Assembly (NCBI RefSeq): GCF_001044425.1
Contig: NZ_LFML01000131.1
Location: forward strand, 29,350-93,349
From: Streptomyces roseus
Lineage (GTDB): Bacteria > Actinomycetota > Actinomycetes > Streptomycetales > Streptomycetaceae
Length of the DNA stretch: 64,000 bases
Direction of reading: 5' to 3'
The notes below the pieces were generated by a model, which did not search any database, was not told where the DNA came from, and saw nothing but the letters and a program-made list of their open reading frames with translations. This document shows positions 1 through 64,000 of the stretch, one piece after another. The position numbers and the translations under genes are program-made. The number at the start of each line of letters is the position of its first letter. The first letter of the stretch is position 1.

Positions 1-49
1 GGCGGGGCCGGCGCGGATGCCGATGGCGGCGCCGGCGTGTGAGGGCGGC

Positions 50-589
50 TCAGGACGAGGCCGCCGGGGCCGGGTTCGGGCGGCCGGACCGCGCCCGCCT
101 CGACCTTGACGAGCGCCTGCCGAGGCGGCGGTGCAGCAGCGCGTCCAGGGAGAGGGCGGGTGCGCCCGCCAGGATGAGCGGGATCCAGGCCACCAGGTAC
201 ACGAGGTCGTTGCCGTAGTAGTACGGGGTGGTCGGCCAGCTGACGGTCAGCCACAGGCTCAGCGAGATCAGCGCACCGCCGACAGCGGCCACCCGGGTCA
301 GCAGCCCGGTCAGGGCGCCCAGTCCGACGGCCAGTTCCCCGAGGGCCATGGCGATGCCGAAGGCCACCGGGTTCTGCGAGGAGAGCTCGATCAGACCCGG
401 GAGCGCGGCGGAGTCCCGTACGGCCTCCATCTGCTGTCCGATCGAGCCGTCCCCGGTGGCGGACAGGAACGCCGCGTCGGTCAGCTTGTCCAGCCCGGCG
501 TAGACGAAGGTGAAGCCGAGGAAGAGGCGCAGCGGCAGGAGTGCGTACTCGGCCGCCCGCGCGCGCAGGTCGGAGGATGTCGTAGTCAC
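50..589 (-). CDS. DoxX family membrane protein
   Basis: A 179-residue polytopic membrane protein. After a short cytoplasmic start it has a hydrophobic stretch with the phrase LFLGFTFVYAGLDKL, typical of the first helix of DoxX/DoxD proteins, then three more hydrophobic segments and a basic C-terminal tail. The family is associated with quinone-linked or thiol redox membrane complexes, but the exact substrate here is unknown. The GTG at 587-589 is chosen because DoxX similarity begins there and the upstream open frame reads into the intergenic region. It is divergent from the Rieske lipoprotein gene, about 150 bp away, which suggests a shared redox theme (inference). Confidence 0.85.
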   Translation of the reverse strand: MTTTSSDLRARAAEYALLPLRLFLGFTFVYAGLDKLTDAAFLSATGDGSIGQQMEAVRDSAALPGLIELSSQNPVAFGIAMALGELAVGLGALTGLLTRVAAVGGALISLSLWLTVSWPTTPYYYGNDLVYLVAWIPLILAGAPALSLDALLHRRLGRRSSRSRRARSGRPNPAPAASS

Positions 590-739
590 ACCCTGCACAC
601 GCGGGAACCCCCGTGGCGGTTCGGCCGAATTCGGTTCCGGATGCGGTGAACCACCGGCTGCGCCCCCGCGTGTTCCTGCTGAGGCTGGGGTGACAAAGGA
701 TGCTCCGGTCCGCTTCCGGTACGAGAAGGAGATACGGCC

Positions 740-1216
740 ATGGGTGACACCACGCGTCGGCGCACGGTTCTCGCGGCGGGCGCCGCCACGCTGGCGGGCA
801 CGGTCCTGAGCGGTTGCGGCAGCGACGGCGGCGCCGAGGCGGCAGCCGACGGCGCACCGGGCAACGCCCCCGGCAGCGCACAGGGCGAACCCTCGGCGGG
901 CGCCGCGGCCGGCGGTGGCGCGGGCGGGGGCCAGGCGCTCGCGCAGACGGCGGAGATCCCGGTCGGCGGCGGGAAGGTGTTCAAGGACCAGAAGGTGGTG
1001 GTCACCCAGCCGATGGCGGGGCAGTTCAAGGCCTTCTCGGCGACCTGCACCCATCAGGGCTGCTCGGTGGCGACGGTGAAGGACGGGAACATCGTCTGCC
1101 CGTGCCACCAGAGCCTGTTCAAGATCTCGGACGGCACGGTCGCCGGAGGGCCGGCGACGCGCCCGCTCGCGGCGGCGAAGATAGCCGTCGAGGGGGACAA
1201 GATCACCCTCGCCTAG
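740..1216 (+). CDS. Tat-exported Rieske [2Fe-2S] lipoprotein
   Basis: A 158-residue protein. The N-terminus carries a twin-arginine signal (TRRRTVLAAG) ending in a lipobox, LSGC, with Cys26 as the predicted lipidated residue. A Gly/Ala-rich linker follows, then a Rieske fold. The cluster motifs are CTHQGC (Cys103, His105 ligands; Cys108 disulfide) and CPCHQS (Cys120, His123 ligands; Cys122 disulfide). It should be a membrane-anchored extracytoplasmic electron carrier with a 2Fe-2S cluster. An AAGGAGA ribosome site lies just upstream of the ATG. Small stand-alone Rieske lipoproteins like this are common in Streptomyces and their redox partners are mostly unknown. The divergent DoxX gene is a possible partner. 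Confidence 0.93.
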   Translation: MGDTTRRRTVLAAGAATLAGTVLSGCGSDGGAEAAADGAPGNAPGSAQGEPSAGAAAGGGAGGGQALAQTAEIPVGGGKVFKDQKVVVTQPMAGQFKAFSATCTHQGCSVATVKDGNIVCPCHQSLFKISDGTVAGGPATRPLAAAKIAVEGDKITLA

Positions 1217-1264
1217 GCCCGTCCCGCCGCCGGGCTCACCGCGCCCGGCGGCGGCCCGGGCGGC

Positions 1265-2095
1265 ATGGTGGAGGGCGTGGACGTTGATGTGGATGCGGTG
1301 GCCGACGAGCTGTACGGGCTGGTTCCGGAGCGGTTCACCGAGGTCCGGAACGAGCAGGCCGCGCGGGCCCGCAAGGCCGGACAGGCCGGTGCGGCCAAGG
1401 CCATCGCCGCACTGCGCCGCCCGACGCGGGCGGCGTACGCCTCGAACCTGCTGGTGCGGCGGCGCCCGGAGGAGGTCGCCGCCTTCCTCGAGCTGGGCGA
1501 AGCGCTGCGCCGGGCGCAGCGGTCGCTGGACGGCGGGAGGCTGAAAGCCCTGTCCCATCAGCGGCACGTCGTGGTCGCCGCCCTGGCCCGTACCGCCCGC
1601 CAGCTGGCCGAGGAGGAGGGACGGGCGGTCGGCGAGGACGTCGTTCACGAGGTGGAGCAGACCCTCCATGCCGCCCTCGCCGATTCCGAGGCTGCCGCGC
1701 AGTGGTCCGGTGGACGGCTTTCCACCGGGCTGGAGCCGCCGGTCGGTTTCACGGGCCTCCCCGAGACGGCCCCCGTACGGCCGCCGACGGAACGTCCGGC
1801 GAAGCAGAAGCAGGAGCAACAGCGGACGGAGCCGGAGCCGACGCCGGAGCCGGAGCCGAAGCCGTCCCGCGAGGTGGAACAGCGGCGCGCCCGGGCCGAG
1901 CGGGCGCGCGCCGAGGCCGAGGCCGCGGCCCGGGCGGCGGAGCTGCGCGCGGCCGAGCAGGCGCTGGCCGAAGCCGACGAGCGCGTCGCCGAGCTGGAGA
2001 GGCAGCTGCGCGAGGCCCGGACCGCGCGGACCGGGGCACGACGCGCCAGAGCGGCGGCCGCGGACCGGGCGCGCGACGGCGACCGGGCACCCTAG
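1265..2095 (+). CDS. conserved hypothetical protein with C-terminal coiled coil
   Basis: A 276-residue soluble protein of unknown function. Residues 1-150 are helical and Arg/Ala-rich (for example RRPTRAAYASNLLVRRRPEE). Residues about 165-200 form a Pro/Glu linker with PEPEPTPEPEPK-like repeats. Residues about 200-275 form a long Ala/Glu/Arg coiled coil. No signal peptide or membrane helix is visible. The start could also be one of the GTG codons within the next 15 bases. The stop overlaps the convergent MerT-like gene by four bases. Proteins of this make-up occur in actinobacteria, but I do not know a function. Confidence 0.75.
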   Translation: MVEGVDVDVDAVADELYGLVPERFTEVRNEQAARARKAGQAGAAKAIAALRRPTRAAYASNLLVRRRPEEVAAFLELGEALRRAQRSLDGGRLKALSHQRHVVVAALARTARQLAEEEGRAVGEDVVHEVEQTLHAALADSEAAAQWSGGRLSTGLEPPVGFTGLPETAPVRPPTERPAKQKQEQQRTEPEPTPEPEPKPSREVEQRRARAERARAEAEAAARAAELRAAEQALAEADERVAELERQLREARTARTGARRARAAAADRARDGDRAP

Positions 2096-2445
2096 ACGGT
2101 GGAGACGGTGTCTTTCGGATCGTGGTGGCGGTCCCGGGCCGCTCGGCCGGAGTCCGTTTCCGGGGGTGGGCCCATGGCGGGCATGCCGAGGTCGGTCGGC
2201 GCCGGGGCCGTGCGGCAGGCAGATGTCCGGCGTCGGTGCAGTACGACCAGGACGCCCAGTCCGGCGGCCACGGCCAAGACCACCAGGGCGGGCATCCAGA
2301 GCGCGGCGATCGAGGACGTGATGCCGATGCCGCCGAGGACGGCCACGAGCGGGCCCGCGCAGCACGCCGCGCAGGCGGCGACCGCGGCCGCGCCGGCGCC
2401 GAGCGTGCCCCAGGGCCGGGACGGACGGGGAGAGGGGGCGCTCAT
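2092..2445 (-). CDS. MerT-like small membrane protein
   Basis: A 117-residue membrane protein with two or three helices. The first helix contains CAACCAGPL, a vicinal-cysteine motif like that of MerT/MerC mercuric-ion transport proteins. A second hydrophobic segment (PALVVLAVAAGLGVLVVL) is followed by a basic, cytoplasmic tail. The start codon overlaps the stop of the upstream MerR-type regulator by four bases (ATGA), so the two genes form a translationally coupled operon read from the MerR promoter near 3,250. The pairing suggests metal or thiol-reactive ion handling. Mercury itself is not proven: no merA or merP is present in the window. Confidence 0.75.
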   Translation of the reverse strand: MSAPSPRPSRPWGTLGAGAAAVAACAACCAGPLVAVLGGIGITSSIAALWMPALVVLAVAAGLGVLVVLHRRRTSACRTAPAPTDLGMPAMGPPPETDSGRAARDRHHDPKDTVSTV

Positions 2446-3238
2446 GCGGGTCCTCCGAAGAGGTCGGCCGGCATCCCGGCGGCGGACTCCGGGGCTCGCA
2501 CGTCGAGCTGGAGAGCGGTCGGGGTCAGGTGCAGCGTGAAGTCGAGGAACGCGCAGCAGACCTGCTCCGCCGCGGCCAGTGCCGCGAGCTCACCGGCCAG
2601 CTCGGCGCCCGCCGGGAAGGACAGCCGCAGGCCGCCGTCGATCTCCTCGCGGCCCGTGGCCTTGGCGGCCAGTTGCCGCCATGTGCCGTGCGCTCGCCCA
2701 GCTCGGCGTGGCCCAGGGCGCAGGCCACCGGGACCTCCCGCCACGGCTCGGCCTCGGGTGTGAGGCGGGTCGGCGACAGCTCGACGGGCACGGGCCCGGC
2801 CGCCGGCACCGGGCCGGTGGTGGTGCAGCCGCAGTCCGGCCCGCACGGCCCGGCCGGAGCCGGTCCGGACAAGTCGGCGTGGACGCCGGCCAGGTGGGCG
2901 GAGAACGCGCGCAGTTCGGCGATCCGGCCGTCGGTCTCCGCGATCCGGCCGTCGGTCTCCGCGATCCGGCCCGAGATCAGCGGCAGCATCCGCGCCCGCA
3001 CCGAGGAACGCACCCCCTCCTCGCGTACGCCGAGGAGTTCGCGGATCTCTGCCAGGGACAGCCCCAGGAGCTTGGCCGAGGAGACGAAGGCCAGACGTTC
3101 CACCGCGTCCTCGCCGTACACCCGATACCCGGACGAGGTGCGGTCCGCGGGCACCAGACCGGCGTCCTCGTAGTAGCGCAGCGTCGTGGCCGGTACGCCG
3201 GAGCGCTCGGCCGGCTGCGAGATGCGGTGGCTCGTCAT
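2442..3238 (-). pseudogene. MerR-family metal-type regulator, frameshifted
   Basis: The N-terminal part is a clear MerR regulator: HTH with TTLRYYEDAGLVP and SSGYRVYGEDAVERL, a dimerisation helix, and a Cys-rich segment CGPDCGCTTT. The C-terminal part (WRQLAAKATGREE to DLFGGPA, including EQVCCAFLDF) continues in a different frame, so one base appears lost or gained around 2,686-2,705. The total span of 797 bases is not a multiple of three. This may be a real mutation or a sequence error, since the last codons still overlap the next gene's ATG as in an intact operon. A 21-bp tandem duplication at 2921-2962 repeats the heptad GRIAETD in the coiled coil. It probably autoregulates from the palindromic promoter at 3245-3276. 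Confidence 0.8.
2921..2971 (-). repeat. 21-bp tandem repeat inside the MerR gene
   Basis: Two perfect 21-bp copies (2921-2941 and 2942-2962) and the first nine bases of a third. They encode repeated GRIAETD heptads in the dimerisation helix. The repeat is in frame, so it lengthens the coiled coil by one heptad. Confidence 0.85.
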
Positions 3239-3244
3239 GCCCCG

Positions 3245-3276
3245 ACCGTAGACCTTCGACCTGACTCGAAGGTCAA
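3245..3276 (-). promoter_or_regulatory. MerR-type promoter and operator
   Basis: On the minus strand a -35 TTGACC (3271-3276) and a -10 TACGGT (3245-3250) are separated by 20 bp, the overlong spacing typical of MerR-controlled promoters. The spacer holds a perfect inverted repeat with arms GACCTTCGA (3251-3259) and TCGAAGGTC (3266-3274). The start codon at 3238 lies about seven bases after the -10, so the mRNA is probably leaderless. Confidence 0.8.
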
Positions 3277-3315
3277 GTCGGCAGGTCGGCCGGTGGGCCC
3301 GGATGTGCGGTCGCT

Positions 3316-3882
3316 TCAGGTGCGGGTGTTGATGAACCCCACCACGACCGAGCCCCACCAGCACAGCTGAGAGATCAGGGCCGTGGCTCCGGCCCAGGCC
3401 AGGGCGGCGGGTCCGGGGGCGCCGGGGGCGGACAGGCGGCGGCTGAGCAGGCCGGCCTGGAGGCCGTTGACCGTGAGCGTGGCCACCAGTGCGATCTTCG
3501 CCTGGGTGAGGGGCGAGGACAGGTCGGGGTGGAGCATCAGGCCGCTCACGACCAGGCCGGCGAGGCCGGCCCAGATGGGTACGTGGAGGCGGGAGGTGAC
3601 GTTCAGGGCCTCGGAGAGCGGGGCGCGCCCGGTGAGCCAGAGGGTGCCGTACCAGTCGGCGGCCAGGACGGCCCCGAACCCGAGGGCCAGGGAGGCCAGG
3701 TGCACGAAGAGCGCGACCTCGTGCAGGACGGGGTCGGTGCGGACGTGGGCGGAGAACCAGAGGCCGCCGGCGAGGGCCGTCACCGCCGCGAGCGAGGCGG
3801 CAGCCACCGTCCACCACGAGTCGTACACCCGGACCGGTCTGAGCGCGCCGGGCGTGGGGCTGGGGGCTGGAAGGGTGGCCAT
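3316..3882 (-). CDS. iron-box-associated CopD-like membrane protein
   Basis: A 188-residue integral membrane protein with about five helices. Conserved-looking elements include FVHLASLALGFGAVLAADW in the second helix and LHVPIWAGLAGLVVSGL in the third, with histidines within or near helices as in CopD/DUF2269-like heme or metal membrane domains. No firm family assignment is possible by eye. AGGAG lies 8-12 bases before the ATG. A palindrome matching the IdeR/DmdR1 iron box lies about 36 bp upstream, so expression is probably repressed by iron. The role may be in iron, siderophore or heme handling (inference from the operator only). Confidence 0.8.
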   Translation of the reverse strand: MATLPAPSPTPGALRPVRVYDSWWTVAAASLAAVTALAGGLWFSAHVRTDPVLHEVALFVHLASLALGFGAVLAADWYGTLWLTGRAPLSEALNVTSRLHVPIWAGLAGLVVSGLMLHPDLSSPLTQAKIALVATLTVNGLQAGLLSRRLSAPGAPGPAALAWAGATALISQLCWWGSVVVGFINTRT

Positions 3883-3917
3883 GGTGACGGCTCCTGGCAG
3901 ATAAGAATCAGATAAGA

Positions 3918-3936
3918 CAGGTAAGCCTTACCTAAG
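3918..3936 (-). promoter_or_regulatory. IdeR/DmdR1-type iron box
   Basis: On the minus strand the site reads CTTAGGTAAGGCTTACCTG, close to the actinobacterial iron-box consensus TTAGGTTAGGCTAACCTAA. The core AGGTAAG-C-CTTACCT (3919-3933) is a perfect 7-1-7 palindrome. It lies between a TTGACG (3947-3952) and the start of the membrane protein gene at 3882, a position suited to repression. Confidence 0.75.
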
Positions 3937-3952
3937 ATTTCGAGCCCGTCAA

Positions 3953-4225
3953 GAATCGTTTCGTCAGGTGGAAACGGCCGGTGGGAGGGGATCGGGATCG
4001 TTCGCGCGGAGTCGCGGCCTGCGCCCTGCAGCCGCCGGTGGGTTGGGGTGCGGGGCGCCGCATTCGCCGCACCGCCCGGCCCGCCGTCGCTTCTTTCTCC
4101 ACCCTCGACGGGGGACACCACTGGCTGGTCGCTGCGGCCGCAGGGAGCGTGGGCGGTTGTCGGGCGGACGGGGGTGTGTGGGGGGACACTGGGCCCAGGT
4201 GCGGTGCCGGACGTGCTGCGGCGAA
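3953..4225. other. intergenic stretch without a supported gene
   Basis: Between the iron-box promoter and the VOC gene no frame shows family similarity or a credible start with a ribosome site. I see nothing here beyond leader sequence for the VOC gene. Confidence 0.5.
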
Positions 4226-4240
4226 CGGAGGACAGCCATA

Positions 4241-4621
4241 ATGCTGGGTGACAGCAAGGGATTCAGCGGCTACTCGGTGGACGACATCGAGGCGGCCAGG
4301 GGGTTCTACGGTGAGACGCTCGGACTGCGGGTCTCCGAGGAGAACGGCCTGTTGACCCTGCACCTGGCGGGGGACACCGACGTGCTGCTGTACCCGAAGG
4401 AGAACCACCGGGCCGCCACCTTCACGGTGCTGAACTTCCCGGTGGAGGACATCGACCGCGCCGTCGACGAACTGTCCGCACGCGGCGTGGCCTTCGAGCG
4501 GTACGAGGGGTTCGAACAGGACGCGAAAGGGATCGCCCGCGCGGCGCCCGGCCCCGCGATCGCCTGGTTCGAGGACCCGGCCGGCAACATCATTTCCGTC
4601 CTCCAGCCGAACGGCATGTAG
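4241..4621 (+). CDS. VOC (glyoxalase/bleomycin-resistance) family protein
   Basis: A 126-residue single VOC domain. It shows the paired beta-alpha-beta pattern: [22 protein letters not shown] at the start, [19 protein letters not shown] in the second half, and the terminal [14 protein letters not shown] signature. Such proteins use a metal site or bind small molecules. Substrate is not predictable. GGAGG lies ten bases before the ATG at 4241, and similarity starts right there, so the longer upstream open frame is not used. It stands alone. Confidence 0.88.
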
Positions 4622-4776
4622 CCGGCCCCCCCGGGGCCGCCGGGGCCCGGGCCGGACCACCCGACCGCCCCACGGTGGGTGGCCGCAGCGCGCAGGGGGT
4701 GGCTAGCCCCATGGTCGAGTCCTCGCAGGGCCGCGATGCTTGAAGCACTTGAGGCGGACTCGAACGAGGAGACGAC

Positions 4777-5043
4777 ATGCGGATCGTGGCAGCGGACGGC
4801 GTGACCGGAACGGCTCTGGCGGACGGTCGGATGAAGGTACGAACGGCAGAGCGCGGCGAGTTCCGCTGCAGCCCCGTCGGCTCGGCCATGTGGGTGGCCC
4901 TGCGGGTCAACGACGGGTTCCTGGACCTGGCCGCGTCCTCCCTCGCCGACGCCTGGCAGACCGACGAGGCCAAGGTCCGTACGGCGATGAACGCCTGGGC
5001 CGAGCGTCTGATGGACGCGGGCCTGCTCAAAGCGGCGGCGTGA
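4777..5043 (+). CDS. PqqD/RRE-like small protein
   Basis: An 88-residue protein. Residues about 30-86 follow the PqqD (RiPP recognition element) pattern: a small strand region, SPVGSAMWVALRV (compare the NxTGxxIWxLL motif of PqqD), then a helix with LADAWQTDEAKVRTAMNAW and a final LMDAGLLKA turn. In RiPP pathways such domains bind the leader peptide and deliver it to a modifying enzyme. Here no radical SAM, lasso cyclase, protease or recognisable precursor is adjacent. The next genes are YciI- and SRPBCC-type. The assignment rests on pattern only. It could instead be a generic small winged-helix protein. Confidence 0.6.
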   Translation: MRIVAADGVTGTALADGRMKVRTAERGEFRCSPVGSAMWVALRVNDGFLDLAASSLADAWQTDEAKVRTAMNAWAERLMDAGLLKAAA

Positions 5044-5115
5044 GCCCCGCCGGGCACCACCCGACCGGGTGAAAAAGCTCGTGGCCGTCCTTGATCATCC
5101 AGTACGGTCCGGGGC

Positions 5116-5409
5116 ATGTTCATAGTCACCGTGACCTACACGGCACCCCTCGAAGACGTGGAACCCTTGCGGCCGGCCCACGGCGACTGGCTCAAGCAGC
5201 AGATCGCGCGCCGCACGCTCCTGGTGGCGGGCCGTCAGAAGGCGCTGACCGGTGGTGTGTACCTCGCCCCGCAGATGCCCGTCGAGGACCTCGGCCGCCT
5301 GCTCGCCACGGATCCGTACGTCGTGGGCGGCGTCGCCGACCACACCGTGACCGAGTTCACCCCGCACCTCGTCGTACCCGGCCTGGAGGCCCTCACCGTG
5401 TACGAGTGA
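5116..5409 (+). CDS. YciI family protein
   Basis: A 97-residue ferredoxin-like protein of the YciI/YCII family. It begins MFIVTVTYTAPLEDVEPLRPAHGDWL, where the His and Asp of AHGDWL match the conserved pair in the family's putative active site, and continues with LLVAGRQ and DPYVVGGVADHTVTEF. Many members are small dehydratase-like or unknown enzymes. It lies 72 bp after the PqqD-like gene and 37 bp before the SRPBCC gene, so the three may be co-transcribed. Confidence 0.88.
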   Translation: MFIVTVTYTAPLEDVEPLRPAHGDWLKQQIARRTLLVAGRQKALTGGVYLAPQMPVEDLGRLLATDPYVVGGVADHTVTEFTPHLVVPGLEALTVYE

Positions 5410-5446
5410 GCCGAGGCGCCCGAAGAGAGTTCTGGAGCAACCCCCC

Positions 5447-5923
5447 ATGGACGGCACGACGTTCCTCTATACGACCTACATCCGCACGACCCCCGAGCGG
5501 CTCTGGCAGGCCCTGACCGAGCCGGCCCTCACCGACCGGTACTGGGGCGTCTCCTTCGAGAGCGACTGGGCCAAGGGCTCCCCCCTCGTCTGGAAACAGG
5601 GCGGAGCCACCATGGCCCACCCCGAACAGGTCGTCCTCGTCGGCGACCCCTTCCGGCGGCTGTCGTACACCTGGCACACGTTCACCGAGGAGTGGGCCCG
5701 GGCCGTCGGCATCGGTGAGGAGGTCCGCACCCGGATCGCGGCCGAACGCCGGTCGGCGGTCGCCTTCGACATCGAGCCGGAGGGCGAGATCGTGAAGCTG
5801 ACCGTCACCCACGAGTTCGACGCCGAGAGCATCCTGCACGGCATGTGCAGCCAGGGCTGGCCGCCGATCCTCTCCAGCCTCAAGACCCTGCTGGAGACCG
5901 GCGAGCCCCTCCCGACCACCTGA
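5447..5923 (+). CDS. SRPBCC (AHSA1-like) family protein
   Basis: A 158-residue protein with the START/AHSA1 fold. It opens with TTYIRTTPERLWQALTEPALTDRYW, the family's typical first strand and helix. GSPLVWK follows, then LSYTWHTF and KLTVTHEFD, and a long C-terminal helix with GWPPILSSLKTLLETG. These proteins bind hydrophobic ligands or act as co-chaperones. ArsR-coupled members are common, but no ArsR gene is next to it here. GGAG precedes the ATG by about ten bases. Confidence 0.9.
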   Translation: MDGTTFLYTTYIRTTPERLWQALTEPALTDRYWGVSFESDWAKGSPLVWKQGGATMAHPEQVVLVGDPFRRLSYTWHTFTEEWARAVGIGEEVRTRIAAERRSAVAFDIEPEGEIVKLTVTHEFDAESILHGMCSQGWPPILSSLKTLLETGEPLPTT

Positions 5924-5932
5924 TCCGCGCCG

Positions 5933-6361
5933 CTACGTCCCGGGCTCGCCCGCCGTAGGCACGCACAGCACCGGCACCGGCGACAGGTGCAGCAGCTTGT
6001 GCGGGGTCGAGCCCAGCAGGGCGCCGCGGATGGGGCTGTCGCCCCAGCTGCCCACGATGATGACCCGCGCGCGGTGGCGTTCCGCCGCGTCGAGCAGGGC
6101 CTGGGCCGGTTTCTCGTCGACCACCTCGACCGTCGACGGGACACCGGCCTCGTCGGCGGCCTCGACGGCCCGGGCCAGTGCGCTGCGCCCCGCCTGGCGG
6201 ACCGCCTCCCGGTGCGCCCGGTACTCCTCACCGGCGGCCCCGGGCGCGGCGGCGCCGTAGACGAGGACGAGCGGCTCGCCGAACGCGGCGGCGACTTCGA
6301 GCGCCACGTGCAGGGCGCGCTCCGCGCCGGGCGATTCGTCGTACCCCAGCACCACGGACAT
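5933..6361 (-). CDS. universal stress protein (UspA family)
   Basis: A 142-residue single Usp domain. The N-terminus (VVLGYDESPGAERALHVAL) has the Asp that contacts adenine, and the C-terminal half holds the ATP-binding signature GSWGDSPIRGALLGST, followed by VPVLCVP. It is likely an ATP-binding cytoplasmic stress protein. The start lies 35 bp after the stop of the upstream permease gene on the same strand, so both form an operon. Usp domains are often paired with amino-acid permeases, where they may modulate transport. Confidence 0.9.
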   Translation of the reverse strand: MSVVLGYDESPGAERALHVALEVAAAFGEPLVLVYGAAAPGAAGEEYRAHREAVRQAGRSALARAVEAADEAGVPSTVEVVDEKPAQALLDAAERHRARVIIVGSWGDSPIRGALLGSTPHKLLHLSPVPVLCVPTAGEPGT

Positions 6362-6396
6362 CAAGGACTCCTTCGGGAAACCCGTACGGTCGCCGG

Positions 6397-7935
6397 CTAC
6401 CGGGACGGCTGGGACGTGGAGCCGTGGACGAGCGCCGGGTCCACCACGCTGCGCCGCTCCCGCCAGAACCTGCCGTCCCGCAGCCGCCAGAAGCACATGA
6501 TCAGCACGCCGGCCACGGCGATCCCGATCCCGATCACCAGCGGCGGTCCGAGCCCGAACCAGGAGACCCCGCTGTAGGAGTTCTCCGGGTTCGACATGTC
6601 GCCGATCGACTCCACCAGCAGCCAGCCCAGCAGCCCCGCCCCGACCAGCGGCCCGACTCCGATGAGCAGGAAGTTGTGCAGGTTCTCCAGCAGGTGGCGG
6701 CGGTAGTACACGGCGCAGGCCACACCCGTCAGCGCGTAGTAGAAGGCGATGAGCAGGGAGAGCGCGGTCACCGAGTCCAGGAGGGCGTTCTCGCTGATCT
6801 GGTTGACGACGAGGTACCAGGCGATGGCGATGCCGGCCACCCACCACGTGCTGACGTCCGGGGTCAGGAACCGCGGCTGGATGTGCGCGAAGGCGTGCGG
6901 CAGCGCGTGGCGACGGGCCATGGACAGGGCGGTACGGGAGGCCGGGATGATCGTGGTCTGCGTGGAGGCGAGGGCGGACGTGCAGACGGCGAGGAGCACC
7001 GTCCAGTCCCAGCCGCCCATCACCTCGTGCGCGAGGACGGCGAAGACGGCCTCCTCGTCGTCCGCGTGCACGGCGAGGAACTCGGTTCCGGCGTACGCGA
7101 CGACGGCGAACCCCACGGCCAGGTACGTCACCAGCAGCACCACGGTCGACCAGATGCCGGCCTTGCCGGGCGCCGTGGCGGAGTCCTTCATCTCCTCCGT
7201 GAGGTTCACCGCGGACTCCCACCCCCAGTAGATGAACACCCCGAGCAGCAGGCCTGCGGTGAGGGCGTTGCCGCCGGCTCCGAAGGGGTTGAGCCAGGAG
7301 AGCGACGGCTCGACGGAATCGAGGGTGCTGGTTCCCGCGTAGACGCGGTAGAGCGCGACCACCGCGAAGAGCAGCAAGAAGACGACCTGGGCGAGGATGA
7401 GCACGTCCTGGAGGTGGGCCGACAGCTCGGTGCCGATGACGCAGATGGCGGTCATGGCGAGGATCACCACGACGGTGAGCGTCTGCCGGATCACCGTATG
7501 GGCGGCCCAGTCGTCGAGGCCCACGGCCAGCAGGCCGAAGTTCACGGCGACGTCGGCCAGCGAGCCGATGACCAGGACACCGGTCATCGTGATCGCCCAG
7601 CCGCCGAGCCAGCCGGCCCACGGGCCCATGGCCCGCGTCACCCACGAGAACGTCGTCCCGCAGTCCTGGTCGACCTTGTTGAGGTAGTAGAACGCGGCGG
7701 CGATCAGCAGCATCGGGACGAACGACGCCAGCATCACGCCGGGAGCGTAGATCCCCGCCAGCGCCACGATCGGCCCGATGGCGGCGGCCAGCGAGTAGGC
7801 GGGCGAGGTGGAGTTCAGGCCGATGACGAGCGCGTCGAGGAAGCCGATCGCGTCGTGTTTCAGCTCCGCGTCGGGGATCTCCGCACCCGTCGCGGAGCCG
7901 GCACTGTCCTGGGCCATGTACGCATCGTCAGGCAC
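6397..7935 (-). CDS. APC superfamily amino-acid permease
   Basis: A 512-residue transporter with about 12 membrane helices. The first helix region has IGLNSTSPAYSLAAAIGPIVAL, typical of the unwound substrate-binding helix of APC permeases. A later helix contains GWESAVNLTEEMKD, the usual loop of the APC family after helix 6. Substrate is probably an amino acid or amine. The GTG at 7935 is used here. The ATG at 7917 is an alternative, and neither has a strong ribosome site. The universal stress protein gene follows 35 bp downstream. Confidence 0.9.
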   Translation of the reverse strand: MPDDAYMAQDSAGSATGAEIPDAELKHDAIGFLDALVIGLNSTSPAYSLAAAIGPIVALAGIYAPGVMLASFVPMLLIAAAFYYLNKVDQDCGTTFSWVTRAMGPWAGWLGGWAITMTGVLVIGSLADVAVNFGLLAVGLDDWAAHTVIRQTLTVVVILAMTAICVIGTELSAHLQDVLILAQVVFLLLFAVVALYRVYAGTSTLDSVEPSLSWLNPFGAGGNALTAGLLLGVFIYWGWESAVNLTEEMKDSATAPGKAGIWSTVVLLVTYLAVGFAVVAYAGTEFLAVHADDEEAVFAVLAHEVMGGWDWTVLLAVCTSALASTQTTIIPASRTALSMARRHALPHAFAHIQPRFLTPDVSTWWVAGIAIAWYLVVNQISENALLDSVTALSLLIAFYYALTGVACAVYYRRHLLENLHNFLLIGVGPLVGAGLLGWLLVESIGDMSNPENSYSGVSWFGLGPPLVIGIGIAVAGVLIMCFWRLRDGRFWRERRSVVDPALVHGSTSQPSR

Positions 7936-7979
7936 CCGGCGGTGGCGCGCGAGGCGCGTGGTCTGTCCGGGGGCTCGGC

Positions 7980-8126
7980 GTGAACGTCTACGGCCGGGTG
8001 GGCTGGTGGGGCGTGTGCGCGCTGCCGGCGCTGCCCGCCGGCGCTCCGCTGAGCCGCCACCTCGTGGCGCGCCGTACCGCGAGGTCCGGGGCGGACATGC
8101 GGCTGCCCCGGGAAGGCGCCTGCTGA
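7980..8126 (+). other. short open frame, possible 3' remnant of a transporter
   Basis: A 48-codon frame beginning near GTG 7980 encodes VNVYGRVGWWGVCALPALPAG and then a basic tail. This resembles the last helix of an MFS-type transporter, without anything upstream. It could equally be chance coding in GC-rich DNA. Confidence 0.25.
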
Positions 8127-8146
8127 GAGGGCTTTCCCGGGGCAGC
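8102..8146 (-). terminator. inverted-repeat terminator
   Basis: Perfect 13-bp arms (GCTGCCCCGGGAA at 8102-8114 and TTCCCGGGGCAGC at 8134-8146) with a 19-base loop. It lies just past the stop of the secreted repeat protein at 8170. No U-tract, as is usual in Streptomyces. Confidence 0.7.
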
Positions 8147-8169
8147 TGTGGGGCGTGCCGGTCGGTGGA

Positions 8170-9864
8170 TCAGTTCGTCTGGTAGACGCCGAAGATGTCG
8201 ACGACCAGGTCGATGTTGTCCCAGCCGCGGTTCCAGAAGTCGACGATGCCGTTGTTGCCCATACCCGCCTGGACCAGGTTCGGGACGGTCTCGCCCCGCT
8301 TCCAGTTCAGGTTGGAGGAGTTGGGCGGGGTCGGCCAGATCGCCCAGTCGTTGTCGTAGGCGCTCTTCGAGTTCGGGTCCGGCGACACGGTCAGGTACCC
8401 GTCGCCGCGGGTGTTGGTGACCGTCGTGTTCAGCACGTACGCCGTGTTCTGCGGGCGCGTGCTGGACAGCGGCATGTAGATGTAGCCCTGGCCCTCCAGC
8501 TGGCCGTACGGCCAGTCCGCCGGGTCGCGGGTGTCGAGCAGCCGCTCCGGCAGGAACGGCAGGTAGGCGCCCTGGCTGTCCGTGCTGTAGTAGCCCACCA
8601 CGTCGACGATGACGTCGGCGCCCTTCCAGGCGCCGTTGCGGATCTTGATCGAGCCGTCGGCGCCGACCGGCACGATGACCGAGTTGGCGACGGTCTGGCC
8701 ACCGCGGAAGTTCAGGTTGGACGTGCTCGGGGCCGCCCCGCCGCTCGGGTAGACGGTCAGGTGGCCGTCCTCGCGCGGGTTGGTGACGGTCACGTTGAGC
8801 GCGACGGCCGTGGCGCCGTACGGGACGCCGCCGTTGCCGGTCATCCGGACGCCGATGGTGCCCTGCCCGGCGACCTGGCCCCGGGGGCCGCCGAGGCCCT
8901 CGCGGGTGTCGAGGAACCGGGAGGGGTTCAGCGCGGTGTAGCCGCTGGAGGAGGTGCGGGTGAAGTAGCCGGTGACGTCCGCGATGAGGTCGACCGGCTC
9001 CCAGCCGCCGTTGTACAGGTCGACGTAGCCGTTCTTGTTGACCGGGACGATCACCAGGTTCGGGACGGTCTGGCCGGCCGTGAAGTTGACGTTCGACGTG
9101 GCCGGGCGCTCGCTGCCCTCGGGGTAGGCCGTGACGTGGCCGCCGCTGGTGGTGTTGGTGGCGGTGACGTTAAGCACCACGGCCGTGACGCCGACGGGGA
9201 TCGAGCCGTTGCCGGCGATCTTGACCCGGGCGGTGGCGTACGGGGCGACCTTGCCCTTGGCCGTGCCCGTGCCGTCACGGGTGTCCAGGAGGCGGGTGGG
9301 CGCGTACGGGGTGAAGTCGGAACCGGGCGTCACGACGGCCAGCTCGTTGGTGCCCCGCTCGCCCGTGCCGTCCGACAGGGTGACCTTGATCGTGTACGAG
9401 CCGATCTCCGCGTAGGAGTGCGTCTGGGTCGAGTCGGTCGGCCCGTTGGCACCGAAGGTGACGCTGGTGCCGTCGCCCCAGGCGACGTTGACGGAGAGTG
9501 CCGTGCCCGGCTCGCTCATGACGCCGAGGGCCAGGCTGATTCCGCGTGCGCTGGTGCCCTTGGCCGTCAGGGAGACCGTCGGCTCCGCGGCGGCGCCGCT
9601 CTCGGACTGCGGGGTGGCACCGGCCTTGCCGTTGCCCTTGGCGGCGGACGAGGTGTGGACCGTACGCTCGGCAGGGCTCGCGACGGTGGTGAAGTTCGAC
9701 GCCGCGACCTTGTTCAGGTCCACGTCGGGTGCGGACACCCCGTGCGGGCCCGCGGTGCCCGGCGTGGCCGGACCTGCGTGGGCGACCCCCGGTATGAGAC
9801 CCACACTGGCTGCCACGACGGCAGCGGACATTACGAGTCGGCGATTGCGCACCGGCCCCCCCAT
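8170..9864 (-). CDS. secreted protein with PKD-like domain and three LDTR repeats
   Basis: About 564 residues. A signal peptide (hydrophobic run after RNRRLVMSA, cleavage near AHAG) is followed by a PKD/cadherin-like region (VAWGDGTSVTFG, HSYAEIGSYTIKVTLSDG). Then come three tandem repeats of about 120 residues, each opening with (R/S)xLDTR and containing GxTVxNxVxxPVxxxG and a closing VD(V/I)xGYx. This repeat occurs in exported actinobacterial proteins and its function is not established. Cell-surface or matrix binding is possible. The ATG at 9864 is preferred; a TTG 21 bases upstream and a GTG at 9852 are alternatives with no better ribosome site. A strong hairpin follows the stop. Confidence 0.85.
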   Translation of the reverse strand: MGGPVRNRRLVMSAAVVAASVGLIPGVAHAGPATPGTAGPHGVSAPDVDLNKVAASNFTTVASPAERTVHTSSAAKGNGKAGATPQSESGAAAEPTVSLTAKGTSARGISLALGVMSEPGTALSVNVAWGDGTSVTFGANGPTDSTQTHSYAEIGSYTIKVTLSDGTGERGTNELAVVTPGSDFTPYAPTRLLDTRDGTGTAKGKVAPYATARVKIAGNGSIPVGVTAVVLNVTATNTTSGGHVTAYPEGSERPATSNVNFTAGQTVPNLVIVPVNKNGYVDLYNGGWEPVDLIADVTGYFTRTSSSGYTALNPSRFLDTREGLGGPRGQVAGQGTIGVRMTGNGGVPYGATAVALNVTVTNPREDGHLTVYPSGGAAPSTSNLNFRGGQTVANSVIVPVGADGSIKIRNGAWKGADVIVDVVGYYSTDSQGAYLPFLPERLLDTRDPADWPYGQLEGQGYIYMPLSSTRPQNTAYVLNTTVTNTRGDGYLTVSPDPNSKSAYDNDWAIWPTPPNSSNLNWKRGETVPNLVQAGMGNNGIVDFWNRGWDNIDLVVDIFGVYQTN

Positions 9865-10031
9865 TGTCGGTAAACGCTTGAACAAGTTCGAAAGCGTGCT
9901 CAGAGTACACAGCCGCGGGGCGTCGGCCGAGTGGGGTTCCCCCTCGATCGCCGCCCGCCCCCGCAGCCGGAAGAGCGCGTTGTGATGCTCGCCGCGATGG
10001 CCCGGAAAAGCAAGGAGACAACGCCGAGGTC

Positions 10032-10056
10032 GGCGCGCCCGCGGGGCGGGCGCGCC
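10032..10056 (-). terminator. GC-rich hairpin terminator
   Basis: Perfect 11-bp stem (GGCGCGCCCGC at 10032-10042, GCGGGCGCGCC at 10046-10056) with a three-base loop. It lies seven bases beyond the stop of the DUF5996 gene. Confidence 0.7.
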
Positions 10057-10062
10057 CCCGCG

Positions 10063-10998
10063 TCACCCCCGCGCGAGGGGGTCGGTGATGCCGCCGGGAG
10101 AGGCGAGGCGGGCCACGTCCCAGCCGTCCAGGGGAGCGGCGGACTCGTACAGGGACGCGTAGAAGTCGAGTACGGCCGCCCGGGGATCCGGGCCGCCGCG
10201 CACCTCGTCGTAGTCCAGCGTGGCCAGACGGCTCCCGCCCCGCTCGGTCCAGAGCGCGGCCGCCGGCCGCAGCGGCCGCCCGAAGAGGCCGGTCGGCTCC
10301 GGCGCGGCGTACGCGTAGAAGGCCGGGCGGGGAAGGTCCTCGTCGCCGAACCAGAAGCCGCAGCTGATGACCTCGCGCGAGTAGGCCTCCCGGGTCACCG
10401 GGTCGACGTCCGCCCCCAGCTCGACGGAGCGGTCGGAGAACCGGGTGACCGCGAGGTCGTACGAGTGCCAGAACAGGTGCACCGGGCTGATCTTCCCGCA
10501 GAACCCGGAAGCGAACTCCTCCAGCACCAGGTTGACCTGGCTGAGCACCTGCCAGTGCCGGTTGACCCAGAAGGGGTCGTAGGAGGCGTGTTCGGTGTCC
10601 TCGGCGAATGGCCGGTGTGCGTCGGGCAGCGTGTAGGGGTGCGGGTGCGGGAGGGTCACCGTCACCCCGATCCGGCCCAGGGCGGCGAGCGTCTCGCGGT
10701 AGAACGAGGCCACGGAGTGGCCGAGGAGCGGGAAGGACGTGGTCGAGCCGTCGAGGGCGGACGCGGTCAGCCGGTGGTCGACGAAATCGAAGTCGACTGT
10801 GAAGACCGGATTGCCGCCGGCCCCGCCCATCGGGCGCGTCGTGATGCCCCGTCCCGTGAGATGGAACGGGACGTTCCACCAATGGTTGCGCCGCACGCTG
10901 TTCGCCAGCCGGATCTTGCCGACGATCTGCGTGAACCGGTGCAGTGTCTCCTTGGAGTCCCGCCACTGCGACAGCGGAATTTCCGGGAACAGGTCCAC
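10063..10998 (-). CDS. DUF5996 family protein
   Basis: A 311-residue soluble protein matching the DUF5996 family along its length. Characteristic segments are LHRFTQIVGKIRLANSVRRNHWWNVPF near the N-terminus, VDFDFVDHRL, SPVHLFWHSYDLAVTRFS in the middle and a Trp/His-rich C-terminal half. Function is unknown. The His/Trp-rich middle suggests an enzyme pocket (inference). The GTG start at 10998 has GGGGG just upstream, and the similarity begins at its first residues. It is monocistronic, ending at a strong hairpin. Confidence 0.88.
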   Translation of the reverse strand: MDLFPEIPLSQWRDSKETLHRFTQIVGKIRLANSVRRNHWWNVPFHLTGRGITTRPMGGAGGNPVFTVDFDFVDHRLTASALDGSTTSFPLLGHSVASFYRETLAALGRIGVTVTLPHPHPYTLPDAHRPFAEDTEHASYDPFWVNRHWQVLSQVNLVLEEFASGFCGKISPVHLFWHSYDLAVTRFSDRSVELGADVDPVTREAYSREVISCGFWFGDEDLPRPAFYAYAAPEPTGLFGRPLRPAAALWTERGGSRLATLDYDEVRGGPDPRAAVLDFYASLYESAAPLDGWDVARLASPGGITDPLARG

Positions 10999-11173
10999 CG
11001 GGCAGCCCCCAGCTCGTTTTGCGCTACGCCTCGCGGCTCGGACACCGACATCTTGACCCCCTCCGGCCCCGACCCGTGCGCGACCTGCGGAAGGCGGCCG
11101 AAGCGTCAGCCATGCGCTCGGGCCTCGGGCTTCGGCTCCCGGATCTCAGGCCCCTGCCCCCCGGGCCGCGCCC

Positions 11174-11896
11174 TCAGGCGCCGGCCTCGGTCGGGCCGAG
11201 GAGGAGCAGGAGCGCGGCGGAGGCCTCCAGCAGGGCCCGCGAGCGCGCCGCGATGCCCGCCTCCCGGGCCGCCAGCGCCGTTTGGACGGTGTCCCACCGG
11301 CGACCGCCGCGCAGCTCGGGCATCAGGGTGCGCAGTGGCTCGATCCGGTACCCGGCGCCGCGCAGCTGGTGGACGATGCGGGCATCGCGGACCTGGGCCG
11401 GTGAGTAGCGCCGGGTGCCGCGTCCGTCCCGCCGGTCGGGCACCACGAGCCCCTCCGCGTCCCAGTGCCGCAGGGTCGAGGCGCGGACGCCGAGCGCCGC
11501 GGCGAGCTCCCCGACGCCCATCGCGTCCGCCGGGCGCACCTGCGCGATCGGCTCGGCCGAGATCGCCGCGGCCGCCTCCTTGGCGAGCGTCAGCTCCGTA
11601 CGCTCCCGGTCGAGCCGGGCGTGCGCCGCGTCGAGCCGGGCGAGCAGCCCGGCGGGGCTCTCGTGCGCGGCCCGGACGATCTCCTTGGCCTCCACCGGAC
11701 CCGTACCGGCCGCGAGGGCCCGGTAGGCCAGCGCCGAGTTCAGGTGGACCTCTCCGTAGACCCGGTAGCCCGAGGAGGTGCGCGTCGCCGCAGGCAGCAC
11801 GCCATCGCGTTCGAGGTTGCGGATCTGCTGGACCGAGTACCCGGCCCGCCGCGCGACGTCGGCCGTGCGCATCGGCGGCGATTCGAGGGTTGGCAC
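11174..11896 (-). CDS. MerR-type regulator with two HTH domains
   Basis: About 240 residues. The first MerR HTH lies near the N-terminus (ADVARRAGYSVQQIRNLERDGVLP, then SSGYRVYGEVH). A central helix rich in Arg/Glu follows. A second HTH-like unit (VGELAAALGVRASTLRHWDAEGLVVPDR, then TRRYSPAQVRDARIV) comes after it. Having two MerR-type DNA-binding units in one chain is uncommon. The GTG at 11896 is chosen because AAGGAGGAG lies five bases before it. A TTG at 11935 has no ribosome site. It is divergent from a DUF6194 gene across a 74-bp gap with an inverted repeat, and probably controls both. Confidence 0.85.
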   Translation of the reverse strand: MPTLESPPMRTADVARRAGYSVQQIRNLERDGVLPAATRTSSGYRVYGEVHLNSALAYRALAAGTGPVEAKEIVRAAHESPAGLLARLDAAHARLDRERTELTLAKEAAAAISAEPIAQVRPADAMGVGELAAALGVRASTLRHWDAEGLVVPDRRDGRGTRRYSPAQVRDARIVHQLRGAGYRIEPLRTLMPELRGGRRWDTVQTALAAREAGIAARSRALLEASAALLLLLGPTEAGA

Positions 11897-11921
11897 CGGT
11901 CTCCTCCTTCTCGCTCCGGTG

Positions 11922-11937
11922 ACTTGCGGCCACAAGT
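11922..11937. promoter_or_regulatory. candidate operator of the tandem-MerR regulator
   Basis: Inverted repeat ACTTG-N6-CAAGT in the short divergent intergenic region. Further CACAAG/ACTTC half-sites follow at about 11,941-11,953. Position suits control of both genes. Confidence 0.5.
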
Positions 11938-11970
11938 CTCCACAAGCACTTCAATGAAACGCTTGCGGAC

Positions 11971-12435
11971 ATGACCATCGACGACATCATCGAGTTCGTG
12001 GGCGGCCTCGACGGGGTCCTGACCCTCAGGGCGGGACCCGGCGACGGATCACCCGAGATCAGCTGGGGAGACGTGTTCTTCCACCACGCGCCGGACGGCA
12101 CGCTGCCGAGCGCCGCCCGGCCCTTCGCGACCATCGTGACCAAGGACTATCCCGGCGAGGTGTCGTCGAGGCTCGACCGGCCGGACGCGTTCCGCGTCAA
12201 CGTCGCGGCCGGCAGGGAGGAGTTCGTCCGCTGGACGGGACGGACACCGCAGGACCCGGCGGGGGACGGGGATCCCGGCGCCGCCGACGAGGTCATGGCC
12301 CACCCCGCATACGCCCGCGCCGGCTGGCTCGCCGTGGTGGATCCGGGCCCGCGCACGGACGAAGCCCTGCGCGAACTGCTGCGCCACGCCCACCGCTTGG
12401 CCGGTGCGCGCCACGAGCGGCGCCGGGGCCGGTAG
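11971..12435 (+). CDS. DUF6194 family protein
   Basis: A 154-residue soluble protein. It starts MTIDDIIEFVGGLDGVLTLRA and carries the family's SWGDVFFHHAPDG and PFATIVTKDYPGEVSSRLDRPDAFRVN segments, ending with WLAVVDPGPRT and a C-terminal helix. The fold resembles small DUF6194/YjbR-like proteins; biochemical role is unknown. It is divergent from the tandem-MerR regulator, a recurrent arrangement that suggests induction by the regulator's ligand. No strong ribosome site is visible, so it may be a leaderless or weakly translated message. Confidence 0.85.
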   Translation: MTIDDIIEFVGGLDGVLTLRAGPGDGSPEISWGDVFFHHAPDGTLPSAARPFATIVTKDYPGEVSSRLDRPDAFRVNVAAGREEFVRWTGRTPQDPAGDGDPGAADEVMAHPAYARAGWLAVVDPGPRTDEALRELLRHAHRLAGARHERRRGR

Positions 12436-12526
12436 CCGGGCCGGTAGCCGCGCGAAAGACGTCCGGGCCGGTCCGGACAGCCGAGGAGACGGCTGCGGAC
12501 CGACCCGGACGCCGGGGTCGGGGCGG

Positions 12527-14782
<2,256 letters not shown>

Positions 14783-14860
14783 TCACGCTGCTCAGGAAAG
14801 GGGGCGGTGGAGGCGTCGAACGGGCGTGGCTGCGGTGAGGGTTGGCTGCCGACCGAACCG

Positions 14861-14888
14861 ATCCTACGATGGACGCAATCCAAGTCAA
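14861..14888 (-). promoter_or_regulatory. katG promoter
   Basis: On the minus strand, -35 TTGACT (14883-14888) and -10 TAGGAT (14861-14866) with 16-bp spacing, a strong vegetative-type promoter. AT-rich sequence just beyond (about 14,899-14,920) is a likely place for the Fur-family regulator to bind, though no clean palindrome is seen. Confidence 0.65.
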
Positions 14889-14974
14889 GAAGAGCACCAG
14901 TTGCATATCTGATAGGGATCCGGACACTTTCCCGAACGCCGGGTATCCCGCCTGACCTGATGGGGTGAACCGAT

Positions 14975-15397
14975 ATGAGTGACCTGCTGGGGCGATTGAG
15001 AGAGCGCGGCTGGCGGCTGACCTCCCAGCGGCGCGTCGTCGCGGAGGTGCTCGACGGGGAACACGTGCACCTGACGGCAGACGAGGTGCACGCCCGAGCG
15101 GTGGAGCGGCTGCCCGAGATCTCCCGGGCCACGGTCTACAACGCCCTGGGGGAGCTGGTCACGCTCGGTGAGGTCGTCGAGCTGTCGACGGACGGACGCG
15201 CCAAGCGCTACGACCCCAACGCCCGCCACCCGCACCACCACCTGGTGTGCTCCCGCTGCGGCACCATCCGCGACGTGCACCCGACGGGCGACCTGATGAC
15301 GGGGCTGGCGGCGGAGGAACGGTTCGGCTTCACGGTCTCGAAGGTCGAGGTCACCTACCGCGGCCTGTGCCCGGCGTGCGCGGGCCAGGACGCCTGA
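14975..15397 (+). CDS. furA: Fur-family peroxide regulator (FurA/CatR type)
   Basis: A 140-residue Fur-family repressor. The winged helix is at residues 1-80 (RERGWRLTSQRRVVAEVL, ISRATVYNALGELVTLGEV). The regulatory metal site includes HPHHHLVCSRCG, and a second Cys pair CPAC is near the C-terminus, forming the usual structural zinc site with CSRC. Being divergent from katG, it most likely represses katG and itself, with relief by peroxide. Its end overlaps the convergent WYL-regulator gene by 47 bases. The gene name follows from context rather than a proven ortholog. Confidence 0.9.
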   Translation: MSDLLGRLRERGWRLTSQRRVVAEVLDGEHVHLTADEVHARAVERLPEISRATVYNALGELVTLGEVVELSTDGRAKRYDPNARHPHHHLVCSRCGTIRDVHPTGDLMTGLAAEERFGFTVSKVEVTYRGLCPACAGQDA

Positions 15398-16442
15398 CCT
15401 CTGGGGACGGGGCGGACGGCCCCGCCCCGACCGGCAGGCGCGGCGCCGCGGCGCCGGCGTAGCGGTGGGCGAGGCGGGCGAAGGCCTCCTTGAGCTCGGG
15501 CGGCCCGACGACCTCGATGTCCGCGTCGAACCGGCCGACGGCCGCGGCCAGCCCGGTCCACGACCAGGAGCCCAGGACCAGTCGGCAGCGGTCCGGGCCG
15601 AGTTCCTCGACCAGCCCGTCACGGGTGTACGGGGACACCGCGGACGCCGGCAGGCCGAGGACGACCTCGCCGCGGCAGGGCCGTCCGCCGGACTCGTCGA
15701 AGCCCTCGAACCTGCGGGTCACGAAGGCGGCCACCTCGCCCCCCGGCACCTCGCGCGGCGCGAAGCGGGGTCCGGTGGGCGTGCGGGGCGCCATCCGGTC
15801 GGCGCGGAACGTACGCCAGTCCTCGCGGTCGAGGTCCCAGGCGACGAGGTACCACCGGCCGCACCACGTGACCAGATGGTGCGGCTCCACCCGGCGCGCG
15901 GGAACTGTGGCGGCCGGACCGCCCTTCGAAGCCGCGGACCGCGCAGCGGGGGCGTAGTCGAAGCGCAGTACCTCGCACGCGCGGACGGCGGCGCTGACCG
16001 CCATGAGCACCGTGCCGTCGACCGGCGGCTCGGGCCGGACGGCGGGCCGTTCGACCGCCGTGAACCGGAGCATGTCGACGCGGTGGCGCAGCCGCGCGGG
16101 CAGCACCTGCCGGACGGTGGCCAGCGCCCGGGCCGCGTCCTCCTCGATGCCGGCACCGGTGGAGGCGGCGACCTGGAGCGCGACGGCGAGGGCCACCGCC
16201 TGCCCGTCGTCGAACAGCAGCGGCGGGAGCTCCTTACCGGCCCCGAGCCGGTACCCCCCGTCGGGCCCCTTCGCGGCCGCGATGGGGTAGCCGAGCTCGC
16301 GGAGACGGTCCACGTCACGGCGGACCGTTCGCGCACTGACCTCCAGCCGCTCCGCCAGCACCTGGCCGGGCCAGTCCCGGCGCGTCTGGAGCAGGGAGAG
16401 CAGGGAGAGCAGTCGCGCAGAGGTCTTGGGCATGTCCACCAT
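15351..16442 (-). CDS. HTH and WYL-domain transcriptional regulator
   Basis: About 363 residues. The N-terminal winged HTH (ARLLSLLSLLQTRRDWPGQVLAERLEVSARTVRRDVDRL) is of the DeoR/YafY type. The central WYL domain has the WCGRWYLVAWDLDREDWRTFRADRM stretch, and a WCX-like C-terminal extension follows. WYL domains bind nucleotides or other ligands, and such regulators often respond to DNA damage. That fits the divergent AlkZ-like glycosylase gene 77 bp away. Start is ATG 16442 or 16433 (MPKTS). The C-terminal Pro/Arg-rich tail runs into the end of the Fur gene. Confidence 0.9.
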   Translation of the reverse strand: MVDMPKTSARLLSLLSLLQTRRDWPGQVLAERLEVSARTVRRDVDRLRELGYPIAAAKGPDGGYRLGAGKELPPLLFDDGQAVALAVALQVAASTGAGIEEDAARALATVRQVLPARLRHRVDMLRFTAVERPAVRPEPPVDGTVLMAVSAAVRACEVLRFDYAPAARSAASKGGPAATVPARRVEPHHLVTWCGRWYLVAWDLDREDWRTFRADRMAPRTPTGPRFAPREVPGGEVAAFVTRRFEGFDESGGRPCRGEVVLGLPASAVSPYTRDGLVEELGPDRCRLVLGSWSWTGLAAAVGRFDADIEVVGPPELKEAFARLAHRYAGAAAPRLPVGAGPSAPSPEVRRPGPRTPGTGRGR

Positions 16443-16519
16443 GCTGCCCCCGGAAGAGGACAGATCCTGACCGCGTCTCCTGAAACCGTCGTCCTGCCGA
16501 ACCACCGGAAGGAACGCCC

Positions 16520-17614
16520 ATGACGGTTCTCGACGCCCGGGCGCTGGGCCGTGCCACGCTCGCCCGGCAGCTGCTGCTCGATCGCGCCGACGTACCGGTC
16601 CTCGACGCCGTCGCACACCTCGGCGGCCTGCAGGCGCAGGAGCCGCAGGAACCGTTCGTCGGGCTCTGGTCGCGGGTGGCCGGCTTCGACCCGGCGGCCC
16701 TGTCGGACCTGCTGGTCCGGCGGCACGTGGTGCGGACCCACCTCATGCGCCGCACCGTCCACCTCGTCACCGCCGAGGACGTCCTGGCCTGGCGGGCCCG
16801 GCACGGGGACATGCTGCGCAAGCGGGTCCTCGGCGTCTACCGGCGCGAGCTCGACGCCGTGGACCTCGACGAACTCGCCGCGGCCGGACGGGCCCTCATG
16901 GCCGACGGCGAACCCCGCTCGATGGCCGAGCTCGCCCGCGCGCTCGCACCGCGCTGGCCCGCGCCGGGGCCGCGAGCACTGGGGGAGATGCTCATCGCCG
17001 CACTCGTGCCGGTCGTGCAGGCGCCGCCGCGCGGACTCTGGCGGACGAATGCGGGCGTCCGCAACGTCCTGCTCTCCTCCTGGCTGGGCCGCGAGATCGA
17101 CCCGCCCTGGCCGGACGGCTCCGACCCCGTCGGCCAGGCACTCGTACGGCGCTACCTGGCCGCGTTCGGCCCGGCGGCCTCGGCCGACCTGCGGGCCTGG
17201 TGCGGCCTGGCCGGGCTGCCGGCCGCGGTGGCCGCAGTACGCGAGGAGCTCGTGTCGTTCCGGGACGAGCGGGGCCGGGAACTGCTGGACCTTCCCGGGG
17301 CGCCGCGCCCCGACCCCGGCACACCCGCCCCCGTGCGGTTCCTGCCGGCGTTCGACAACGCGATCCTCGGCTACGACGACCGCAGCCGGATCATCGACGA
17401 CGCCCACCGGGGGCTGTCAGTGGCCGGTGAGCGCGTGGTCCTGGTCGACGGCCGGGTCGCCGCGACCTGGAACGTCACGGACGCCACCGTGACGGTCACC
17501 CCGCTGCGCGGCCTCCGCGCCGCGGACCGTAACGCCGTCGCCGAAGAGGGAAGCCGACTGGCGTCGTTCCTCTCCGATCACGACAGCGGCGGCGTGCGCA
17601 TCGCCCGCACCTGA
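16520..17614 (+). CDS. winged-helix AlkZ/YcaQ-family protein with QxQ motif
   Basis: A 364-residue protein of the HTH_42 superfamily, which contains the DNA glycosylases AlkZ and YcaQ (AlkX). The stretch HLGGLQAQEPQEPFVGLWSR carries the QxQ catalytic motif (Gln38, Gln40), as in AlkZ of azinomycin producers, and not the QxD of YcaQ. RTHLMRRTVHLVTAEDV and FLPAFDNAILGYDDRSRII are other family signatures. AlkZ-type enzymes unhook nitrogen-mustard or azinomycin interstrand crosslinks. The substrate here is not known. The divergent WYL regulator probably controls it. Confidence 0.85.
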   Translation: MTVLDARALGRATLARQLLLDRADVPVLDAVAHLGGLQAQEPQEPFVGLWSRVAGFDPAALSDLLVRRHVVRTHLMRRTVHLVTAEDVLAWRARHGDMLRKRVLGVYRRELDAVDLDELAAAGRALMADGEPRSMAELARALAPRWPAPGPRALGEMLIAALVPVVQAPPRGLWRTNAGVRNVLLSSWLGREIDPPWPDGSDPVGQALVRRYLAAFGPAASADLRAWCGLAGLPAAVAAVREELVSFRDERGRELLDLPGAPRPDPGTPAPVRFLPAFDNAILGYDDRSRIIDDAHRGLSVAGERVVLVDGRVAATWNVTDATVTVTPLRGLRAADRNAVAEEGSRLASFLSDHDSGGVRIART

Positions 17615-17622
17615 CGCCCATC

Positions 17623-17678
17623 AGACGGCCAGACGGCCGGACGGCCGGACGGCCGGACGGCCGGACGGTCAGACGGTC
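17623..17678. repeat. 8-bp tandem repeat (GGACGGCC)n
   Basis: Seven consecutive 8-bp units of the type (A/G)GACGG(C/T)C between two convergent genes. The last units form the 3' end of the DUF6545 gene, encoding its final residues. Purely GC-rich; could act as a weak structured terminator. Confidence 0.8.
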
Positions 17679-18850
17679 TGCCGGAAGGAGCGGACGGTGG
17701 GCGACTTGGCCAGCGCCCGCGACATCCGGACCAGCCCCGCCGGGCTGTTCGGTGAGGTCAGCACCGGGCTCCCGGCCTCCGGACCGCTTTCCCCCGGCGT
17801 GTCCCGCGCCCGGTCCCAGAGGACGATCGCCGTGGCCAGCGCGACGGCGTCGGCCACCGCCGCGGCCTCGTCGGCCGGACGGCCCGCCTCCAGCTCCTCC
17901 CGCAGCACCCTCTCCCGTACGCCGGAGCGCAGGTACGGGCTGACCGTGAGGATGCCGTCGTGGATGTCCGACTCCCGCTGCGTCAACCGGATCTCGATGG
18001 GGGTCCAAGGCCCACCGCCCAGGGCGATGCTGCGCCGCGTGGCCCCGCGCAGCTCCCGGGACAACGGGCGGAGCTGGGCGTACCGGCGCCACATGCCCCA
18101 GCGGCTCATGACGTGCTGGGAGACGAGCGGGAGGACGAACCCGGTCGCGACCAGGAGCGCGGACACGGAGGCGAGGGCCGGCGCGACCTCCGTGCTGAGG
18201 ACGTCCCAGTCACCGCCCGTCCAACGGGCCCCGATCGCGCTGAACTTCGCGATGTCGTAGAGGAGGTTCAGCACGTACCCGAAGGCGATCAGCCCCAGCC
18301 CGGCGCGCAGCGCACCGCGGACCTCGCGCGCCCAGCGCCGGCACAGGAAGGTCATGGTGACCGCCGCCGTCGTGTGCGCCGCGAGGTAGAGGAGGATCAT
18401 CTCCCGGATGTACGGCGTGCACGCGTAGTACGTGTCGAGATCGCGCAGGCGCTCGACGGGAGCCTCGCCGAGCGCGAAGAGCACGTTGACGGCCACGATC
18501 ACCGCGAGGGTGACGATGTTGCACAGGCGCGCCCGGCGGCGGGTGTGCTCCGCGTCCTGCGGGCCGCTGCTCCAGCGGAAGATGAGCACGATGTTGGCCC
18601 CCGAAAAGGCCGTGATCAGCGAGAAGACGAGCGGCGCGGCGGCGTTCGGGACGCCCGTGAGCCTGTTGACCGCGACGAGGGTGGGGATCGCCGTCGCGGC
18701 GAACACGGCGGTGGCCAGGAAGAGCAGGGCCAGGACCGAGCGCAGGAGTTCGTCGCGGGGGTTGCGCCAGAGGGCGGGGAGTTTGAGGCATGCCGCCAGC
18801 AGCAGCAGGGCTCCGGGCAGGTAGAAGCCCAGTCCGTTCGAGTCGTTCAC
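17669..18850 (-). CDS. DUF6545 (MAB_1171c-like) polytopic membrane protein
   Basis: A 393-residue protein with seven predicted membrane helices in its first 250 residues (for example LGFYLPGALLLLAACLKLPALW at the start). A soluble C-terminal domain follows with IEIRLTQRESDIHDGILTVSPYL and RPADEAAAVADAVALATAIVLW. This layout defines the DUF6545 / MAB_1171c putative transporter family of actinobacteria. Function is unproven. Such genes usually sit beside small HTH regulators; only a doubtful small gene is present upstream here. GTG start at 18850. The gene ends inside the 8-bp repeat tract. Confidence 0.85.
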   Translation of the reverse strand: MNDSNGLGFYLPGALLLLAACLKLPALWRNPRDELLRSVLALLFLATAVFAATAIPTLVAVNRLTGVPNAAAPLVFSLITAFSGANIVLIFRWSSGPQDAEHTRRRARLCNIVTLAVIVAVNVLFALGEAPVERLRDLDTYYACTPYIREMILLYLAAHTTAAVTMTFLCRRWAREVRGALRAGLGLIAFGYVLNLLYDIAKFSAIGARWTGGDWDVLSTEVAPALASVSALLVATGFVLPLVSQHVMSRWGMWRRYAQLRPLSRELRGATRRSIALGGGPWTPIEIRLTQRESDIHDGILTVSPYLRSGVRERVLREELEAGRPADEAAAVADAVALATAIVLWDRARDTPGESGPEAGSPVLTSPNSPAGLVRMSRALAKSPTVRSFRQTV

Positions 18851-18917
18851 GCCGTGCCCTGTAGTCCGTGCTGGTGTTCGTGTCGGTACCGGTGGTTCTC
18901 GTGCATGGCCGGGCTGC

Positions 18918-19232
18918 TCAGCAGCCGGGGGCGCCGAGGTGCCGGTACAGCGCCTCGTGCCCTCTCAGGTACGTCACCGGGCCCTCGACGGACGAGCCCC
19001 GCTCGCGCTCCGGGACCAGGCGTACGTCGGGACCGCCGGGGGACGTCACGGCGGGGTCGGTGCCCGGGTGGGACCGGGTCGATCCGCCCCGATCCGAGGG
19101 ACACGGCCTGGTGGTGCGGCCGGCCAGTGACGCCGGGGACATGCGTACGGCTCGGCCGACGAGACCGGTCTGGACCCGCTCGTCCCTCGGAGTGCCGCAG
19201 GAGAACAGGGTGTGAGGGCGTGATTCGGACAC
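18918..19232 (-). other. doubtful small gene upstream of the DUF6545 gene
   Basis: A 104-codon frame in the minus orientation. The last 35 codons (VRLVPERERGSSVEGPVTYL and following) look protein-like. The first part is arginine/serine-rich without family resemblance. It could be a decayed regulator of the DUF6545 gene or chance coding. An AT-rich promoter-like stretch lies at about 19,250-19,275. Confidence 0.25.
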
Positions 19233-19563
19233 TGGGAGCCGCGTGGCCTTTCTTGAAACGATTGATCAACTCACCCTAGCGGCCGGGTCCGGACGACCGA
19301 AAACAGGCTCCCGGCCCCCTCGCCGGCCCGCGCGCGCGGAGGTGCGGAACTCGCCCGTCGCACCCGGTCACAGCCCCTGCGAGCCGTCAACTCTGCACTG
19401 TTGGGCGGGTGATGGCGGATGTCCTGAAACAGTACGCACATCGGGCGTGGGTGGGTGCGGGGCACCCGGGACGGCGGCGGCCTGGTTCCGTTTCGGGACC
19501 GCGATGAGGCTGGTGGCTCGGCAGCGGCGACCACCGCCGCGGCGTACGGAAAGAAGACCTGCC
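19233..19563. other. intergenic stretch without a supported gene
   Basis: Between the doubtful frame and the amidohydrolase start I find no frame with recognisable protein features. The AT-rich segment at about 19,250-19,275 may hold a promoter. Confidence 0.45.
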
Positions 19564-20967
19564 ATGCCCCTCCACGACACCACCGGCGACGCCCTCCTCG
19601 CCCGGATCCGGACCCTGCCCGCCGACCGGCGGCGCATCCTGTTCACCGGCGCGACCATCGTCACCATGGACCCGGACCTCGGCGTCATCGACGACGGCGA
19701 CCTCCTCGTCGAGGGCGACACGATCACCGCCGTCGGCCACCGCCTCCACGCCGACGACGCCGTCGTCGTCGACGCCGCCGGCACAATCCTCACCCCCGGC
19801 TTCGTCGACACCCACCGGCACGCCTGGCAGGCCCAGCTGCGCCGGATCATGCCGGACGTCGACGACCTGGGCGGCTACGTCATGTCCACCCTGGCCGGCC
19901 ACGCCACCGTCTACCGGCCCGAGGACATGTACGTCGGCACCCGGCTGGCCGCCCTCAGCGCGATCGACAGCGGGATCACCACGATGCTCGACTTCTCCCA
20001 CAACTCCCGCACCCGCGAGCACTCCGACGCCGCGATCCGGGCCCTCCTCGACACCGGAATCCGCGGCGTCCACGCCTCCATGGGCCCGCACTTCGGCGCG
20101 TGGGACCGGCAGTGGCCGGGCGACCTGACCCGCCTGAAGGAAACCTACTTCGGCAGCGACGACCAACTACTGACCCTGCGTCTGGCCACCCTGGCCACCG
20201 ACGAGATCGCGGGCCCCGCCCTCGCGTACGGCCCCGAGCCCGCCCGCCTCGCCCGGGACCTGGGCATCGGCGTGAGCGTCGACGCGGTCTTCGGCACGGC
20301 CTCCTCCGAGGCGGTCCTGCGCTGGGCCGAGGACGCGATCCTCGGCCCCGAGGTCACGCTCATCCACGCCACCGGACTGACCCCCGAGGCCTGGAGGGCG
20401 ATGGGGGAGACCGGCGCCACCGTGGCGCTCGCCCCCACCTCGGACGCCCAGATCGGTCTGGAGAGCGCGATCCCCGCGGTCGACGAGGCCCTCGCCGCCG
20501 GCATCCGCCCCGGCCTCAGCATCGACGTGGAAGTCGCCCTGGCCGGGGACATGTTCACGCAGATGCGGACCCTCCACGCCATCCAGCGGATGCGCGCGGT
20601 CAACGCCGCCTACGGCACCGGCCGGGAACCCTCCCGGATCACCACGCACGACGTCCTCGACTTCGCGACCCTCCAGGGCGCCCGTACCAACGGCCTCGCC
20701 GGCGTCACCGGATCACTCAGCCCGGGCAAGAAGGCCGACCTGCTCGTCATCCGGGCCGAGGACCTCAACAACATGCCGCTCAACGACCCGATCGGCACCG
20801 TCGTCCTGGGAGCCGACGCGCGCAACATCAGCGCGGTCCTGATCAACGGCGAACCCCGCAAATGGAACGGGCAGGTCCTCGACGTCGACCTGGCGGCGCT
20901 GCGTCGCGAGGTGCGGGCCTCGCGCGACCACGTACTGAACGCGTCGCACCCGGGCACCCGTTCGTGA
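19564..20967 (+). CDS. amidohydrolase family metal-dependent hydrolase
   Basis: About 467 residues with the amidohydrolase TIM-barrel layout. It has an N-terminal beta segment (ILFTGATIVTMDPDLG). The HxH metal motif is in GFVDTHRHAWQ (His84, His86). A later metal-binding His is in VTLIHATGL, and APTSDAQIG precedes the last strand. The C-terminal segment is GSLSPGKKADLLVI. It resembles chlorohydrolase/cytosine-deaminase-like (SsnA/TrzN group) enzymes that deaminate or dechlorinate N-heterocycles. The ATG at 19564 is chosen where family similarity begins. EACC1 starts only 63 bp downstream, but a functional link is uncertain. Confidence 0.88.
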   Translation: MPLHDTTGDALLARIRTLPADRRRILFTGATIVTMDPDLGVIDDGDLLVEGDTITAVGHRLHADDAVVVDAAGTILTPGFVDTHRHAWQAQLRRIMPDVDDLGGYVMSTLAGHATVYRPEDMYVGTRLAALSAIDSGITTMLDFSHNSRTREHSDAAIRALLDTGIRGVHASMGPHFGAWDRQWPGDLTRLKETYFGSDDQLLTLRLATLATDEIAGPALAYGPEPARLARDLGIGVSVDAVFGTASSEAVLRWAEDAILGPEVTLIHATGLTPEAWRAMGETGATVALAPTSDAQIGLESAIPAVDEALAAGIRPGLSIDVEVALAGDMFTQMRTLHAIQRMRAVNAAYGTGREPSRITTHDVLDFATLQGARTNGLAGVTGSLSPGKKADLLVIRAEDLNNMPLNDPIGTVVLGADARNISAVLINGEPRKWNGQVLDVDLAALRREVRASRDHVLNASHPGTRS

Positions 20968-21030
20968 CCAACGGCTGCCCTCGCTCCGACCCGCGTGCCA
21001 TCATGTCGAGTTGTGGCTGAGGGGGAGGCT

Positions 21031-21375
21031 ATGGCGAATACCGCGATCCGCGTGCGCCTCACGCAGGGGGCGAGCGAGAGCGACATCGGAGCGCTGAAGG
21101 CGTGGCTCGAACGGGAGCGGAAACTCGAAGCGCTCCGCACCAGCGGCGCGCTGGAGATCCAGGAACGCGCGGGGACGCAGGACGGGCCCGGTAGCCCGAT
21201 GGGGGCCGGCATGGACATCGTGCTGGTGCTGATCGGGGCGGCCGCCCCCAAACTGTTCGACGAGGTGTTCGAGCAGGTGAAGAGCGGGGTCCGCGCGTGG
21301 CGCGAGAACCGCCGGTCCGTGGAACGGGGTGAACCCCCAGAGGTCGACGTCGAGCCGGCCGGCGACGGGAGATAG
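21031..21375 (+). CDS. effector-associated constant component EACC1-like protein
   Basis: A 114-residue protein. It begins with a short strand (TAIRVRLTQG) and a helix (GALKAWLERERKL). A variable linker with Gly-Pro follows (GPGSPMGAG), then a hydrophobic segment (MDIVLVLIGAAAPKLFDEVF) and a closing amphipathic helix (VKSGVRAWRENRR). This is the pattern of EACC1, the small constant partner found next to effectors such as caspase-like proteases in predicted actinobacterial conflict systems (established family; assigned here by eye). A strong GGGGGAGG precedes the ATG. The caspase gene starts four bases after the stop, so they are co-translated partners. Confidence 0.7.
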   Translation: MANTAIRVRLTQGASESDIGALKAWLERERKLEALRTSGALEIQERAGTQDGPGSPMGAGMDIVLVLIGAAAPKLFDEVFEQVKSGVRAWRENRRSVERGEPPEVDVEPAGDGR

Positions 21376-21379
21376 CCCC

Positions 21380-24046
21380 GTGGCGCGCTTCGACCCGCGC
21401 GGGAGGGCGAACCGGGCGCTGCTCGTCGGGGTCGGCGATTACGACTTCACCCGGCCTGAGCACCCCTTCGGCGTACCGGGCGACCTCCCGGCGGTGGAAC
21501 ACAACCTCGACGGTCTGCGACAGGCGCTCCGTGCCGGGGGCGTCTTCGCCGAGGACGGGATCACCGTCGCCCGCCCGCGCACCGTGGACGAGTTCGACCG
21601 GCACCTGGACGCCGCCGTCGACGCGGCCGAAGGGCTGCTCCTGCTGTACTTCTCCGGCCACGGAGCCGTGCCGAGTACGGGCGACGAGCTGTGGCTGCTG
21701 ATGCGGCGGGCGACGATCGTCCCCGGCACGGAGTCCGTGTTCCGCGGCGCCGTGCCCTGGAAGAGCGTCCTCACCGTGCTGTCCCGCGCGAGGGCGGAGC
21801 GGGTGGTCGTCATCCTCGACTGCTGTTACGCGGGAAACGCGTCGGCGGCGTGGGACACGCTCGGCACCGCCCAGCGGCAGCGGACCTCGCTGCTGATGAG
21901 CGTCCAGGCCAACAACCGCATCGACGCGGGCGACGGCGACACGCCCACGCCGTTCACCGCGCACCTCGTACGCCTCCTGAGGAACGGCGAGATCGGCTTC
22001 GACGAGCTGGCCGACCGGCTCAGGGCCCACATGTCCGCCCACCACACGACGCTGCGCGAGCCCCCGGAGCCGTGGGAACCCCAAAGCCGCTCGGCCACCT
22101 CGGGGACCGACGTGCTCCTCGCCGCCCCGCCCGTCCGCCCGCCCGGCACACCCCCGTCCCCGCCTGCGCCGCCGGCCCCGCCGACGCCCTTCGCACAGCC
22201 TCACGGGGCCGGTGCCCGGCGGCACGTCCCGAAGCCGGGGCGGGCGCGCGCCGGGTTACGGGCCCTGCTCCGAAGACCGGGCGGGCCCGGCGGGCTCGTC
22301 CCCCTCACCGGCCGCCGCAGGCTCGCGGCCGTCATCGGCGTGCCCGCGGTGATCGCCGGCCTCGTCGCCACCGGCTTGGCCGTCCTCCACGGCGGGGACG
22401 GCGCCCCCTGCACGCCGCCGCTCGAACTGCGGCTGCTCACCGACCCCGATCTCGAACCCACCCTCCGCAAGGCGGCGGAGGCGTACCTGACGTCGAAGGC
22501 GAACGGGACGGGCGACGGTTGCAGGCGCAGCGGCATCACCGTCTACAGCGCCGGCGCCGCGGCCACCGTCACCGCGTTCAGCCGGCAGTCCGATCCGTGG
22601 CAGCGGCCGACGGGCGAGGACACCAACCCGCAGCGCGACATCGGCCCCCAGCCGGACATCTGGATCCCGGCCTCGTTCGCGAGCGCCGACCGGGCCCGGC
22701 TGACGTCCCCCGAGCGGACGTACGTCTCCTTGGAGGCCGATCCGGAGCCGTTCGCGTACTCGCCGGTGGTGCTCGCCGTACCGCAGGACCTGGCGGCGGA
22801 GCCGGCCGCCGAACGGGTCGGCAGTCTCGCGGCCCTGACGGAAGCGGTCAGGAAGCGCGAGGCGAGGGCCGAGGTGCGGCGCACGGATCCGGAGAACACC
22901 GACGCGGGCCTCCTCGCCACGATCGGGCTGTACGGCGGCGCGGGGGAGCGGGACCCGGCCTCGGCCGAGCGCGGTGTGGCCCAGCCGGGACCGCCGGCGC
23001 GCACCGGCGCGGAGCTGCTGTGCACCCTGCCGGACGACGACGCGGTCGACGACCGCACCTCCGCGCTGGTCCCGGAGTTCCTGCTGAAGACCGCCGTGGG
23101 CTGCGACAGTGCGACGCGGACCGGCCGGATGGCCGAGTACCCCGTCGACGTCCCGGGCCTGAGCCCGACGTTCGTACGGGTGCGCTGGAAGGGCGCCGAC
23201 CGGGACGGGGAGGTGCGGGACAGGGCCGTGGAGGGGTTCCGCACCTGGCTGACCGGCAAGGGGGGCGCGAAGACGTCCGGGCCCGCAGCCCCCGGCGGTC
23301 TCGCCGTGTTCGGGCAGGACGGCTTCCGCGCCGGATCGGGGGGCCACCGGCCCCTCGCCGCCAGCGACTTCGGCGCGCTCGCCGATCCCGGGGTGCTCCC
23401 CGGTCCCGCCCTCCCGACCGCGATGACCGACGCGCTCAAGCGCTACCGGGAAGCCAACGGGCCCGGCCGGGTGCTCTTCCTGCTCGACTCCTCCGGATCC
23501 ATGGGCGGCCTGTGGGAGGGACCCGGCGGCGCACCAGGCATCATCGCCCAGTCCCTCGCCGGGCTCGGGGGCCAGGACGTGTACGGCGTCTGGGGCGTGG
23601 CCGGCGAGCCGGGCGGCTCCCGCCCGTACGCCGAAGTGCTGTCCTTCGGCAAGCACGACCGCCAGGAGGCACAGCGTGCGATCCCCGCCTCGGCGCAGGT
23701 CAAGGACCTGGAAGCCGACCCCTACCGGGCACTGGTCGCGGCACTGGGGTTCATGGCGCAGCGCGGCACGGACGACCACCGGCCGCAGCTGATCGTCTAC
23801 GTCACGGACGACGAGGACGACAACCGGCTGACCGAGGACGGTCGGCTCGGTGATCTGCTCGCCTCCGTGCGGGCCGGGAGGATACCGGTGGTCATGGCCT
23901 CCCTGGACAGCGGCGGGTGCGACAAGGGCAAACCGGATGCCGCCATCTCGGAGGCGAGCGGCGGCCGCTGCCTGGACACCAAGGGCGACCTCGTCGCCCG
24001 GCTGCGCGACGAGGTCGCCAGGACCGGAACGGGGGACGAGGGATGA
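21380..24046 (+). CDS. membrane-anchored caspase / solute-binding-like / VWA fusion protein
   Basis: An 888-residue protein with an unusual order of domains. Residues 10-250 are a caspase (peptidase C14) domain with catalytic His94 (YFSGHGAV) and Cys148 or 149 (VILDCCYAGN). Residues 250-310 are a Pro-rich, basic linker. Residues about 315-337 are a membrane helix (LAAVIGVPAVIAGLVATGLAV). Residues about 345-630 resemble a periplasmic-binding-protein lobe (PDIWIPAS, YSPVVLAVP). Residues about 695-880 are a von Willebrand A domain with a MIDAS motif, DSSGSM (Asp703). The caspase should face the cytosol and the rest the outside. Leu293 is encoded by TTA. GTG start at 21380; the stop overlaps the next gene's ATG. 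Confidence 0.85.
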   Translation: MARFDPRGRANRALLVGVGDYDFTRPEHPFGVPGDLPAVEHNLDGLRQALRAGGVFAEDGITVARPRTVDEFDRHLDAAVDAAEGLLLLYFSGHGAVPSTGDELWLLMRRATIVPGTESVFRGAVPWKSVLTVLSRARAERVVVILDCCYAGNASAAWDTLGTAQRQRTSLLMSVQANNRIDAGDGDTPTPFTAHLVRLLRNGEIGFDELADRLRAHMSAHHTTLREPPEPWEPQSRSATSGTDVLLAAPPVRPPGTPPSPPAPPAPPTPFAQPHGAGARRHVPKPGRARAGLRALLRRPGGPGGLVPLTGRRRLAAVIGVPAVIAGLVATGLAVLHGGDGAPCTPPLELRLLTDPDLEPTLRKAAEAYLTSKANGTGDGCRRSGITVYSAGAAATVTAFSRQSDPWQRPTGEDTNPQRDIGPQPDIWIPASFASADRARLTSPERTYVSLEADPEPFAYSPVVLAVPQDLAAEPAAERVGSLAALTEAVRKREARAEVRRTDPENTDAGLLATIGLYGGAGERDPASAERGVAQPGPPARTGAELLCTLPDDDAVDDRTSALVPEFLLKTAVGCDSATRTGRMAEYPVDVPGLSPTFVRVRWKGADRDGEVRDRAVEGFRTWLTGKGGAKTSGPAAPGGLAVFGQDGFRAGSGGHRPLAASDFGALADPGVLPGPALPTAMTDALKRYREANGPGRVLFLLDSSGSMGGLWEGPGGAPGIIAQSLAGLGGQDVYGVWGVAGEPGGSRPYAEVLSFGKHDRQEAQRAIPASAQVKDLEADPYRALVAALGFMAQRGTDDHRPQLIVYVTDDEDDNRLTEDGRLGDLLASVRAGRIPVVMASLDSGGCDKGKPDAAISEASGGRCLDTKGDLVARLRDEVARTGTGDEG
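22256..22258 (+). promoter_or_regulatory. in-frame TTA codon in the caspase gene
   Basis: Codon 293 is TTA, a leucine codon that is very rare in Streptomyces and read by the bldA tRNA. It lies in the linker between the caspase domain and the membrane helix. Developmental control of translation is possible. Confidence 0.7.
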
Positions 24047-25467
24047 GCCGCCGCCCCGGACGCGTACGACGCGCGGCGTCGGCCGCGCTCCTCTCCCTGC
24101 TCCTCGTCGCGGGATGCGACACCGGCGGAGCCGAGGACGCCGGCGGCGGGCAGCCGGCCGCCTCGGGCGCTGCCGAGGTCCCGGGCGAGATCGTGCTGGC
24201 CAGCGGCCGGGACGTGACCGGCAGGGGAGGCATCCGCCAGCAGCTCATCACCGAGTGGAACCGGCAGCAGGAGGCCAAGGGCGTCGCCTACCGGGCGCGC
24301 CTCGTCGAACTCCCCGGCTCTGCCGACCAGCAGCGCAGCCAGCTCCTCGGCGCGCTGCAGTCCGGCAGCGCGGAGTACGACGTGGTCAACCTCGACGTCA
24401 CCTGGGTGCCGGAGTTCGCGGCGGCGGGACTCGTCCAGCCGCTGCCGGACCGGCTGGTGGACGAGGACGTCATCAAATCCGTCGCCGAGACGGCACGTTG
24501 GGGAGGGAAACTGTACGCCGCCCCCTTCAACAGCGACGTGGGGCTGCTCTTCTACCGCCGCGACTACCTGACGAGCGCCGGAGTGACCAGACCGGACCTG
24601 GGCAAGGATGCCGGCTGGCCCGTCGTCCAGCAGCTGATCGGCGTGCTCGACGCCGCCCGCAACAGGCTGCCCGCGGCCTACGCGAAGGGCTGGACCTCGC
24701 AGCTCGACGCCTCGTACGAAGGCCTCACCGTCAACGGCGTCGAGGCCTTCGCCTCCGCCGCGGACGGATTCAGCCTCACCGACAAGGAAGGCCGCTACGC
24801 CGGTTCCGTGGCCGAGCTTCAAGCGGGACTGGACGAGCTGCGCAACCGCACCCAGGCGGCGTACACGCTGCCGGACGCCGTCCACTCCGACGAGGCGGAC
24901 ACGCTGACCGACTTCGCCGCCGGCCGCACCGCCTTCCTGCGCCACTGGCCGTACGCGTACCGCACGCTCCACCAGTCCCTGTCCGCGGAGCAGCTCGGCG
25001 TGGCGCCCCTGCCCGGCAAAGCGGTGCTCGGCGGTCAGAACCTGGCCGTGGCCAGGGGCTCTCAGCGGACGGCCGCCGCGCTGCAGCTCGTCGCGTTCCT
25101 CACCGGCAAGGAGAGCGAACGCTGCCTGCTCGACGCGGGGTTCGCGGCCACCCGCGTCTCCGCGTACGAGGACGGCGCCCTGACCTGCACCACGGCGAAG
25201 CCGGCCGGCCAGGCCGCCGCCTCCCCGACGGGAGAGCGCACCGACCGGATGCCGCGGGACGGGAACGGCCGCCCCGCCTACGCGCGCGGCACCCTGCTGC
25301 CCGCCCTGGAGAACGCGGTCCAGCGACCGCGCACCCCGCTCTACGGAGCCTTCAGCCAGACGTTCGCCGGCCAGCTGGCCCGGCTCCAGGGCGGCACCCC
25401 GCCCTCCGACGCCCAACTGGCCGCGGACCTCGACAGGCAGCTGAAACGGGCCCTTCCCTCACACTGA
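24043..25467 (+). CDS. extracellular solute-binding lipoprotein
   Basis: A 474-residue family-1 (sugar type) solute-binding protein. Signal peptide with lipobox LVAGC (Cys25). Typical features are GEIVLASGRDVTG, ITEWNRQQEAKGVAY, YDVVNLDVTWVPEFAAAGLVQPL, and GGKLYAAPFNSDVGLLFYRRDYL. These are the hallmarks of ABC sugar-binding lipoproteins. No ABC permease or ATPase gene is near. Instead it overlaps the caspase/SBP/VWA gene by four bases (ATGA), implying that it acts as an external ligand sensor or partner of that protein. Transport via a distant permease remains possible. Confidence 0.9.
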   Translation: MSRRPGRVRRAASAALLSLLLVAGCDTGGAEDAGGGQPAASGAAEVPGEIVLASGRDVTGRGGIRQQLITEWNRQQEAKGVAYRARLVELPGSADQQRSQLLGALQSGSAEYDVVNLDVTWVPEFAAAGLVQPLPDRLVDEDVIKSVAETARWGGKLYAAPFNSDVGLLFYRRDYLTSAGVTRPDLGKDAGWPVVQQLIGVLDAARNRLPAAYAKGWTSQLDASYEGLTVNGVEAFASAADGFSLTDKEGRYAGSVAELQAGLDELRNRTQAAYTLPDAVHSDEADTLTDFAAGRTAFLRHWPYAYRTLHQSLSAEQLGVAPLPGKAVLGGQNLAVARGSQRTAAALQLVAFLTGKESERCLLDAGFAATRVSAYEDGALTCTTAKPAGQAAASPTGERTDRMPRDGNGRPAYARGTLLPALENAVQRPRTPLYGAFSQTFAGQLARLQGGTPPSDAQLAADLDRQLKRALPSH

Positions 25468-25584
25468 CCCGGTCGGCGTGCCAAGACGCTGCCTGCTCAC
25501 CCCCGAGCAGGCGGAGGTCGTTCGCCGAAGTCCCGGACGCGATACGCCCCCTGCCGGCGGGCCGTGTACAGGGCAAGATCGCGA

Positions 25585-26388
25585 TCAGCGTCCGAACCCT
25601 GCCTGGCGGGACCCGAACGCGCCGTGCCGGCCCGCCCCCGAGGTGAAGCGGGCCGCACCGGTCGCCGTTTCTCCCTCGGTCAGCGGGACCAGGCCATGGC
25701 GGTACTCCCCGGCCAGTGCCTGCGACTCCTCCAGTCCGTGCTGCTCCAGGACGGACAACCGGTCGTGGCGCATGCACAGCTGGGGGAACGCGGCGATCTC
25801 GCGCGCCAGTTCCTCCGCCGCCTCGCGGGACCGCCCCGCTCCCACCACCCGGTTCGCGAGCCCCATCCCGTGCGCCTCGGCGGCGCCGACCGGACGGCCC
25901 GTCAGGATCAGGTCCATGGCCCGGCTCTCGCCGATCAGCCGGGGCAGCCGCACCGTACCGCCGTCGATCAGCGGCACGCCCCAGCGCCGGCAGAACACGC
26001 CGAAGACCGCGTCCTCCTCCGCCACCCGCAGATCGCACCAGAGCGCCAGCTCCAGGCCCCCGGCCACGGCGTGCCCGGCGACGGCCGCGATCACCGGCTT
26101 GCCCAGCCGCATCCGGGTCGGTCCCATGGGCCCGTCCCCCGAGGCGAGCACCTGATTGCCGCGCTCGGTGCCGATCGCCTTGAGGTCGGCACCGGAGCAG
26201 AAGGTCCCGCCCTCGCCCCAGAGCACGGCGACGGCCGCCTCCTCGTCGGCCTCGAACCGCCGGAAGGCCTCGGCGAGCTGCGCCGCCGTCGGACCGTCCA
26301 CGGCGTTGCGGACCTCCGGGCGGCTCAGGATCACCGTGAACACCGGGCCGTCGCGCTCGACCCGCACCGGGGTCCGCTCATCCGCCAT
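25585..26388 (-). CDS. enoyl-CoA hydratase/isomerase (crotonase) family protein
   Basis: A 267-residue crotonase-fold protein. The oxyanion-hole segments are visible: GTFCSGADLKAIG and VAGHAVAGGLELALWCDLRVAEEDAVFG, the latter followed by RRWGVPLIDGGTVRLPRLIG. It likely acts on an acyl-CoA thioester. Exact reaction is not predictable. It is the last gene of a tight three-gene unit (LysR regulator, small unknown protein, crotonase) with gaps of 17 and 9 bases. Confidence 0.9.
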   Translation of the reverse strand: MADERTPVRVERDGPVFTVILSRPEVRNAVDGPTAAQLAEAFRRFEADEEAAVAVLWGEGGTFCSGADLKAIGTERGNQVLASGDGPMGPTRMRLGKPVIAAVAGHAVAGGLELALWCDLRVAEEDAVFGVFCRRWGVPLIDGGTVRLPRLIGESRAMDLILTGRPVGAAEAHGMGLANRVVGAGRSREAAEELAREIAAFPQLCMRHDRLSVLEQHGLEESQALAGEYRHGLVPLTEGETATGAARFTSGAGRHGAFGSRQAGFGR

Positions 26389-26397
26389 GCCGCGTCC

Positions 26398-26754
26398 TCA
26401 GCTGTCGTCCTCGGTGAGGGGCCCGTAGTGGTACGCGAGCTCCCGCCAGGTCAGCGCGCCGCCGGGCTGTTCCTCCTGTCCGGGGCGGTTGAACCGCGCC
26501 ATCCGCCAGGCGCCCCGGTTCGGGCCGTCACCCAGCCGTGTCCACGCGTCCAGGTCGCCGTCGAGCACGCGGGTGGGCCCGTCGTCGCCGGGGTCGGCGT
26601 CGTCGATGAGGGACCAGTGGCGCAGGTCGGGGCGCTGGGCCAGGCGCTCCTGGTAGGCGGCGGCCCGGGCCATGAAGTCGCGGCCGCCGGCCGGGGCACG
26701 CTTGACGTGCTCCAGCTCGTAGGCACTGGCGAGGCTGGTAAGCGTGTGGCGCAT
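26398..26754 (-). CDS. conserved hypothetical protein
   Basis: A 118-residue soluble, acidic protein without signal peptide or membrane helix. Noteworthy are RPDLRHWSLIDDADPGDDG, LDAWTRLGDGPNRGAWRMARFNR and LTWRELAYHYGPL. I recognise no domain. It lies between a LysR gene and a crotonase gene with very short gaps, so all three are co-transcribed. A role alongside the crotonase is likely but unspecified. Confidence 0.7.
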   Translation of the reverse strand: MRHTLTSLASAYELEHVKRAPAGGRDFMARAAAYQERLAQRPDLRHWSLIDDADPGDDGPTRVLDGDLDAWTRLGDGPNRGAWRMARFNRPGQEEQPGGALTWRELAYHYGPLTEDDS

Positions 26755-26771
26755 GTGACCAGCCTAAAAGC

Positions 26772-27812
26772 TCACGCCCCCGTCCGGGAGCCGGTCCGGC
26801 GATCTGCTGCATTTCCTCTCCCGCCCGGGCCGGAGCCCGCGCCGGAGCGGGCGTCGGAGGCGGCGCTGGAGACCGTGCCGGAGCGGGCGTCGGTCCCGCC
26901 GTCTCCGCCACCTGCCGCGTCGCCCGCGGGCTCCCGTACGGCGGCCGCCACGTGCTCGCGGAACCAGCGGTGCCCCGGGTCGGCGGAGTTGCGGGGGTGC
27001 CAAGCCATGGCGAGGTCGAGGGGTTCCAGGTCCAAGGGGATGGGGAAGGTACGCAGTCCCAGCGCGGCGGTGGTGCCGGGGAGCCAGTCGGCCAGCGTGA
27101 GGGCGATGAGGTCGCTGTCCCGGGCGAGGATCATCGCGCTGGTGTGGCTGGGGACGACCACCGCCGTCCGCCGCCGGAGTCCGAGCTCCGCGAGGGCGGT
27201 GTCGATCGGGCCGTGGCATTTGCCGGTCCGGGAGATGCCGATGTGGTCGGCGGCGGCGAAGCGCCGCGCGTCGATCCGCCCCTTGAAGAGGGGATGGCCG
27301 GTGCGGGCGACGCCGACGAGCCGGCCCCGGGTGAGCGCCTGGGTGCGGATTTCCGGGTCGAGCCGACCGAGGACGCCCAGCTCGACGTCGATCACGCCCT
27401 GCCGCAGCGCGGGGCCGCCCTCCATCGCCTCCGGCAGGAAGACCACGTCCACGTGCGGGGCCTCGGCGTGGATCCGCTCGGTCAGGGGGCCGGCCAGTCC
27501 GGCCAGGAGCAGGTCGGTGCTCTGCACGGTGAAGCCGCGCCGCAGGTGCACGGCGTCGAAGCCGGCACCCGGGCGCAGCACGCTGTCGCAGCCGCGGAGC
27601 AGCGCGCCCACCTCCTCCCGGAGCTCCAGGGCCCGGGGGGTGGGGACCAGCTGCTGGCCCGCACGGACCAGTAGGGGGTCGCCGACGGCACGGCGCAGCC
27701 GGGCGAGGGTGCGGCTGGCTGCCGCGGGTGAGGTACCGAGCCGCTCGGCGGCCCGGGTCACGCTGTTCTCCTGGAGCAGGGCGTCCAGGGCGCGCAGCAG
27801 ATTGAGATCCAT
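26772..27812 (-). CDS. LysR-family transcriptional regulator
   Basis: About 346 residues. The N-terminal winged HTH is at residues 1-60 (LNLLRALDALLQENSVTRAAERLGTSPAAASRTLARLRR), followed by the LysR substrate-binding domain to about residue 300 (VHLRRGFTVQSTDLLLAGL, VDVVFLPEAMEGGPALRQG). The last 50 residues are a low-complexity Ser/Gly/Arg tail with DARSG repeats. Start is ATG 27812 with AGGAG five bases upstream. It heads the operon with the small unknown and crotonase genes, which it probably controls. Confidence 0.92.
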   Translation of the reverse strand: MDLNLLRALDALLQENSVTRAAERLGTSPAAASRTLARLRRAVGDPLLVRAGQQLVPTPRALELREEVGALLRGCDSVLRPGAGFDAVHLRRGFTVQSTDLLLAGLAGPLTERIHAEAPHVDVVFLPEAMEGGPALRQGVIDVELGVLGRLDPEIRTQALTRGRLVGVARTGHPLFKGRIDARRFAAADHIGISRTGKCHGPIDTALAELGLRRRTAVVVPSHTSAMILARDSDLIALTLADWLPGTTAALGLRTFPIPLDLEPLDLAMAWHPRNSADPGHRWFREHVAAAVREPAGDAAGGGDGGTDARSGTVSSAASDARSGAGSGPGGRGNAADRRTGSRTGA

Positions 27813-27924
27813 CGGTGCTCCTGACCTGCGATTTTGTGCCGGGAGCAACGATATGGCCGATCTCTTTGCGCCCGCGGGCAGCCCTCTCCTCCCGCCGTCC
27901 GCGTACGTTACGCGTGCCCGGTCG

Positions 27925-28530
27925 TCACGGGGCGCGCCAGACGTTGGCGAACGCGGCCTTCTCGATGGACCGCCGCTGGCGTACGGCCTCCAGCTCCATC
28001 ACGGCGTCGTTGACGATGGCCAGGACCGTCGTGACCGCCTCGTCGTCGAGTTCCGGCTCCTCCTCGGACGGCGCGCTCTGCACGCCCACGACCGCCGCGA
28101 GGGCGGCGAGCACGGGCTCGTCCGCCTCCCAGCGGTGCCGGGCCTGGCGGCGGGCGGGGGAGTCCACCAGTTCCAGGCGTTCGGACCCGAAGATGGAGCG
28201 GCCGCTGCGTCCCCGCGTCAGCTGGCCCTCGGCTTCGAGGGCGCTCTGGTACGCGGAGGCGAGATCGCGGCCCCGGCGCCACAGCCAGTCCTCGACCCGC
28301 TCGTACGGCACCTGCCGGGTGAGCGCCTCCGAGGCCTCGCCCAACTGGCGGTCGTCCGGCGCCGCCGGCCCACCCGGAACGATGCTGTCACCGTCCAAGG
28401 TGACGACCTGCGCGCCGATGAGATCGATCAGCTCCGCTCCGGCGAGCGCGAGCGACAGGTCGCCCTGCCCCACGGAACGGTCCGGCTGCGGATCCATGGC
28501 GATGATGAACAGGTCTTTCGCCGTGGTCAT
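27925..28530 (-). CDS. GPP34 (GOLPH3/Vps74-like) family protein
   Basis: A 201-residue helical protein of the GPP34 family. It begins TTAKDLFIIAMDPQ, then GQGDLSLALAGAELIDLIGAQVVTLDGDSI, the family's N-terminal core. It continues with VEDWLWRRGRDLASAYQSALEAEGQL and RHRWEADEPVLAALAAVVGV. Eukaryotic members bind phosphoinositides at the Golgi. Bacterial members are abundant in Streptomyces and their role is unclear, perhaps membrane association. It is monocistronic by spacing. Confidence 0.88.
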   Translation of the reverse strand: MTTAKDLFIIAMDPQPDRSVGQGDLSLALAGAELIDLIGAQVVTLDGDSIVPGGPAAPDDRQLGEASEALTRQVPYERVEDWLWRRGRDLASAYQSALEAEGQLTRGRSGRSIFGSERLELVDSPARRQARHRWEADEPVLAALAAVVGVQSAPSEEEPELDDEAVTTVLAIVNDAVMELEAVRQRRSIEKAAFANVWRAP

Positions 28531-28729
28531 GAACGGCTCCCCTCGCAGTCATCGGCAGTGGGGTGTCCCACCCGGCGGCCCGCCCGGCATCCGGGGCCGT
28601 CCGAACAGCGAGGGTATCGCTCCCGGTTGACGGAAGGCCGCCGTGTCGCGGGCCGGCGCCCGCCGCGCTGTTCTCGGGTCAGCCCTGGCACTCAGCCCAG
28701 GCGGGCCCGTGGAGCGCGTCCGCGTCAGC

Positions 28730-28972
28730 TCAGCGGTCGTAGCGCCGGTGGAAACGCTCCACCCGGCCCTCGGAGTCCACGATCCGCGCGGTCCCCGTGT
28801 AGAACGGGTGGCTCGCGGACGAGATCTCGACATCGACCAGCGGGTAGGTCTTGCCGTCCTCCCACTCGATGGTGCCGGGCGCGTGGGCGGTCGACCGGGT
28901 CAGGAACGCGGTGCCGGCCGCACGGTCGCGGAAGACGACGGAACGGGATTCGGGGTGGATGCGGGGCTTCAT
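28730..28972 (-). CDS. rpmE2: 50S ribosomal protein L31 type B
   Basis: An 80-residue L31 paralogue of type B. It begins [20 protein letters not shown] and contains the family's TFLTRST-like segment and [10 protein letters not shown]. It has no cysteine, so it lacks the zinc ribbon of the main L31. Such zinc-free forms replace the zinc-containing protein when zinc is scarce, usually under Zur control. It is downstream of the zinc-free L33 gene with a 93-bp gap, forming a likely zinc-limitation operon. Confidence 0.93.
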
Positions 28973-29065
28973 GCGGTGTCCTTCCTCATGCCTCGTGCCT
29001 CATGTCAGTGCGCGTGGGTCGGCTACGGATCCGCGCGCCGTGGTCCGGGCGGTGCCCGGTGCGCC

Positions 29066-29230
29066 TCAGCGTTCCTCTCGGAAAGCGACGTGCCTCCCGG
29101 CCAGGGCGTCGTACTTGCGCAGGACGAGCCGGTCGGGGTTGTTCCGGGTGTTCTTGCGGGTCGTGTAGGTGGTGCCCGTCCCGGCCGTCGACTTCAGCCG
29201 GACGACGGGGCGCGTGGTGTTGCGTGCCAC
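29066..29230 (-). CDS. rpmG: 50S ribosomal protein L33 (zinc-independent form)
   Basis: A 54-residue L33, exact family length. It runs [19 protein letters not shown], then [18 protein letters not shown] and a basic end. The paired CxxC motifs of zinc-binding L33 are absent, so it is the zinc-free paralogue. GTG start at 29230 with GAGAGGAG upstream. It precedes rpmE2. Upstream lie a perfect 6-3-6 palindrome and a weak Zur-like palindrome. Confidence 0.93.
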
Positions 29231-29285
29231 GGGGTGCTCCTCTCGGCGGCACTCGCGCGATGTTTGACTCGCGCATGCCAGCTGA

Positions 29286-29300
29286 CTCCTGTAACAGGAG
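29286..29300. promoter_or_regulatory. palindrome upstream of the zinc-free L33 gene
   Basis: Perfect inverted repeat CTCCTG-TAA-CAGGAG. A second, imperfect palindrome GTGAACGATGCATTCCC lies at about 29,302-29,318 and faintly resembles a Zur box. Both lie between L33 and the divergent secreted-protein gene. Confidence 0.35.
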
Positions 29301-29409
29301 CCGTGAACGATGCATTCCCGTCCCACGGAAGGCGCGGGGCCCTTACCCGTCCGAGTGATCACCGGTGTGGGTGCGGGGAAGGCGGGACGCGAATGCCGAG
29401 GATGGCGGC

Positions 29410-29970
29410 ATGTCACTTCGATCTTCCTCACTGCGTCGCGCTCTGGTTCCGTTCGTGGCCGCCCTCGCGCTGTCGGCCACCCTCGCCTCCGCCTCGGCCG
29501 CCGCGGCGGATGCGTGCGGTTCGATCATCAGCGCACCCCTCGCCGCGCCCGTCTCCGACGACGACCCCTGCCCCAGCACCGACCCCGTCGTCTGCCGGAT
29601 CCGCGTGCTCCCCATGGACGAGAAGGTCGAGGCCCAGAGGACCCGGATCCAGTACCACGACCTCCTCGAGGACATGCACCGGACCGCGGCCGACATGCGG
29701 GAGGCCGGTGCCACCGACGAGGAGATCGCGAGGGAGCTGGTCGACATGCGCAACCAGGCCAAGGCGATCACCCGCGCCGGCATGACCCCGGAGGAGGTCC
29801 GCATCCTCGAAGTGCGCAACGTCGCCAAGTACGGCAACCCGCTCGGCCCCACCGCGGACCAGCTGTACGCCAAGTACGGCACCTGGCAGCAGGTCATCGA
29901 CGCGTCGATGCGGACGAGCTACGCGGTCGACCGCGAGCTCAGCCTCGAGTACAAGCCCTGCCCCGTCTAG
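29410..29970 (+). CDS. secreted protein of unknown function
   Basis: A 186-residue exported protein. Signal peptide: basic start [14 protein letters not shown], a hydrophobic core [15 protein letters not shown] and a probable cleavage after AAAAD. The mature part starts with Cys residues (DACGSII, DDPCPS, VVCRIRV) and continues with a charged helical domain ([38 protein letters not shown]). It ends in a conserved-looking YKPCPV. Cysteines suggest one or two disulfides. No known family recognised. The ATG at 29410 is chosen because it directly begins the signal peptide. Its stop nearly touches the convergent 1599-residue gene. Confidence 0.8.
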
Positions 29971-29976
29971 GCTCCG

Positions 29977-32900
29977 TCACGTGGCGGGGGCCGCTTCGCC
30001 GGACTCGCGCTCCCAGGCCGCGGCGAACATCTCGTGCAGCGGTGCCGTCGGCAGGATCCGGCCGAACGGGCCGAGCATCTGGTTGCGCGGCAGCGGCCGC
30101 ACCGCGTGCGCGGCCAGCTTCGCCGTTTCCAGGGGCAGGTGGGGGGCCTTGAGCTCGGTCCACTCGCCGGGCAGGAACAGGGTCCGGCCCGCCCGGGCCC
30201 GCTTCGCCTCCACCACCCGGCCCGTGCCCAGCAGCTCCGAACGGGCGGCGGCGTGCCGCTTGGCCGACCAGCCGTTCCAGCGCCGTACGTTCCGGTCGGT
30301 GGGCGCGGCCAGCGTGGCCAGCTGGAGGTACAGGGCCGCCGCGTCACCGCCGGTCCCGAGCCGCTCCGCCACCCGCGCCAGCAGCTCCGGGACGGACTGC
30401 CGCGGGTCCGCCTCGTACGCACCGGCCGGCACCGCGCCCGATCGGGCCCGGCGCATCATCCGCTCCAGGCCGCCGCCGGCCAGCAGCGGCGCCACCCGGT
30501 CCAGCGCCCCGGCCAGGCCGGCGACCTCCCGCACCCGCCGCCACACCTGAGGGTCGGCCACCGCGGCCGGCCGCAGGAAGGAAGTGCCGCCCGGTACGCA
30601 CACCACCAGCGGCCCCGCGTCGTACGCGGTCACCGCGACCGGCTCCGCTCCCTTGCGGCGGTCCGCCGCCACCGGCAGCCGCCCGGGGCCGAACCGCTCG
30701 GCCATCCGCTCCGGGGTGTCCTCGACCCGGGCCCCGGCCAGCGCCACCAGCAAGTCCGGACGGTCGAGCTCCGCCCGCAGCCGCTCGTAGAGGTCCATGG
30801 CGCCGGCCACCGCCGGATCCCCCACGGGCCGGTCCGTCCACGCCCAGACCAGCGCGTCCGCGACCTGCCAGTACGGGAGCCCCACCGGAGTGCGGTGCGG
30901 CAGCTCGGACCCGGCCGGCGCCACCGCCCGTACCTGCACGCCCGACCCGTACGCGGAAGCCGTCAGTTCCCAGCCGGCCGCCTCCACCGTCGCGTCCGCG
31001 GCCGCCGCGTACCCGCCCGCGAGGCGCCGGGCCCACACCTCGGAGAGCCCAAGGTCGGCCTCCAGCGCATCCGCAGCGCCGTCGTCCAGGGCGGGCAGCG
31101 TCCCGAGGTGCTCCCGCCAGACCGCGGCCATGCGCTCCACGGCCGCCTCGATCCCGCCCGGCCGCCACAGCTCGGCCGGATCCTCGGGCAGGGCCGCCGC
31201 CAGGACCGCGCGGCGGCCCCCGCCGCCGAGCCCGGCACGCAGCCGGTCGTACGCGTCGGCCGTCATCGGCGTCGCCCTGTACGGGGCACTGCGGGCCAGG
31301 GCGCGGTCCTCGTCACGGTCGGACCGGCCGACCAGACCGGCCACCACGAGGCGGGCCACCGCCCGGCGCACGCCCGTCAGTTCGGCGAAGCGCGCGGCCG
31401 CCGACTCCGGCACCGGGACCGGCCCGTGCTCCTCGACCGCCGCGACCAGGGCCCGCAGCCGGGCGGTGTCGTCCCGCTCCACCCGGACGGGCCGCGCCTG
31501 CGCTGCCGCCACCGGCACCGGGTCCCCGTCCCCCTCCGTCGCGGGCGCCACGAACCAGTGTTCCGAGCCGCCGGGCCGTACCGGCCAGGACGCCACGGCG
31601 GTACCGTCCCCGCGCAGCCCGTCCAGGGCCTCGGCGGACGCGCGGCCCACCCACCACCGGCCGCCCGCGCGGGCGAACGGCTGGTCGGCCCAGGTGTCCA
31701 GCAGCGCCAGCAGCGCGGTCCGCTCCCCGTCCGGCGTCGGTTCCACCACCGCCCGCCAGGCGGCGGCATCGATCGCGCCCACCAGCTGCGACCAGTCCCG
31801 CGGCGGCGCCGGCGGCGAAAGCCGCCGCACCTCCTCCTCGACGGCCCCCGCCAGGCACGCCCCGTCCGCAGCCAGAGCCGTCAGCGTCGCGGGCAGGCTC
31901 GCATCCGAGCTGCGCCGCCACGGGTCGTCCGCGCCCCGCGAGACCAGGCCGAACAGCGCGGGCATCAACTCCGTGTCCGGCGCGGACCGGCGCGGCGGGG
32001 CCGGCGGCGCCTGCGCGAGCAGGGTCACCCGCCTGTGCAGGGCGAGCCTGCGCCCTTCCACCCGCGCGGCCCGCCCGGCCACCGCCACCACGGCGTCGAC
32101 CAGCACCGGGTCGGTGACCTCCGGCAACTCCCGGGCCACGGCGGCCCGCAGGGCCCGCACACCGGAGCGGGCGGCCTGCAGCAACGCGTCCGCCGCCTGC
32201 CGGCCGACCCCCCTCAGCGCCCGCGACCCGGCCACGTCCCGGGTGCGCAACAGGTACCAGAAGGCGGGCGGCAGGGCCACGCCGCGCGACGCGGTGGCCC
32301 GGCGCACCGGCGCCACCCTCGGATGCCGCGGCGACGCGTGCCCGTCCAGCTCCCACAGCAGGGCGCCGTCGGCGGCGTAGGCGCGCACACCCGTACGGGT
32401 CTGCGCCTCGGCGAGGACCACGTCCTGGACCCCGTGCGCCACCGACGCGCCCTCCGGGGGCGCCCACAGGCCCCACGGCTCCTGCCCCGGCCGGTCGACG
32501 TCGAAGCGGGCGCTGCGCCCGTCCACGCTCTCCACCAGGAAGTGGTCCGGCGCGTTGTGGCGGTGCCGGGTGCGGTACAGCACCCGGGTGCCGACCAGCC
32601 CGTCACGGCTGCCCAGCGGCGATCCCTCCCACCCGGAGGGCAGCGGCGCCAGCTGGAGGGCCTCCGAGGCCAGTGCCATCCCGGCCTCGGACGGCCCCGC
32701 GGCCGGATCGGCACCCGCCGCGCGGCCCGGGAACTCGGGCAGGGCGAGCGCGCCCTGCGGCTCCCCGGTGACCGGGTCCACCACGGCCCAGGGCCTGCGC
32801 CCGAAGACCGCGTTGGTCCAGATCCGCGAGCCGTCGCCGAGCTGGAGCTCGTCCCGGTCGATGCCGCCGGTCCCGCCCGGCCGCAGGACCCGGCCGCCAC

Positions 32901-34776
32901 CGTGGCGCCCGCCCCCGTCGGCGGTCTCGAACTGGAAGCCGTACGCCCCGTCCAGACTGCCGCCGAAGGGCACCAGACCGCCCACCTCGTCCGGGGTGAA
33001 CGGCTCCTCGGGCCGCTCCGCCCACACCGCGGTGTCGCAGTGGTACGGGCTCGGCTTCAGCGTCCAGCTCACCAGGAAGGAGCCGCCCACGTAGTGCACC
33101 GCGTACATGGTCGCGTCGTCGGGCACCGTGTACGCGCAGGAGCCGCGCACCCCCTCCGGACCGACGGCGACCGCCCGGTCCCGCCCGAACACCGTCAGCA
33201 CCGGCCAGGTGGAGGTCACCCCGGCCACCCCCGGCGCACCCGGCAGCGCCCCTTCCGCTTCCTGTCCGCCGGCGCCGGCCGCGAACTCGGCGTACACCGA
33301 CTCCAGGGCCGGCCAGGCCAGTTCCTCGGGCAGACCGGCCGCCAGCGAGCGGTGCAGCGCGCCCGCCGCCCCCGCCCCGGCGAGCGCCTCGGCGATCCCG
33401 TCGAGGGCCGTCACCGTCGGCCGGTCAAGGACCGTCGCGAGCTCGGCCACGGCCTCCTCCGCCCCGGCCATGCCGCCGCCGGCCACGGTGTCGACCAGCT
33501 TGCCGACCCGCACGGCCACCTCCTGGGCGATGCCCGCGTTGCCCGGCAGCAGCGTCACCGCCGATCCCGTCCGGCGTCCGCGCGCGGGGCCCCACCGCGA
33601 CAGCAGATCCGCGTGCACGGTCCCCTCCAGCCGCGGTCCGAACACCGCGTCGGCGGCCAGCGCCGACAGGTCCCGCCGGGAGTGCTCACCCCAGAACCGC
33701 ATCCGCGTCTCGGGCCCCGGGTCGACCACCGCCACCCCGGCCGCCAGGCACGCGTCCAGTACGTCCGCGTCGAAGCCCTCGTGGTGGTAGCGCGTGTGGT
33801 GGACCGCCACCGCGGCCCCCTCGGTCCGCAGCCGCGGCCCCAACCGGCCCACCAGGTCGAGGAATTCCGCCGGCAGCGGCTGCCGCGCCACCCCGCCCCC
33901 GGGCTGCGCCGCGTACTGGTACATCCGTACGTAGTTCCCCACCCAGTGGTGCAGCCCGCCGTGGGGCACCACCCGCCCGGCCTCCATGGCCTGCGCCGCG
34001 CCCGCGCCGATGAGCGTCCGCAGCCAGGCCCCGCCGTCGGTGACCCCGTCGGGGAACACCTCCACCAGCCCCGCCAGGATCGCGTCGGCCGGCGGATGGG
34101 CCGCCAGGGCCGTACCCGCGGCATCGAGGAGCGCCTCCGGCACCGACTTGTTCCGCGTGACCGACAGGATCGCGCCCACCAGCCGCGCGACTTCCTCGTC
34201 CCCGTGCCCGGCCGCCTTCGCGGAGGCCCGCACCCGGCGTACCAGGTCGGCCGGCAGGTCCGCCGCCGAACCCGCCCACGCGGTCAGGAACGCCTCCAGG
34301 GCGGTGTGCGCGGCGGAGGGCTCCAGCGTCTCGGCGAGGAACCGCTGGTGGGCCCCGAACTCCTTGGCCGGCATGGCCCCGCCCGCCGCGAACAGCAGCG
34401 CGTTGGCCCTGCGGTACGCGGGTTCCACCGGGAGCGCGTGCTGGGCCTCGGCCGCGCGCGCCGCAGCGTAGGCCCGCCCGCCCGGCCGGCTCCCGAAGCC
34501 GATCAGCCGGTGGCCCACGGTGTCCCAGAACCACGGCAGATGCGCTGCCGGCAGCCGCCGCGCCCGCGCCGTCATCGCGTCCACGAACCGGCCGGGCTTG
34601 TGCCGGGACCGCCCGAGCTCCGTGCGCATGTCCTCGATCAGATCGCGCGCGCTCCCGGCCGCGCCCGGGTCGTGGGCGGCGACCCAGTCGGCGTACGTGG
34701 TGGAGGAGTGGGCACCGGCGGCCGGCAGCAGGGCTTCCAACGAGACGATCATGTCTCGCATCGTCGCACGCACCAC
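29977..34776 (-). CDS. giant conserved protein of unknown function (1599 aa)
   Basis: A 1599-residue cytoplasmic protein with no signal peptide or membrane helix. The first 400 residues are helical, with PGRFVDAMTARARRLPAAHLPWFW and LHHWVGNYVRMYQYAA. Residues about 590-830 are beta-rich with repeated Gly/Trp phrases (AVHYVGGSFLVSWTLKPSPYHCD, WTNAVFGRRPWAVVD), possibly a propeller. The C-terminal third is again helical and ends NQMLGPFGRILPTAPLHEMF. Proteins of this size and make-up occur in streptomycetes, sometimes beside MoxR/VWA genes, but none is adjacent here. GTG start with GGAG eight bases upstream. The FAD monooxygenase gene ends 30 bp before it on the same strand. Confidence 0.75.
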   Translation of the reverse strand: MVRATMRDMIVSLEALLPAAGAHSSTTYADWVAAHDPGAAGSARDLIEDMRTELGRSRHKPGRFVDAMTARARRLPAAHLPWFWDTVGHRLIGFGSRPGGRAYAAARAAEAQHALPVEPAYRRANALLFAAGGAMPAKEFGAHQRFLAETLEPSAAHTALEAFLTAWAGSAADLPADLVRRVRASAKAAGHGDEEVARLVGAILSVTRNKSVPEALLDAAGTALAAHPPADAILAGLVEVFPDGVTDGGAWLRTLIGAGAAQAMEAGRVVPHGGLHHWVGNYVRMYQYAAQPGGGVARQPLPAEFLDLVGRLGPRLRTEGAAVAVHHTRYHHEGFDADVLDACLAAGVAVVDPGPETRMRFWGEHSRRDLSALAADAVFGPRLEGTVHADLLSRWGPARGRRTGSAVTLLPGNAGIAQEVAVRVGKLVDTVAGGGMAGAEEAVAELATVLDRPTVTALDGIAEALAGAGAAGALHRSLAAGLPEELAWPALESVYAEFAAGAGGQEAEGALPGAPGVAGVTSTWPVLTVFGRDRAVAVGPEGVRGSCAYTVPDDATMYAVHYVGGSFLVSWTLKPSPYHCDTAVWAERPEEPFTPDEVGGLVPFGGSLDGAYGFQFETADGGGRHGGGRVLRPGGTGGIDRDELQLGDGSRIWTNAVFGRRPWAVVDPVTGEPQGALALPEFPGRAAGADPAAGPSEAGMALASEALQLAPLPSGWEGSPLGSRDGLVGTRVLYRTRHRHNAPDHFLVESVDGRSARFDVDRPGQEPWGLWAPPEGASVAHGVQDVVLAEAQTRTGVRAYAADGALLWELDGHASPRHPRVAPVRRATASRGVALPPAFWYLLRTRDVAGSRALRGVGRQAADALLQAARSGVRALRAAVARELPEVTDPVLVDAVVAVAGRAARVEGRRLALHRRVTLLAQAPPAPPRRSAPDTELMPALFGLVSRGADDPWRRSSDASLPATLTALAADGACLAGAVEEEVRRLSPPAPPRDWSQLVGAIDAAAWRAVVEPTPDGERTALLALLDTWADQPFARAGGRWWVGRASAEALDGLRGDGTAVASWPVRPGGSEHWFVAPATEGDGDPVPVAAAQARPVRVERDDTARLRALVAAVEEHGPVPVPESAAARFAELTGVRRAVARLVVAGLVGRSDRDEDRALARSAPYRATPMTADAYDRLRAGLGGGGRRAVLAAALPEDPAELWRPGGIEAAVERMAAVWREHLGTLPALDDGAADALEADLGLSEVWARRLAGGYAAAADATVEAAGWELTASAYGSGVQVRAVAPAGSELPHRTPVGLPYWQVADALVWAWTDRPVGDPAVAGAMDLYERLRAELDRPDLLVALAGARVEDTPERMAERFGPGRLPVAADRRKGAEPVAVTAYDAGPLVVCVPGGTSFLRPAAVADPQVWRRVREVAGLAGALDRVAPLLAGGGLERMMRRARSGAVPAGAYEADPRQSVPELLARVAERLGTGGDAAALYLQLATLAAPTDRNVRRWNGWSAKRHAAARSELLGTGRVVEAKRARAGRTLFLPGEWTELKAPHLPLETAKLAAHAVRPLPRNQMLGPFGRILPTAPLHEMFAAAWERESGEAAPAT

Positions 34777-34806
34777 CGACAGCTCCGCGCGCCCGCCGCT
34801 GCCCGT

Positions 34807-35943
34807 TCAGCCGGCCTGCTCATAGGCGGTGAAGAGGGCGACGAGGCTGTGCGGGGCGTTCTCGTCGAAGCACAGCTCGTGGTTGCGGGCCGCCTCGGCT
34901 GCGGCAGCGGCACTGCGCGGGAAGAGGGCTTCCTCGTACGCGGTGAGCGCGGCCTCGACGTCGCCCGGGTGCGCGGCCACCGCGCTGCCCAGCTTGGCGC
35001 CGTCGTACATGGCGAGGTTCGCGCCCTCGCCCGCGAACGGCGACATGAGGTGCGCGGCGTCGCCGAGCAGGGTGACGCCGGGCACGCGGTCCCACCGGTG
35101 ATCGACGGGCAGGGCGTTGATGGCGCGCGGCACCGGAGCGGTCTCGCCGTCCGTGATGAGCGAGGTGAGTTCCGGGGCCCAGTCTCCGAACTCCTCGGCG
35201 ATCAGGGCCGCGGCCGCGCCTGGGCGGCCGAAGTCGATGCCGGCGAGCCACTCCCGCGGCTTGTTGAACGAGGCGTACGTGTGCAGGACCCCGCCGGGCT
35301 CCCGGTGGGCGAGGATCCCCTTTCCCGGGGCGAGCGCGAAGAGGGAGCCGCCGCCGACCGCCCGTGCCCCGGCCGGGTGGCGGGTGTCGGCATCGAACAG
35401 GTGGGTCTCGACGAACGAGATGCCGGTGTACGCCGGCTTCGCGTCGGACAGCAGCGGCCGCACGCGCGACCAGGCCCCGTCGGCGCCGACCAGGAGGCCG
35501 GTCGTCACGGTGGTCCCGTCCGCGAACGCCACCTCGTGCCGCCCTTCGCCGATGGGGCGCACCGCTGTGGCCTTGCGTCCCCACCGGATCGTGTCGGCGG
35601 GGAGCGAGTCGAGCAGGATGCGGCGCAGCTCGCCGCGGTGGACCTCGGGACGGCCGCCGGTGCCGTCGTCCCGTTCGTCGCGGAGCACGGCCCCGCTCTT
35701 GTCGAGCACGCGCATGGCTTCCCCGCCCTCGTGGACGATGCCGCGGAACGCGTCGAACAGTCCGGCGGCCTTCAGGGCTCGCTGCCCGTTGTGGTCGTGG
35801 ATGTCGAGCATGCCGCCCTGTGCGCGGGCGGTCGGCGAGGGCTCCGCCTCGTAGATCGTCGCCGGGATGCCGTGGACGTGAAGGACGCGGGCGAGGGTCA
35901 GCCCGCCGAGTCCGGCGCCGATGATCGTGATGTCAGTGGTCAT
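34807..35943 (-). CDS. FAD-dependent monooxygenase, TetX-like
   Basis: A 378-residue class A flavoprotein monooxygenase. It has the FAD-binding GxGxxG (IIGAGLGGLTLARVL), the DG motif (GLLVGADGAWSRVRPLL) and the second FAD motif GD (VTLLGDAAHLMSPFAGEGANLAMYDGAKL). The last closely resembles that of tetracycline-inactivating TetX enzymes and related hydroxylases. It should hydroxylate an aromatic or polyketide substrate using NADPH and oxygen. A divergent TetR gene with three operator copies controls it. Antibiotic inactivation is possible but not shown. Confidence 0.92.
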   Translation of the reverse strand: MTTDITIIGAGLGGLTLARVLHVHGIPATIYEAEPSPTARAQGGMLDIHDHNGQRALKAAGLFDAFRGIVHEGGEAMRVLDKSGAVLRDERDDGTGGRPEVHRGELRRILLDSLPADTIRWGRKATAVRPIGEGRHEVAFADGTTVTTGLLVGADGAWSRVRPLLSDAKPAYTGISFVETHLFDADTRHPAGARAVGGGSLFALAPGKGILAHREPGGVLHTYASFNKPREWLAGIDFGRPGAAAALIAEEFGDWAPELTSLITDGETAPVPRAINALPVDHRWDRVPGVTLLGDAAHLMSPFAGEGANLAMYDGAKLGSAVAAHPGDVEAALTAYEEALFPRSAAAAAEAARNHELCFDENAPHSLVALFTAYEQAG

Positions 35944-35969
35944 GGTGGTTTTCCCTGCCCGTCGACTCT

Positions 35970-36037
35970 CTGGAATGCCGTTCCAGAATCAGACTGGAGC
36001 GGCGTTCCAGGGATGTCAAGCTGGAACGGGGTTCCAG
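35970..36037. promoter_or_regulatory. three TetR operator copies
   Basis: Three 17-bp palindromes of the form CTGGAANNNNNTTCCAG at 35970-35986, 35994-36010 (one arm variant, CTGGAG) and 36021-36037. They fill the 114-bp gap between the divergent TetX-like and TetR genes. A minus-strand -35 TTGACA (revcomp of 36014-36019) lies between copies two and three. Confidence 0.85.
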
Positions 36038-36057
36038 GCTTGTGTCAGGATGGGGCC

Positions 36058-36735
36058 ATGGCAACCAAAGCGCGTCGTACGGAGCGACGGGAGGAGCCGC
36101 TCTCCCGGGAGCGGATCGTCGAAGCGGCGATCGGGATCCTTGACGCGGTGGGTGAGGGCGGACTCACGTTCCGCGTGCTGGCCGAACGCCTCGCCACCGG
36201 GCCGGGCGCCATCTACTGGCACGTCTCCGGCAAGGAGGAGCTCCTCGGCGCCGCCACCGAGGTCGTCGTCACCGGCACCGTGCTCGGCGGCGCCGGCGGG
36301 GCGAGCCCGCAAGAGGTGATCAGGGACTTGGCGCTCCGGCTCTTCGACGCGATCGACGCCCACCCGTGGATAGGCGGTCAGCTCGCCCGCTCACCGGGGC
36401 AGTCGCCGACGCTTCAGGTCTTCGAACGGCTCGGACGCCAGGTCCAGGCACTCGGCGTACCCCGCCCCGCCCGGTTCACTGCCGCTTCCACGCTGCTGAG
36501 TTACATCCTCGGGGTCGCAGGACAGAACGCGGCCAACGCCCACGGGCAGGAGTCTGAGCAGGACCGGACGGAGTTCCTCGACGGCGTTTCGGCGGCCTGG
36601 GCCAACCTCGATCCCGACGCGTACCCGTTCACCCGCGACGTGGCGGAGCAACTCAGAGAGCATGACGACCGGGCCGAATTCCTCGCGGGAATCGACCTCG
36701 TCCTCGCCGGGATCGCCGCCTCGCACGCCGGCTGA
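36058..36735 (+). CDS. TetR-family repressor
   Basis: A 225-residue TetR-type regulator with the TetR_C (tetracycline-repressor-like) layout. HTH at residues 15-60 (LSRERIVEAAIGILDAVGEGGLTFRVLAERLATGPGAIYWHV). The C-terminal ligand domain has AHPWIGGQLARSPG and TLLSYILGVAGQNAANA. The start ATG follows a CAGGAT -10-like element by about five bases, with little room for a ribosome site, so the message may be leaderless. It is divergent from the TetX-like monooxygenase and overlaps its operators, so it likely represses both. Confidence 0.92.
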   Translation: MATKARRTERREEPLSRERIVEAAIGILDAVGEGGLTFRVLAERLATGPGAIYWHVSGKEELLGAATEVVVTGTVLGGAGGASPQEVIRDLALRLFDAIDAHPWIGGQLARSPGQSPTLQVFERLGRQVQALGVPRPARFTAASTLLSYILGVAGQNAANAHGQESEQDRTEFLDGVSAAWANLDPDAYPFTRDVAEQLREHDDRAEFLAGIDLVLAGIAASHAG

Positions 36736-36916
36736 CAAAGAGGCTGACGCGTCGGCCGGCACGGCACCGGACACCACGGCCCACGCGGCGACCGGGCCTT
36801 GGCCGGATACCGGCGGTCGGCTCAGCCGGCCCCCGCTCCGCATGTGCGCGAGTCCCGGAAAGCGGCAACAATGCCCGCCGGACGCAGAAGGCCGCGAGCG
36901 GAGGGGGTACACACCC

Positions 36917-37648
36917 ATGACCGAACCGACGACCCCGGCGAACGAGACCACCGTGCCGGTGCTGCCGTGCGTGTCCGTGGAGGACACCCTGGAGTTCTAC
37001 GAGGCGCTGGGCTTCGAGAACACATACAAGCAGACCCGGCCCTACCCGTACCTGGCGCTGCGCCTGGGCGGCTTCGAACTGCACTTCGGCAAGGCGCCCC
37101 AGGGCCTGGACCCCGCCCGCGAGGACGGCGGCGCCTGCCTGGTCATGGTCGACTCGGTCGCCCCGTACCACGCGGCCTTCGTCGGGGCGATGCGCCGCAC
37201 CTACGGCAAGGTCCTCGCCACCGGAAGGCCGCGGATCACGCGCCACCGTCCCGGCGCGAGCCGTTTCAGCCTGGTCGACCCGTCCGGCAACTCGATCGTC
37301 TTCGTCCGGCGCGACGAACCGATGGAACTCGACTACGGCGGCTCGAAGCAGCTGCAGGGGCTGGCCAAGGCCCTCGACAACGCCCGCATCCTGCGCGAGT
37401 TCAAGGACGACGACCGCGCCGCGTTCCGCGCCGTGAAGTCCGCGCTGCGCAAGTTCGGCGAGGACGCCCCGGCAGCGGACCGGGCCCGGGCCCTGGCGGT
37501 CCTCATCTCGACCTCGGCCGCCCTGGGCGAGCACGGCGACGACGTCCCCGCCTGGACCGCGGAACTGGCGGGCATCGCGCTCACCGAGGCCGAGCGCGAG
37601 CAGGTCGAGGCCGAACTGCACAACACCTCAGACCTGAACAATGACTGA
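36917..37648 (+). CDS. VOC (bleomycin-resistance-like) protein with C-terminal extension
   Basis: A 243-residue protein. Residues 10-125 form a VOC domain (VLPCVSVEDTLEFYEALGFENTY, ALRLGGFELHFGK, FSLVDPSGNSIVFVRRDEP). Residues 130-243 are a helical extension (LAKALDNARILREFKDDDRAAFRAVKSALRKFG) without recognised family. Binding of a hydrophobic compound or metal-dependent chemistry is possible. GGAGGGGG lies about ten bases before the ATG. It stands between the TetR gene and the conservon. Confidence 0.88.
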   Translation: MTEPTTPANETTVPVLPCVSVEDTLEFYEALGFENTYKQTRPYPYLALRLGGFELHFGKAPQGLDPAREDGGACLVMVDSVAPYHAAFVGAMRRTYGKVLATGRPRITRHRPGASRFSLVDPSGNSIVFVRRDEPMELDYGGSKQLQGLAKALDNARILREFKDDDRAAFRAVKSALRKFGEDAPAADRARALAVLISTSAALGEHGDDVPAWTAELAGIALTEAEREQVEAELHNTSDLNND

Positions 37649-37808
37649 CGGATCCGGTTGACGGCCCGTAAGGTGTGACATCTGCTCCCGGAGTGGAGAG
37701 CTCTGGCGCCATCTCTTCCGTCGGGTGCGGCTGTATGCGTTCTTCGTGGCTGGATATGATCGGCGCCACTCGCTCGCGCGATCCTGCCCCGCCGCATACC
37801 GAGGACCG

Positions 37809-40169
37809 ATGTCTCCCATACCCGAAGGCACCCCAGGGCCGTCGAAGGCCCGAAGGCGGCGCACCGTGCGCCTCCGTACGATGCTCATCTGGCTCGCGGT
37901 CGTGCCCACCGTGGCCATGGGCGCCCAGGTGGCGGTGACCGCCGAACGGCTGCTGACACAGGCCGACCACCTGCGCGGAGACCTGGCGGCCAGCAAGCGG
38001 ATCGGCGAGCCGCTGTTCCGGCTCATGGTCGAGCTCCAGGCCGAACGGAAGACGACCGCGGCGCGGTGGGCGGGCGCCCCGGTCCGGGACGGCGACCTGC
38101 GCGACCGCAGGGCGGCCACCGACAAGGCCGTGGCCGAATTCCGACGCCTGTCGGCGCAATCCGACAGCCCGCCGGTCCCCGGGCAGACCGCCGAACACAT
38201 ACAGGACGTCAAGGACCGCCTCGACCAGCTGGGCGCCTTCCGCTCGCGCGCGGACGCCCACAGCGGCGTCGCCGCGCAGACGATGACGTACTACGACGGC
38301 GTCATCGACGGGATCACCGGCCTCTACCAAGGGGCCTTCGCCCACGCCGAGGACGCCGGCCTCCTCCAGGAGACCCGCCCGGTCGTCGCCATGCTCTCCG
38401 CGTCCGAGATGCTGGCCCGCCAGGACACGATCCTCACGCTGGCCGGACCGTCCCGCGAGCTGACGCCCACCGCCTTCGGCGAGTTCCTGAGCGACGCCGG
38501 CGCGCACCGGCACCTGTACGACACCTGGGTGGTCCCGTACCTGCCGCCCGCGGAGAAGCAGACGTACGAGGGGATCACCTCCTCGGCCGCCTGGAAGACG
38601 AAGCTCCGCGTCGAGACGGCGGTCATCGCCCAGCACAAGATCACCGATTCCGGGATGAAACTGCCGGCCGAGGTCAACGACTGGTCGGCGGCGTACCCCG
38701 TCTTCTCGGGGCAGCTGGCGGAGCTGGGCAACCAGCGCTCGCGCGACCTGCTGGCGCACGCCGACGAGGCGGCCGCCGAGCTGGAGGCCGAGGTCTACTG
38801 GCTGGTCGGCGGCAGCGCCGGAGCGCTGCTCCTGGTGGTCGCCGTCGTCGTGATCACCACCCGCTCGGTCCTGCGCCGCCTGCGGCGGCTGCACGAGCGC
38901 ACCGTGGCCGTCGCCGAGGTCACGCTGCCGGACGTCGTGGCGCGGCTGCACCGCGGCCAGCCCGTCGACGACGCCGCCCTGCCGGAGGTACGCGGGGACA
39001 AGGACGAGGTGGGGCAGATCAACGACGCCTTCGCCCGGGTCGTCGCGGTGTCCGTGGACGGGCACCGCCGGCTCGCGGCCGAGCGGCACGGCTTCGGCAT
39101 GTTCGCCTCCGGCATCGCCTCGCGCACCGGGAACCTGGTCAGCCGCCAGCTGAGCCTCACCGAGGACATCCAGGACGCCTTCGGGCACGACGAGGCGCTG
39201 CTCGCCGAGTTGATGCGGTCCGACCAGCTCACGGTCGGCATGCGGCGGCAGGTCGAGAACCTGCTCATCCTGTCCGGCGGCGAGGTGCCCGACCCGCACA
39301 CCGAGCCGATGCGGGTCGCCGACCTGCTGCGCGAGGCGGCGGCGGAGGTCGAGGACTTCCGGCGGATCGAGCGGTACGCGCTGGACGAGGCCAGCGTGGA
39401 ACCCAGCGTGATCAGCCAGATCAGCCACCTGCTGGCGGAGCTGCTCGACAACGCCACCCGCTTCTCCCCGCCGCGGTCGAAGGTGGTCATCCGGGCCGAA
39501 CTGGTCGCGGACGGCCTGTCGGTGGAGATCGAGGACCGCGGGCCGCGCGTGGGCGAGTCCGGCTACGAGGAGATGAACCGGCGCCTGCACTCGGCCCCGC
39601 CCTACTCCGAACTCGCCGAGAACGCGCACCGGCTGGGCCTGTTCGTGGTCGGTCACCTGGCCGAGCAGCTGGGGGCCAAGGTCACGCTGCGGCGTTCGGT
39701 GTACGGAGGGACCTCGGCGGTCGTCGTACTGCCGGGCGACCTGCTGGCGCGGACGGCCGCTCCGGCGGCATCCGTGACCCCCGCGGCGTCCGTGACTTCG
39801 GCGGCCTCCGCCCGCGAGTCCGCCGCGGTACCGGAGTCCGCGCCCGCGCCCGTCGCCGCCCCCGTACGGCGGGCCGCACCCGAGGCGGCCCCGGACCGGG
39901 TGGCAGCTCCCGAGCGGCCGGCGCCGGCACTCGCGCAGCGCACGCCCGCGCTCCGGCCCACGACCGGGGGAGGCGGCGGCCGTCCGGTCCTCCCGGAGCG
40001 CGTCCCGCAGACGCACATGACCAGCCAACTGCGCGCGCCGCGAGCGCCGGAGCCGGAGCCGGGCCCCGGTCCGGACACCCCCGAAGAGGTCGCCGACGCC
40101 TGGGCGGACTACGAAGAGGGGACGCAGAAGGTGGAAGCCGAGATCAGACAGGAACAGGATCAGCGATGA
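37809..40169 (+). CDS. cvnA: conservon sensor-kinase-like protein CvnA (nitrate/nitrite-sensing domain)
   Basis: A 786-residue membrane protein. N-terminal helix (MLIWLAVVPTVAMGAQVAV), a large external region of the nitrate/nitrite-sensing (NIT) type, a second helix (LVGGSAGALLLVVAVVVITT), then a HAMP-like region and a histidine-kinase ATPase domain with the N-box ELLDNATRFSPP. In the dimerisation helix the usual DHL before MRR reads DQL (Gln473), so the phospho-accepting His seems absent. A long Ala/Pro-rich tail ends the protein. It is the first gene of a conservon with overlapping cvnB (ATGA). Confidence 0.9.
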   Translation: MSPIPEGTPGPSKARRRRTVRLRTMLIWLAVVPTVAMGAQVAVTAERLLTQADHLRGDLAASKRIGEPLFRLMVELQAERKTTAARWAGAPVRDGDLRDRRAATDKAVAEFRRLSAQSDSPPVPGQTAEHIQDVKDRLDQLGAFRSRADAHSGVAAQTMTYYDGVIDGITGLYQGAFAHAEDAGLLQETRPVVAMLSASEMLARQDTILTLAGPSRELTPTAFGEFLSDAGAHRHLYDTWVVPYLPPAEKQTYEGITSSAAWKTKLRVETAVIAQHKITDSGMKLPAEVNDWSAAYPVFSGQLAELGNQRSRDLLAHADEAAAELEAEVYWLVGGSAGALLLVVAVVVITTRSVLRRLRRLHERTVAVAEVTLPDVVARLHRGQPVDDAALPEVRGDKDEVGQINDAFARVVAVSVDGHRRLAAERHGFGMFASGIASRTGNLVSRQLSLTEDIQDAFGHDEALLAELMRSDQLTVGMRRQVENLLILSGGEVPDPHTEPMRVADLLREAAAEVEDFRRIERYALDEASVEPSVISQISHLLAELLDNATRFSPPRSKVVIRAELVADGLSVEIEDRGPRVGESGYEEMNRRLHSAPPYSELAENAHRLGLFVVGHLAEQLGAKVTLRRSVYGGTSAVVVLPGDLLARTAAPAASVTPAASVTSAASARESAAVPESAPAPVAAPVRRAAPEAAPDRVAAPERPAPALAQRTPALRPTTGGGGGRPVLPERVPQTHMTSQLRAPRAPEPEPGPGPDTPEEVADAWADYEEGTQKVEAEIRQEQDQR

Positions 40170-40585
40170 CGACGACCCCCAACTCCGCGACCTCCAGCGA
40201 GATGATCTTCAGCATCCTGGACAACCATCTCAGCCGGATCGCCGGCGTCCAGGGAGCCGTACTCCTGTCCAACGACGGGATCCCGCTCACCGCCTACCTG
40301 CTGGACCGGGACCAGTCGGAACGCATGGCGGCCGCGGCCTCCGGGATCGCCGCCACGATGAAGGCGATATCCCGGGAGATCGACGGCGGCCGCGTGATCC
40401 GCCAGCTGGTGGAGATGGACGACCGGTACCTCTGCGTCGTCGGGTGCGGTGAGGGCAGCACGCTCCTCGTCGTCACCTCCCGCAAGGCCAGGCTCGGCGA
40501 GCTGGGCGGGGAAGCGGTGCGAACCGCCCAGGCGCTCGGCGAATGGCTGGGCACGCCCGAGCGTCCCCAGGCGCCGAAGCCGTAA
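40166..40585 (+). CDS. cvnB: conservon protein CvnB (roadblock/LC7 family)
   Basis: A 139-residue roadblock/LC7 protein: ILDNHLSRIAGVQGAVLLSNDGIPLTAYLLDRDQSERMAA-type start, then AATMKAISREIDGG and LLVVTSRKARLG. In conservons it partners the GTPase CvnD and the sensor CvnA in a G-protein-like membrane complex. Its ATG overlaps the cvnA stop, and its TAA overlaps the cvnC ATG. Confidence 0.93.
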   Translation: MTTTPNSATSSEMIFSILDNHLSRIAGVQGAVLLSNDGIPLTAYLLDRDQSERMAAAASGIAATMKAISREIDGGRVIRQLVEMDDRYLCVVGCGEGSTLLVVTSRKARLGELGGEAVRTAQALGEWLGTPERPQAPKP

Positions 40586-41025
40586 TGCCGGAGCCCGAGA
40601 TGGCGGATGCCGAGAGACGCGAGGCCCGGACGCCCGGGCCCGTACGGCCCGAGGCGTCGGAGCCGGACGCGCCGCAGCGCGCCGGCGGCCGCCGTACCCG
40701 GCTTTACGCGCTGACGGACGGCCGGACCGCCGCGCCGCAGACGGTGCTCACCATGGACACCACGATCACGGCGGCCGCCGGCGCGGAGGCCCGCGGCGGC
40801 CTGCCCACCGAATGGCGGGCCGTGCTCGCCATGTGCGATCGGCCGGGCGGGCTGGCGGTCGCCGAGATCGCGGCGCGGATGCGGATCCGGCTCACCCCGA
40901 TGACGCTGCTGCTGGGTGAACTCGCGGACCGGGAGCTGATCCACTACCGGCCGCCCCTGCAAGGGGCGGAGACCACCAACGTCCACATGCTCATGAGAAT
41001 CAGGGACAACCTTGCCCGCATTTGA
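40585..41025 (+). CDS. cvnC: conservon protein CvnC (DUF742)
   Basis: A 146-residue DUF742 protein. The conserved entry motif is RLYALTDGRTA, followed by LPTEWRAVLAMCDRPGGLAVAEIAARMRIRLTPMTLLLGELADRELIHYRPP, a winged-helix-like arrangement. TAATG junction with cvnB. ATG 40600 is an alternative start. Helper of the conservon complex; mechanism unclear. Confidence 0.92.
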   Translation: MPEPEMADAERREARTPGPVRPEASEPDAPQRAGGRRTRLYALTDGRTAAPQTVLTMDTTITAAAGAEARGGLPTEWRAVLAMCDRPGGLAVAEIAARMRIRLTPMTLLLGELADRELIHYRPPLQGAETTNVHMLMRIRDNLARI

Positions 41026-41611
41026 TGGAAACGACCCGTCCGCAGCCGCCGCCGGACAGGTGGCGCCTGTCAAGATCCTCATAGCGGGAGGCTTCGGCGT
41101 CGGCAAGACGACCCTGGTCGAGACGATCTCCGAGATCGAACCGCTGCGGACCGAGGAACGGCTGACCGCGGCCGGAGTGGGCGTCGACGACCTCGACGGC
41201 ATCGAGTCCAAGGCCGTCACCACCGTCGCCATGGACTTCGGCCGGCTCACCCTCGCCGACGCGGGCGTCGTCCTCTACCTGTTCGGCACGCCGGGCCAGG
41301 AGCGGTTCTGGTTCATGTGGGACGACTTGCTGGCCGGAGCCCTCGGCGCGCTCGTCCTCGTCGACACGCGCCGCCTGGACCGCAGTTTCCCGGCGATCGA
41401 CTTCTTCGAGAGCCGCGGGCTGCCGTTCGTGGTGGGCGCGAACTGCTTCCACGGCGAACAGCCCTACACGGCCGAGGAGATCGCCGCCGCGCTGCACCTG
41501 CGCGATCCGGCAACGCCCGTCCTCCTGCTCGACGCCCGCGCCCGCGCCGATGCCCGCGACGCGCTCCTGGCCCTCCTCGACGTGCTCATCGGTTCGGCGG
41601 ACGCGGCGTAA
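41012..41611 (+). CDS. cvnD: conservon GTPase-like protein CvnD
   Basis: A 199-residue small GTPase-like ATP/GTP-binding protein. P-loop GGFGVGKTT, switch-II type motif FGTPGQERFWFMWDDL and VDTRRLD. It is the nucleotide switch of the conservon. The start is a TTG at 41012 within the end of cvnC (14-base overlap), with CAGGGA upstream. A GTG at 41060 is an alternative but would cut the usual N-terminus. A bidirectional hairpin follows. Confidence 0.92.
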   Translation: MPAFDGNDPSAAAAGQVAPVKILIAGGFGVGKTTLVETISEIEPLRTEERLTAAGVGVDDLDGIESKAVTTVAMDFGRLTLADAGVVLYLFGTPGQERFWFMWDDLLAGALGALVLVDTRRLDRSFPAIDFFESRGLPFVVGANCFHGEQPYTAEEIAAALHLRDPATPVLLLDARARADARDALLALLDVLIGSADAA

Positions 41612-41622
41612 CGGGGACCCCC

Positions 41623-41642
41623 GAGGGGCCGGGCGGCCCCTC
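41623..41642. terminator. bidirectional hairpin terminator
   Basis: Perfect stem GAGGGGCC-GGGC-GGCCCCTC between the conservon and a convergent membrane-protein gene. Serves both directions. Confidence 0.7.
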
Positions 41643-41651
41643 CCGACGGCA

Positions 41652-42800
41652 TCAGGACTGCCCGTCGCCTTCCGGCCGCTGCGGCCCGGTGGCGGCGGGG
41701 GCGGGGCCGGTGGGCGCGGGCGGCGCGGGGGCGGCGGCGAGGTCGGTCAGGATCGCCTCGGCGAGCCCCTCGCGCCGGATCCGCTGGTCCACGTAGAGCA
41801 TGGCGCTCGCCAGGTGGCTGAACCCGATCTGGAAGACCTGGCCGGCCGCCCCGCCGAGGAACAGGAGGACGAGGGCGAGCACCAGGGAGGCGACGGCCCC
41901 CGCCGAGAGCGCGCCATGTTCGGGGAGCCCGTTCAGGGCGGGCATCATCGCGAAAGAGCCGACGAGGTTGAACGGTATCTGGGTCGCGTACGAGATTGCC
42001 CCCGCCAGCATGACGGAGACGACGGTGTAGCCGAAGATCCGCCACCACTCGCCCCGGACCAGGGCCGTCGAGCGCCGCAGCGCGGTGACCGGACCCGCGC
42101 CCTCCATGACGACCACGGCCGGGGCCAGGCCGAACCGGATGCCGAGCCAGACGGCCGCCGGCGCGGCGGCCAGCATGAGCAGCGGCAGGATGCCGAGCAG
42201 TGCGAGGGAACTCTCCCCGTGACCGGCGGAGAACACGAGCGGCAGCCACACGGCGAGGACGGCGAACACCGGGGAGGCGGCGATCAGTCCGCTGAGGAAC
42301 ATGGCGCCGGCCACCGCCGGAGCCCGCCGGACGGAGGCCCGCCACAGCGCGCGGAAGGTGGTGGGGCGGCCCGTCACGGCTTCCTTGAGGACCGCCGGAC
42401 ACAGCGCGGCGATGACCGCCATGCCCAGCACACCGACGGCCATGAGCAGTGCGAACACCACGACGGCCGCGACGACCAGCGGCACCACGTGCTCCGGCGC
42501 CGGATCCTCGCCGAACGGCGGATGGAAGACGGGAGCGAAGTGGCTTCGGACCGAGACCACGGCGATGCCCACCACGAGGGCCATGACCGGCAGGACGACG
42601 GCCTGCACGGCCAGCGCCACACCGGCGAGCGTCTTCCAGTGGCCCCGGATCGTCGCGAACGAGCCGGTGATGATGTCCCCGAGGGACAGCGGACGCAGGG
42701 GTATCACACCGGGCTGAGGCGCCTCCGGCGGCCGGCCTCCCCACTGCGGGGCGCCGCCCCATCCGCCCCCGTGCGCTCCCGGCCAGCTGTTGTGCGTCAT
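41652..42800 (-). CDS. polytopic membrane protein (GDPD-membrane-domain-like)
   Basis: About 382 residues. A Gly/Trp/Pro-rich cytoplasmic start (AHGGGWGGAPQWGGRPP) is followed by PGVIPLRPLSLGDIITGSFATIRGHWKT, then about six helices and a Pro/Ala-rich tail. The LRPLSLGDIIxGxFxTIRxxxxxxL opening is typical of actinobacterial proteins related to the membrane domain of glycerophosphodiester phosphodiesterases (DUF7544/DUF7847-like). No enzymatic motif. The ATG at 42800 is used. It converges on the conservon. Confidence 0.82.
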   Translation of the reverse strand: MTHNSWPGAHGGGWGGAPQWGGRPPEAPQPGVIPLRPLSLGDIITGSFATIRGHWKTLAGVALAVQAVVLPVMALVVGIAVVSVRSHFAPVFHPPFGEDPAPEHVVPLVVAAVVVFALLMAVGVLGMAVIAALCPAVLKEAVTGRPTTFRALWRASVRRAPAVAGAMFLSGLIAASPVFAVLAVWLPLVFSAGHGESSLALLGILPLLMLAAAPAAVWLGIRFGLAPAVVVMEGAGPVTALRRSTALVRGEWWRIFGYTVVSVMLAGAISYATQIPFNLVGSFAMMPALNGLPEHGALSAGAVASLVLALVLLFLGGAAGQVFQIGFSHLASAMLYVDQRIRREGLAEAILTDLAAAPAPPAPTGPAPAATGPQRPEGDGQS

Positions 42801-42948
42801 GCCCGTGCTCCGTATGTTGTCCCCCAGTAGGACGGACAACATATCCCAGCTGGTCAGGGCCATGACAGCACGGTCGCTGCGCTGCCGGGCGGAGGCTGGG
42901 GCGGCGCACGCGCCGCGCGCGGGCCGCGCCCCGGGAAAGCGGATGTTC

Positions 42949-43500
42949 CTACGCGAACGGCACGTTGACGCAGGCGAGCCGCGCCCCGGCCGTGCCCGCG
43001 GTGCCGGCCCCCGTGTGGGTGGCGTGCTCGTGGATCACCACGGAGCGGGCCTGGCCGGGGCGGAACCGCCATGCCTGCGTGGCGGCCGCGCCGCCGTCGC
43101 CGTGCCCGTCGGTGCGGATGTCGAGCCACACCTCGTTGAGCGGGTTGGCGTACGCCGGGTTCGTGGAAGGCTGCTGGGGATCGTGGGCGTTCTGGTAGTG
43201 CGACCCGGAGTCACTCGGCTCGCCGGCGCAGGGCTTCTGGTGCACGTGGGCGCCGAAGGTACGGTTCGCCCCCACGCCCCGCAACCGCAGCTCGACGTGC
43301 GTGCCGTCACCGACCCGCTCGATGACGGTGACCCCGCTGCCGATCGGAACCGCCGCGGCGTCGAAGGTGACCGCCTGCTGTGCGGGCCGCCCCCGGGCCG
43401 CCCGGAACACATCCTCGATCGTCACGTCCTGGCCCGCGACCATGCCCAGGGGCAGGGCGGCGGCCAGGGAGGTGGTGAGTGCCGAAACGAGGAAGAACAC
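42949..43500 (-). CDS. secreted Cu/Zn superoxide-dismutase-like protein
   Basis: About 183 residues with a signal peptide (FFLVSALTTSLAAALPLGMVAG). Cu/Zn-SOD elements are visible: FGAHVHQKPC (copper His pair and a disulfide Cys), DSGSHYQNAHDP, VIHEHATHTG and a final ARLACVNV with the partner Cys. It may scavenge extracellular superoxide, but the metal set is not fully verified by eye. The GTG at 43500 is chosen because GAGAGGAG lies a few bases before it; a GTG at 43587 would place the signal peptide internally. Confidence 0.82.
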   Translation of the reverse strand: MFFLVSALTTSLAAALPLGMVAGQDVTIEDVFRAARGRPAQQAVTFDAAAVPIGSGVTVIERVGDGTHVELRLRGVGANRTFGAHVHQKPCAGEPSDSGSHYQNAHDPQQPSTNPAYANPLNEVWLDIRTDGHGDGGAAATQAWRFRPGQARSVVIHEHATHTGAGTAGTAGARLACVNVPFA

Positions 43501-43668
43501 CTTCCGCTCCTCTCGCGCGAGTTCTCGCCGGGGGCTCGCACCGCCCCCGCGTTCCGGCCCTGCGTGGTGCCGGATCGCCGTGACCATGTTGGCGCACCCG
43601 GAGCCCCCGCGCCGGGCGTGTCGGGGGTGTCGGCCCGCTTTTCCCCGATCAGCCGCGTGACGTGCGGC

Positions 43669-44559
43669 TCAGGCGGTCGTGAGCGGTGCGTGTCGTTCGC
43701 TGAGCCGGCGCACGGCCTGCGCGATGCCGGGGTCGGTCGCGGCGCGCAGCGGGGCGACCGGGGTCACGCGGGCGCCGATGACGAGGCCCGTCCGGCCGCT
43801 CAGCGAGTCGTCGGTGGCGGCGAAGACCGAGGGCTTGGCGGCCACGGAGGCGGGGCCGGAGGTCGAGCGTGCGAACGTGCGGCGCACCAGGGGCCACATG
43901 AGGCGCAGCGCGGGGGAGACGATCTTCGGATCGGCCATGGTGCCGTTGGTCATGTCGGTGGCCGCGCCGCCGGGGTCGGCGGCGAAGACCGATACGCCCG
44001 TGCCGTCCAGCCGGGCGGCCAGATCGAGCGTGTAGGCGAGGTTGGCCAGCTTGGCGCGGCCGTACCAGTGGAAGCCGTAGTAGCCGCCGGGCGGTTCGAC
44101 GGAGTCGAAGACCCGCTTGGCGACGCCGACCGCGCCCGAGGTGACGTTGACGACCCTGCTCGGTGCGGCGGCCGTGAGGGTGGGCAGCAGCAGCTCGGTC
44201 AGCAGGTAGGGCGAGAGGTGGTTGACGACGAAGGAGGCCTCGACGCCGCCCAGGTCGTGCCGGTCGGCGAACATCGCGCCGATGTTGTTGACCAGTACGG
44301 TCAGTGGCTCCCCGGAGGCGGCGTGCTCGGTGGCGATCCGGTCGGCGAGCGCGCGTACGGCGTCGAGCGAGGCCAGATCGGCGGCCAGGAACCGGGCCGG
44401 GTGCGCCGGGCGGGTCGCGTTGACACGCTCGCGCGCGCGGGCGCCCCGGCCGGGGTCGCGTCCGACCATGGTGACCGCGTATCCGGCGGCGGCCAGTCCC
44501 AGCGCCGTCTCCAGGCCGATGCCCGCGGTCGCGGCGGTGACGACAGCAGTCTTTTTCAT
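43669..44559 (-). CDS. short-chain dehydrogenase/reductase
   Basis: A 296-residue SDR. NAD(P)-binding TAATAGIGLETA (variant of TGxxxGIG), AADLASLD, NNIGAMF, catalytic Ser in NVTSGAVG and the YxxxK pair in WYGRAKLANLAYTLDLA. Likely oxidises or reduces a small hydroxy/keto compound. Upstream, two palindromes of the form GGAT-N5-ATCC flank the start of the gene, implying control by a regulator that is not adjacent. Confidence 0.92.
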   Translation of the reverse strand: MKKTAVVTAATAGIGLETALGLAAAGYAVTMVGRDPGRGARARERVNATRPAHPARFLAADLASLDAVRALADRIATEHAASGEPLTVLVNNIGAMFADRHDLGGVEASFVVNHLSPYLLTELLLPTLTAAAPSRVVNVTSGAVGVAKRVFDSVEPPGGYYGFHWYGRAKLANLAYTLDLAARLDGTGVSVFAADPGGAATDMTNGTMADPKIVSPALRLMWPLVRRTFARSTSGPASVAAKPSVFAATDDSLSGRTGLVIGARVTPVAPLRAATDPGIAQAVRRLSERHAPLTTA

Positions 44560-44584
44560 GGTGTGACAACTCCCGGAAAGTATT

Positions 44585-44638
44585 CGGATACCTCATCCGC
44601 TTAGCGCGACCGTAACACACATGTGGATGATGTATCCG
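44585..44638. promoter_or_regulatory. pair of inverted operator-like palindromes
   Basis: CGGAT-ACCTC-ATCCG at 44585-44599 and TGGAT-GATGT-ATCCG at 44624-44638. The second, read on the minus strand, gives CGGATACATCATCCA, nearly identical to the first. They lie between the SDR and methyltransferase genes. No regulator gene is next to them. Confidence 0.7.
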
Positions 44639-44738
44639 TTTGTGGGGTGCCGGGTCCGCGGCAGTCGGCCGAGGGCCGCGATGAAATGGAGCGGACAGCG
44701 CCCGGCGGCTCCGGGCGGCCCGCAGGGAAGGGACCGCG

Positions 44739-45542
44739 ATGCGAGGCACCCCGGGCGATCGCCCGCCCGCCGCCGGCGGCTACGACGCCGAACTGCGGCG
44801 GCACAACGAGGTGCTGCGCCGCGCGGCCGGCGTCGGGCTCCACGACCACGTCCTCGACATCGGCTGCGGCGCCGGGCGGACCACCCGCGACGCCGCGCGC
44901 GCCGCCCGGGCGGGCAGCGCGCTCGGGGTGGACGTCTCGGCGCCGGCCATCGCCCTCGCCCGTGAACGGGCCCGGGCCGAGGGGCTGGACAACGCCGAGT
45001 TCGAGCAGGCGGACGCCCAGGCACACCGCTTCCCGCAGGAGCGTTTCGACCTGGTGATCAGCAGGTTCGGCACGATGTTCTTCGACGACCCCGGCGCGGC
45101 GTTCACCAACATCGGGCGGGCGCTGCGCCCGGACGGACGCCTGGTGATGATGGTCTGGCAGGCCGGCGAGCTCAACGAGTGGGACGTCACGATCCGCCGG
45201 TCCCTCGCCGTGGCCGGTGGGCCGGCGGCCGGCGCCCCCGGCGGACCGGACCCGTTCTCGCTCGCCGACCCGCGGGCCGTTCGGGAGATCCTGCGGGGCG
45301 CGGGATTCACGGACATCTCGTTCACCGACGTGCACGAGGAGGTCCACTACGGTCCGGACGTGGCGGCCGCCCTCGACTGGGTGCGGGGATTCACGTGCAC
45401 GAGCGAAGTCCTGAAGCGGCTGGATCCGGCGGCCGCGACGCGCGCCCTGGAGAACCTGCGCGCGGCGCTCGCCGCGCACCTGGGCGACGACGGGGTCCGG
45501 TTCGACTCCCGCGCCTGGCTCGTCACCGCGCGGCGCTCCTGA
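44739..45542 (+). CDS. class I SAM-dependent methyltransferase
   Basis: A 267-residue methyltransferase. The SAM-binding motif I is VLDIGCGAGRTT (near residue 40), acidic motif II GVDVSAPAIALARERA, and motif with DLVISRFGTMFF. The C-terminal half forms a lid with WDVTIRR and DPRAVREILRGAGFTDI. The substrate is not predictable. GGGAAGGGA precedes the ATG. Confidence 0.9.
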   Translation: MRGTPGDRPPAAGGYDAELRRHNEVLRRAAGVGLHDHVLDIGCGAGRTTRDAARAARAGSALGVDVSAPAIALARERARAEGLDNAEFEQADAQAHRFPQERFDLVISRFGTMFFDDPGAAFTNIGRALRPDGRLVMMVWQAGELNEWDVTIRRSLAVAGGPAAGAPGGPDPFSLADPRAVREILRGAGFTDISFTDVHEEVHYGPDVAAALDWVRGFTCTSEVLKRLDPAAATRALENLRAALAAHLGDDGVRFDSRAWLVTARRS

Positions 45543-45710
45543 GTCCCCGTAGCACCAGGGGATGACCTCCGGCTCGCACCAGGGGAGGCGTCCGCGTATC
45601 ACCCAGGAGGTGCCCGGGAAGGAGGAACGATCCTCTGCGGGGCCTCACGGGTGACGGTGAGCCATACCCGGCCCGGCATGGTGTCGTAGGGCCGCTCGCC
45701 TGACCACCAT

Positions 45711-47258
45711 GTGCCCGTGATCCCTTCCCACTTGATCGGCGCGTTCTCCGCGCTCGCCCTGCTCCTGCCCACCGCCGCGTACGACGCCTCAGCAGCCCCA
45801 GCAGCCCCAGCAGCCCCAGCGGCCCCCGCCCCCGGCCCCGCTCGGCCGCGGGACTTCTTCGCCGACCTCCCCAAGGGAGGTGACCTGCACAACCACCTCT
45901 CGGGCGCCGTCACCACCGAGTTCCTGATCGGACTCGCAGCCGAAGACGGCCTCTGCATCACCACGGCCACGACCACCGCGGTGCCCCCGCCGTGCGGAGC
46001 GGGAACCCGCCCCGCCGCCGACGCCGTCACCGACGCGGCCTTCCGCAAGCAGGTCGTCCAGGCCTGGTCCATGCAGGACTTCCCGGCCGACGGCAACGGC
46101 CACGACCATTTCTTCGCCACCTTCGACAAGTTCGGCGAGGTGCCCTGGCGCCACCCCGGCCGCATCCTCGCCGAAGTCGCCGGCTCCGCCGCCCGGCAGA
46201 ACCAGTTCTACCTGGAGACCATGATCACCCCGGCTTCCGGGGCGGCCCGTGCCCTCGCCGACCGGGTCGGCTACGACGCCGACCTCGACGCCCTGCACGA
46301 CAAGCTGCTCGCCGACGGCGGCCTGGACGCGGTCGTCCGGCAGGCTCGCGCCGACGCCGACACCACCGACGCCGAGTTCCGCACCGCCGCGCACTGCGAC
46401 ACCCCGCGGCCCGACGCCGCGTGCTCCCTCCCGTACCGCTGGATCTCCCAGGCCGGCCGCCTCGGCACCCCGGAGCGGGTCTTCGCCCAGCTGGCGCTCG
46501 GCATGCGGCTGGCCGAGCGCGACCCGCGCTTCGTCGCCGTCAACCTGGTCCAGCCGGAGGACGGTGAGGTCGCCCTGCGCGACTACCGCCTGCACATGCG
46601 GATGGTGAACTACCTCAAGACCCAGTACCCCAAGGCACACGTCACCCTGCACGCGGGCGAGCTGGTGCCCGGTCTGGTGAAGCCGGAGGACCTCACCTTC
46701 CACATCAGGGAGGCCGCCCAGACCGGCCGCGCCGAGCGCATCGGACACGGAGTCTCCGTACTCCACGAGGACCGCTGGGAGTCGCTCATGCGCTACATGG
46801 CCGACCGGCGGATCGCCGTCGAGGTCCCCTTCCACAGCAACGCGCAGATCCTGCGGGTCTCGGGCGACGCCCATCCTTTCGCGACGTACCGCCGCCACGG
46901 CGTGCCGGTGGTCCTCGCCACCGACGACCCGGGGGTGTCCCGGATCGGGATCACCGACGAGTACCGCTGGGCCGCGCAGACCTACGGGCTCGGCTACCCC
47001 GAGCTGAGGGACCTGGCCCGGGCCTCGCTGGAGTACTCCTTCCTGCCCGGCCGCAGCCTGTGGGACCGTGACCTGCGCCGCGGCTACCGGACGTCCGGGG
47101 CGTGCGCGGGTGAGCGCCAGGGCGGCGAACGGCCGGGCCGGCTGTGCGCCGCCTTCCTCGCCACCAGCCCGAAGGCACAGGTCGAGTGGCGGCAGGAGGC
47201 GGCGTTCCACCGCTTCGAGGCCGCCTACCCCGTCGCCACCCGCCCCGGCTCCCGCTGA
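45711..47258 (+). CDS. secreted adenosine deaminase-like protein
   Basis: A 515-residue exported purine deaminase of the ADA/ADGF type. Signal peptide at residues 1-28, then an AAP-repeat linker. Metal and catalytic residues: DLHNHLSG (HxH), VTLHAGE (metal His and catalytic Glu), GHGVSVLH and ATDDPGVS (metal Asp). The extended N-terminal region and several Cys pairs match the secreted group, which deaminates extracellular adenosine. GTG start at 45711. It stands near other secreted hydrolases around a SARP regulator. Confidence 0.9.
   Translation: MPVIPSHLIGAFSALALLLPTAAYDASAAPAAPAAPAAPAPGPARPRDFFADLPKGGDLHNHLSGAVTTEFLIGLAAEDGLCITTATTTAVPPPCGAGTRPAADAVTDAAFRKQVVQAWSMQDFPADGNGHDHFFATFDKFGEVPWRHPGRILAEVAGSAARQNQFYLETMITPASGAARALADRVGYDADLDALHDKLLADGGLDAVVRQARADADTTDAEFRTAAHCDTPRPDAACSLPYRWISQAGRLGTPERVFAQLALGMRLAERDPRFVAVNLVQPEDGEVALRDYRLHMRMVNYLKTQYPKAHVTLHAGELVPGLVKPEDLTFHIREAAQTGRAERIGHGVSVLHEDRWESLMRYMADRRIAVEVPFHSNAQILRVSGDAHPFATYRRHGVPVVLATDDPGVSRIGITDEYRWAAQTYGLGYPELRDLARASLEYSFLPGRSLWDRDLRRGYRTSGACAGERQGGERPGRLCAAFLATSPKAQVEWRQEAAFHRFEAAYPVATRPGSR
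45789..45830 (+). repeat. 9-bp CAGCAGCCC repeats (AAP codons)
   Basis: A short run of near-identical 9-bp units encoding the Ala-Ala-Pro linker behind the signal peptide of the secreted deaminase. Low complexity only. Confidence 0.6.
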
Positions 47259-47384
47259 TCCCGGGAGCCTGCCGGGTCCGGCCCGCGTGCCAGCACCCGC
47301 CGTCGCCGTCGCGGTCGCCGATGCCGACCGCGGTGGTCGCGGGCCGGACTCCCCACCCGGATCGTTCCATCCCTTCCGTGTCAC

Positions 47385-47400
47385 TCCGGAACGTTCCGGA
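47385..47400. promoter_or_regulatory. perfect 16-bp palindrome upstream of the SARP gene
   Basis: TCCGGAACGTTCCGGA, 100 bp before the SARP gene start, in the intergenic region after the deaminase gene. Suitable operator for an unknown dimeric regulator of the SARP gene. Confidence 0.5.
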
Positions 47401-47499
47401 TGCCCTGGCACGGGCCGGCGCCGGTACGTTGTCGACCGCGGTCCGACCGCCCGACCGACGCCCGCCCGACCGCCCGTACGACCGGCCCAGGGAGCAGCG

Positions 47500-48591
47500 A
47501 TGCCGACGACCGCCACCGTGCTCAGGCAGCAGGAGCGCAGGGTGCTCCAGGCGGTCGGCTGCGGGTTGCGGGACGACGAGATCGCCGCCGACCTCGCCAT
47601 CCCCGAGGACGCGGTGGCCCGACACCTCAGGCGCATCCTCGCCGAACTGGGGCTGCGCGACCGGGCCGCCGCCATCGTCCACGCCTTCGACTGCGGCCTG
47701 GTCGTCCCCGGCAGCGGCCCCCGTACGCGGGAAGCGGGCCGGGCGGCGGCGACCGCCACCGCCCGGCCCGCCGTACGCGTAAGCGGACCCGTACCCGTAC
47801 CCGTACCCGTTCCCATGGTGCGGATCTCCCTGCTCGGACCGCTCCAGGTCCGGCAGGACGGGCGGCCCCTGAACCTCGGCCATCTGCGCCAGCAAGCGGT
47901 ACTGGCGGCCCTCGCGCTGGGCGCGGGGCGGACGGTCAGCCGACAGGAACTGCTCGACGGCATATGGGGGATGGAACCGCCCCACACCAACGTCGTGCCG
48001 GTGTACGTCTACCGGCTGCGCAAGGCCCTGCGCGCCGGGGACGGCCCGGCCTCGCCGATCGAGCACGACCGCTGCGGCTACCGGCTCGCCCCCGGCACGT
48101 TCGACGTGGACGTGGCGCACATGGAGCGGCTGCTCGCCGAGGTCGCGCGGGCCGACCGGGCGGGCGAGGCGACCGAGGTGATCCGCCTGTGCACGCGGGC
48201 GCTGGACCTGTTCCGCGGCGAGCCGCTGGCAGAGCTCCCCGGGCCGCTCGCCGAGGCGGAGCGGCTGCGGCTCACCGAGCGCAGGATCGCCCTCATACAG
48301 CGGAAGTCGCAGTGGCAGCTGCGCCTGGGCCGGCACTTCGAGGCGATCGCCGAGCTGTTCGCCCTGGCCGCGGCGCAGCCGCTGAACGAGACGGTGGCCG
48401 TGATGCTGATGCGCGCCCTGTGCCGCGGCGGCCGGCGGACCGAGGCCCTGGCCGTCTTCGACCGCACCCGCCGCCGTCTGGCCGAGGACCTGGGGGTACC
48501 GCCGGGCCGCATGCTGCGCGGGACGTACGAGGAGATCCTGCGCGGGGACCACCCGCCCGCGGCCGGAAGCCCGGCCGCCGGCAGGTGGTGA
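47500..48591 (+). CDS. SARP regulator with N-terminal LuxR-type HTH
   Basis: A 363-residue regulator joining two DNA-binding parts. Residues about 10-65 form a LuxR-type HTH (QERRVLQAVGCGLRDDEIAADLAIPEDAVARHLRRILAELGL). A Val-Pro repeat linker (VPVPVPVP) follows. Residues about 107-195 are an OmpR-like winged helix (VRISLLGPLQVRQDG), then the bacterial transcriptional activation domain (HMERLLAEVARADRAGE to PPGRMLRGTYEEIL). SARPs activate promoters with heptamer repeats. Such repeats lie in front of the divergent secreted-hydrolase genes 0.8 kb downstream. RBS GGGAGCAGCG. The hydrolase gene converges 15 bp away. Confidence 0.85.
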   Translation: MPTTATVLRQQERRVLQAVGCGLRDDEIAADLAIPEDAVARHLRRILAELGLRDRAAAIVHAFDCGLVVPGSGPRTREAGRAAATATARPAVRVSGPVPVPVPVPMVRISLLGPLQVRQDGRPLNLGHLRQQAVLAALALGAGRTVSRQELLDGIWGMEPPHTNVVPVYVYRLRKALRAGDGPASPIEHDRCGYRLAPGTFDVDVAHMERLLAEVARADRAGEATEVIRLCTRALDLFRGEPLAELPGPLAEAERLRLTERRIALIQRKSQWQLRLGRHFEAIAELFALAAAQPLNETVAVMLMRALCRGGRRTEALAVFDRTRRRLAEDLGVPPGRMLRGTYEEILRGDHPPAAGSPAAGRW

Positions 48592-48606
48592 AGTCCCGCC
48601 GCGGGG

Positions 48607-49275
48607 TTACCAGGCGTACCAGGCGCCGTTGTACCACTGCTCGCTGGCGCTGTCGTTGTGGTGGTCCATGTTGAAGTCTTCGGGGTAGTTCCGGACGTGG
48701 TTGTTCGGATAGGTCCAGATGCCGGCCGACTCGTCGCAGACGTAGTCCCAGTGGCAGATGGTCTTGACGGGCACGTTCCCGAAGAACCGGTCGGCGCCGG
48801 CGAGCGGGGCGCCGACGATGCCGCCGAAGGGCACGGACCCGCCGTTGGCACCGGGAGGGCCCTGCCTCTTGGGGTCCGCGATCAGAACGGCGTTGACGTT
48901 GTCGAACGTCTGCCAGTTCTCGGTGACCCACGTGTGCACCACCGCGGCACCCAGGGAGTACCCGCCCATCTTGACGTGCTGCCACGGACAGGCCGCGCGC
49001 TGGTCGCGGACCAGCCGGTTCAGTTCGTTCACACCCGCCCGGGCGCTCGCGCCGTTGGGGATCTGGGTGGGGTATCCGACGTGCTGCTGGATGTTCCCGT
49101 AGAAGCCGTCGTTGTTCCACGAGCTGCCGGTGCCTCCGACGACGATCGTGTACGTGCCCTCGCACGCAGCCGTCGTCTTCGCCGAGGCCCCCTGTGCGTT
49201 GGCCCCCTGTACCGCCGAAAGCCCGACGGTCAGGAGAAAGCCGGCTGCCATCGCCGCGGTCCTTCTGGCTCGCAT
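48607..49275 (-). CDS. secreted alpha/beta hydrolase (PE-PPE/cutinase-like)
   Basis: A 222-residue exported hydrolase. Signal peptide at residues 1-30. The start of the mature region has CEGTYTIVVGGTGSSWNNDGFYGNI, resembling the PE-PPE esterase domain. The nucleophile elbow is GGYSLGA with Ser107. Asp and His for the triad are probably in VLIADPK and the His-rich end near NNHVRNY. It may cleave esters or lipids outside the cell. A ribosome site GGGAGGA precedes the ATG. Its promoter carries SARP-like repeats shared with the divergent acylase. Confidence 0.82.
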   Translation of the reverse strand: MRARRTAAMAAGFLLTVGLSAVQGANAQGASAKTTAACEGTYTIVVGGTGSSWNNDGFYGNIQQHVGYPTQIPNGASARAGVNELNRLVRDQRAACPWQHVKMGGYSLGAAVVHTWVTENWQTFDNVNAVLIADPKRQGPPGANGGSVPFGGIVGAPLAGADRFFGNVPVKTICHWDYVCDESAGIWTYPNNHVRNYPEDFNMDHHNDSASEQWYNGAWYAW

Positions 49276-49350
49276 ATCGATCCTCCCAAGTAGTCGGCCC
49301 ACGCGGTCCGCCCGGAGATGCGGGGCGCAGTCGGCCGAGGTCACCGGACG

Positions 49351-49434
49351 ACAGTGGCAGCGGGCGATGACATCCCGATGAAACCCGCGGCGGTGCACCC
49401 GTTCCATCGGGATTTCATCGCTCCTGCCTAGCGT
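49351..49434. promoter_or_regulatory. mirrored SARP-type boxes with -10 elements
   Basis: A 17-bp inverted repeat (49364-49380 and 49405-49421, one mismatch). Plus strand: heptamers TTCCATC (49402-49408) and TTTCATC (49413-49419), 11 bp apart, then nine bases to TAGCGT (49429-49434). Minus strand: TTTCATC (49377-49383) and TGTCATC (49366-49372), 11 bp apart, then nine bases to CACTGT (49351-49356). Confidence 0.7.
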
Positions 49435-49481
49435 GGGCGCGTTCGGGTGAAGGGCCCGGACCACAGGGGAGGGACGGCTCG

Positions 49482-51941
49482 ATGGCCCGGAGGAGATTCG
49501 TCGCGAGGCTGCCTGTGGCGGCCCTGGCCGTGGTCGCGGTGGTGAGTACGATGGCGGCCGCCGGACCGCCGCCCGCGAGGTCGGCGGCTGCCGTAGCGGC
49601 GCCGGACAAGCCGACGATCCGGTACACGGAATACGGGATCCCGCACATCATCGCCTCCGACTGGGAGGGGCTGGGGACGGGCTACGGGTACGCGGCGGCC
49701 AAGGACAACATCTGCACGCTGGCCGACACCTACCTGATGGTCAACGCCCAGAGGTCCCGGTACCTGGGGCCCGACGGCAAGGCGAGTCCCGGCGAGAAGC
49801 AGAACACCACCAGCAACCTCAACAGCGACCTGTACTTCCAGCGCATCAAGGACGACCGGGTGGTGGAGCGGCTGCTCGACCAGCCCGCCCCCAACGGGCC
49901 GGAACCGGAGGTCAAAGAGGCCATCCGCGGCTACGTCCGGGGGTACAACCGGTACCTGGCCGAGACGGGCGCGGACAACATCACCGACCCGGCCTGCCGG
50001 GGTGCGTCCTGGGTACGGCCCATCACGGAGCTGGACGTCTACCGGCACGCCCACGCCGAGATCATCATGGGCAGCGCCGATCCGCTGCTCGACGGCCAGG
50101 TGACCGCCGCGCCTGCGGGGGCTTCGGCCGCCGCGACGCCGGCCCCCTCACCCGAGGAGACCGCGAAGAGGATCCGCGACGCGATGGCGGTCAGCCGCCG
50201 GCAGAGCATGGGCAGCAACGCCCTCGCGGTCGGTTCGCGGGGCGTGTCCGGGGGCACCGGCATGCTGCTGGCCAACCCGCACTTCCCGTGGCAGGGCAAG
50301 AACCGGATGTGGCAGAGCCAGCTGACGATCCCCGGGAGGATCAACGTCTCCGGGGCCAGTCTGCTCGGGTTCCCGGCGGTGAACATCGGCCACAACGACG
50401 ACGTCGCCTGGAGCCACACGATCGCCACGGTGGCCCCGTTCGGGCTGTTCGACGTACAGGTCGATCCGCTGAACCCGACCAACTACCTGGTGGACGGCGT
50501 CTGGCAGCCGATGACCTCGCAGCAGGTCGCGGTCGACGTACGGAACGCGGACGGCACCCTCGGCAAGGTCACCAGGACCCTGTGGTCCACCCGGTACGGG
50601 CCGATCGTCACCTCCGTGCTGGGCAACCCGCTGCCCTGGGTGGTCAGCGCCCACGCGGTACGGGACGTGAACATGGGCAACCTGCGGGCGCTCAACACCT
50701 GGTTCCACCTCGACCAGGCCAAGGACGTCCACGAGGTGGTCGACACCCTGGAGACCACGGAAGGCGTCCCCTTCTTCAACACGGTCGCCTCCGACCGCAA
50801 GGGCAACGCCCTGTACGCGGACATCCAGGCCACGCCGAACATCAGCGACGAGCACGCGCAGTCCTGCCTGACCCTGACCGGCCGACTGCTGTTCAACCAG
50901 GAGCTGCGGCTGCCGAACGTGCCGCCGGTCTCCATCTTCGACGGCAAGCGCAGCGCGTGCGACTGGCCCACCGATCCGAACGCGGTCGCTCCGGGGCTGA
51001 TGGATCCCCGCAAGCAACCGCGCCTGATCCGCAGCGACTTCGTGGGCAACGCCAACGACAGCGCCTGGCTGGCCAACCCCGAGCAGCCGCTGTCCTTCCC
51101 CAGGGTGATGGGCGATACGGCGGCTCCCCGGTCCCTGCGCACCCAGGAGCTCATCCTGACCGCCCAGAACCGGATCAACGGCACCGACGGTCTGCCGGGC
51201 CGGGGTTTCACACCGGAGAACATGCGGCAGTTGCTGTTCGCCGACAACAGCAGGGCGGCCGATTTGGCCCTGGACGCCACCGTGGCGATGTGCCGGGGCG
51301 TCCCCTTCGGGCTCATTCTGGTGGACGGCACCCTCGTCAACGTGAGCGAGGCGTGCCCGGTCCTGGCCGCATGGCGCAGCCACGACTTCACGGCGGACAG
51401 CCGGGGATCGTGGCTGTTCGAGAACTACTGGGCCTTCCTGCTGGGCGGGCAGGCAATCGAGAAACTCCCCTGGCGGGTGCCCTTCGACCCCAAGGACCCG
51501 GTGCACACGCCCAATTCGCTGGACTCCGGGAACTCCGCCGTCCGCGACGCGTTCGGCCGGGCGGTCCTCGCGCTGCGCAGGGCGGGCGTGGCGCTGAACG
51601 CGCCGCTGTCGGACGTCCAGAAGATCACCCGCAACGGCGAGCAGATCCCGATCCACGGTTCGATCAGTGAGCTGGGCGTACTGAACGTGGTCACCCCGGG
51701 CCTGGTCGACGGCAAGCTGGACATCACCTTCGGATCCAGCTTCGTCCAGCAGGTGAAGTTCACCGCCGACGGACCGCCCCAGACCTCCTCGGTGCTGGCC
51801 TACTCGCAGTCGGCCGACCCGAACTCGCCGCACCACGTCGACCAGACGCGGCTGTTCTCGGCCGGTCAGTGGGTGACGGAACGGTTCACCGAGGAGCAGA
51901 TCGCGGCCTCACCGGCCCTGGAGACCAAGGTCCTGTCCTGA
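49482..51941 (+). CDS. penicillin acylase family protein (aculeacin/AHL-acylase-like)
   Basis: An 819-residue Ntn hydrolase. Signal peptide at residues 1-35, alpha chain with [37 protein letters not shown], and a spacer rich in Pro/Ala. The autoproteolytic Gly-Ser is in [11 protein letters not shown] (Ser245 the new N-terminal nucleophile). The long beta chain has [20 protein letters not shown] and [17 protein letters not shown]. This order matches acylases that cleave lipopeptides, aculeacin or N-acyl-homoserine lactones. It is secreted and processed into two chains. Probably activated by the SARP protein. Confidence 0.92.
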
Positions 51942-52029
51942 GGCGGCTGCTGTGCCGGGAATCCGGGACGTCGGTACGCCGCGACGCACGCACAACCACT
52001 AACACCAAGGTCCCAAGGAGGATGCTGTG

Positions 52030-53109
52030 ATGAGGAAATCGAGCCGGTGGCGCATGGTGGTGGCCCTGATGGCCGCCATCGTGGCCACGGCCGTGCCGGC
52101 GGGTTCGGCGCAGGCCGCCGGGCGCACCGCGCCCCCGCCGCTGGCGGACGGGTTCGGGTTGACCCAGGTCGACACCGCGACCGGCGGTCCGACCAACTTC
52201 CACATCACCGTGACCACACCCGAGGTCGCGGGCAAGCACCACATCAAGATCATCCTACCGAGCGGCTACTACGACGAGCCGGCCAGGCGCTATCCCGTGC
52301 TGTACTTCCTGCACGGTTCGCCGGACGACCCGATCCAGCAGAACTACCCGGCGCTGACCACCTCCGACCAGATGATCACCGTCATCCCGGACGGCGGCGC
52401 CCGTGGCTGGTACGCCAACTGGCTCAACCAGAAGACGCAGGCCGGTGCCCAGAACTGGGAGAACTTCCACCTCAAGCAGGTGATCCCGTTCATCGACGCG
52501 AACCTGCGGACGATCGCCACGAAGAAGGCACGGGCCGTCGCGGGCGTCTCCATGGGCGGTTTCGGGGCGCTCCACTACGCCCAGGTCCGGCCCGACCTGT
52601 TCGGCCAGACCGCCTCCCTGTCGGGGGACATCGATCTGTCGGCCCGCTCCATGGACCTGCGGCTCGCCGTCGTCGCCTCCCTCATCGACGCGCAGGGTGC
52701 GATCTGCGGTTCGTTCTCCGGTGTCTGCGGCGGCGCCGAATCCCCGTACAAGCCCGGCGTGGACAGTGACGCCCTGTTCGGCTCGCCCTATCCCGTGTTC
52801 AACATCGACTGGCGGTGGAACGAGGTCGATCCGTCGCAGCACATGGACAAACTGAAGGCCGGCGGGGTCGGCGTCTCCCTCTACGTGGGCAACGGGGGCG
52901 GCTCGGCCACCGACCTGGAGTTCTGGCTGGAGTCGGCGTCCCAGCACGTGAAGGACAGCATGGACGCCCTGGGCATGTCGTACTACTTCGTGGACTACGG
53001 CGACGGCTCCGCCTGGGGCACCCAGTGCAACGGCGGCCACAACGCGGGCTGCTGGGAACAGGACCTCCGCGACCTGATCCCCAGGCTGGAGCGGTCCTTC
53101 ACCGCCTGA
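52030..53109 (+). CDS. secreted esterase (antigen 85/esterase D-like)
   Basis: A 359-residue exported alpha/beta hydrolase. Signal peptide (RMVVALMAAIVATAVPAGSAQA), then the Esterase_phd core: RRYPVLYFLHGSPDD, MITVIPDGGARGWYANW, the nucleophile elbow GVSMGGFGALHYA (Ser174) and a His-containing GGHNAGCWEQDL near the end. A double Cys pair (CGSFSGVCGG) suggests a disulfide. AAGGAGG lies eight bases before the ATG; a GTG three bases earlier is also usable. It lies 88 bp after the acylase gene, possibly in the same transcript. Ends at a strong hairpin. Confidence 0.9.
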   Translation: MRKSSRWRMVVALMAAIVATAVPAGSAQAAGRTAPPPLADGFGLTQVDTATGGPTNFHITVTTPEVAGKHHIKIILPSGYYDEPARRYPVLYFLHGSPDDPIQQNYPALTTSDQMITVIPDGGARGWYANWLNQKTQAGAQNWENFHLKQVIPFIDANLRTIATKKARAVAGVSMGGFGALHYAQVRPDLFGQTASLSGDIDLSARSMDLRLAVVASLIDAQGAICGSFSGVCGGAESPYKPGVDSDALFGSPYPVFNIDWRWNEVDPSQHMDKLKAGGVGVSLYVGNGGGSATDLEFWLESASQHVKDSMDALGMSYYFVDYGDGSAWGTQCNGGHNAGCWEQDLRDLIPRLERSFTA

Positions 53110-53118
53110 TCCGGGGCC

Positions 53119-53171
53119 ACCGCGCACCGGGCCACCGCGCCCCGGGCCGCCCGGTGCGCCCGGTGCGCGGT
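53119..53171 (+). terminator. long inverted-repeat terminator
   Basis: Perfect 14-bp arms ACCGCGCACCGGGC (53119-53132) and GCCCGGTGCGCGGT (53158-53171), ten bases after the esterase stop. Confidence 0.65.
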
Positions 53172-53222
53172 CCACCGGTCTGCCGAACGAGGTCCGGCGA
53201 CAAGGGTGTTAGCGTCTGCTCC

Positions 53223-53873
53223 GTGGTGGAACACCAGGAGCGGACCAGGGCCGCCTACGACGGGGTCGTCGAGCTCTACGCGTCGATGTTCGCCGACCGG
53301 CTGGAGACGCGGCCCTTCGCGCGGGCCATGGTCGAGACCTTCGCCGAGCTGGTGCGCGAGACGGGGAACCGGCGAACGGCCGACGTCGGATGCGGTCCCG
53401 GCCACCTGACCGCCATGCTGCACGGTCTGGGGCTGGACGCCTTCGGGCTCGACCTCTCGCCGGCCATGGTGGCCCACGCCCGGCGGGCCCATCCGGCGCT
53501 GCGGTTCGACGAGGCGAGGATGGAGTCCATGCCGATGGAGGACCGCGCGCTCGACGGCGTACTGGCCCACTACTCGATGATCCACACGCCGCCCGCGGAA
53601 CTGCCCGCGGTCCTCGCCGAGCAGGCCAGGGTCCTGGCCCCCGGAGGCCTGTTCCTGGTCTCGTTCTTCGGTACCGACGGATCGGAGCCGGTCCGCTTCG
53701 ACCACAAGGTGGCGCCCGCCTACAGCTGGCCGGCGGACCGGCTCGCCGAGCTGCTGACCGCGGCCGGGCTGGCCCCCTTCGCCCGGCTGCTCCACGACCC
53801 CGCCTCCGAGCGCGGCTTCCTCGACGCCCACTTGATGGCCCGCCGGGTCGCCGTCACCCCGGCCGCCCGGTAG
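53223..53873 (+). CDS. class I SAM-dependent methyltransferase
   Basis: A 216-residue methyltransferase. Motif I is TADVGCGPGHLTAMLHG, motif II GLDLSPAMVAHARRAHP, and the UbiE/COQ5-like phrase MEDRALDGVLAHYSMIHTPP precedes the substrate region. It ends with a lid strand (AHLMARRVAV). The GTG at 53223 has no ribosome site. A TAGCGT -10-like element at about 53,211 lies about seven bases upstream, so translation may start leaderless. Substrate unknown. Confidence 0.85.
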   Translation: MVEHQERTRAAYDGVVELYASMFADRLETRPFARAMVETFAELVRETGNRRTADVGCGPGHLTAMLHGLGLDAFGLDLSPAMVAHARRAHPALRFDEARMESMPMEDRALDGVLAHYSMIHTPPAELPAVLAEQARVLAPGGLFLVSFFGTDGSEPVRFDHKVAPAYSWPADRLAELLTAAGLAPFARLLHDPASERGFLDAHLMARRVAVTPAAR

Positions 53874-53902
53874 GCCGGGCCGGGCACCGCAGGACGCCCC
53901 GG

Positions 53903-54095
53903 TCAGCCGTCGATTCGGTCCCCACCCGCCGCGGGCGCGGTCCGGGCCCGCTCCCACACCGCCTGGAAGGCCAGTCTCAGGCAGCCCGCCGGCGTGGGGT
54001 GCTCGATGTACAGGGCGGTCGTGGCGCGGGTACCGGCCACCGGGTCGGGCATGTCGCACAGCACCAGCGAGGCGTCCGCGACGATCTGTCGCCGG
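53903..54095 (-). pseudogene. 3' remnant of a TrmB-like regulator
   Basis: About 60 codons on the minus strand ending at 53903 read VADASLVLCDMPDPVAGTR, TTALYIEHPTPAGCLRLAF and QAVWERAR. This is the C-terminal sensor part of actinobacterial TrmB/LuxR-type regulators. The rest of the gene, including the HTH, is missing: upstream of about 54,095 the frame passes into antisense of another remnant. Identification is by pattern only. Confidence 0.5.
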
Positions 54096-54097
54096 GC

Positions 54098-54307
54098 CTT
54101 TCTGGCGCGAGCGGAAGCGCCTCCTTCACCTGGACCGTCACCACGGTCGACGGCGGCTCCTCCCACACCGACTCCCTCGCGCAGACGACGGTGGCCATCC
54201 CGGTCCGCTGCCACGCCACGCTCAGCTTCTACCTGCACCCCGCTCCTCAGCCGACCCCGCCCCGGGGACAAGGGACGGACCGGCGGGTCACCGTACGTCG
54301 ACGGTGA
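54098..54307 (+). pseudogene. 3' remnant of a secreted-type protein
   Basis: About 70 plus-strand codons (GASGSASFTWTVTTVDGG, HTDSLAQTTVAIPVRCHATL, SFYLHPAP) look like the last beta-strands of an exported protein. There is no start or upstream continuation. It begins within a few bases of the TrmB remnant, so both 5' halves and their common promoter appear to have been deleted. Family not recognised. Confidence 0.45.
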
Positions 54308-54422
54308 CCCGCCCCACCGTCAGCGCCAGGCACCCGAAGAGTGGTCGCTCGCGGCTTGGACGGTGCCGCCCGGCTCCCGGTTCCTCCGGCGAGTACGGGC
54401 CCGGCCGCCTCCGCCGGGCCCC

Positions 54423-54929
54423 CTACGCCCGGCCGTCGGTCCGCACCGGTCCGGAGGCCGGGTTCAGCCAGGCTCCGATGGCCGGCAGTGCCTCGGGGCC
54501 GTCGTCGCGCTCCACCGAGTCGACCAGGTCGGCGATGGTGACCCCGCGCAGCGATGCCCGCCAGGAGGCTTCGGCGGCACGCATGACGCGGGCGATCCCG
54601 CAGGCCTTCGTACACGCTTCGGGCGGTGCTCCGAACGGGCCGCGGCGCCGGATCTCCGTGCAGATGAAGGCCGGGTCCGCCCCGTCGACGGCCTGCACCA
54701 CATCCAGGACGGTGATGTCGGAAGCGGGCCTGGTCAGCGCGTATCCGCCCGTTTTGCCCTGGACGGAGGTCACGAGGCCCGCCCGGGAGAGGGCCTGCAT
54801 CTGCTTGGCCAGGTAGCTCGGCGAGACGTCGTGCAGCAGTGCCAGACGTGCGGCGGGCACCGGCTGACTCGCCGCGGTCAGCACGACGCAGCAGTGCAGC
54901 GCCCACTCCACGCCCCCGGACAGTTTCAT
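54423..54929 (-). CDS. Rrf2-family transcriptional regulator
   Basis: A 168-residue Rrf2 regulator. Winged helix with VEWALHCCVVL, VSPSYLAKQMQALSRAGLVTSVQGKTGGYALTRPASDITVLDVVQAVDG. A three-Cys region (ICTEIRRRG to EACTKACGIARVM) resembles the iron-sulfur or thiol switch of IscR/NsrR-like members. It is divergent from an NmrA-like reductase with two matching operators between them, so it likely represses that gene and itself, responding to redox or electrophile stress. Confidence 0.92.
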   Translation of the reverse strand: MKLSGGVEWALHCCVVLTAASQPVPAARLALLHDVSPSYLAKQMQALSRAGLVTSVQGKTGGYALTRPASDITVLDVVQAVDGADPAFICTEIRRRGPFGAPPEACTKACGIARVMRAAEASWRASLRGVTIADLVDSVERDDGPEALPAIGAWLNPASGPVRTDGRA

Positions 54930-54940
54930 GCGCCCTCCAT

Positions 54941-54992
54941 TTGACTCGGATACAGCTTATCCGAGTAACATCTCAGACAAGAGTTGTCCGAG
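54941..54992. promoter_or_regulatory. two Rrf2-type operators
   Basis: A perfect 8-5-8 palindrome (arms CTCGGATA and TATCCGAG, 54945-54965) and a near-perfect one (arms CTCAGACA and TGTCCGAG, 54972-54992). They overlap a plus-strand -35 TTGACT (54941-54946) and -10 TAACAT (54966-54971) of the reductase gene, fitting repression. Confidence 0.85.
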
Positions 54993-55043
54993 TTTGGGGC
55001 GGCAGAGGGCCGCACCCGGTCGCACACCAGGAAGGGCACAGCC

Positions 55044-55784
55044 ATGAAGATCACGGTCATCGGCGGCACCGGACTCATCGGTTCCCAGCTCGTCTCCGCG
55101 CTCCGCGCGCTCGGACACGAGGTGGTCCCCGCCTCCCCGTCCACGGGTGTCGACCTGCTCACCGGCGCGGGGCTGGACGAGGCGCTCGCCGACGCGGACA
55201 CGGTCGTCAACGTGTCGAACTCGCCCACCTTCGACGAGGCGTCCCCGGAGTTCTTCCGCACCACGATGAACAACCTGCTGGCGGCGGGGGAGCGGGCGGG
55301 CGTCGGCCACCAGGTGATCCTGTCCATCGTCGGCGTCGACCAGGTGCCGCAGCTGGACTACTACCGGGCGAAGACCCTCCAGGAGGACATCCTCAAGCAG
55401 GGGCCCACCCCGTACTCGATCGTGCGCGCCACCCAGTTCTTCGAGTTCATGGACGCGGTGCTGTCCTGGACCGCGGACGAGAACACCGTCCGGCTGCCCT
55501 CCACCCCCGTCCAGCCGATGGCCGCGGCCGACGTGGTCGCCGCCCTGGCCGCGGCCGCCACCGGCGCACCGCTGGGCGGCACCGTCGACGTCGCGGGCCC
55601 GGACGTCTTCGCCCTCGACGAGCTCGGCCGTCTCACGCTGTCGGCCCGGCAGGACCCCCGTACGGTCGTCACCGACGAGCAGGCCGGCCTGTTCGCGGCC
55701 GTCGAGGGCGACGTCCTGACCGGCGGACCCGGCGCACGCCTGGCTCCCACCTCCTACAAGGACTGGCTCGGCGCGAAGCGCTGA
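55044..55784 (+). CDS. NmrA-like NAD(P)H-binding protein
   Basis: A 246-residue atypical SDR of the NmrA/azoreductase-like group. It begins MKITVIGGTGLIGSQLVSALRALGHEVV with the GxxGxxG motif. ASPSTGVDLLTGAGLDEALADADTVVNVSNSP follows, and YYRAKTLQEDILKQGPTPYSIVRATQFFEFM completes the fold. No classical YxxxK is evident. Divergent Rrf2 regulation suggests a role in quinone or electrophile stress. GGAAGGG precedes the ATG. Confidence 0.9.
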   Translation: MKITVIGGTGLIGSQLVSALRALGHEVVPASPSTGVDLLTGAGLDEALADADTVVNVSNSPTFDEASPEFFRTTMNNLLAAGERAGVGHQVILSIVGVDQVPQLDYYRAKTLQEDILKQGPTPYSIVRATQFFEFMDAVLSWTADENTVRLPSTPVQPMAAADVVAALAAAATGAPLGGTVDVAGPDVFALDELGRLTLSARQDPRTVVTDEQAGLFAAVEGDVLTGGPGARLAPTSYKDWLGAKR

Positions 55785-55790
55785 ACCCGC

Positions 55791-56584
55791 CTACCTGAAG
55801 AGACGGTCGCCGGGGGTGGCCATGCGGTGGGTGCCGCCGTGGCGGTTCACCCAGTCGCGGACGAGGGCGACGGCGTTGGCGCACTGCCAGCCGTCGTCGT
55901 ACTCGCGCACTCCGGTGAACGCCCCGTAGCCCGCGATGACGCCGTCCACGCGGCCCTCGCCCAGCAGTTTGTCGACGTACCACGGATCGTTGTACGTGGT
56001 CGTCCAGGACGGGGTGGCCGCGAGCTGTCCGGCGTCACGGTCAGCGGCGCCCTTCTTCAGCTCCGGACACGTGTTGTAGGCGGGTTCCGTGCAGTTGCCG
56101 AACCCCTTGGTCCGGCGGCGGTCAGCCGCTGCGCCTTGTCGGGCAGTCCCGCGACGCTGCATCCGCGGTTTTCCTGCTCCCCGCAGTAGTTCGGGTCCTT
56201 GATGTCCAGCCAGACCAGCGACAGCCGGCGTCCCGCGCCGGCGTGGGAGAGAATCCGGTCGATCATGCTGTCGAAGCTGGGCCCCAGCCGGTCGTCACCG
56301 GCTGAGGAGCAGTCGTGATAGGCCCGCCATTCGTTCGCGTTCCACCAGGCGCACACGTCCACCTCGATGCCGTTCGCGCCGTGCCCCAGCGCGGCGTCCA
56401 CGCCGCCCAGGGTGTCGACGCGGTGCGCGATGGCGTAGACCGGATGCCGCCCCTCGGCCGCTGCCGCCGGGGTCGCGGCGAGGGCGGTGGCGCCGATGGT
56501 GGCGCACAGGGCCGCGATCGACGTCACGAGCCTGCGGAAGCGGGCGGCTCGCCCGAGAAGAGGGGTCAAGGAATGCTCCGTCAC
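55791..56584 (-). pseudogene. phospholipase D/sphingomyelinase D-like gene with internal deletion
   Basis: The first part (56584 down to about 56,115) encodes a signal peptide and the family's N-terminal half: VYAIAHRVDTLGGVDAALGHGANGIEVDVCAWW and LVWLDIKDPNYCGEQ. The last part (about 56,130 to 55791) encodes the C-terminal half in another frame: GFGNCTEPAYNTCPELKKGA and RVDGVIAGYGAF. About 60-80 residues that should lie between, with the DxE-type and barrel strands, are missing, and the frame is shifted. It should be non-functional. The intact family hydrolyses phospholipids with a GDPD-like barrel. Confidence 0.75.
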
Positions 56585-56822
56585 GTCCGGTTCCGTGGGG
56601 GGCGCTTGATCGCGTCCGTCGTCATGCTGGCACGCGATGAATGCACGCAGAACGGACCTGGATGGACGGCGGCCCGTGGATGGCGGGAAACCGCTGCCGC
56701 CTCCGGGGAGGCGGGCAGGTGACGTCGAGGCTCGCGGGTCGGGCCGAAGCGTACGGGGGCCTGGAGGCGGGCCGGGCCTTGCGGGCCGCGCGGCGCGGGG
56801 ACGGCCGCGCCCGTGCGGCGGC

Positions 56823-57617
56823 TCAGCCGACGCGGCCTTCGCGGCCCCTGACCTCCTGCGGGTCGCGAATCATGAGGGGAAGGGTGCCTTCGTCGGCGAG
56901 TTCGGCGCTGCGGTCGATGATGGACTGGTTCGAGGAGTGGAGGAGGAACCCCTGCTTGCCCCATGCGAAGACGTCCGCCGAGTGGACGTGGACCTGGTAG
57001 GGAACAGGGACGAGACCGCGGCGCAGGAGATCGCTGTTGAGGGCCTCCTGCCCCTCGTTCGCCGCGAACTGACCGGTTCGGACCCAGCCGATCGGCTGAT
57101 CGCCGGGGCCGGGCGCCGGCGCCGCCAGACTCAGGGCGTCCAGCTGGGCCCGGATGGAGGAGAAATGGCGAAGCGTCACCGGTTCGGGCAGGGCGGCGTC
57201 GAGACGGGTGCGGAGCTTGTCGAAGTGGTCGTTTCCGAAGAGGAACACGATCGACCGGCCCTTCTGCCCGGGAGGCAGCCGGTTCAGGTGGTCGACGAGC
57301 TGCGCCGTCACGGTGTCGTCACGCCCAGGGTCGGCGGAGGAGAGGCCCGGGGTGGTCTCCACCACCATGTTGGGCGCCGCCTGGACGGGGCTGATGTCCC
57401 GTTCGACGACGAGGGTGACCTTGGGGTGCGAGGACAGCTGCCGGATGATCTGGTCGCGCCGGTCGCTGTCGTACCGCGCGTTGTGGTGCGTCTCCGACAC
57501 GAAGACCACGAGCCGCTCCCCGGCGGGTGCGCCGTGCAGGGCGAGCGCGCACACGTCCTTGGTGTCGACCTCGATGATCCAGTTGGTGGGGTGGTCGATC
57601 GTCTGGTGGATGGGCAT
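56823..57617 (-). CDS. hypothetical protein, possibly TraB/EreA-like
   Basis: A 264-residue soluble protein. It begins MPIHQTIDHPTNWIIEVD. The phrase VVFVSETHHNARYD with VTLVVERDIS resembles the GExH-type opening of TraB/EreA/TIKI-like hydrolases. Further notable parts are KGRSIVFLFGNDHFDKLR and VHSADVFAWGKQGFLLHSSNQSIIDRSAELADEGTLPL. The relation is weak. No signal peptide. The ATG at 57617 has AGGAG upstream. Flanked by a deletion remnant and an SDR gene. Confidence 0.65.
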   Translation of the reverse strand: MPIHQTIDHPTNWIIEVDTKDVCALALHGAPAGERLVVFVSETHHNARYDSDRRDQIIRQLSSHPKVTLVVERDISPVQAAPNMVVETTPGLSSADPGRDDTVTAQLVDHLNRLPPGQKGRSIVFLFGNDHFDKLRTRLDAALPEPVTLRHFSSIRAQLDALSLAAPAPGPGDQPIGWVRTGQFAANEGQEALNSDLLRRGLVPVPYQVHVHSADVFAWGKQGFLLHSSNQSIIDRSAELADEGTLPLMIRDPQEVRGREGRVG

Positions 57618-57890
57618 GCCCCTGCGCTCCTGTTCCTCGGATCCGGTGCGCTGTCGGTGACGCGCGGGAGCAGGGTGGTGCCGTCCCCCGGTCCCCGTCC
57701 CCCGTCCCCCGTCCCCCGTCCGCGCCGCCATCACTTTCCTCCGGACCGGACCGTCCGACAAGTACGGGCGGAGGGGCAACGGTTGCGCGGAGGGGGCGTA
57801 CGTTCACGGAAGGATCCACCGGGCGGAGGCTCGCTGCCACGGACGCGGGCGCCCGCGGGCAGTGATCCGCCGCCCGGTCGAGGGCGTCGC
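57618..57890. other. intergenic stretch with a CCCCCGT repeat tract
   Basis: About 270 bases between two minus-strand genes. A short run of CCCCCGTCC-type units lies at about 57,685-57,720. No gene seen. Confidence 0.6.
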
Positions 57891-58841
57891 TCAGCGCGAC
57901 CCGGGCGTGCGGGTGAGGACGTCGCCGCCGGTCAGCTCGCAGCTCGCCCCCCACAGCCGTGCCGCGAGGGCGGGGTCGGCCAGGTGGTCCCACACCGGTT
58001 CGAGGCGGGGCTCACCGCGCAGGCCGAAGACGCGCGGTCCCCACAGCTGGCCCCCGCGCACGGCCGGGTCCAGCACGGCCCGGACCGCGGGCCATGCGCC
58101 CGCGTCCTTGCCCTGGACGAGGAGGGCCGCCGGTGCCGAGCCTAGCCGCGCGCCGGCGGTTCGTACGTGGATCGGGGGCCGCGAGGGGGTGAGGGAGTCC
58201 AGCGCGCCGCCGGGATGGGCCACCACGCTGGCGACCGTGCTGCCGGCAGCACGCAGGCGACGGTCGAGTTCGACGCCGAAGTACATCTGCGCCAGCTTGG
58301 AGCGCCCGTAGGTGCGCTTGGGCCGGTAGTCCTCGCGGGACTGGAGATCGTCCGGGTCCAGCCGCTCGGACTTCGCCGCGAAGCTGCCCATGGTCACGAC
58401 GCGGGCCGCCGGCGCAGCCGCGAGCAGCGGCATGAGCCACCGGGTCAAGGCGAAGTGCCCCAGGTGGTTCGTGCCGAACATGAGCTCGTGACCGTCCGCG
58501 GTCTCCCTGCGCGGCGGGTGGTCGAGCGCGACCCCGGCGTTGTGGACCACGGCGTCGAGGCGATCCACCTCCAGTGACTCCACCGATGTCGCGAGCGTCG
58601 AGAGGTCGGCGAGGTCCAGCCGTACGGCCCGCACCCGGGCGCCGGCGACACGCGCACGGATCGCGTCCGCGGCGGCCTCGGCCCTGGCGGGGCTCCGGCT
58701 GCCGAGTACGACGGTGGCTCCGGTTGCCGACAACTGCTCCGCGACGAAGTACCCGATGCCGGCGTTGCCGCCGGTGACCAGGAAGACGCGGCCTTCGGCA
58801 GCCGGCAGTCGTCGGACGTTCCAGGGCGGGGTGGAGGACAT
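57891..58841 (-). CDS. short-chain dehydrogenase/reductase
   Basis: A 316-residue SDR of the long, oxidoreductase type. TGxxxGIG is TGGNAGIGYFVAEQL; RAVRLDLADLSTL, VVHNAGVA and the YxxxK in RTYGRSKLAQMYFGVEL follow. The catalytic Ser is likely in VVTMGSFAAKSER. The C-terminal third has PVWDHLADPALAARLWGASCELTG, common in Streptomyces members. ATG 58841 is used. Substrate unknown. Confidence 0.9.
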   Translation of the reverse strand: MSSTPPWNVRRLPAAEGRVFLVTGGNAGIGYFVAEQLSATGATVVLGSRSPARAEAAADAIRARVAGARVRAVRLDLADLSTLATSVESLEVDRLDAVVHNAGVALDHPPRRETADGHELMFGTNHLGHFALTRWLMPLLAAAPAARVVTMGSFAAKSERLDPDDLQSREDYRPKRTYGRSKLAQMYFGVELDRRLRAAGSTVASVVAHPGGALDSLTPSRPPIHVRTAGARLGSAPAALLVQGKDAGAWPAVRAVLDPAVRGGQLWGPRVFGLRGEPRLEPVWDHLADPALAARLWGASCELTGGDVLTRTPGSR

Positions 58842-59001
58842 GGCGAAGGGGCTCCCTTGTTGTCGCGCGGTTGCGGCTGCCCCAGGGCAGCTCGGCACCC
58901 ACGATCGCCGCCACCGCCGACACACCGCCTACACCTCACCGACAGCCCCGCCGACCCCCCCACATCCCGCCGACGAAGCGCCGGACGGCCCGCCCGCCCC
59001 C

Positions 59002-59973
59002 GAGGTGGGTCTCGGCCTCGGGATCGCGGGCGTCCTCTCGCCGGCCGTGGGGGTCGGGGCCGACCACCCGGCGGACAGGCGCGGCGCGCACGGCGGGGAC
59101 AGGCGGGACTTTGCGGGCACCCCCTAGGAGTTCCGCGGGTACCTGCGCGCGGTGACGAACATCGGCATCTCGCTCGGCGCCGTGCTGGCAGGGTGGGTCG
59201 TACAGGTCGGTGCCCACAGCGCCTACCAGCTCATGATCGTCGCGAACGCGGTCTCCTTCGCGGCCTCCGCCCTGATCGTGCTCCGCTTGCGCCCGGTCGA
59301 GCCGGGGCCGGCCGCGGGCGGTCCGCGCTGGATGGCGATGCGGGACCGCCCGTACCTCGCGCTCACCGCCCTGGACGGCGTCACGGCCGTCCAGTTCAAG
59401 GTGCTGCCCGTTGCCGTACCCCTCTGGCTCATCGCGGCCACCGAGGCCCCGCACTGGCTGATCTCGGGCACGATGCTGCTGAACACCGTCGTCGTGGTCA
59501 CGTGTCAGATGAGGGCCGGCCGCAGCATCGACACGCCGGTGGCCGGCGCCCGCGCCTACCGCCGTTCCGGTTTCGCCTTCCTCCTGGCCTGCGTGCTGAT
59601 CTCGTTGACGCAGGGCATCCCCGGCCGGGCCGCGGCGGCCCTCCTGCCGGCCGGGGTCGCCGTACACCCGATCGGCGAACTCTGGCACGCGGCGGCCGGT
59701 TTCGAGATCTCCTTCGCCCTGGCGCCCGAGCGGGCCACCGGGCAGTACCTCGGAGTGTTCGGGCTCGGGGCAGCCCTGGCGGAGGCCGCCGGCCCGGCCC
59801 TGATCATCTTCCTGTGCATCACCTGGGGCCGCCCCGGGTGGTACGTCCTGGGCGCCCTGTTCGCCCTCACCGGCCTGGCCGCCCCCCTCCTCGTCCGATG
59901 GGCGGAGCGCCACCGTCCCGCTGGTCAGCCGCAGTTCGTGGGGGAGGAGGCGCCCTCCTCGGCCACGGCCTGA
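59002..59973 (+). pseudogene. MFS transporter gene with internal deletion and stop
   Basis: From 59,152 onward an intact frame encodes the last seven or so helices of an MFS exporter (VTNIGISLGAVLAGWVVQVG to PLLVRWAERH). Just upstream the same frame reads EFRGYLRA, also MFS-like, but is preceded by a TAG stop near 59,125. Further upstream in the frame are GLGIAGVLSPAVGVGADHPADRRGAHG, resembling helix 2 and the DRRG loop. The first helix and helices 3-4 are missing. So the gene has lost its start and an internal part. It could be read only as a truncated protein from GTG 59152. Confidence 0.7.
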
Positions 59974-60046
59974 GCCGAAGGCTCGTCTGGCCGGATATCG
60001 GCGTTCGGGTTGGGTTTGTGGATCACCGGCCTTTAGCCTCCAGTCA

Positions 60047-60061
60047 GTTGCTCAAGTCAAC
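60047..60061. promoter_or_regulatory. candidate MarR-like palindrome before the AMP-ligase gene
   Basis: GTTG-CTCAAGT-CAAC lies 14 bases before the start codon at 60075. Partial palindrome within the promoter/leader region. Weak evidence. Confidence 0.3.
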
Positions 60062-60074
60062 CAATGGGGACGGT

Positions 60075-61625
60075 ATGGACGCGATCACCGGGCATTTCCA
60101 CAGCCACGTGGAAAAGATTCTTGACGCCCTCGAAAAGGAACCCGACCGCGAGGCCCTTGTCCACGGGGACCGGCGCGTGAGCGCGGGCGAACTGCGCGGT
60201 CTCGTCTACGGCATGGCCCGCGCGCTGCGCGCGCAGGGGGTGGAGCGTGGTCAGATGGTCACCCTGCTCGCCGGCAACCTTCCCGAGACGATCGCGGCCC
60301 GTTACGCCGCCGGGCTGCTCGGCTGCGCCGTGAACCACCTCTACGCCGGCCTTTCGCCCGACGTGCACGCCGACATCCTCCGGGACGTCGAGACCCGGGC
60401 GCTGATCGTCGACCCGGAGCACGGCGGGCGCGCGGCGGAGCTGGCCCGTCGGGTGCCGCTGGAACGGGTCCTGGTACTGGGCGAAGGCGGCGCGGGCACG
60501 GGCCCGGACCTCGTACGGCTCGCCGCAGAGGAGTCCGCCGAGGCGTTCGCGGGTTCGGCGCGTCCGCAGGACATCTGCACCATTCGCCACACCGGTGGGA
60601 CCACCGGGCACCCCAAGGCCATCTGTACGACCTTCGGGCAGTGGGCGGCGGTCGGATCCGGACGGCCCGAGGGCGGGGAGGCCGGGCAGGTCAGGGCCCT
60701 GGTGTGCACCACCCTCGCGCACGCGGCGGGCTTCATGGCGGACGCCGCCCTGCGCGACGGCGGAACCGTCGTCCTGCTGGAGGGATTCGAAGCGGGCGCC
60801 GTACTCGCCGCCGTCGAGCGCGAGCGCGTCTCCCACATGTTCCTGCTGCCGCCGCTCCTCTACCAGTTGATGGACCACCCCGAGATCGACCGAACCGACA
60901 CCTCCAGCCTGCGCATGCTCACGTACGGGGGCTGCGCCTCCTCCCCGGCGCGCCTCGCGGCGGCGGTCCGGCGCTTCGGCCCCGTGCTGAACCAGTTCTA
61001 CGGGCAGAACGAAGCGGGCGGGATCAGCGTGCTCCCGCCCGAGGACCACGACCCGCGCCGCCCCGAGCTGCTGCGCACCGCCGGGAAGGTCATCGAAGGC
61101 GTCGAGGTCGTCATCCGCGACGCCGAAGGGCGGAGCCTGCCCGCAGGTGAGCGCGGTGAGATCTGCGTGCGCTCGCCGCACGTGATGAAGGGCTACTGGA
61201 AGCAGCCCGAGCTCACCGCCGAGGTCCTGCGGGACGGCTGGTTGCACACGGGTGACATCGGGTTCGTCGACCGGGACGGCTACCTCACGATCGTCGACCG
61301 GCTGAAGGACATGATCGTGGTGGTCGGTGGCCACGTGTACACGGCAGAACTGGAGGACGTGCTGAACTCCCATCCGCACGTCCTGCACAGCGCCGTGTTC
61401 GGAGTACCCGACGCCCAACGTACGGAGCGGGTCCACGCGGTGGTCGTCCGCGCGCCGGGTCGCGAGGTCGGCGAAGTGGAGCTGTGTGCTCTGGTCCGGA
61501 AACGGAAGGGCGCCATGTACGAGCCCGCGAGCATCGCCTTCGCCGACGCGCTGCCCCTGACCGACGCGGGAAAGCCGGACAAGAAGCTGCTCCGCCGCCG
61601 GGCCCTCGGGCGCGGCGGCGAGTGA
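60075..61625 (+). CDS. AMP-binding acyl-CoA synthetase/ligase
   Basis: A 516-residue ANL-superfamily enzyme. The AMP-binding motif A3 is RHTGGTTGHPK, A5 is FYGQNEAGG, A7 WLHTGDIGF, A8 YLTIVDRLKDMIVVVGGHVYTAELEDVL, and the C-terminal Lys region is DAGKPDKKLLRRR. It activates a carboxylic acid as acyl-AMP, then probably transfers it to CoA. Substrate is not predictable; the size matches fatty-acid or aryl-CoA ligases. The ATG at 60075 has GGGGA before it. No acyl-carrier protein or polyketide gene is nearby. Confidence 0.92.
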   Translation: MDAITGHFHSHVEKILDALEKEPDREALVHGDRRVSAGELRGLVYGMARALRAQGVERGQMVTLLAGNLPETIAARYAAGLLGCAVNHLYAGLSPDVHADILRDVETRALIVDPEHGGRAAELARRVPLERVLVLGEGGAGTGPDLVRLAAEESAEAFAGSARPQDICTIRHTGGTTGHPKAICTTFGQWAAVGSGRPEGGEAGQVRALVCTTLAHAAGFMADAALRDGGTVVLLEGFEAGAVLAAVERERVSHMFLLPPLLYQLMDHPEIDRTDTSSLRMLTYGGCASSPARLAAAVRRFGPVLNQFYGQNEAGGISVLPPEDHDPRRPELLRTAGKVIEGVEVVIRDAEGRSLPAGERGEICVRSPHVMKGYWKQPELTAEVLRDGWLHTGDIGFVDRDGYLTIVDRLKDMIVVVGGHVYTAELEDVLNSHPHVLHSAVFGVPDAQRTERVHAVVVRAPGREVGEVELCALVRKRKGAMYEPASIAFADALPLTDAGKPDKKLLRRRALGRGGE

Positions 61626-61668
61626 CGGGCCGACCGGGGCTCTCAGACGAGGGCGGTGACCAGCAGGG

Positions 61669-61782
61669 GTGTTCTGGGCGGCCCTGCACGGGCTCGCCAC
61701 CCTGGCCCGCGCGGGGCGGCTGCCGCGGGGGGACGCCGAGCGGAGGGTGCAGCTGCTGGTGGACCGGCTCGCCCTGCTCTGA
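61669..61782 (+). pseudogene. 3' remnant of a TetR-family gene
   Basis: About 37 codons ending at 61782 read VFWAALHGLATLARAGRLPR and then ERRVQLLVDRLALL. This is the C-terminal WHG-type end of TetR regulators (xxWAALHGLxxLxRAGRLP). No HTH or start lies upstream; the AMP-ligase stop is 44 bp before. It is a truncated leftover. Confidence 0.6.
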
Positions 61783-61909
61783 GGCACCGCGCGGGCGCCA
61801 CGTGGCTCGACCGGGTCGAGACGTGGGGTGGGGGTGGGGGGCGGGGCGGAGGCGATCGGTCCGCGGATATCCTGCCCAGCCGACCACCGACCAGGGAGGC
61901 CACCCCGCC

Positions 61910-62452
61910 ATGACCAGCACCACGTCGTCCTTTCCCGATCACATGGAACTCACCGGGGAGGGCCTCGTCCTGCGCGACTGGACGGAAGCCGACCTGCCTG
62001 CCATGCCCGCGCTGTTCGACGACCCCGACGTCGCGTACTGGACGCCCATCGTCTCGCCCTTCGACGAGGCGGCCGGCCGTGCGCGGCTGGAGCGGGATCG
62101 GCGGATGCGGGCCGAAGGTACGGTCGTCCTGCTCGCCATCACCGTCGACGGCGGCGAACCCCTCGGTGAGGTGATGCTGCGGCGCGCCCCCGAGGGTACG
62201 GAGCTCGGCTACGCGGTCGGACCGGCTCACCGCGGCCGGGGGCTGGCCGCGCGGGCCGTGCGCGTGATGGCCGCGTACGCCTTCGAGCAGCTGGGTGTGG
62301 ACCGGGTGATCCTCGAGCTGGAGGCCGAGAACGCCGCCAGCGTCGCGGTCGCCGTGAAGGCGGGCTTCAGCCTGCTGGACGTCCCGCTGATCGAGGGCGA
62401 GGAGAAGGGGCGCCCCTACACCTTGCAGACCTGGGGCCTGGACCGCCCCTGA
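61910..62452 (+). CDS. GNAT family N-acetyltransferase (RimJ/RimL type)
   Basis: A 180-residue GNAT enzyme. It opens LVLRDWTEADLPAMPALFDDPDVAYW, typical of RimJ/RimL-like members. The acetyl-CoA pyrophosphate loop is GPAHRGRGLAARAVRVMAAYAFEQLGVDRVILELEAENAASVAVAVKAGF. It may acetylate a protein N-terminus or a small amine. GGGAGG precedes the ATG by about nine bases. Confidence 0.9.
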   Translation: MTSTTSSFPDHMELTGEGLVLRDWTEADLPAMPALFDDPDVAYWTPIVSPFDEAAGRARLERDRRMRAEGTVVLLAITVDGGEPLGEVMLRRAPEGTELGYAVGPAHRGRGLAARAVRVMAAYAFEQLGVDRVILELEAENAASVAVAVKAGFSLLDVPLIEGEEKGRPYTLQTWGLDRP

Positions 62453-62518
62453 CCGCTCCGCGGCCACCCGGGGGCCGGTCGCCCCATCCGCCCCTGTGGT
62501 CCGTCGTGTCGGGCCACT

Positions 62519-62538
62519 GGTAGGAAACCTTCCTATCC
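62519..62538. promoter_or_regulatory. palindrome upstream of the secreted phosphoesterase gene
   Basis: TAGGAA-ACC-TTCCTA (62521-62535) within GGTAGGAAACCTTCCTATCC. A perfect 6-3-6 repeat about 180 bp before the start codon at 62714. Possible operator of a carbohydrate-type or stress regulator. Confidence 0.5.
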
Positions 62539-62713
62539 ACTACGCTCCCCGACGGCGGCTCGGCGCGGTGCCTGTTGGCATGGGCATGACGCGCTCAGCG
62601 AGAGCTCTGACCCGGCCGCCGTGACGCTGCCCCCTGCTCGCCCCAGGGTCCGGGGGCGGCGCTCTCCGCACCGGTGTCCAGCTCTCGCCGTTCCCAGGCC
62701 AAGGAGTCCAGGC

Positions 62714-64000
62714 ATGCACCTGTACGCCTCCACCCCACCCCCCGCACCAGGCAGTCGACCTCGACCCACCCTCCTCCTCGCAGCCGCGGCCGCCGTGCTC
62801 GTACTCGTCGCCGGGCTCCTCCTCGCCTGGCCCGGCCGGGCCGGAGCCGCCGCCGACCCGCTCATCTCGCGCGGCAAGCCCGCCACCGCCTCCTCCGCGG
62901 AGAGCGCCTCGCTCGGCGCCGCCAACGCCTTCGACGGCGCCGCCTCGACCCGCTGGGCCAGCGCCGAGGGCAAGGACCCGCAGTGGATCCGCGTCGACCT
63001 CGGGGCCGGGGCCACCGTCTCCCGGGTCAAGCTGACCTGGGAGTCCGCCTACGCCAAGGCCTACCGCGTCGAGGTCTCCGCCGACGGCGCGACCTGGACC
63101 AGGATCGCCGAGGAAAAGGCCGGCAACGGCGGTACCGACGACCTCACCGGCCTCGCCGGCCAGGGCAGGTACCTGCGCGTCTACGGCACCGCGCGCGGGA
63201 CGGCGTACGGCTACTCCCTCTACGAGGCCGAGGTGTACGGCACCGTGGACGGCGGAACGCCCCCCGGCGGCGGCGCCTTCACGGTCGTCGCGGCCGGCGA
63301 CATCGCCGCGCAGTGCACCGCCTCCGACAGCGGCTGCGCACACCCGAAGACAGCCGCGCTGGCTCGCCGGATCGACCCGAAGTTCTACCTCACCATGGGC
63401 GACAACCAGTACGACGACGCCCGCATCGCCGACTTCCGCGCCTACTACGACAAGAGCTGGGGCGCCTTCAAGGCCAAGACCCGCCCCGTACCCGGCAACC
63501 ACGAGACCTACGACCCGGCCGGCTCCCTCGCCGGCTACAAGGCGTACTTCGGAAGCATCGCGTACCCGCAGGGCAAGAGCTACTACAGCTTCGACGAGGG
63601 CAACTGGCACTTCATCGCCCTCGATTCCAACGCCTTCGACCAGGCCGCCCAGATCGACTGGCTCAAGGCCGACCTCGCCGCCAACGGCAAGCAGTGCATC
63701 GCCGCCTACTGGCACCACCCCCTGTACTCCTCCGGCGGACACGGCAACGACCCCGTCTCCAAACCCGTCTGGAAGCTCCTCTACGCCGCCAAGGCCGACC
63801 TGGTCCTGAACGGACACGATCACCACTACGAGCGGTTCGCCCCGCAGAACCCCGACGGCAAGGCGGCCGCCGACGGGATCGTGGAGATCGTCGGAGGCAT
63901 GGGCGGCGCCGAGCCCTACCCGATCGAGCAGGTGCAGCCCAACAGCCAGAAGCGCATCAGCGGCCAGTACGGGGTCCTGAAGCTCGACTTCACGGACGCG
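62714..64000 (+). CDS. secreted discoidin-domain metallophosphoesterase (partial)
   Basis: Open to the window end (429 codons so far). Signal/anchor helix at residues 15-45 (LLLAAAAAVLVLVAGLLLAW). Residues about 50-175 form a discoidin (F5/8 type C) domain (AASTRWASAEG, QWIRVDLGAGATVSRVKLTWE). Then comes a calcineurin-like phosphoesterase with motifs GDI, MGDNQYDD, PGNHETYD, YWHHPLYSSGGHG and NGHDHHYER, which bind two metals. It likely cleaves phosphoesters outside the cell while the discoidin part binds carbohydrate. AAGGAG lies seven bases before the ATG. Confidence 0.93.
   Translation, partial: MHLYASTPPPAPGSRPRPTLLLAAAAAVLVLVAGLLLAWPGRAGAAADPLISRGKPATASSAESASLGAANAFDGAASTRWASAEGKDPQWIRVDLGAGATVSRVKLTWESAYAKAYRVEVSADGATWTRIAEEKAGNGGTDDLTGLAGQGRYLRVYGTARGTAYGYSLYEAEVYGTVDGGTPPGGGAFTVVAAGDIAAQCTASDSGCAHPKTAALARRIDPKFYLTMGDNQYDDARIADFRAYYDKSWGAFKAKTRPVPGNHETYDPAGSLAGYKAYFGSIAYPQGKSYYSFDEGNWHFIALDSNAFDQAAQIDWLKADLAANGKQCIAAYWHHPLYSSGGHGNDPVSKPVWKLLYAAKADLVLNGHDHHYERFAPQNPDGKAAADGIVEIVGGMGGAEPYPIEQVQPNSQKRISGQYGVLKLDFTDA

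Follow-up and report, generated by a model that had tools for sequence, protein, structure and literature searches.

The 888-residue product of one gene in a 64,000-nucleotide stretch of Streptomyces roseus DNA (hereafter the window, meaning that whole stretch) looks like one member of a modular bacterial surface-receptor family. The protein has an N-terminal caspase, a predicted membrane helix and an exterior made of a solute-binding-protein (SBP) fold and a VWA domain, and its gene lies between those of a small EACC1-like protein and an SBP lipoprotein. We consider it probable, though by no means assured, that the three genes form a surface sensor controlling a cytosolic caspase. Domain order, folds, predicted topology, the catalytic dyad, the gene trio and the variety of heads on related exteriors were read from sequence or from structure models; the coordinates are collected in Table 1. 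The open frame of the central gene spans 21329-24046; translation from its conserved GTG start at 21380 yields 888 residues, which bears out the residue numbering of the initial annotation. The upstream EACC1-like gene was absent from that annotation.

Table 1. Features of the three-gene locus in window coordinates
Feature	Position	Strand	Remark
EACC1-like small protein, 114 aa	21031..21375	+	first gene of trio
Caspase-TM-SBP-VWA protein	21380..24046	+	888 aa, GTG start
Caspase head, residues 1-245	21380..22114	+	Peptidase_C14 above cut-off
His94 codon	21659-21661	+	caspase head
Cys148/149 codons	21821-21826	+	caspase head
Pro/Gly/Ala/Arg-rich linker, residues 246-313	22115..22318	+	low conservation, variable length
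Single transmembrane helix (predicted), residues ~314-337	22319..22390	+	hydropathy; N-in by charge
Solute-binding-protein fold (modelled), residues 344-694	22409..23461	+	model vs 5um2, 1sbp
VWA domain (modelled), residues 694-884	23459..24031	+	4fx5 match; DxSxS at 703-707 + Asp810
SBP_bac_1 lipoprotein	24043..25467	+	start codon overlaps caspase-gene stop (ATGA)

Peptidase_C14 matches residues 12-221 of the 888-residue chain with 26.6 bits (Pfam cut-off 21.4). In the full-length structure model the caspase mostly has pLDDT above 90, and its best Foldseek match is the MALT1 paracaspase 3v4o (E 7.3e-9). His94 and Cys148/149, earlier assigned to a C14 protease, are indeed invariant, together with Asp147, in all 31 aligned full-length chains. 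The His and Cys are kept by 86 of 87 caspase-headed chains; in the one exception, L170, the match is partial and the frame exits the fetched stretch. The NCBI profile NF047832 (caspase_w_EACC1) matches 30 of 30 members of our caspase set A3 at E <= 1e-3 (best 7.3e-38). It gives the window caspase 126.4 bits, which is below the curated cut-off of 140, and we therefore rejected membership in this subfamily; the 14 sampled caspases preceding an SBP-VWA exterior score 82-133 bits, all under 140. EACC1-type caspases are frequent in Streptomyces, occurring in 52 of 61 genomes at E <= 1e-10 and over the NF047832 cut-off in 36 of 61. From residue 238 to the helix there are 54-281 residues across the 31 chains, and mean identity to the window protein is 33% in the linker, compared with 63% in the caspase, 63% in the SBP part and 65% in the VWA domain.

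The single membrane helix of the initial annotation corresponds to the only hydrophobic stretch of the chain (windows starting at 314-321). Lys and Arg average 5.5 in the 20 residues before the helix and 1.4 in the 20 after it, a bias that points the same way in every one of the 31 aligned full-length chains; these chains also share six invariant exterior cysteines. Because of this charge bias, the conserved cysteines and the lipoprotein partner, the caspase is predicted to be cytosolic and the SBP-VWA part to lie outside, in agreement with the cytosolic protease and receptor-like exterior proposed at the outset. The reverse topology, with the caspase outside, had been named in advance as speaking against the initial annotation; it was rejected on the charge bias.

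The exterior folds are weak by sequence: SBP_bac_11 reaches 22.2 bits, below its Pfam cut-off of 25, and a Pfam scan of the 888-residue chain returned no VWA match. Since the full-length model was poor in its SBP part (low confidence there, pTM 0.38), the fold test was based on a model of the exterior only, with a mean pLDDT of 82.9. Residues 5-356 of this model match the sulfate-binding protein 5um2 (Z 20.9, rmsd 3.7, 288 aligned); further matches are 1sbp, also sulfate-binding (Z 20.2, 283 aligned), and Mycobacterium tuberculosis SubI, 6ddn (Z 20.1). The VWA structure 4fx5 matches with Z 20.7 (rmsd 2.3, 173 aligned), and many further VWA chains match model residues 350-545. The modelled structure thus confirms the exterior as a complete two-lobed SBP fold plus a VWA domain. 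Absence of an SBP fold from a predicted structure had been set beforehand as the result that would speak against the initial annotation; the fold is present, as the 5um2 match demonstrates, although it ends at about residue 694 and not at 630, where the SBP-like lobe (345-630) had been closed. The VWA domain had been described as MIDAS-bearing. Its fold, the DxSxS motif and Asp810 hold, with Asp703, Ser705, Ser707 and Asp810 unchanged throughout the 31 chains, but where a Thr would normally stand 30 of the 31 have Asp (Asp780). A count of this replacement beyond the 31 chains (64 of 82 Asp) was set aside because the alignment is uncertain.

The EACC1-like protein scores 15.5 bits against PF19953, below the cut-off of 23.6, and 20 of 22 of its relatives match that profile at E up to 1 (best 1.7e-6). 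For comparison, a true EACC1 of the same genome (L001) scores 86.2 bits, and pairwise hhalign of the EACC1-like family against it gives a probability of 93 with E 2.7e-7. The EACC1 trait pointed out in the portions of Kaur et al. 2020 (PMC7159879) covered here is a conserved transmembrane helix with a patch of small residues. In the window protein the hydrophobic stretch is weak (peak hydropathy 1.61), with small residues in it and before it and no clear full-length helix. A profile made from the relatives of the window protein finds the gene upstream in 85 of 87 caspase-headed loci; it is lacking at L170, where the frame exits the stretch, and at L219. As expected of a system whose C-terminus differs from case to case, the other EACC1-caspase locus of the same genome carries TPR repeats in place of the SBP-VWA part (TPR_12, 32.2 bits, cut-off 30.1). 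The window system falls under the NCBI cut-off with its caspase and under the Pfam cut-off with its EACC1, and because of this we class it as a divergent sister branch of the EACC1-caspase systems.

The downstream gene encodes a protein with an SBP_bac_1 match of 84.4 bits (cut-off 26) and a lipobox, LLVAGC, read directly from the sequence; its nearest named solved sequences are the trehalose/maltose-binding protein 1eu8 (5.6e-25) and LpqY (6.4e-22). The link between the chain and this neighbouring lipoprotein, which the initial annotation had raised, is supported: the partner gene is present in all 84 caspase-headed loci with readable downstream DNA, and in the other 3 of the 87 only 0 to 2 bases are left downstream. 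A lipobox is found in 83 of the 84 (75 by pattern and 8 by eye, as P[AT]AC or LNAC), the sequence of L028 being masked. In some loci without a recognised head, a helix rather than a lipobox seems to anchor the partner SBP. Directly after the lipoprotein, none of 38 readable caspase loci has a same-strand gene with at least five hydrophobic segments, and a multi-TM gene on the opposite strand follows in 2 of the 38; one more locus had no sequence there and is not counted. An ABC transport role was rejected, given that no same-strand permease-like gene lies directly downstream in 38 of 38.

A pattern scan of the species-genome collection yielded 41 relatives, 32 of which carry EACC1, caspase, SBP-VWA exterior and lipoprotein in the same order. 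Caspase and exterior share one open frame in 30 of these 32, the frame being broken in L026 and L033. Seven of the nine incomplete relatives are cut by a contig end. Two loci, one in Pseudonocardia (L043) and one in a Thermomonosporaceae MAG (L044, cut upstream of the exterior), have the exterior and the SBP partner only. The exterior is found at E <= 1e-60 in 68 of 295 sampled Streptomyces genomes, with at least 300 bits in 58 of these. Profiles built in this analysis and run over the fetched loci gave 177 distinct exteriors, 87 of them caspase-headed; 122 are accompanied by an SBP partner encoded on their strand within the same stretch, which leaves 55 unpaired. Among exteriors above 250 bits only two lack a partner, both at a contig end, and most of those below 240 bits are without one.

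In genera other than Streptomyces and Actinacidiphila, heads of other kinds than caspase are fused in one frame to the paired exterior. Trypsin-type heads are seen at L111 and L151 (48.3 and 46.5 bits, cut-off 27.6), which by our reading keep the His, Asp and Ser triad, and at L087, which with 25.0 bits is below the cut-off, has Ala in place of the nucleophile and shows no Trypco2 gene in its stretch. A Trypco2 gene lies directly upstream of L111 (Pfam 76.8 bits, cut-off 24.2) and of L151 (by phmmer), that is, beside two of the three trypsin-headed loci, in parallel to the EACC1-caspase pairing. Kinase and EAD1 heads are represented by one locus each. The Ser/Thr kinase head of L138 (Pkinase 137.1 bits, cut-off 31.7) sits on a divergent exterior (197 bits, long branch). 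The EAD1 head of L088 (38.7 bits, cut-off 24.2) is preceded by an EAD1-TIR gene, and the two EAD1s are 96% identical over 97 residues; homotypic recruitment has been proposed for EAD1 beside EAD1-TIR in the covered text of Kaur et al. (PMC8195603). L088 is the only relative with an adaptor-type head, and a search for further EAD1-headed cases in 35 genomes of the same family gave no SBP-VWA frame in any of 29 fetched loci.

The heads of four further loci (L118, L119, L120 and L137) are cyclase-like but unproven. Their motifs are similar by reading; PF00211 matches none of the four, the hhalign probability is 1.1, and the best PDB match is a cyclase with E 0.072. The motifs had first suggested class III cyclases; profile and structure-database searches did not confirm this, and we keep the label at cyclase-like. 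Another 18 paired exteriors have no recognised head: hydrophobic helices are visible there by reading, and in a Pfam scan of all 18 no domain ahead of the exterior exceeded its cut-off. Among the profiled loci, no EACC1 gene was found beside a non-caspase head. Because the loci labelled trypsin, cyclase-like, EAD1 or kinase also supplied the sequences for the respective profiles, these labels hold by construction, and the independent evidence for heads is that of Pfam, which the cyclase-like label lacks.

In a tree of 63 of the 177 exteriors, made by a quick method without bootstraps, a branch with 99% SH-aLRT support parts paired from unpaired exteriors, and the caspase-headed ones form one group (97%). 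The caspase, trypsin and cyclase-like labels account for one change each, and all seven labels need six changes in total, the fewest possible. Several rows, including the kinase one, are long and unsurely placed. The tree left out exteriors shorter than 480 residues, headless ones at a stretch edge, four loci with the caspase outside the exterior's frame and three quarters of the caspase rows above 330 bits, and it kept 8 of the 55 unpaired rows. On the simplest view, a single old module of exterior plus lipoprotein acquired different heads, the caspase once; the module appears to be older than its caspase.

From these observations we infer sensing, coupling through EACC1, caspase activation and linker cleavage as follows. 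The SBP-VWA exterior and the membrane-anchored SBP lipoprotein would form a pair sensing a ligand or a partner outside the membrane. The trigger may be a small molecule bound by one of the two SBPs, or else a protein or a wall component that docks on the metal site of the VWA domain, and its binding would alter the oligomeric state or the position of the receptor. The EACC1 protein, presumed to be membrane-proximal beside the receptor, would couple this change to the caspase head. The caspase could then cleave itself in the long Arg-containing linker and/or cleave cytosolic targets, which would start a stress, defence or death programme. Sensors evolve by keeping the exterior constant while the cytosolic enzyme is exchanged, and one standard way of building a receptor is to place a kinase behind an extracellular domain. 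The swapping of heads behind one conserved exterior speaks for a sensor at this position, where the published reading sees an effector. Gating of the caspase by a ligand is suggested by the constant exterior with its exchangeable heads, together with the GlnH-GlnX-PknG precedent discussed below. The conserved gene order, the constant lipoprotein partner, the tree and the lack of a same-strand multi-TM gene after the lipoprotein also count in favour of the sensor explanation. Counted against it is that the full-length model fixes neither the domain orientation nor the contact with the lipoprotein. Further points against it are the published effector reading, the single loci behind the EAD1 and kinase heads, the divergence of the kinase-headed exterior, the absence of EACC1 beside other heads, the Ala and missing Trypco2 gene of L087, the 18 exteriors with no recognised head, the weak hydrophobic stretch of the EACC1-like protein and the caspase score below the NCBI cut-off. 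It is also tempting to propose, although in our judgement the balance tilts slightly the other way, an actinobacterial receptor family in which a constant SBP-VWA exterior and SBP lipoprotein serve as sensor and not as effector for exchangeable heads (caspase with EACC1, trypsin-type with Trypco2, kinase, cyclase-like, and an EAD1 adaptor recruiting a TIR protein). Such a family would be a prokaryotic counterpart of ligand-gated death or immune receptors.

The published model of the family would assign the roles differently, with EACC1 as the membrane sensor, the caspase as the switch and the SBP-VWA part as a deployed effector, which auto-proteolysis would activate or release. That model draws on as many as 50 different C-terminal domains, of which many are enzymes, and the long, poorly conserved linker between protease and helix would suit it; the variable C-terminus is read as an effector in the covered portions of Kaur et al. 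2020 (PMC7159879). For the window protein we find it unlikely. With the C-terminus predicted outside, cleavage in the linker would free the caspase and not the exterior, in which Pfam detects no toxin-like domain, and the recurrence of exterior plus lipoprotein with a kinase, trypsin, EAD1 or no recognised head is easier to understand as a shared input. Very unlikely, in our view, is that the SBP-VWA/SBP pair is a wall or surface device for adhesion or assembly, with the caspase doing no more than control its turnover or check the integrity of the envelope. Protein binding is common among VWA folds that have a metal site, and the 18 paired exteriors without a recognised cytosolic head would be in line with such a device; however, two adjacent SBP folds and the kinase and EAD1 heads suit sensing better, and Pfam finds no wall-binding domain in the exterior.

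Another possibility, overlapping with the surface-sensor explanation as a special case of it, is a nutrient sensor of the GlnH/GlnX type, whose lipoprotein would report a sugar (LpqY- or trehalose/maltose-like) and whose caspase would act in developmental proteolysis and not in conflict or death. The closeness of the lipoprotein to trehalose/maltose-binding proteins speaks for it, as does the case, known from actinobacteria, of a kinase under the control of an SBP lipoprotein, but the identity is too low to read ligand specificity from it. Moreover, EACC1, Trypco2 and EAD1-TIR belong to systems predicted to act in conflict (Kaur et al.; PMC8195603, covered in part), and we rate this variant as unlikely.

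If the trio is a surface sensor, the assignment of sensor and effector would be reversed for one branch of the EACC1 systems. To our knowledge, little is settled about the triggers of bacterial caspases. In this trio the ligand-binding pair would be extracellular and accessible while the caspase is intact, which opens the question to direct testing, and the same exterior with a kinase or trypsin head offers natural controls and a basis for chimeras.

The closest known arrangement is System 4 of Kaur et al. 2020 (PMC7159879), in the covered text a two-gene, membrane-associated EACC1-caspase system. The locus shares with it a 5' EACC1-like gene and a 3' gene with an N-terminal caspase and a variable C-terminus. 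It differs in combining PBP and VWA in one exterior and in having a third conserved gene, that of the SBP lipoprotein. The same portions of that paper mention C-termini made of a TM and an extracellular PBP, and also a separate version with vWA. A membrane-crossing exterior on a caspase is therefore no novelty as such, and the initial view that the layout is unusual in kind was not borne out. We did not find the SBP lipoprotein as a third gene in the texts searched, although Figure 7C of Kaur et al. may show such a locus. Nor did we find head swapping on one exterior in these texts, a search that covered running text. The Trypsin/Trypco2 and EAD1/TIR modules are described in the covered parts of Kaur et al. 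2020 and 2021 (PMC7159879, PMC8195603) and reappear in our loci as other heads joined to the SBP-VWA exterior; in the texts searched, neither was found on an SBP-VWA exterior with a lipoprotein gene.

The likeness to a death receptor noted in the initial annotation survives as an analogy only. As in metazoan death receptors, sensing would take place outside and a caspase would act inside; unlike in them, the window caspase is fused and not recruited, and the exterior is unrelated. Homology to death receptors was rejected, as Pfam finds no death-fold domain in the chain. A similar layout is that of the cyanobacterial metacaspase-TM-CHASE2 protein, read as an exterior receptor with a cytoplasmic protease (Asplund-Samuelsson et al. 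2012, PMC3501461, covered in part). It likewise tethers a cytoplasmic caspase homologue to an extracellular receptor domain, but it is a single sequence with another exterior and, in the portion of text examined, no EACC1 or lipoprotein partner. Finally, the sensory cascade of actinobacteria in which the GlnH lipoprotein signals through the membrane protein GlnX to PknG (PMC6069109, PMC9769921, both covered in part) may offer a parallel for how the trio works, as in both an SBP lipoprotein would pass ligand information to a membrane protein controlling a cytosolic enzyme. In that cascade the enzyme is a separate kinase and GlnX is a helical receptor with four TM segments.

At the position of the MIDAS threonine (residue 780, window 23717-23719), the alignment shows Asp in 30 of the 31 full-length caspase-headed chains, and the VWA domains of L043 and L044 have Thr there; at these two loci just the exterior and its SBP partner are visible, L044 being truncated upstream of the exterior. 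The Asp for Thr substitution in the caspase-fused VWA domain possibly alters its metal preference.

Other heads are joined to the same type of exterior (table). The two EAD1 domains of L088 are 96% identical, and this gene pair was found at a single locus among those examined. In a stretch around another EAD1 gene, we also observed a protein (L238:1-1236) scoring 169 bits against the partner-lipoprotein profile. The heads of L118, L119, L120 and L137 share an invariant EDRGDG motif within their N-terminal 215 residues and look cyclase-like by eye, an assignment still unconfirmed; two of the four weakly match DUF7348 (best E 0.0015).

Relatives of the caspase-headed receptor and the second EACC1-caspase locus
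Locus	Coordinates	Feature	Remarks
L088	2376-3743	EAD1-TIR	immediately 5' of the next
L088	3674-6379	EAD1-TM-SBP-VWA	
L094	2777-6070	SBP-VWA exterior without lipoprotein partner	nucleoside-phosphorylase head (PNP_UDP_1, 74 bits)
L095	4502-6829	SBP-VWA exterior without lipoprotein partner	HTH_31-like head (22.9 bits, below the cut-off of 27)
L087	3960-6518	Trypsin-headed receptor	Ala at nucleophile position
L001	C139:88801-92430 (S. roseus genome)	Second EACC1-caspase locus	kinase-TPR gene, EACC1, caspase with TPR repeats

In L001, EACC1 scores 86.2 bits. The Pkinase match of the kinase-TPR gene (68.2 bits) begins only at profile position 120, and therefore the gene start lies outside the stretch.

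Among trypsin-headed receptors, no Trypco2 gene was found in the L087 stretch, whereas L111 and L151 have both Ser at the nucleophile position and a Trypco2 gene. Loss of the protease activity may accompany that of the Trypco2 gene.
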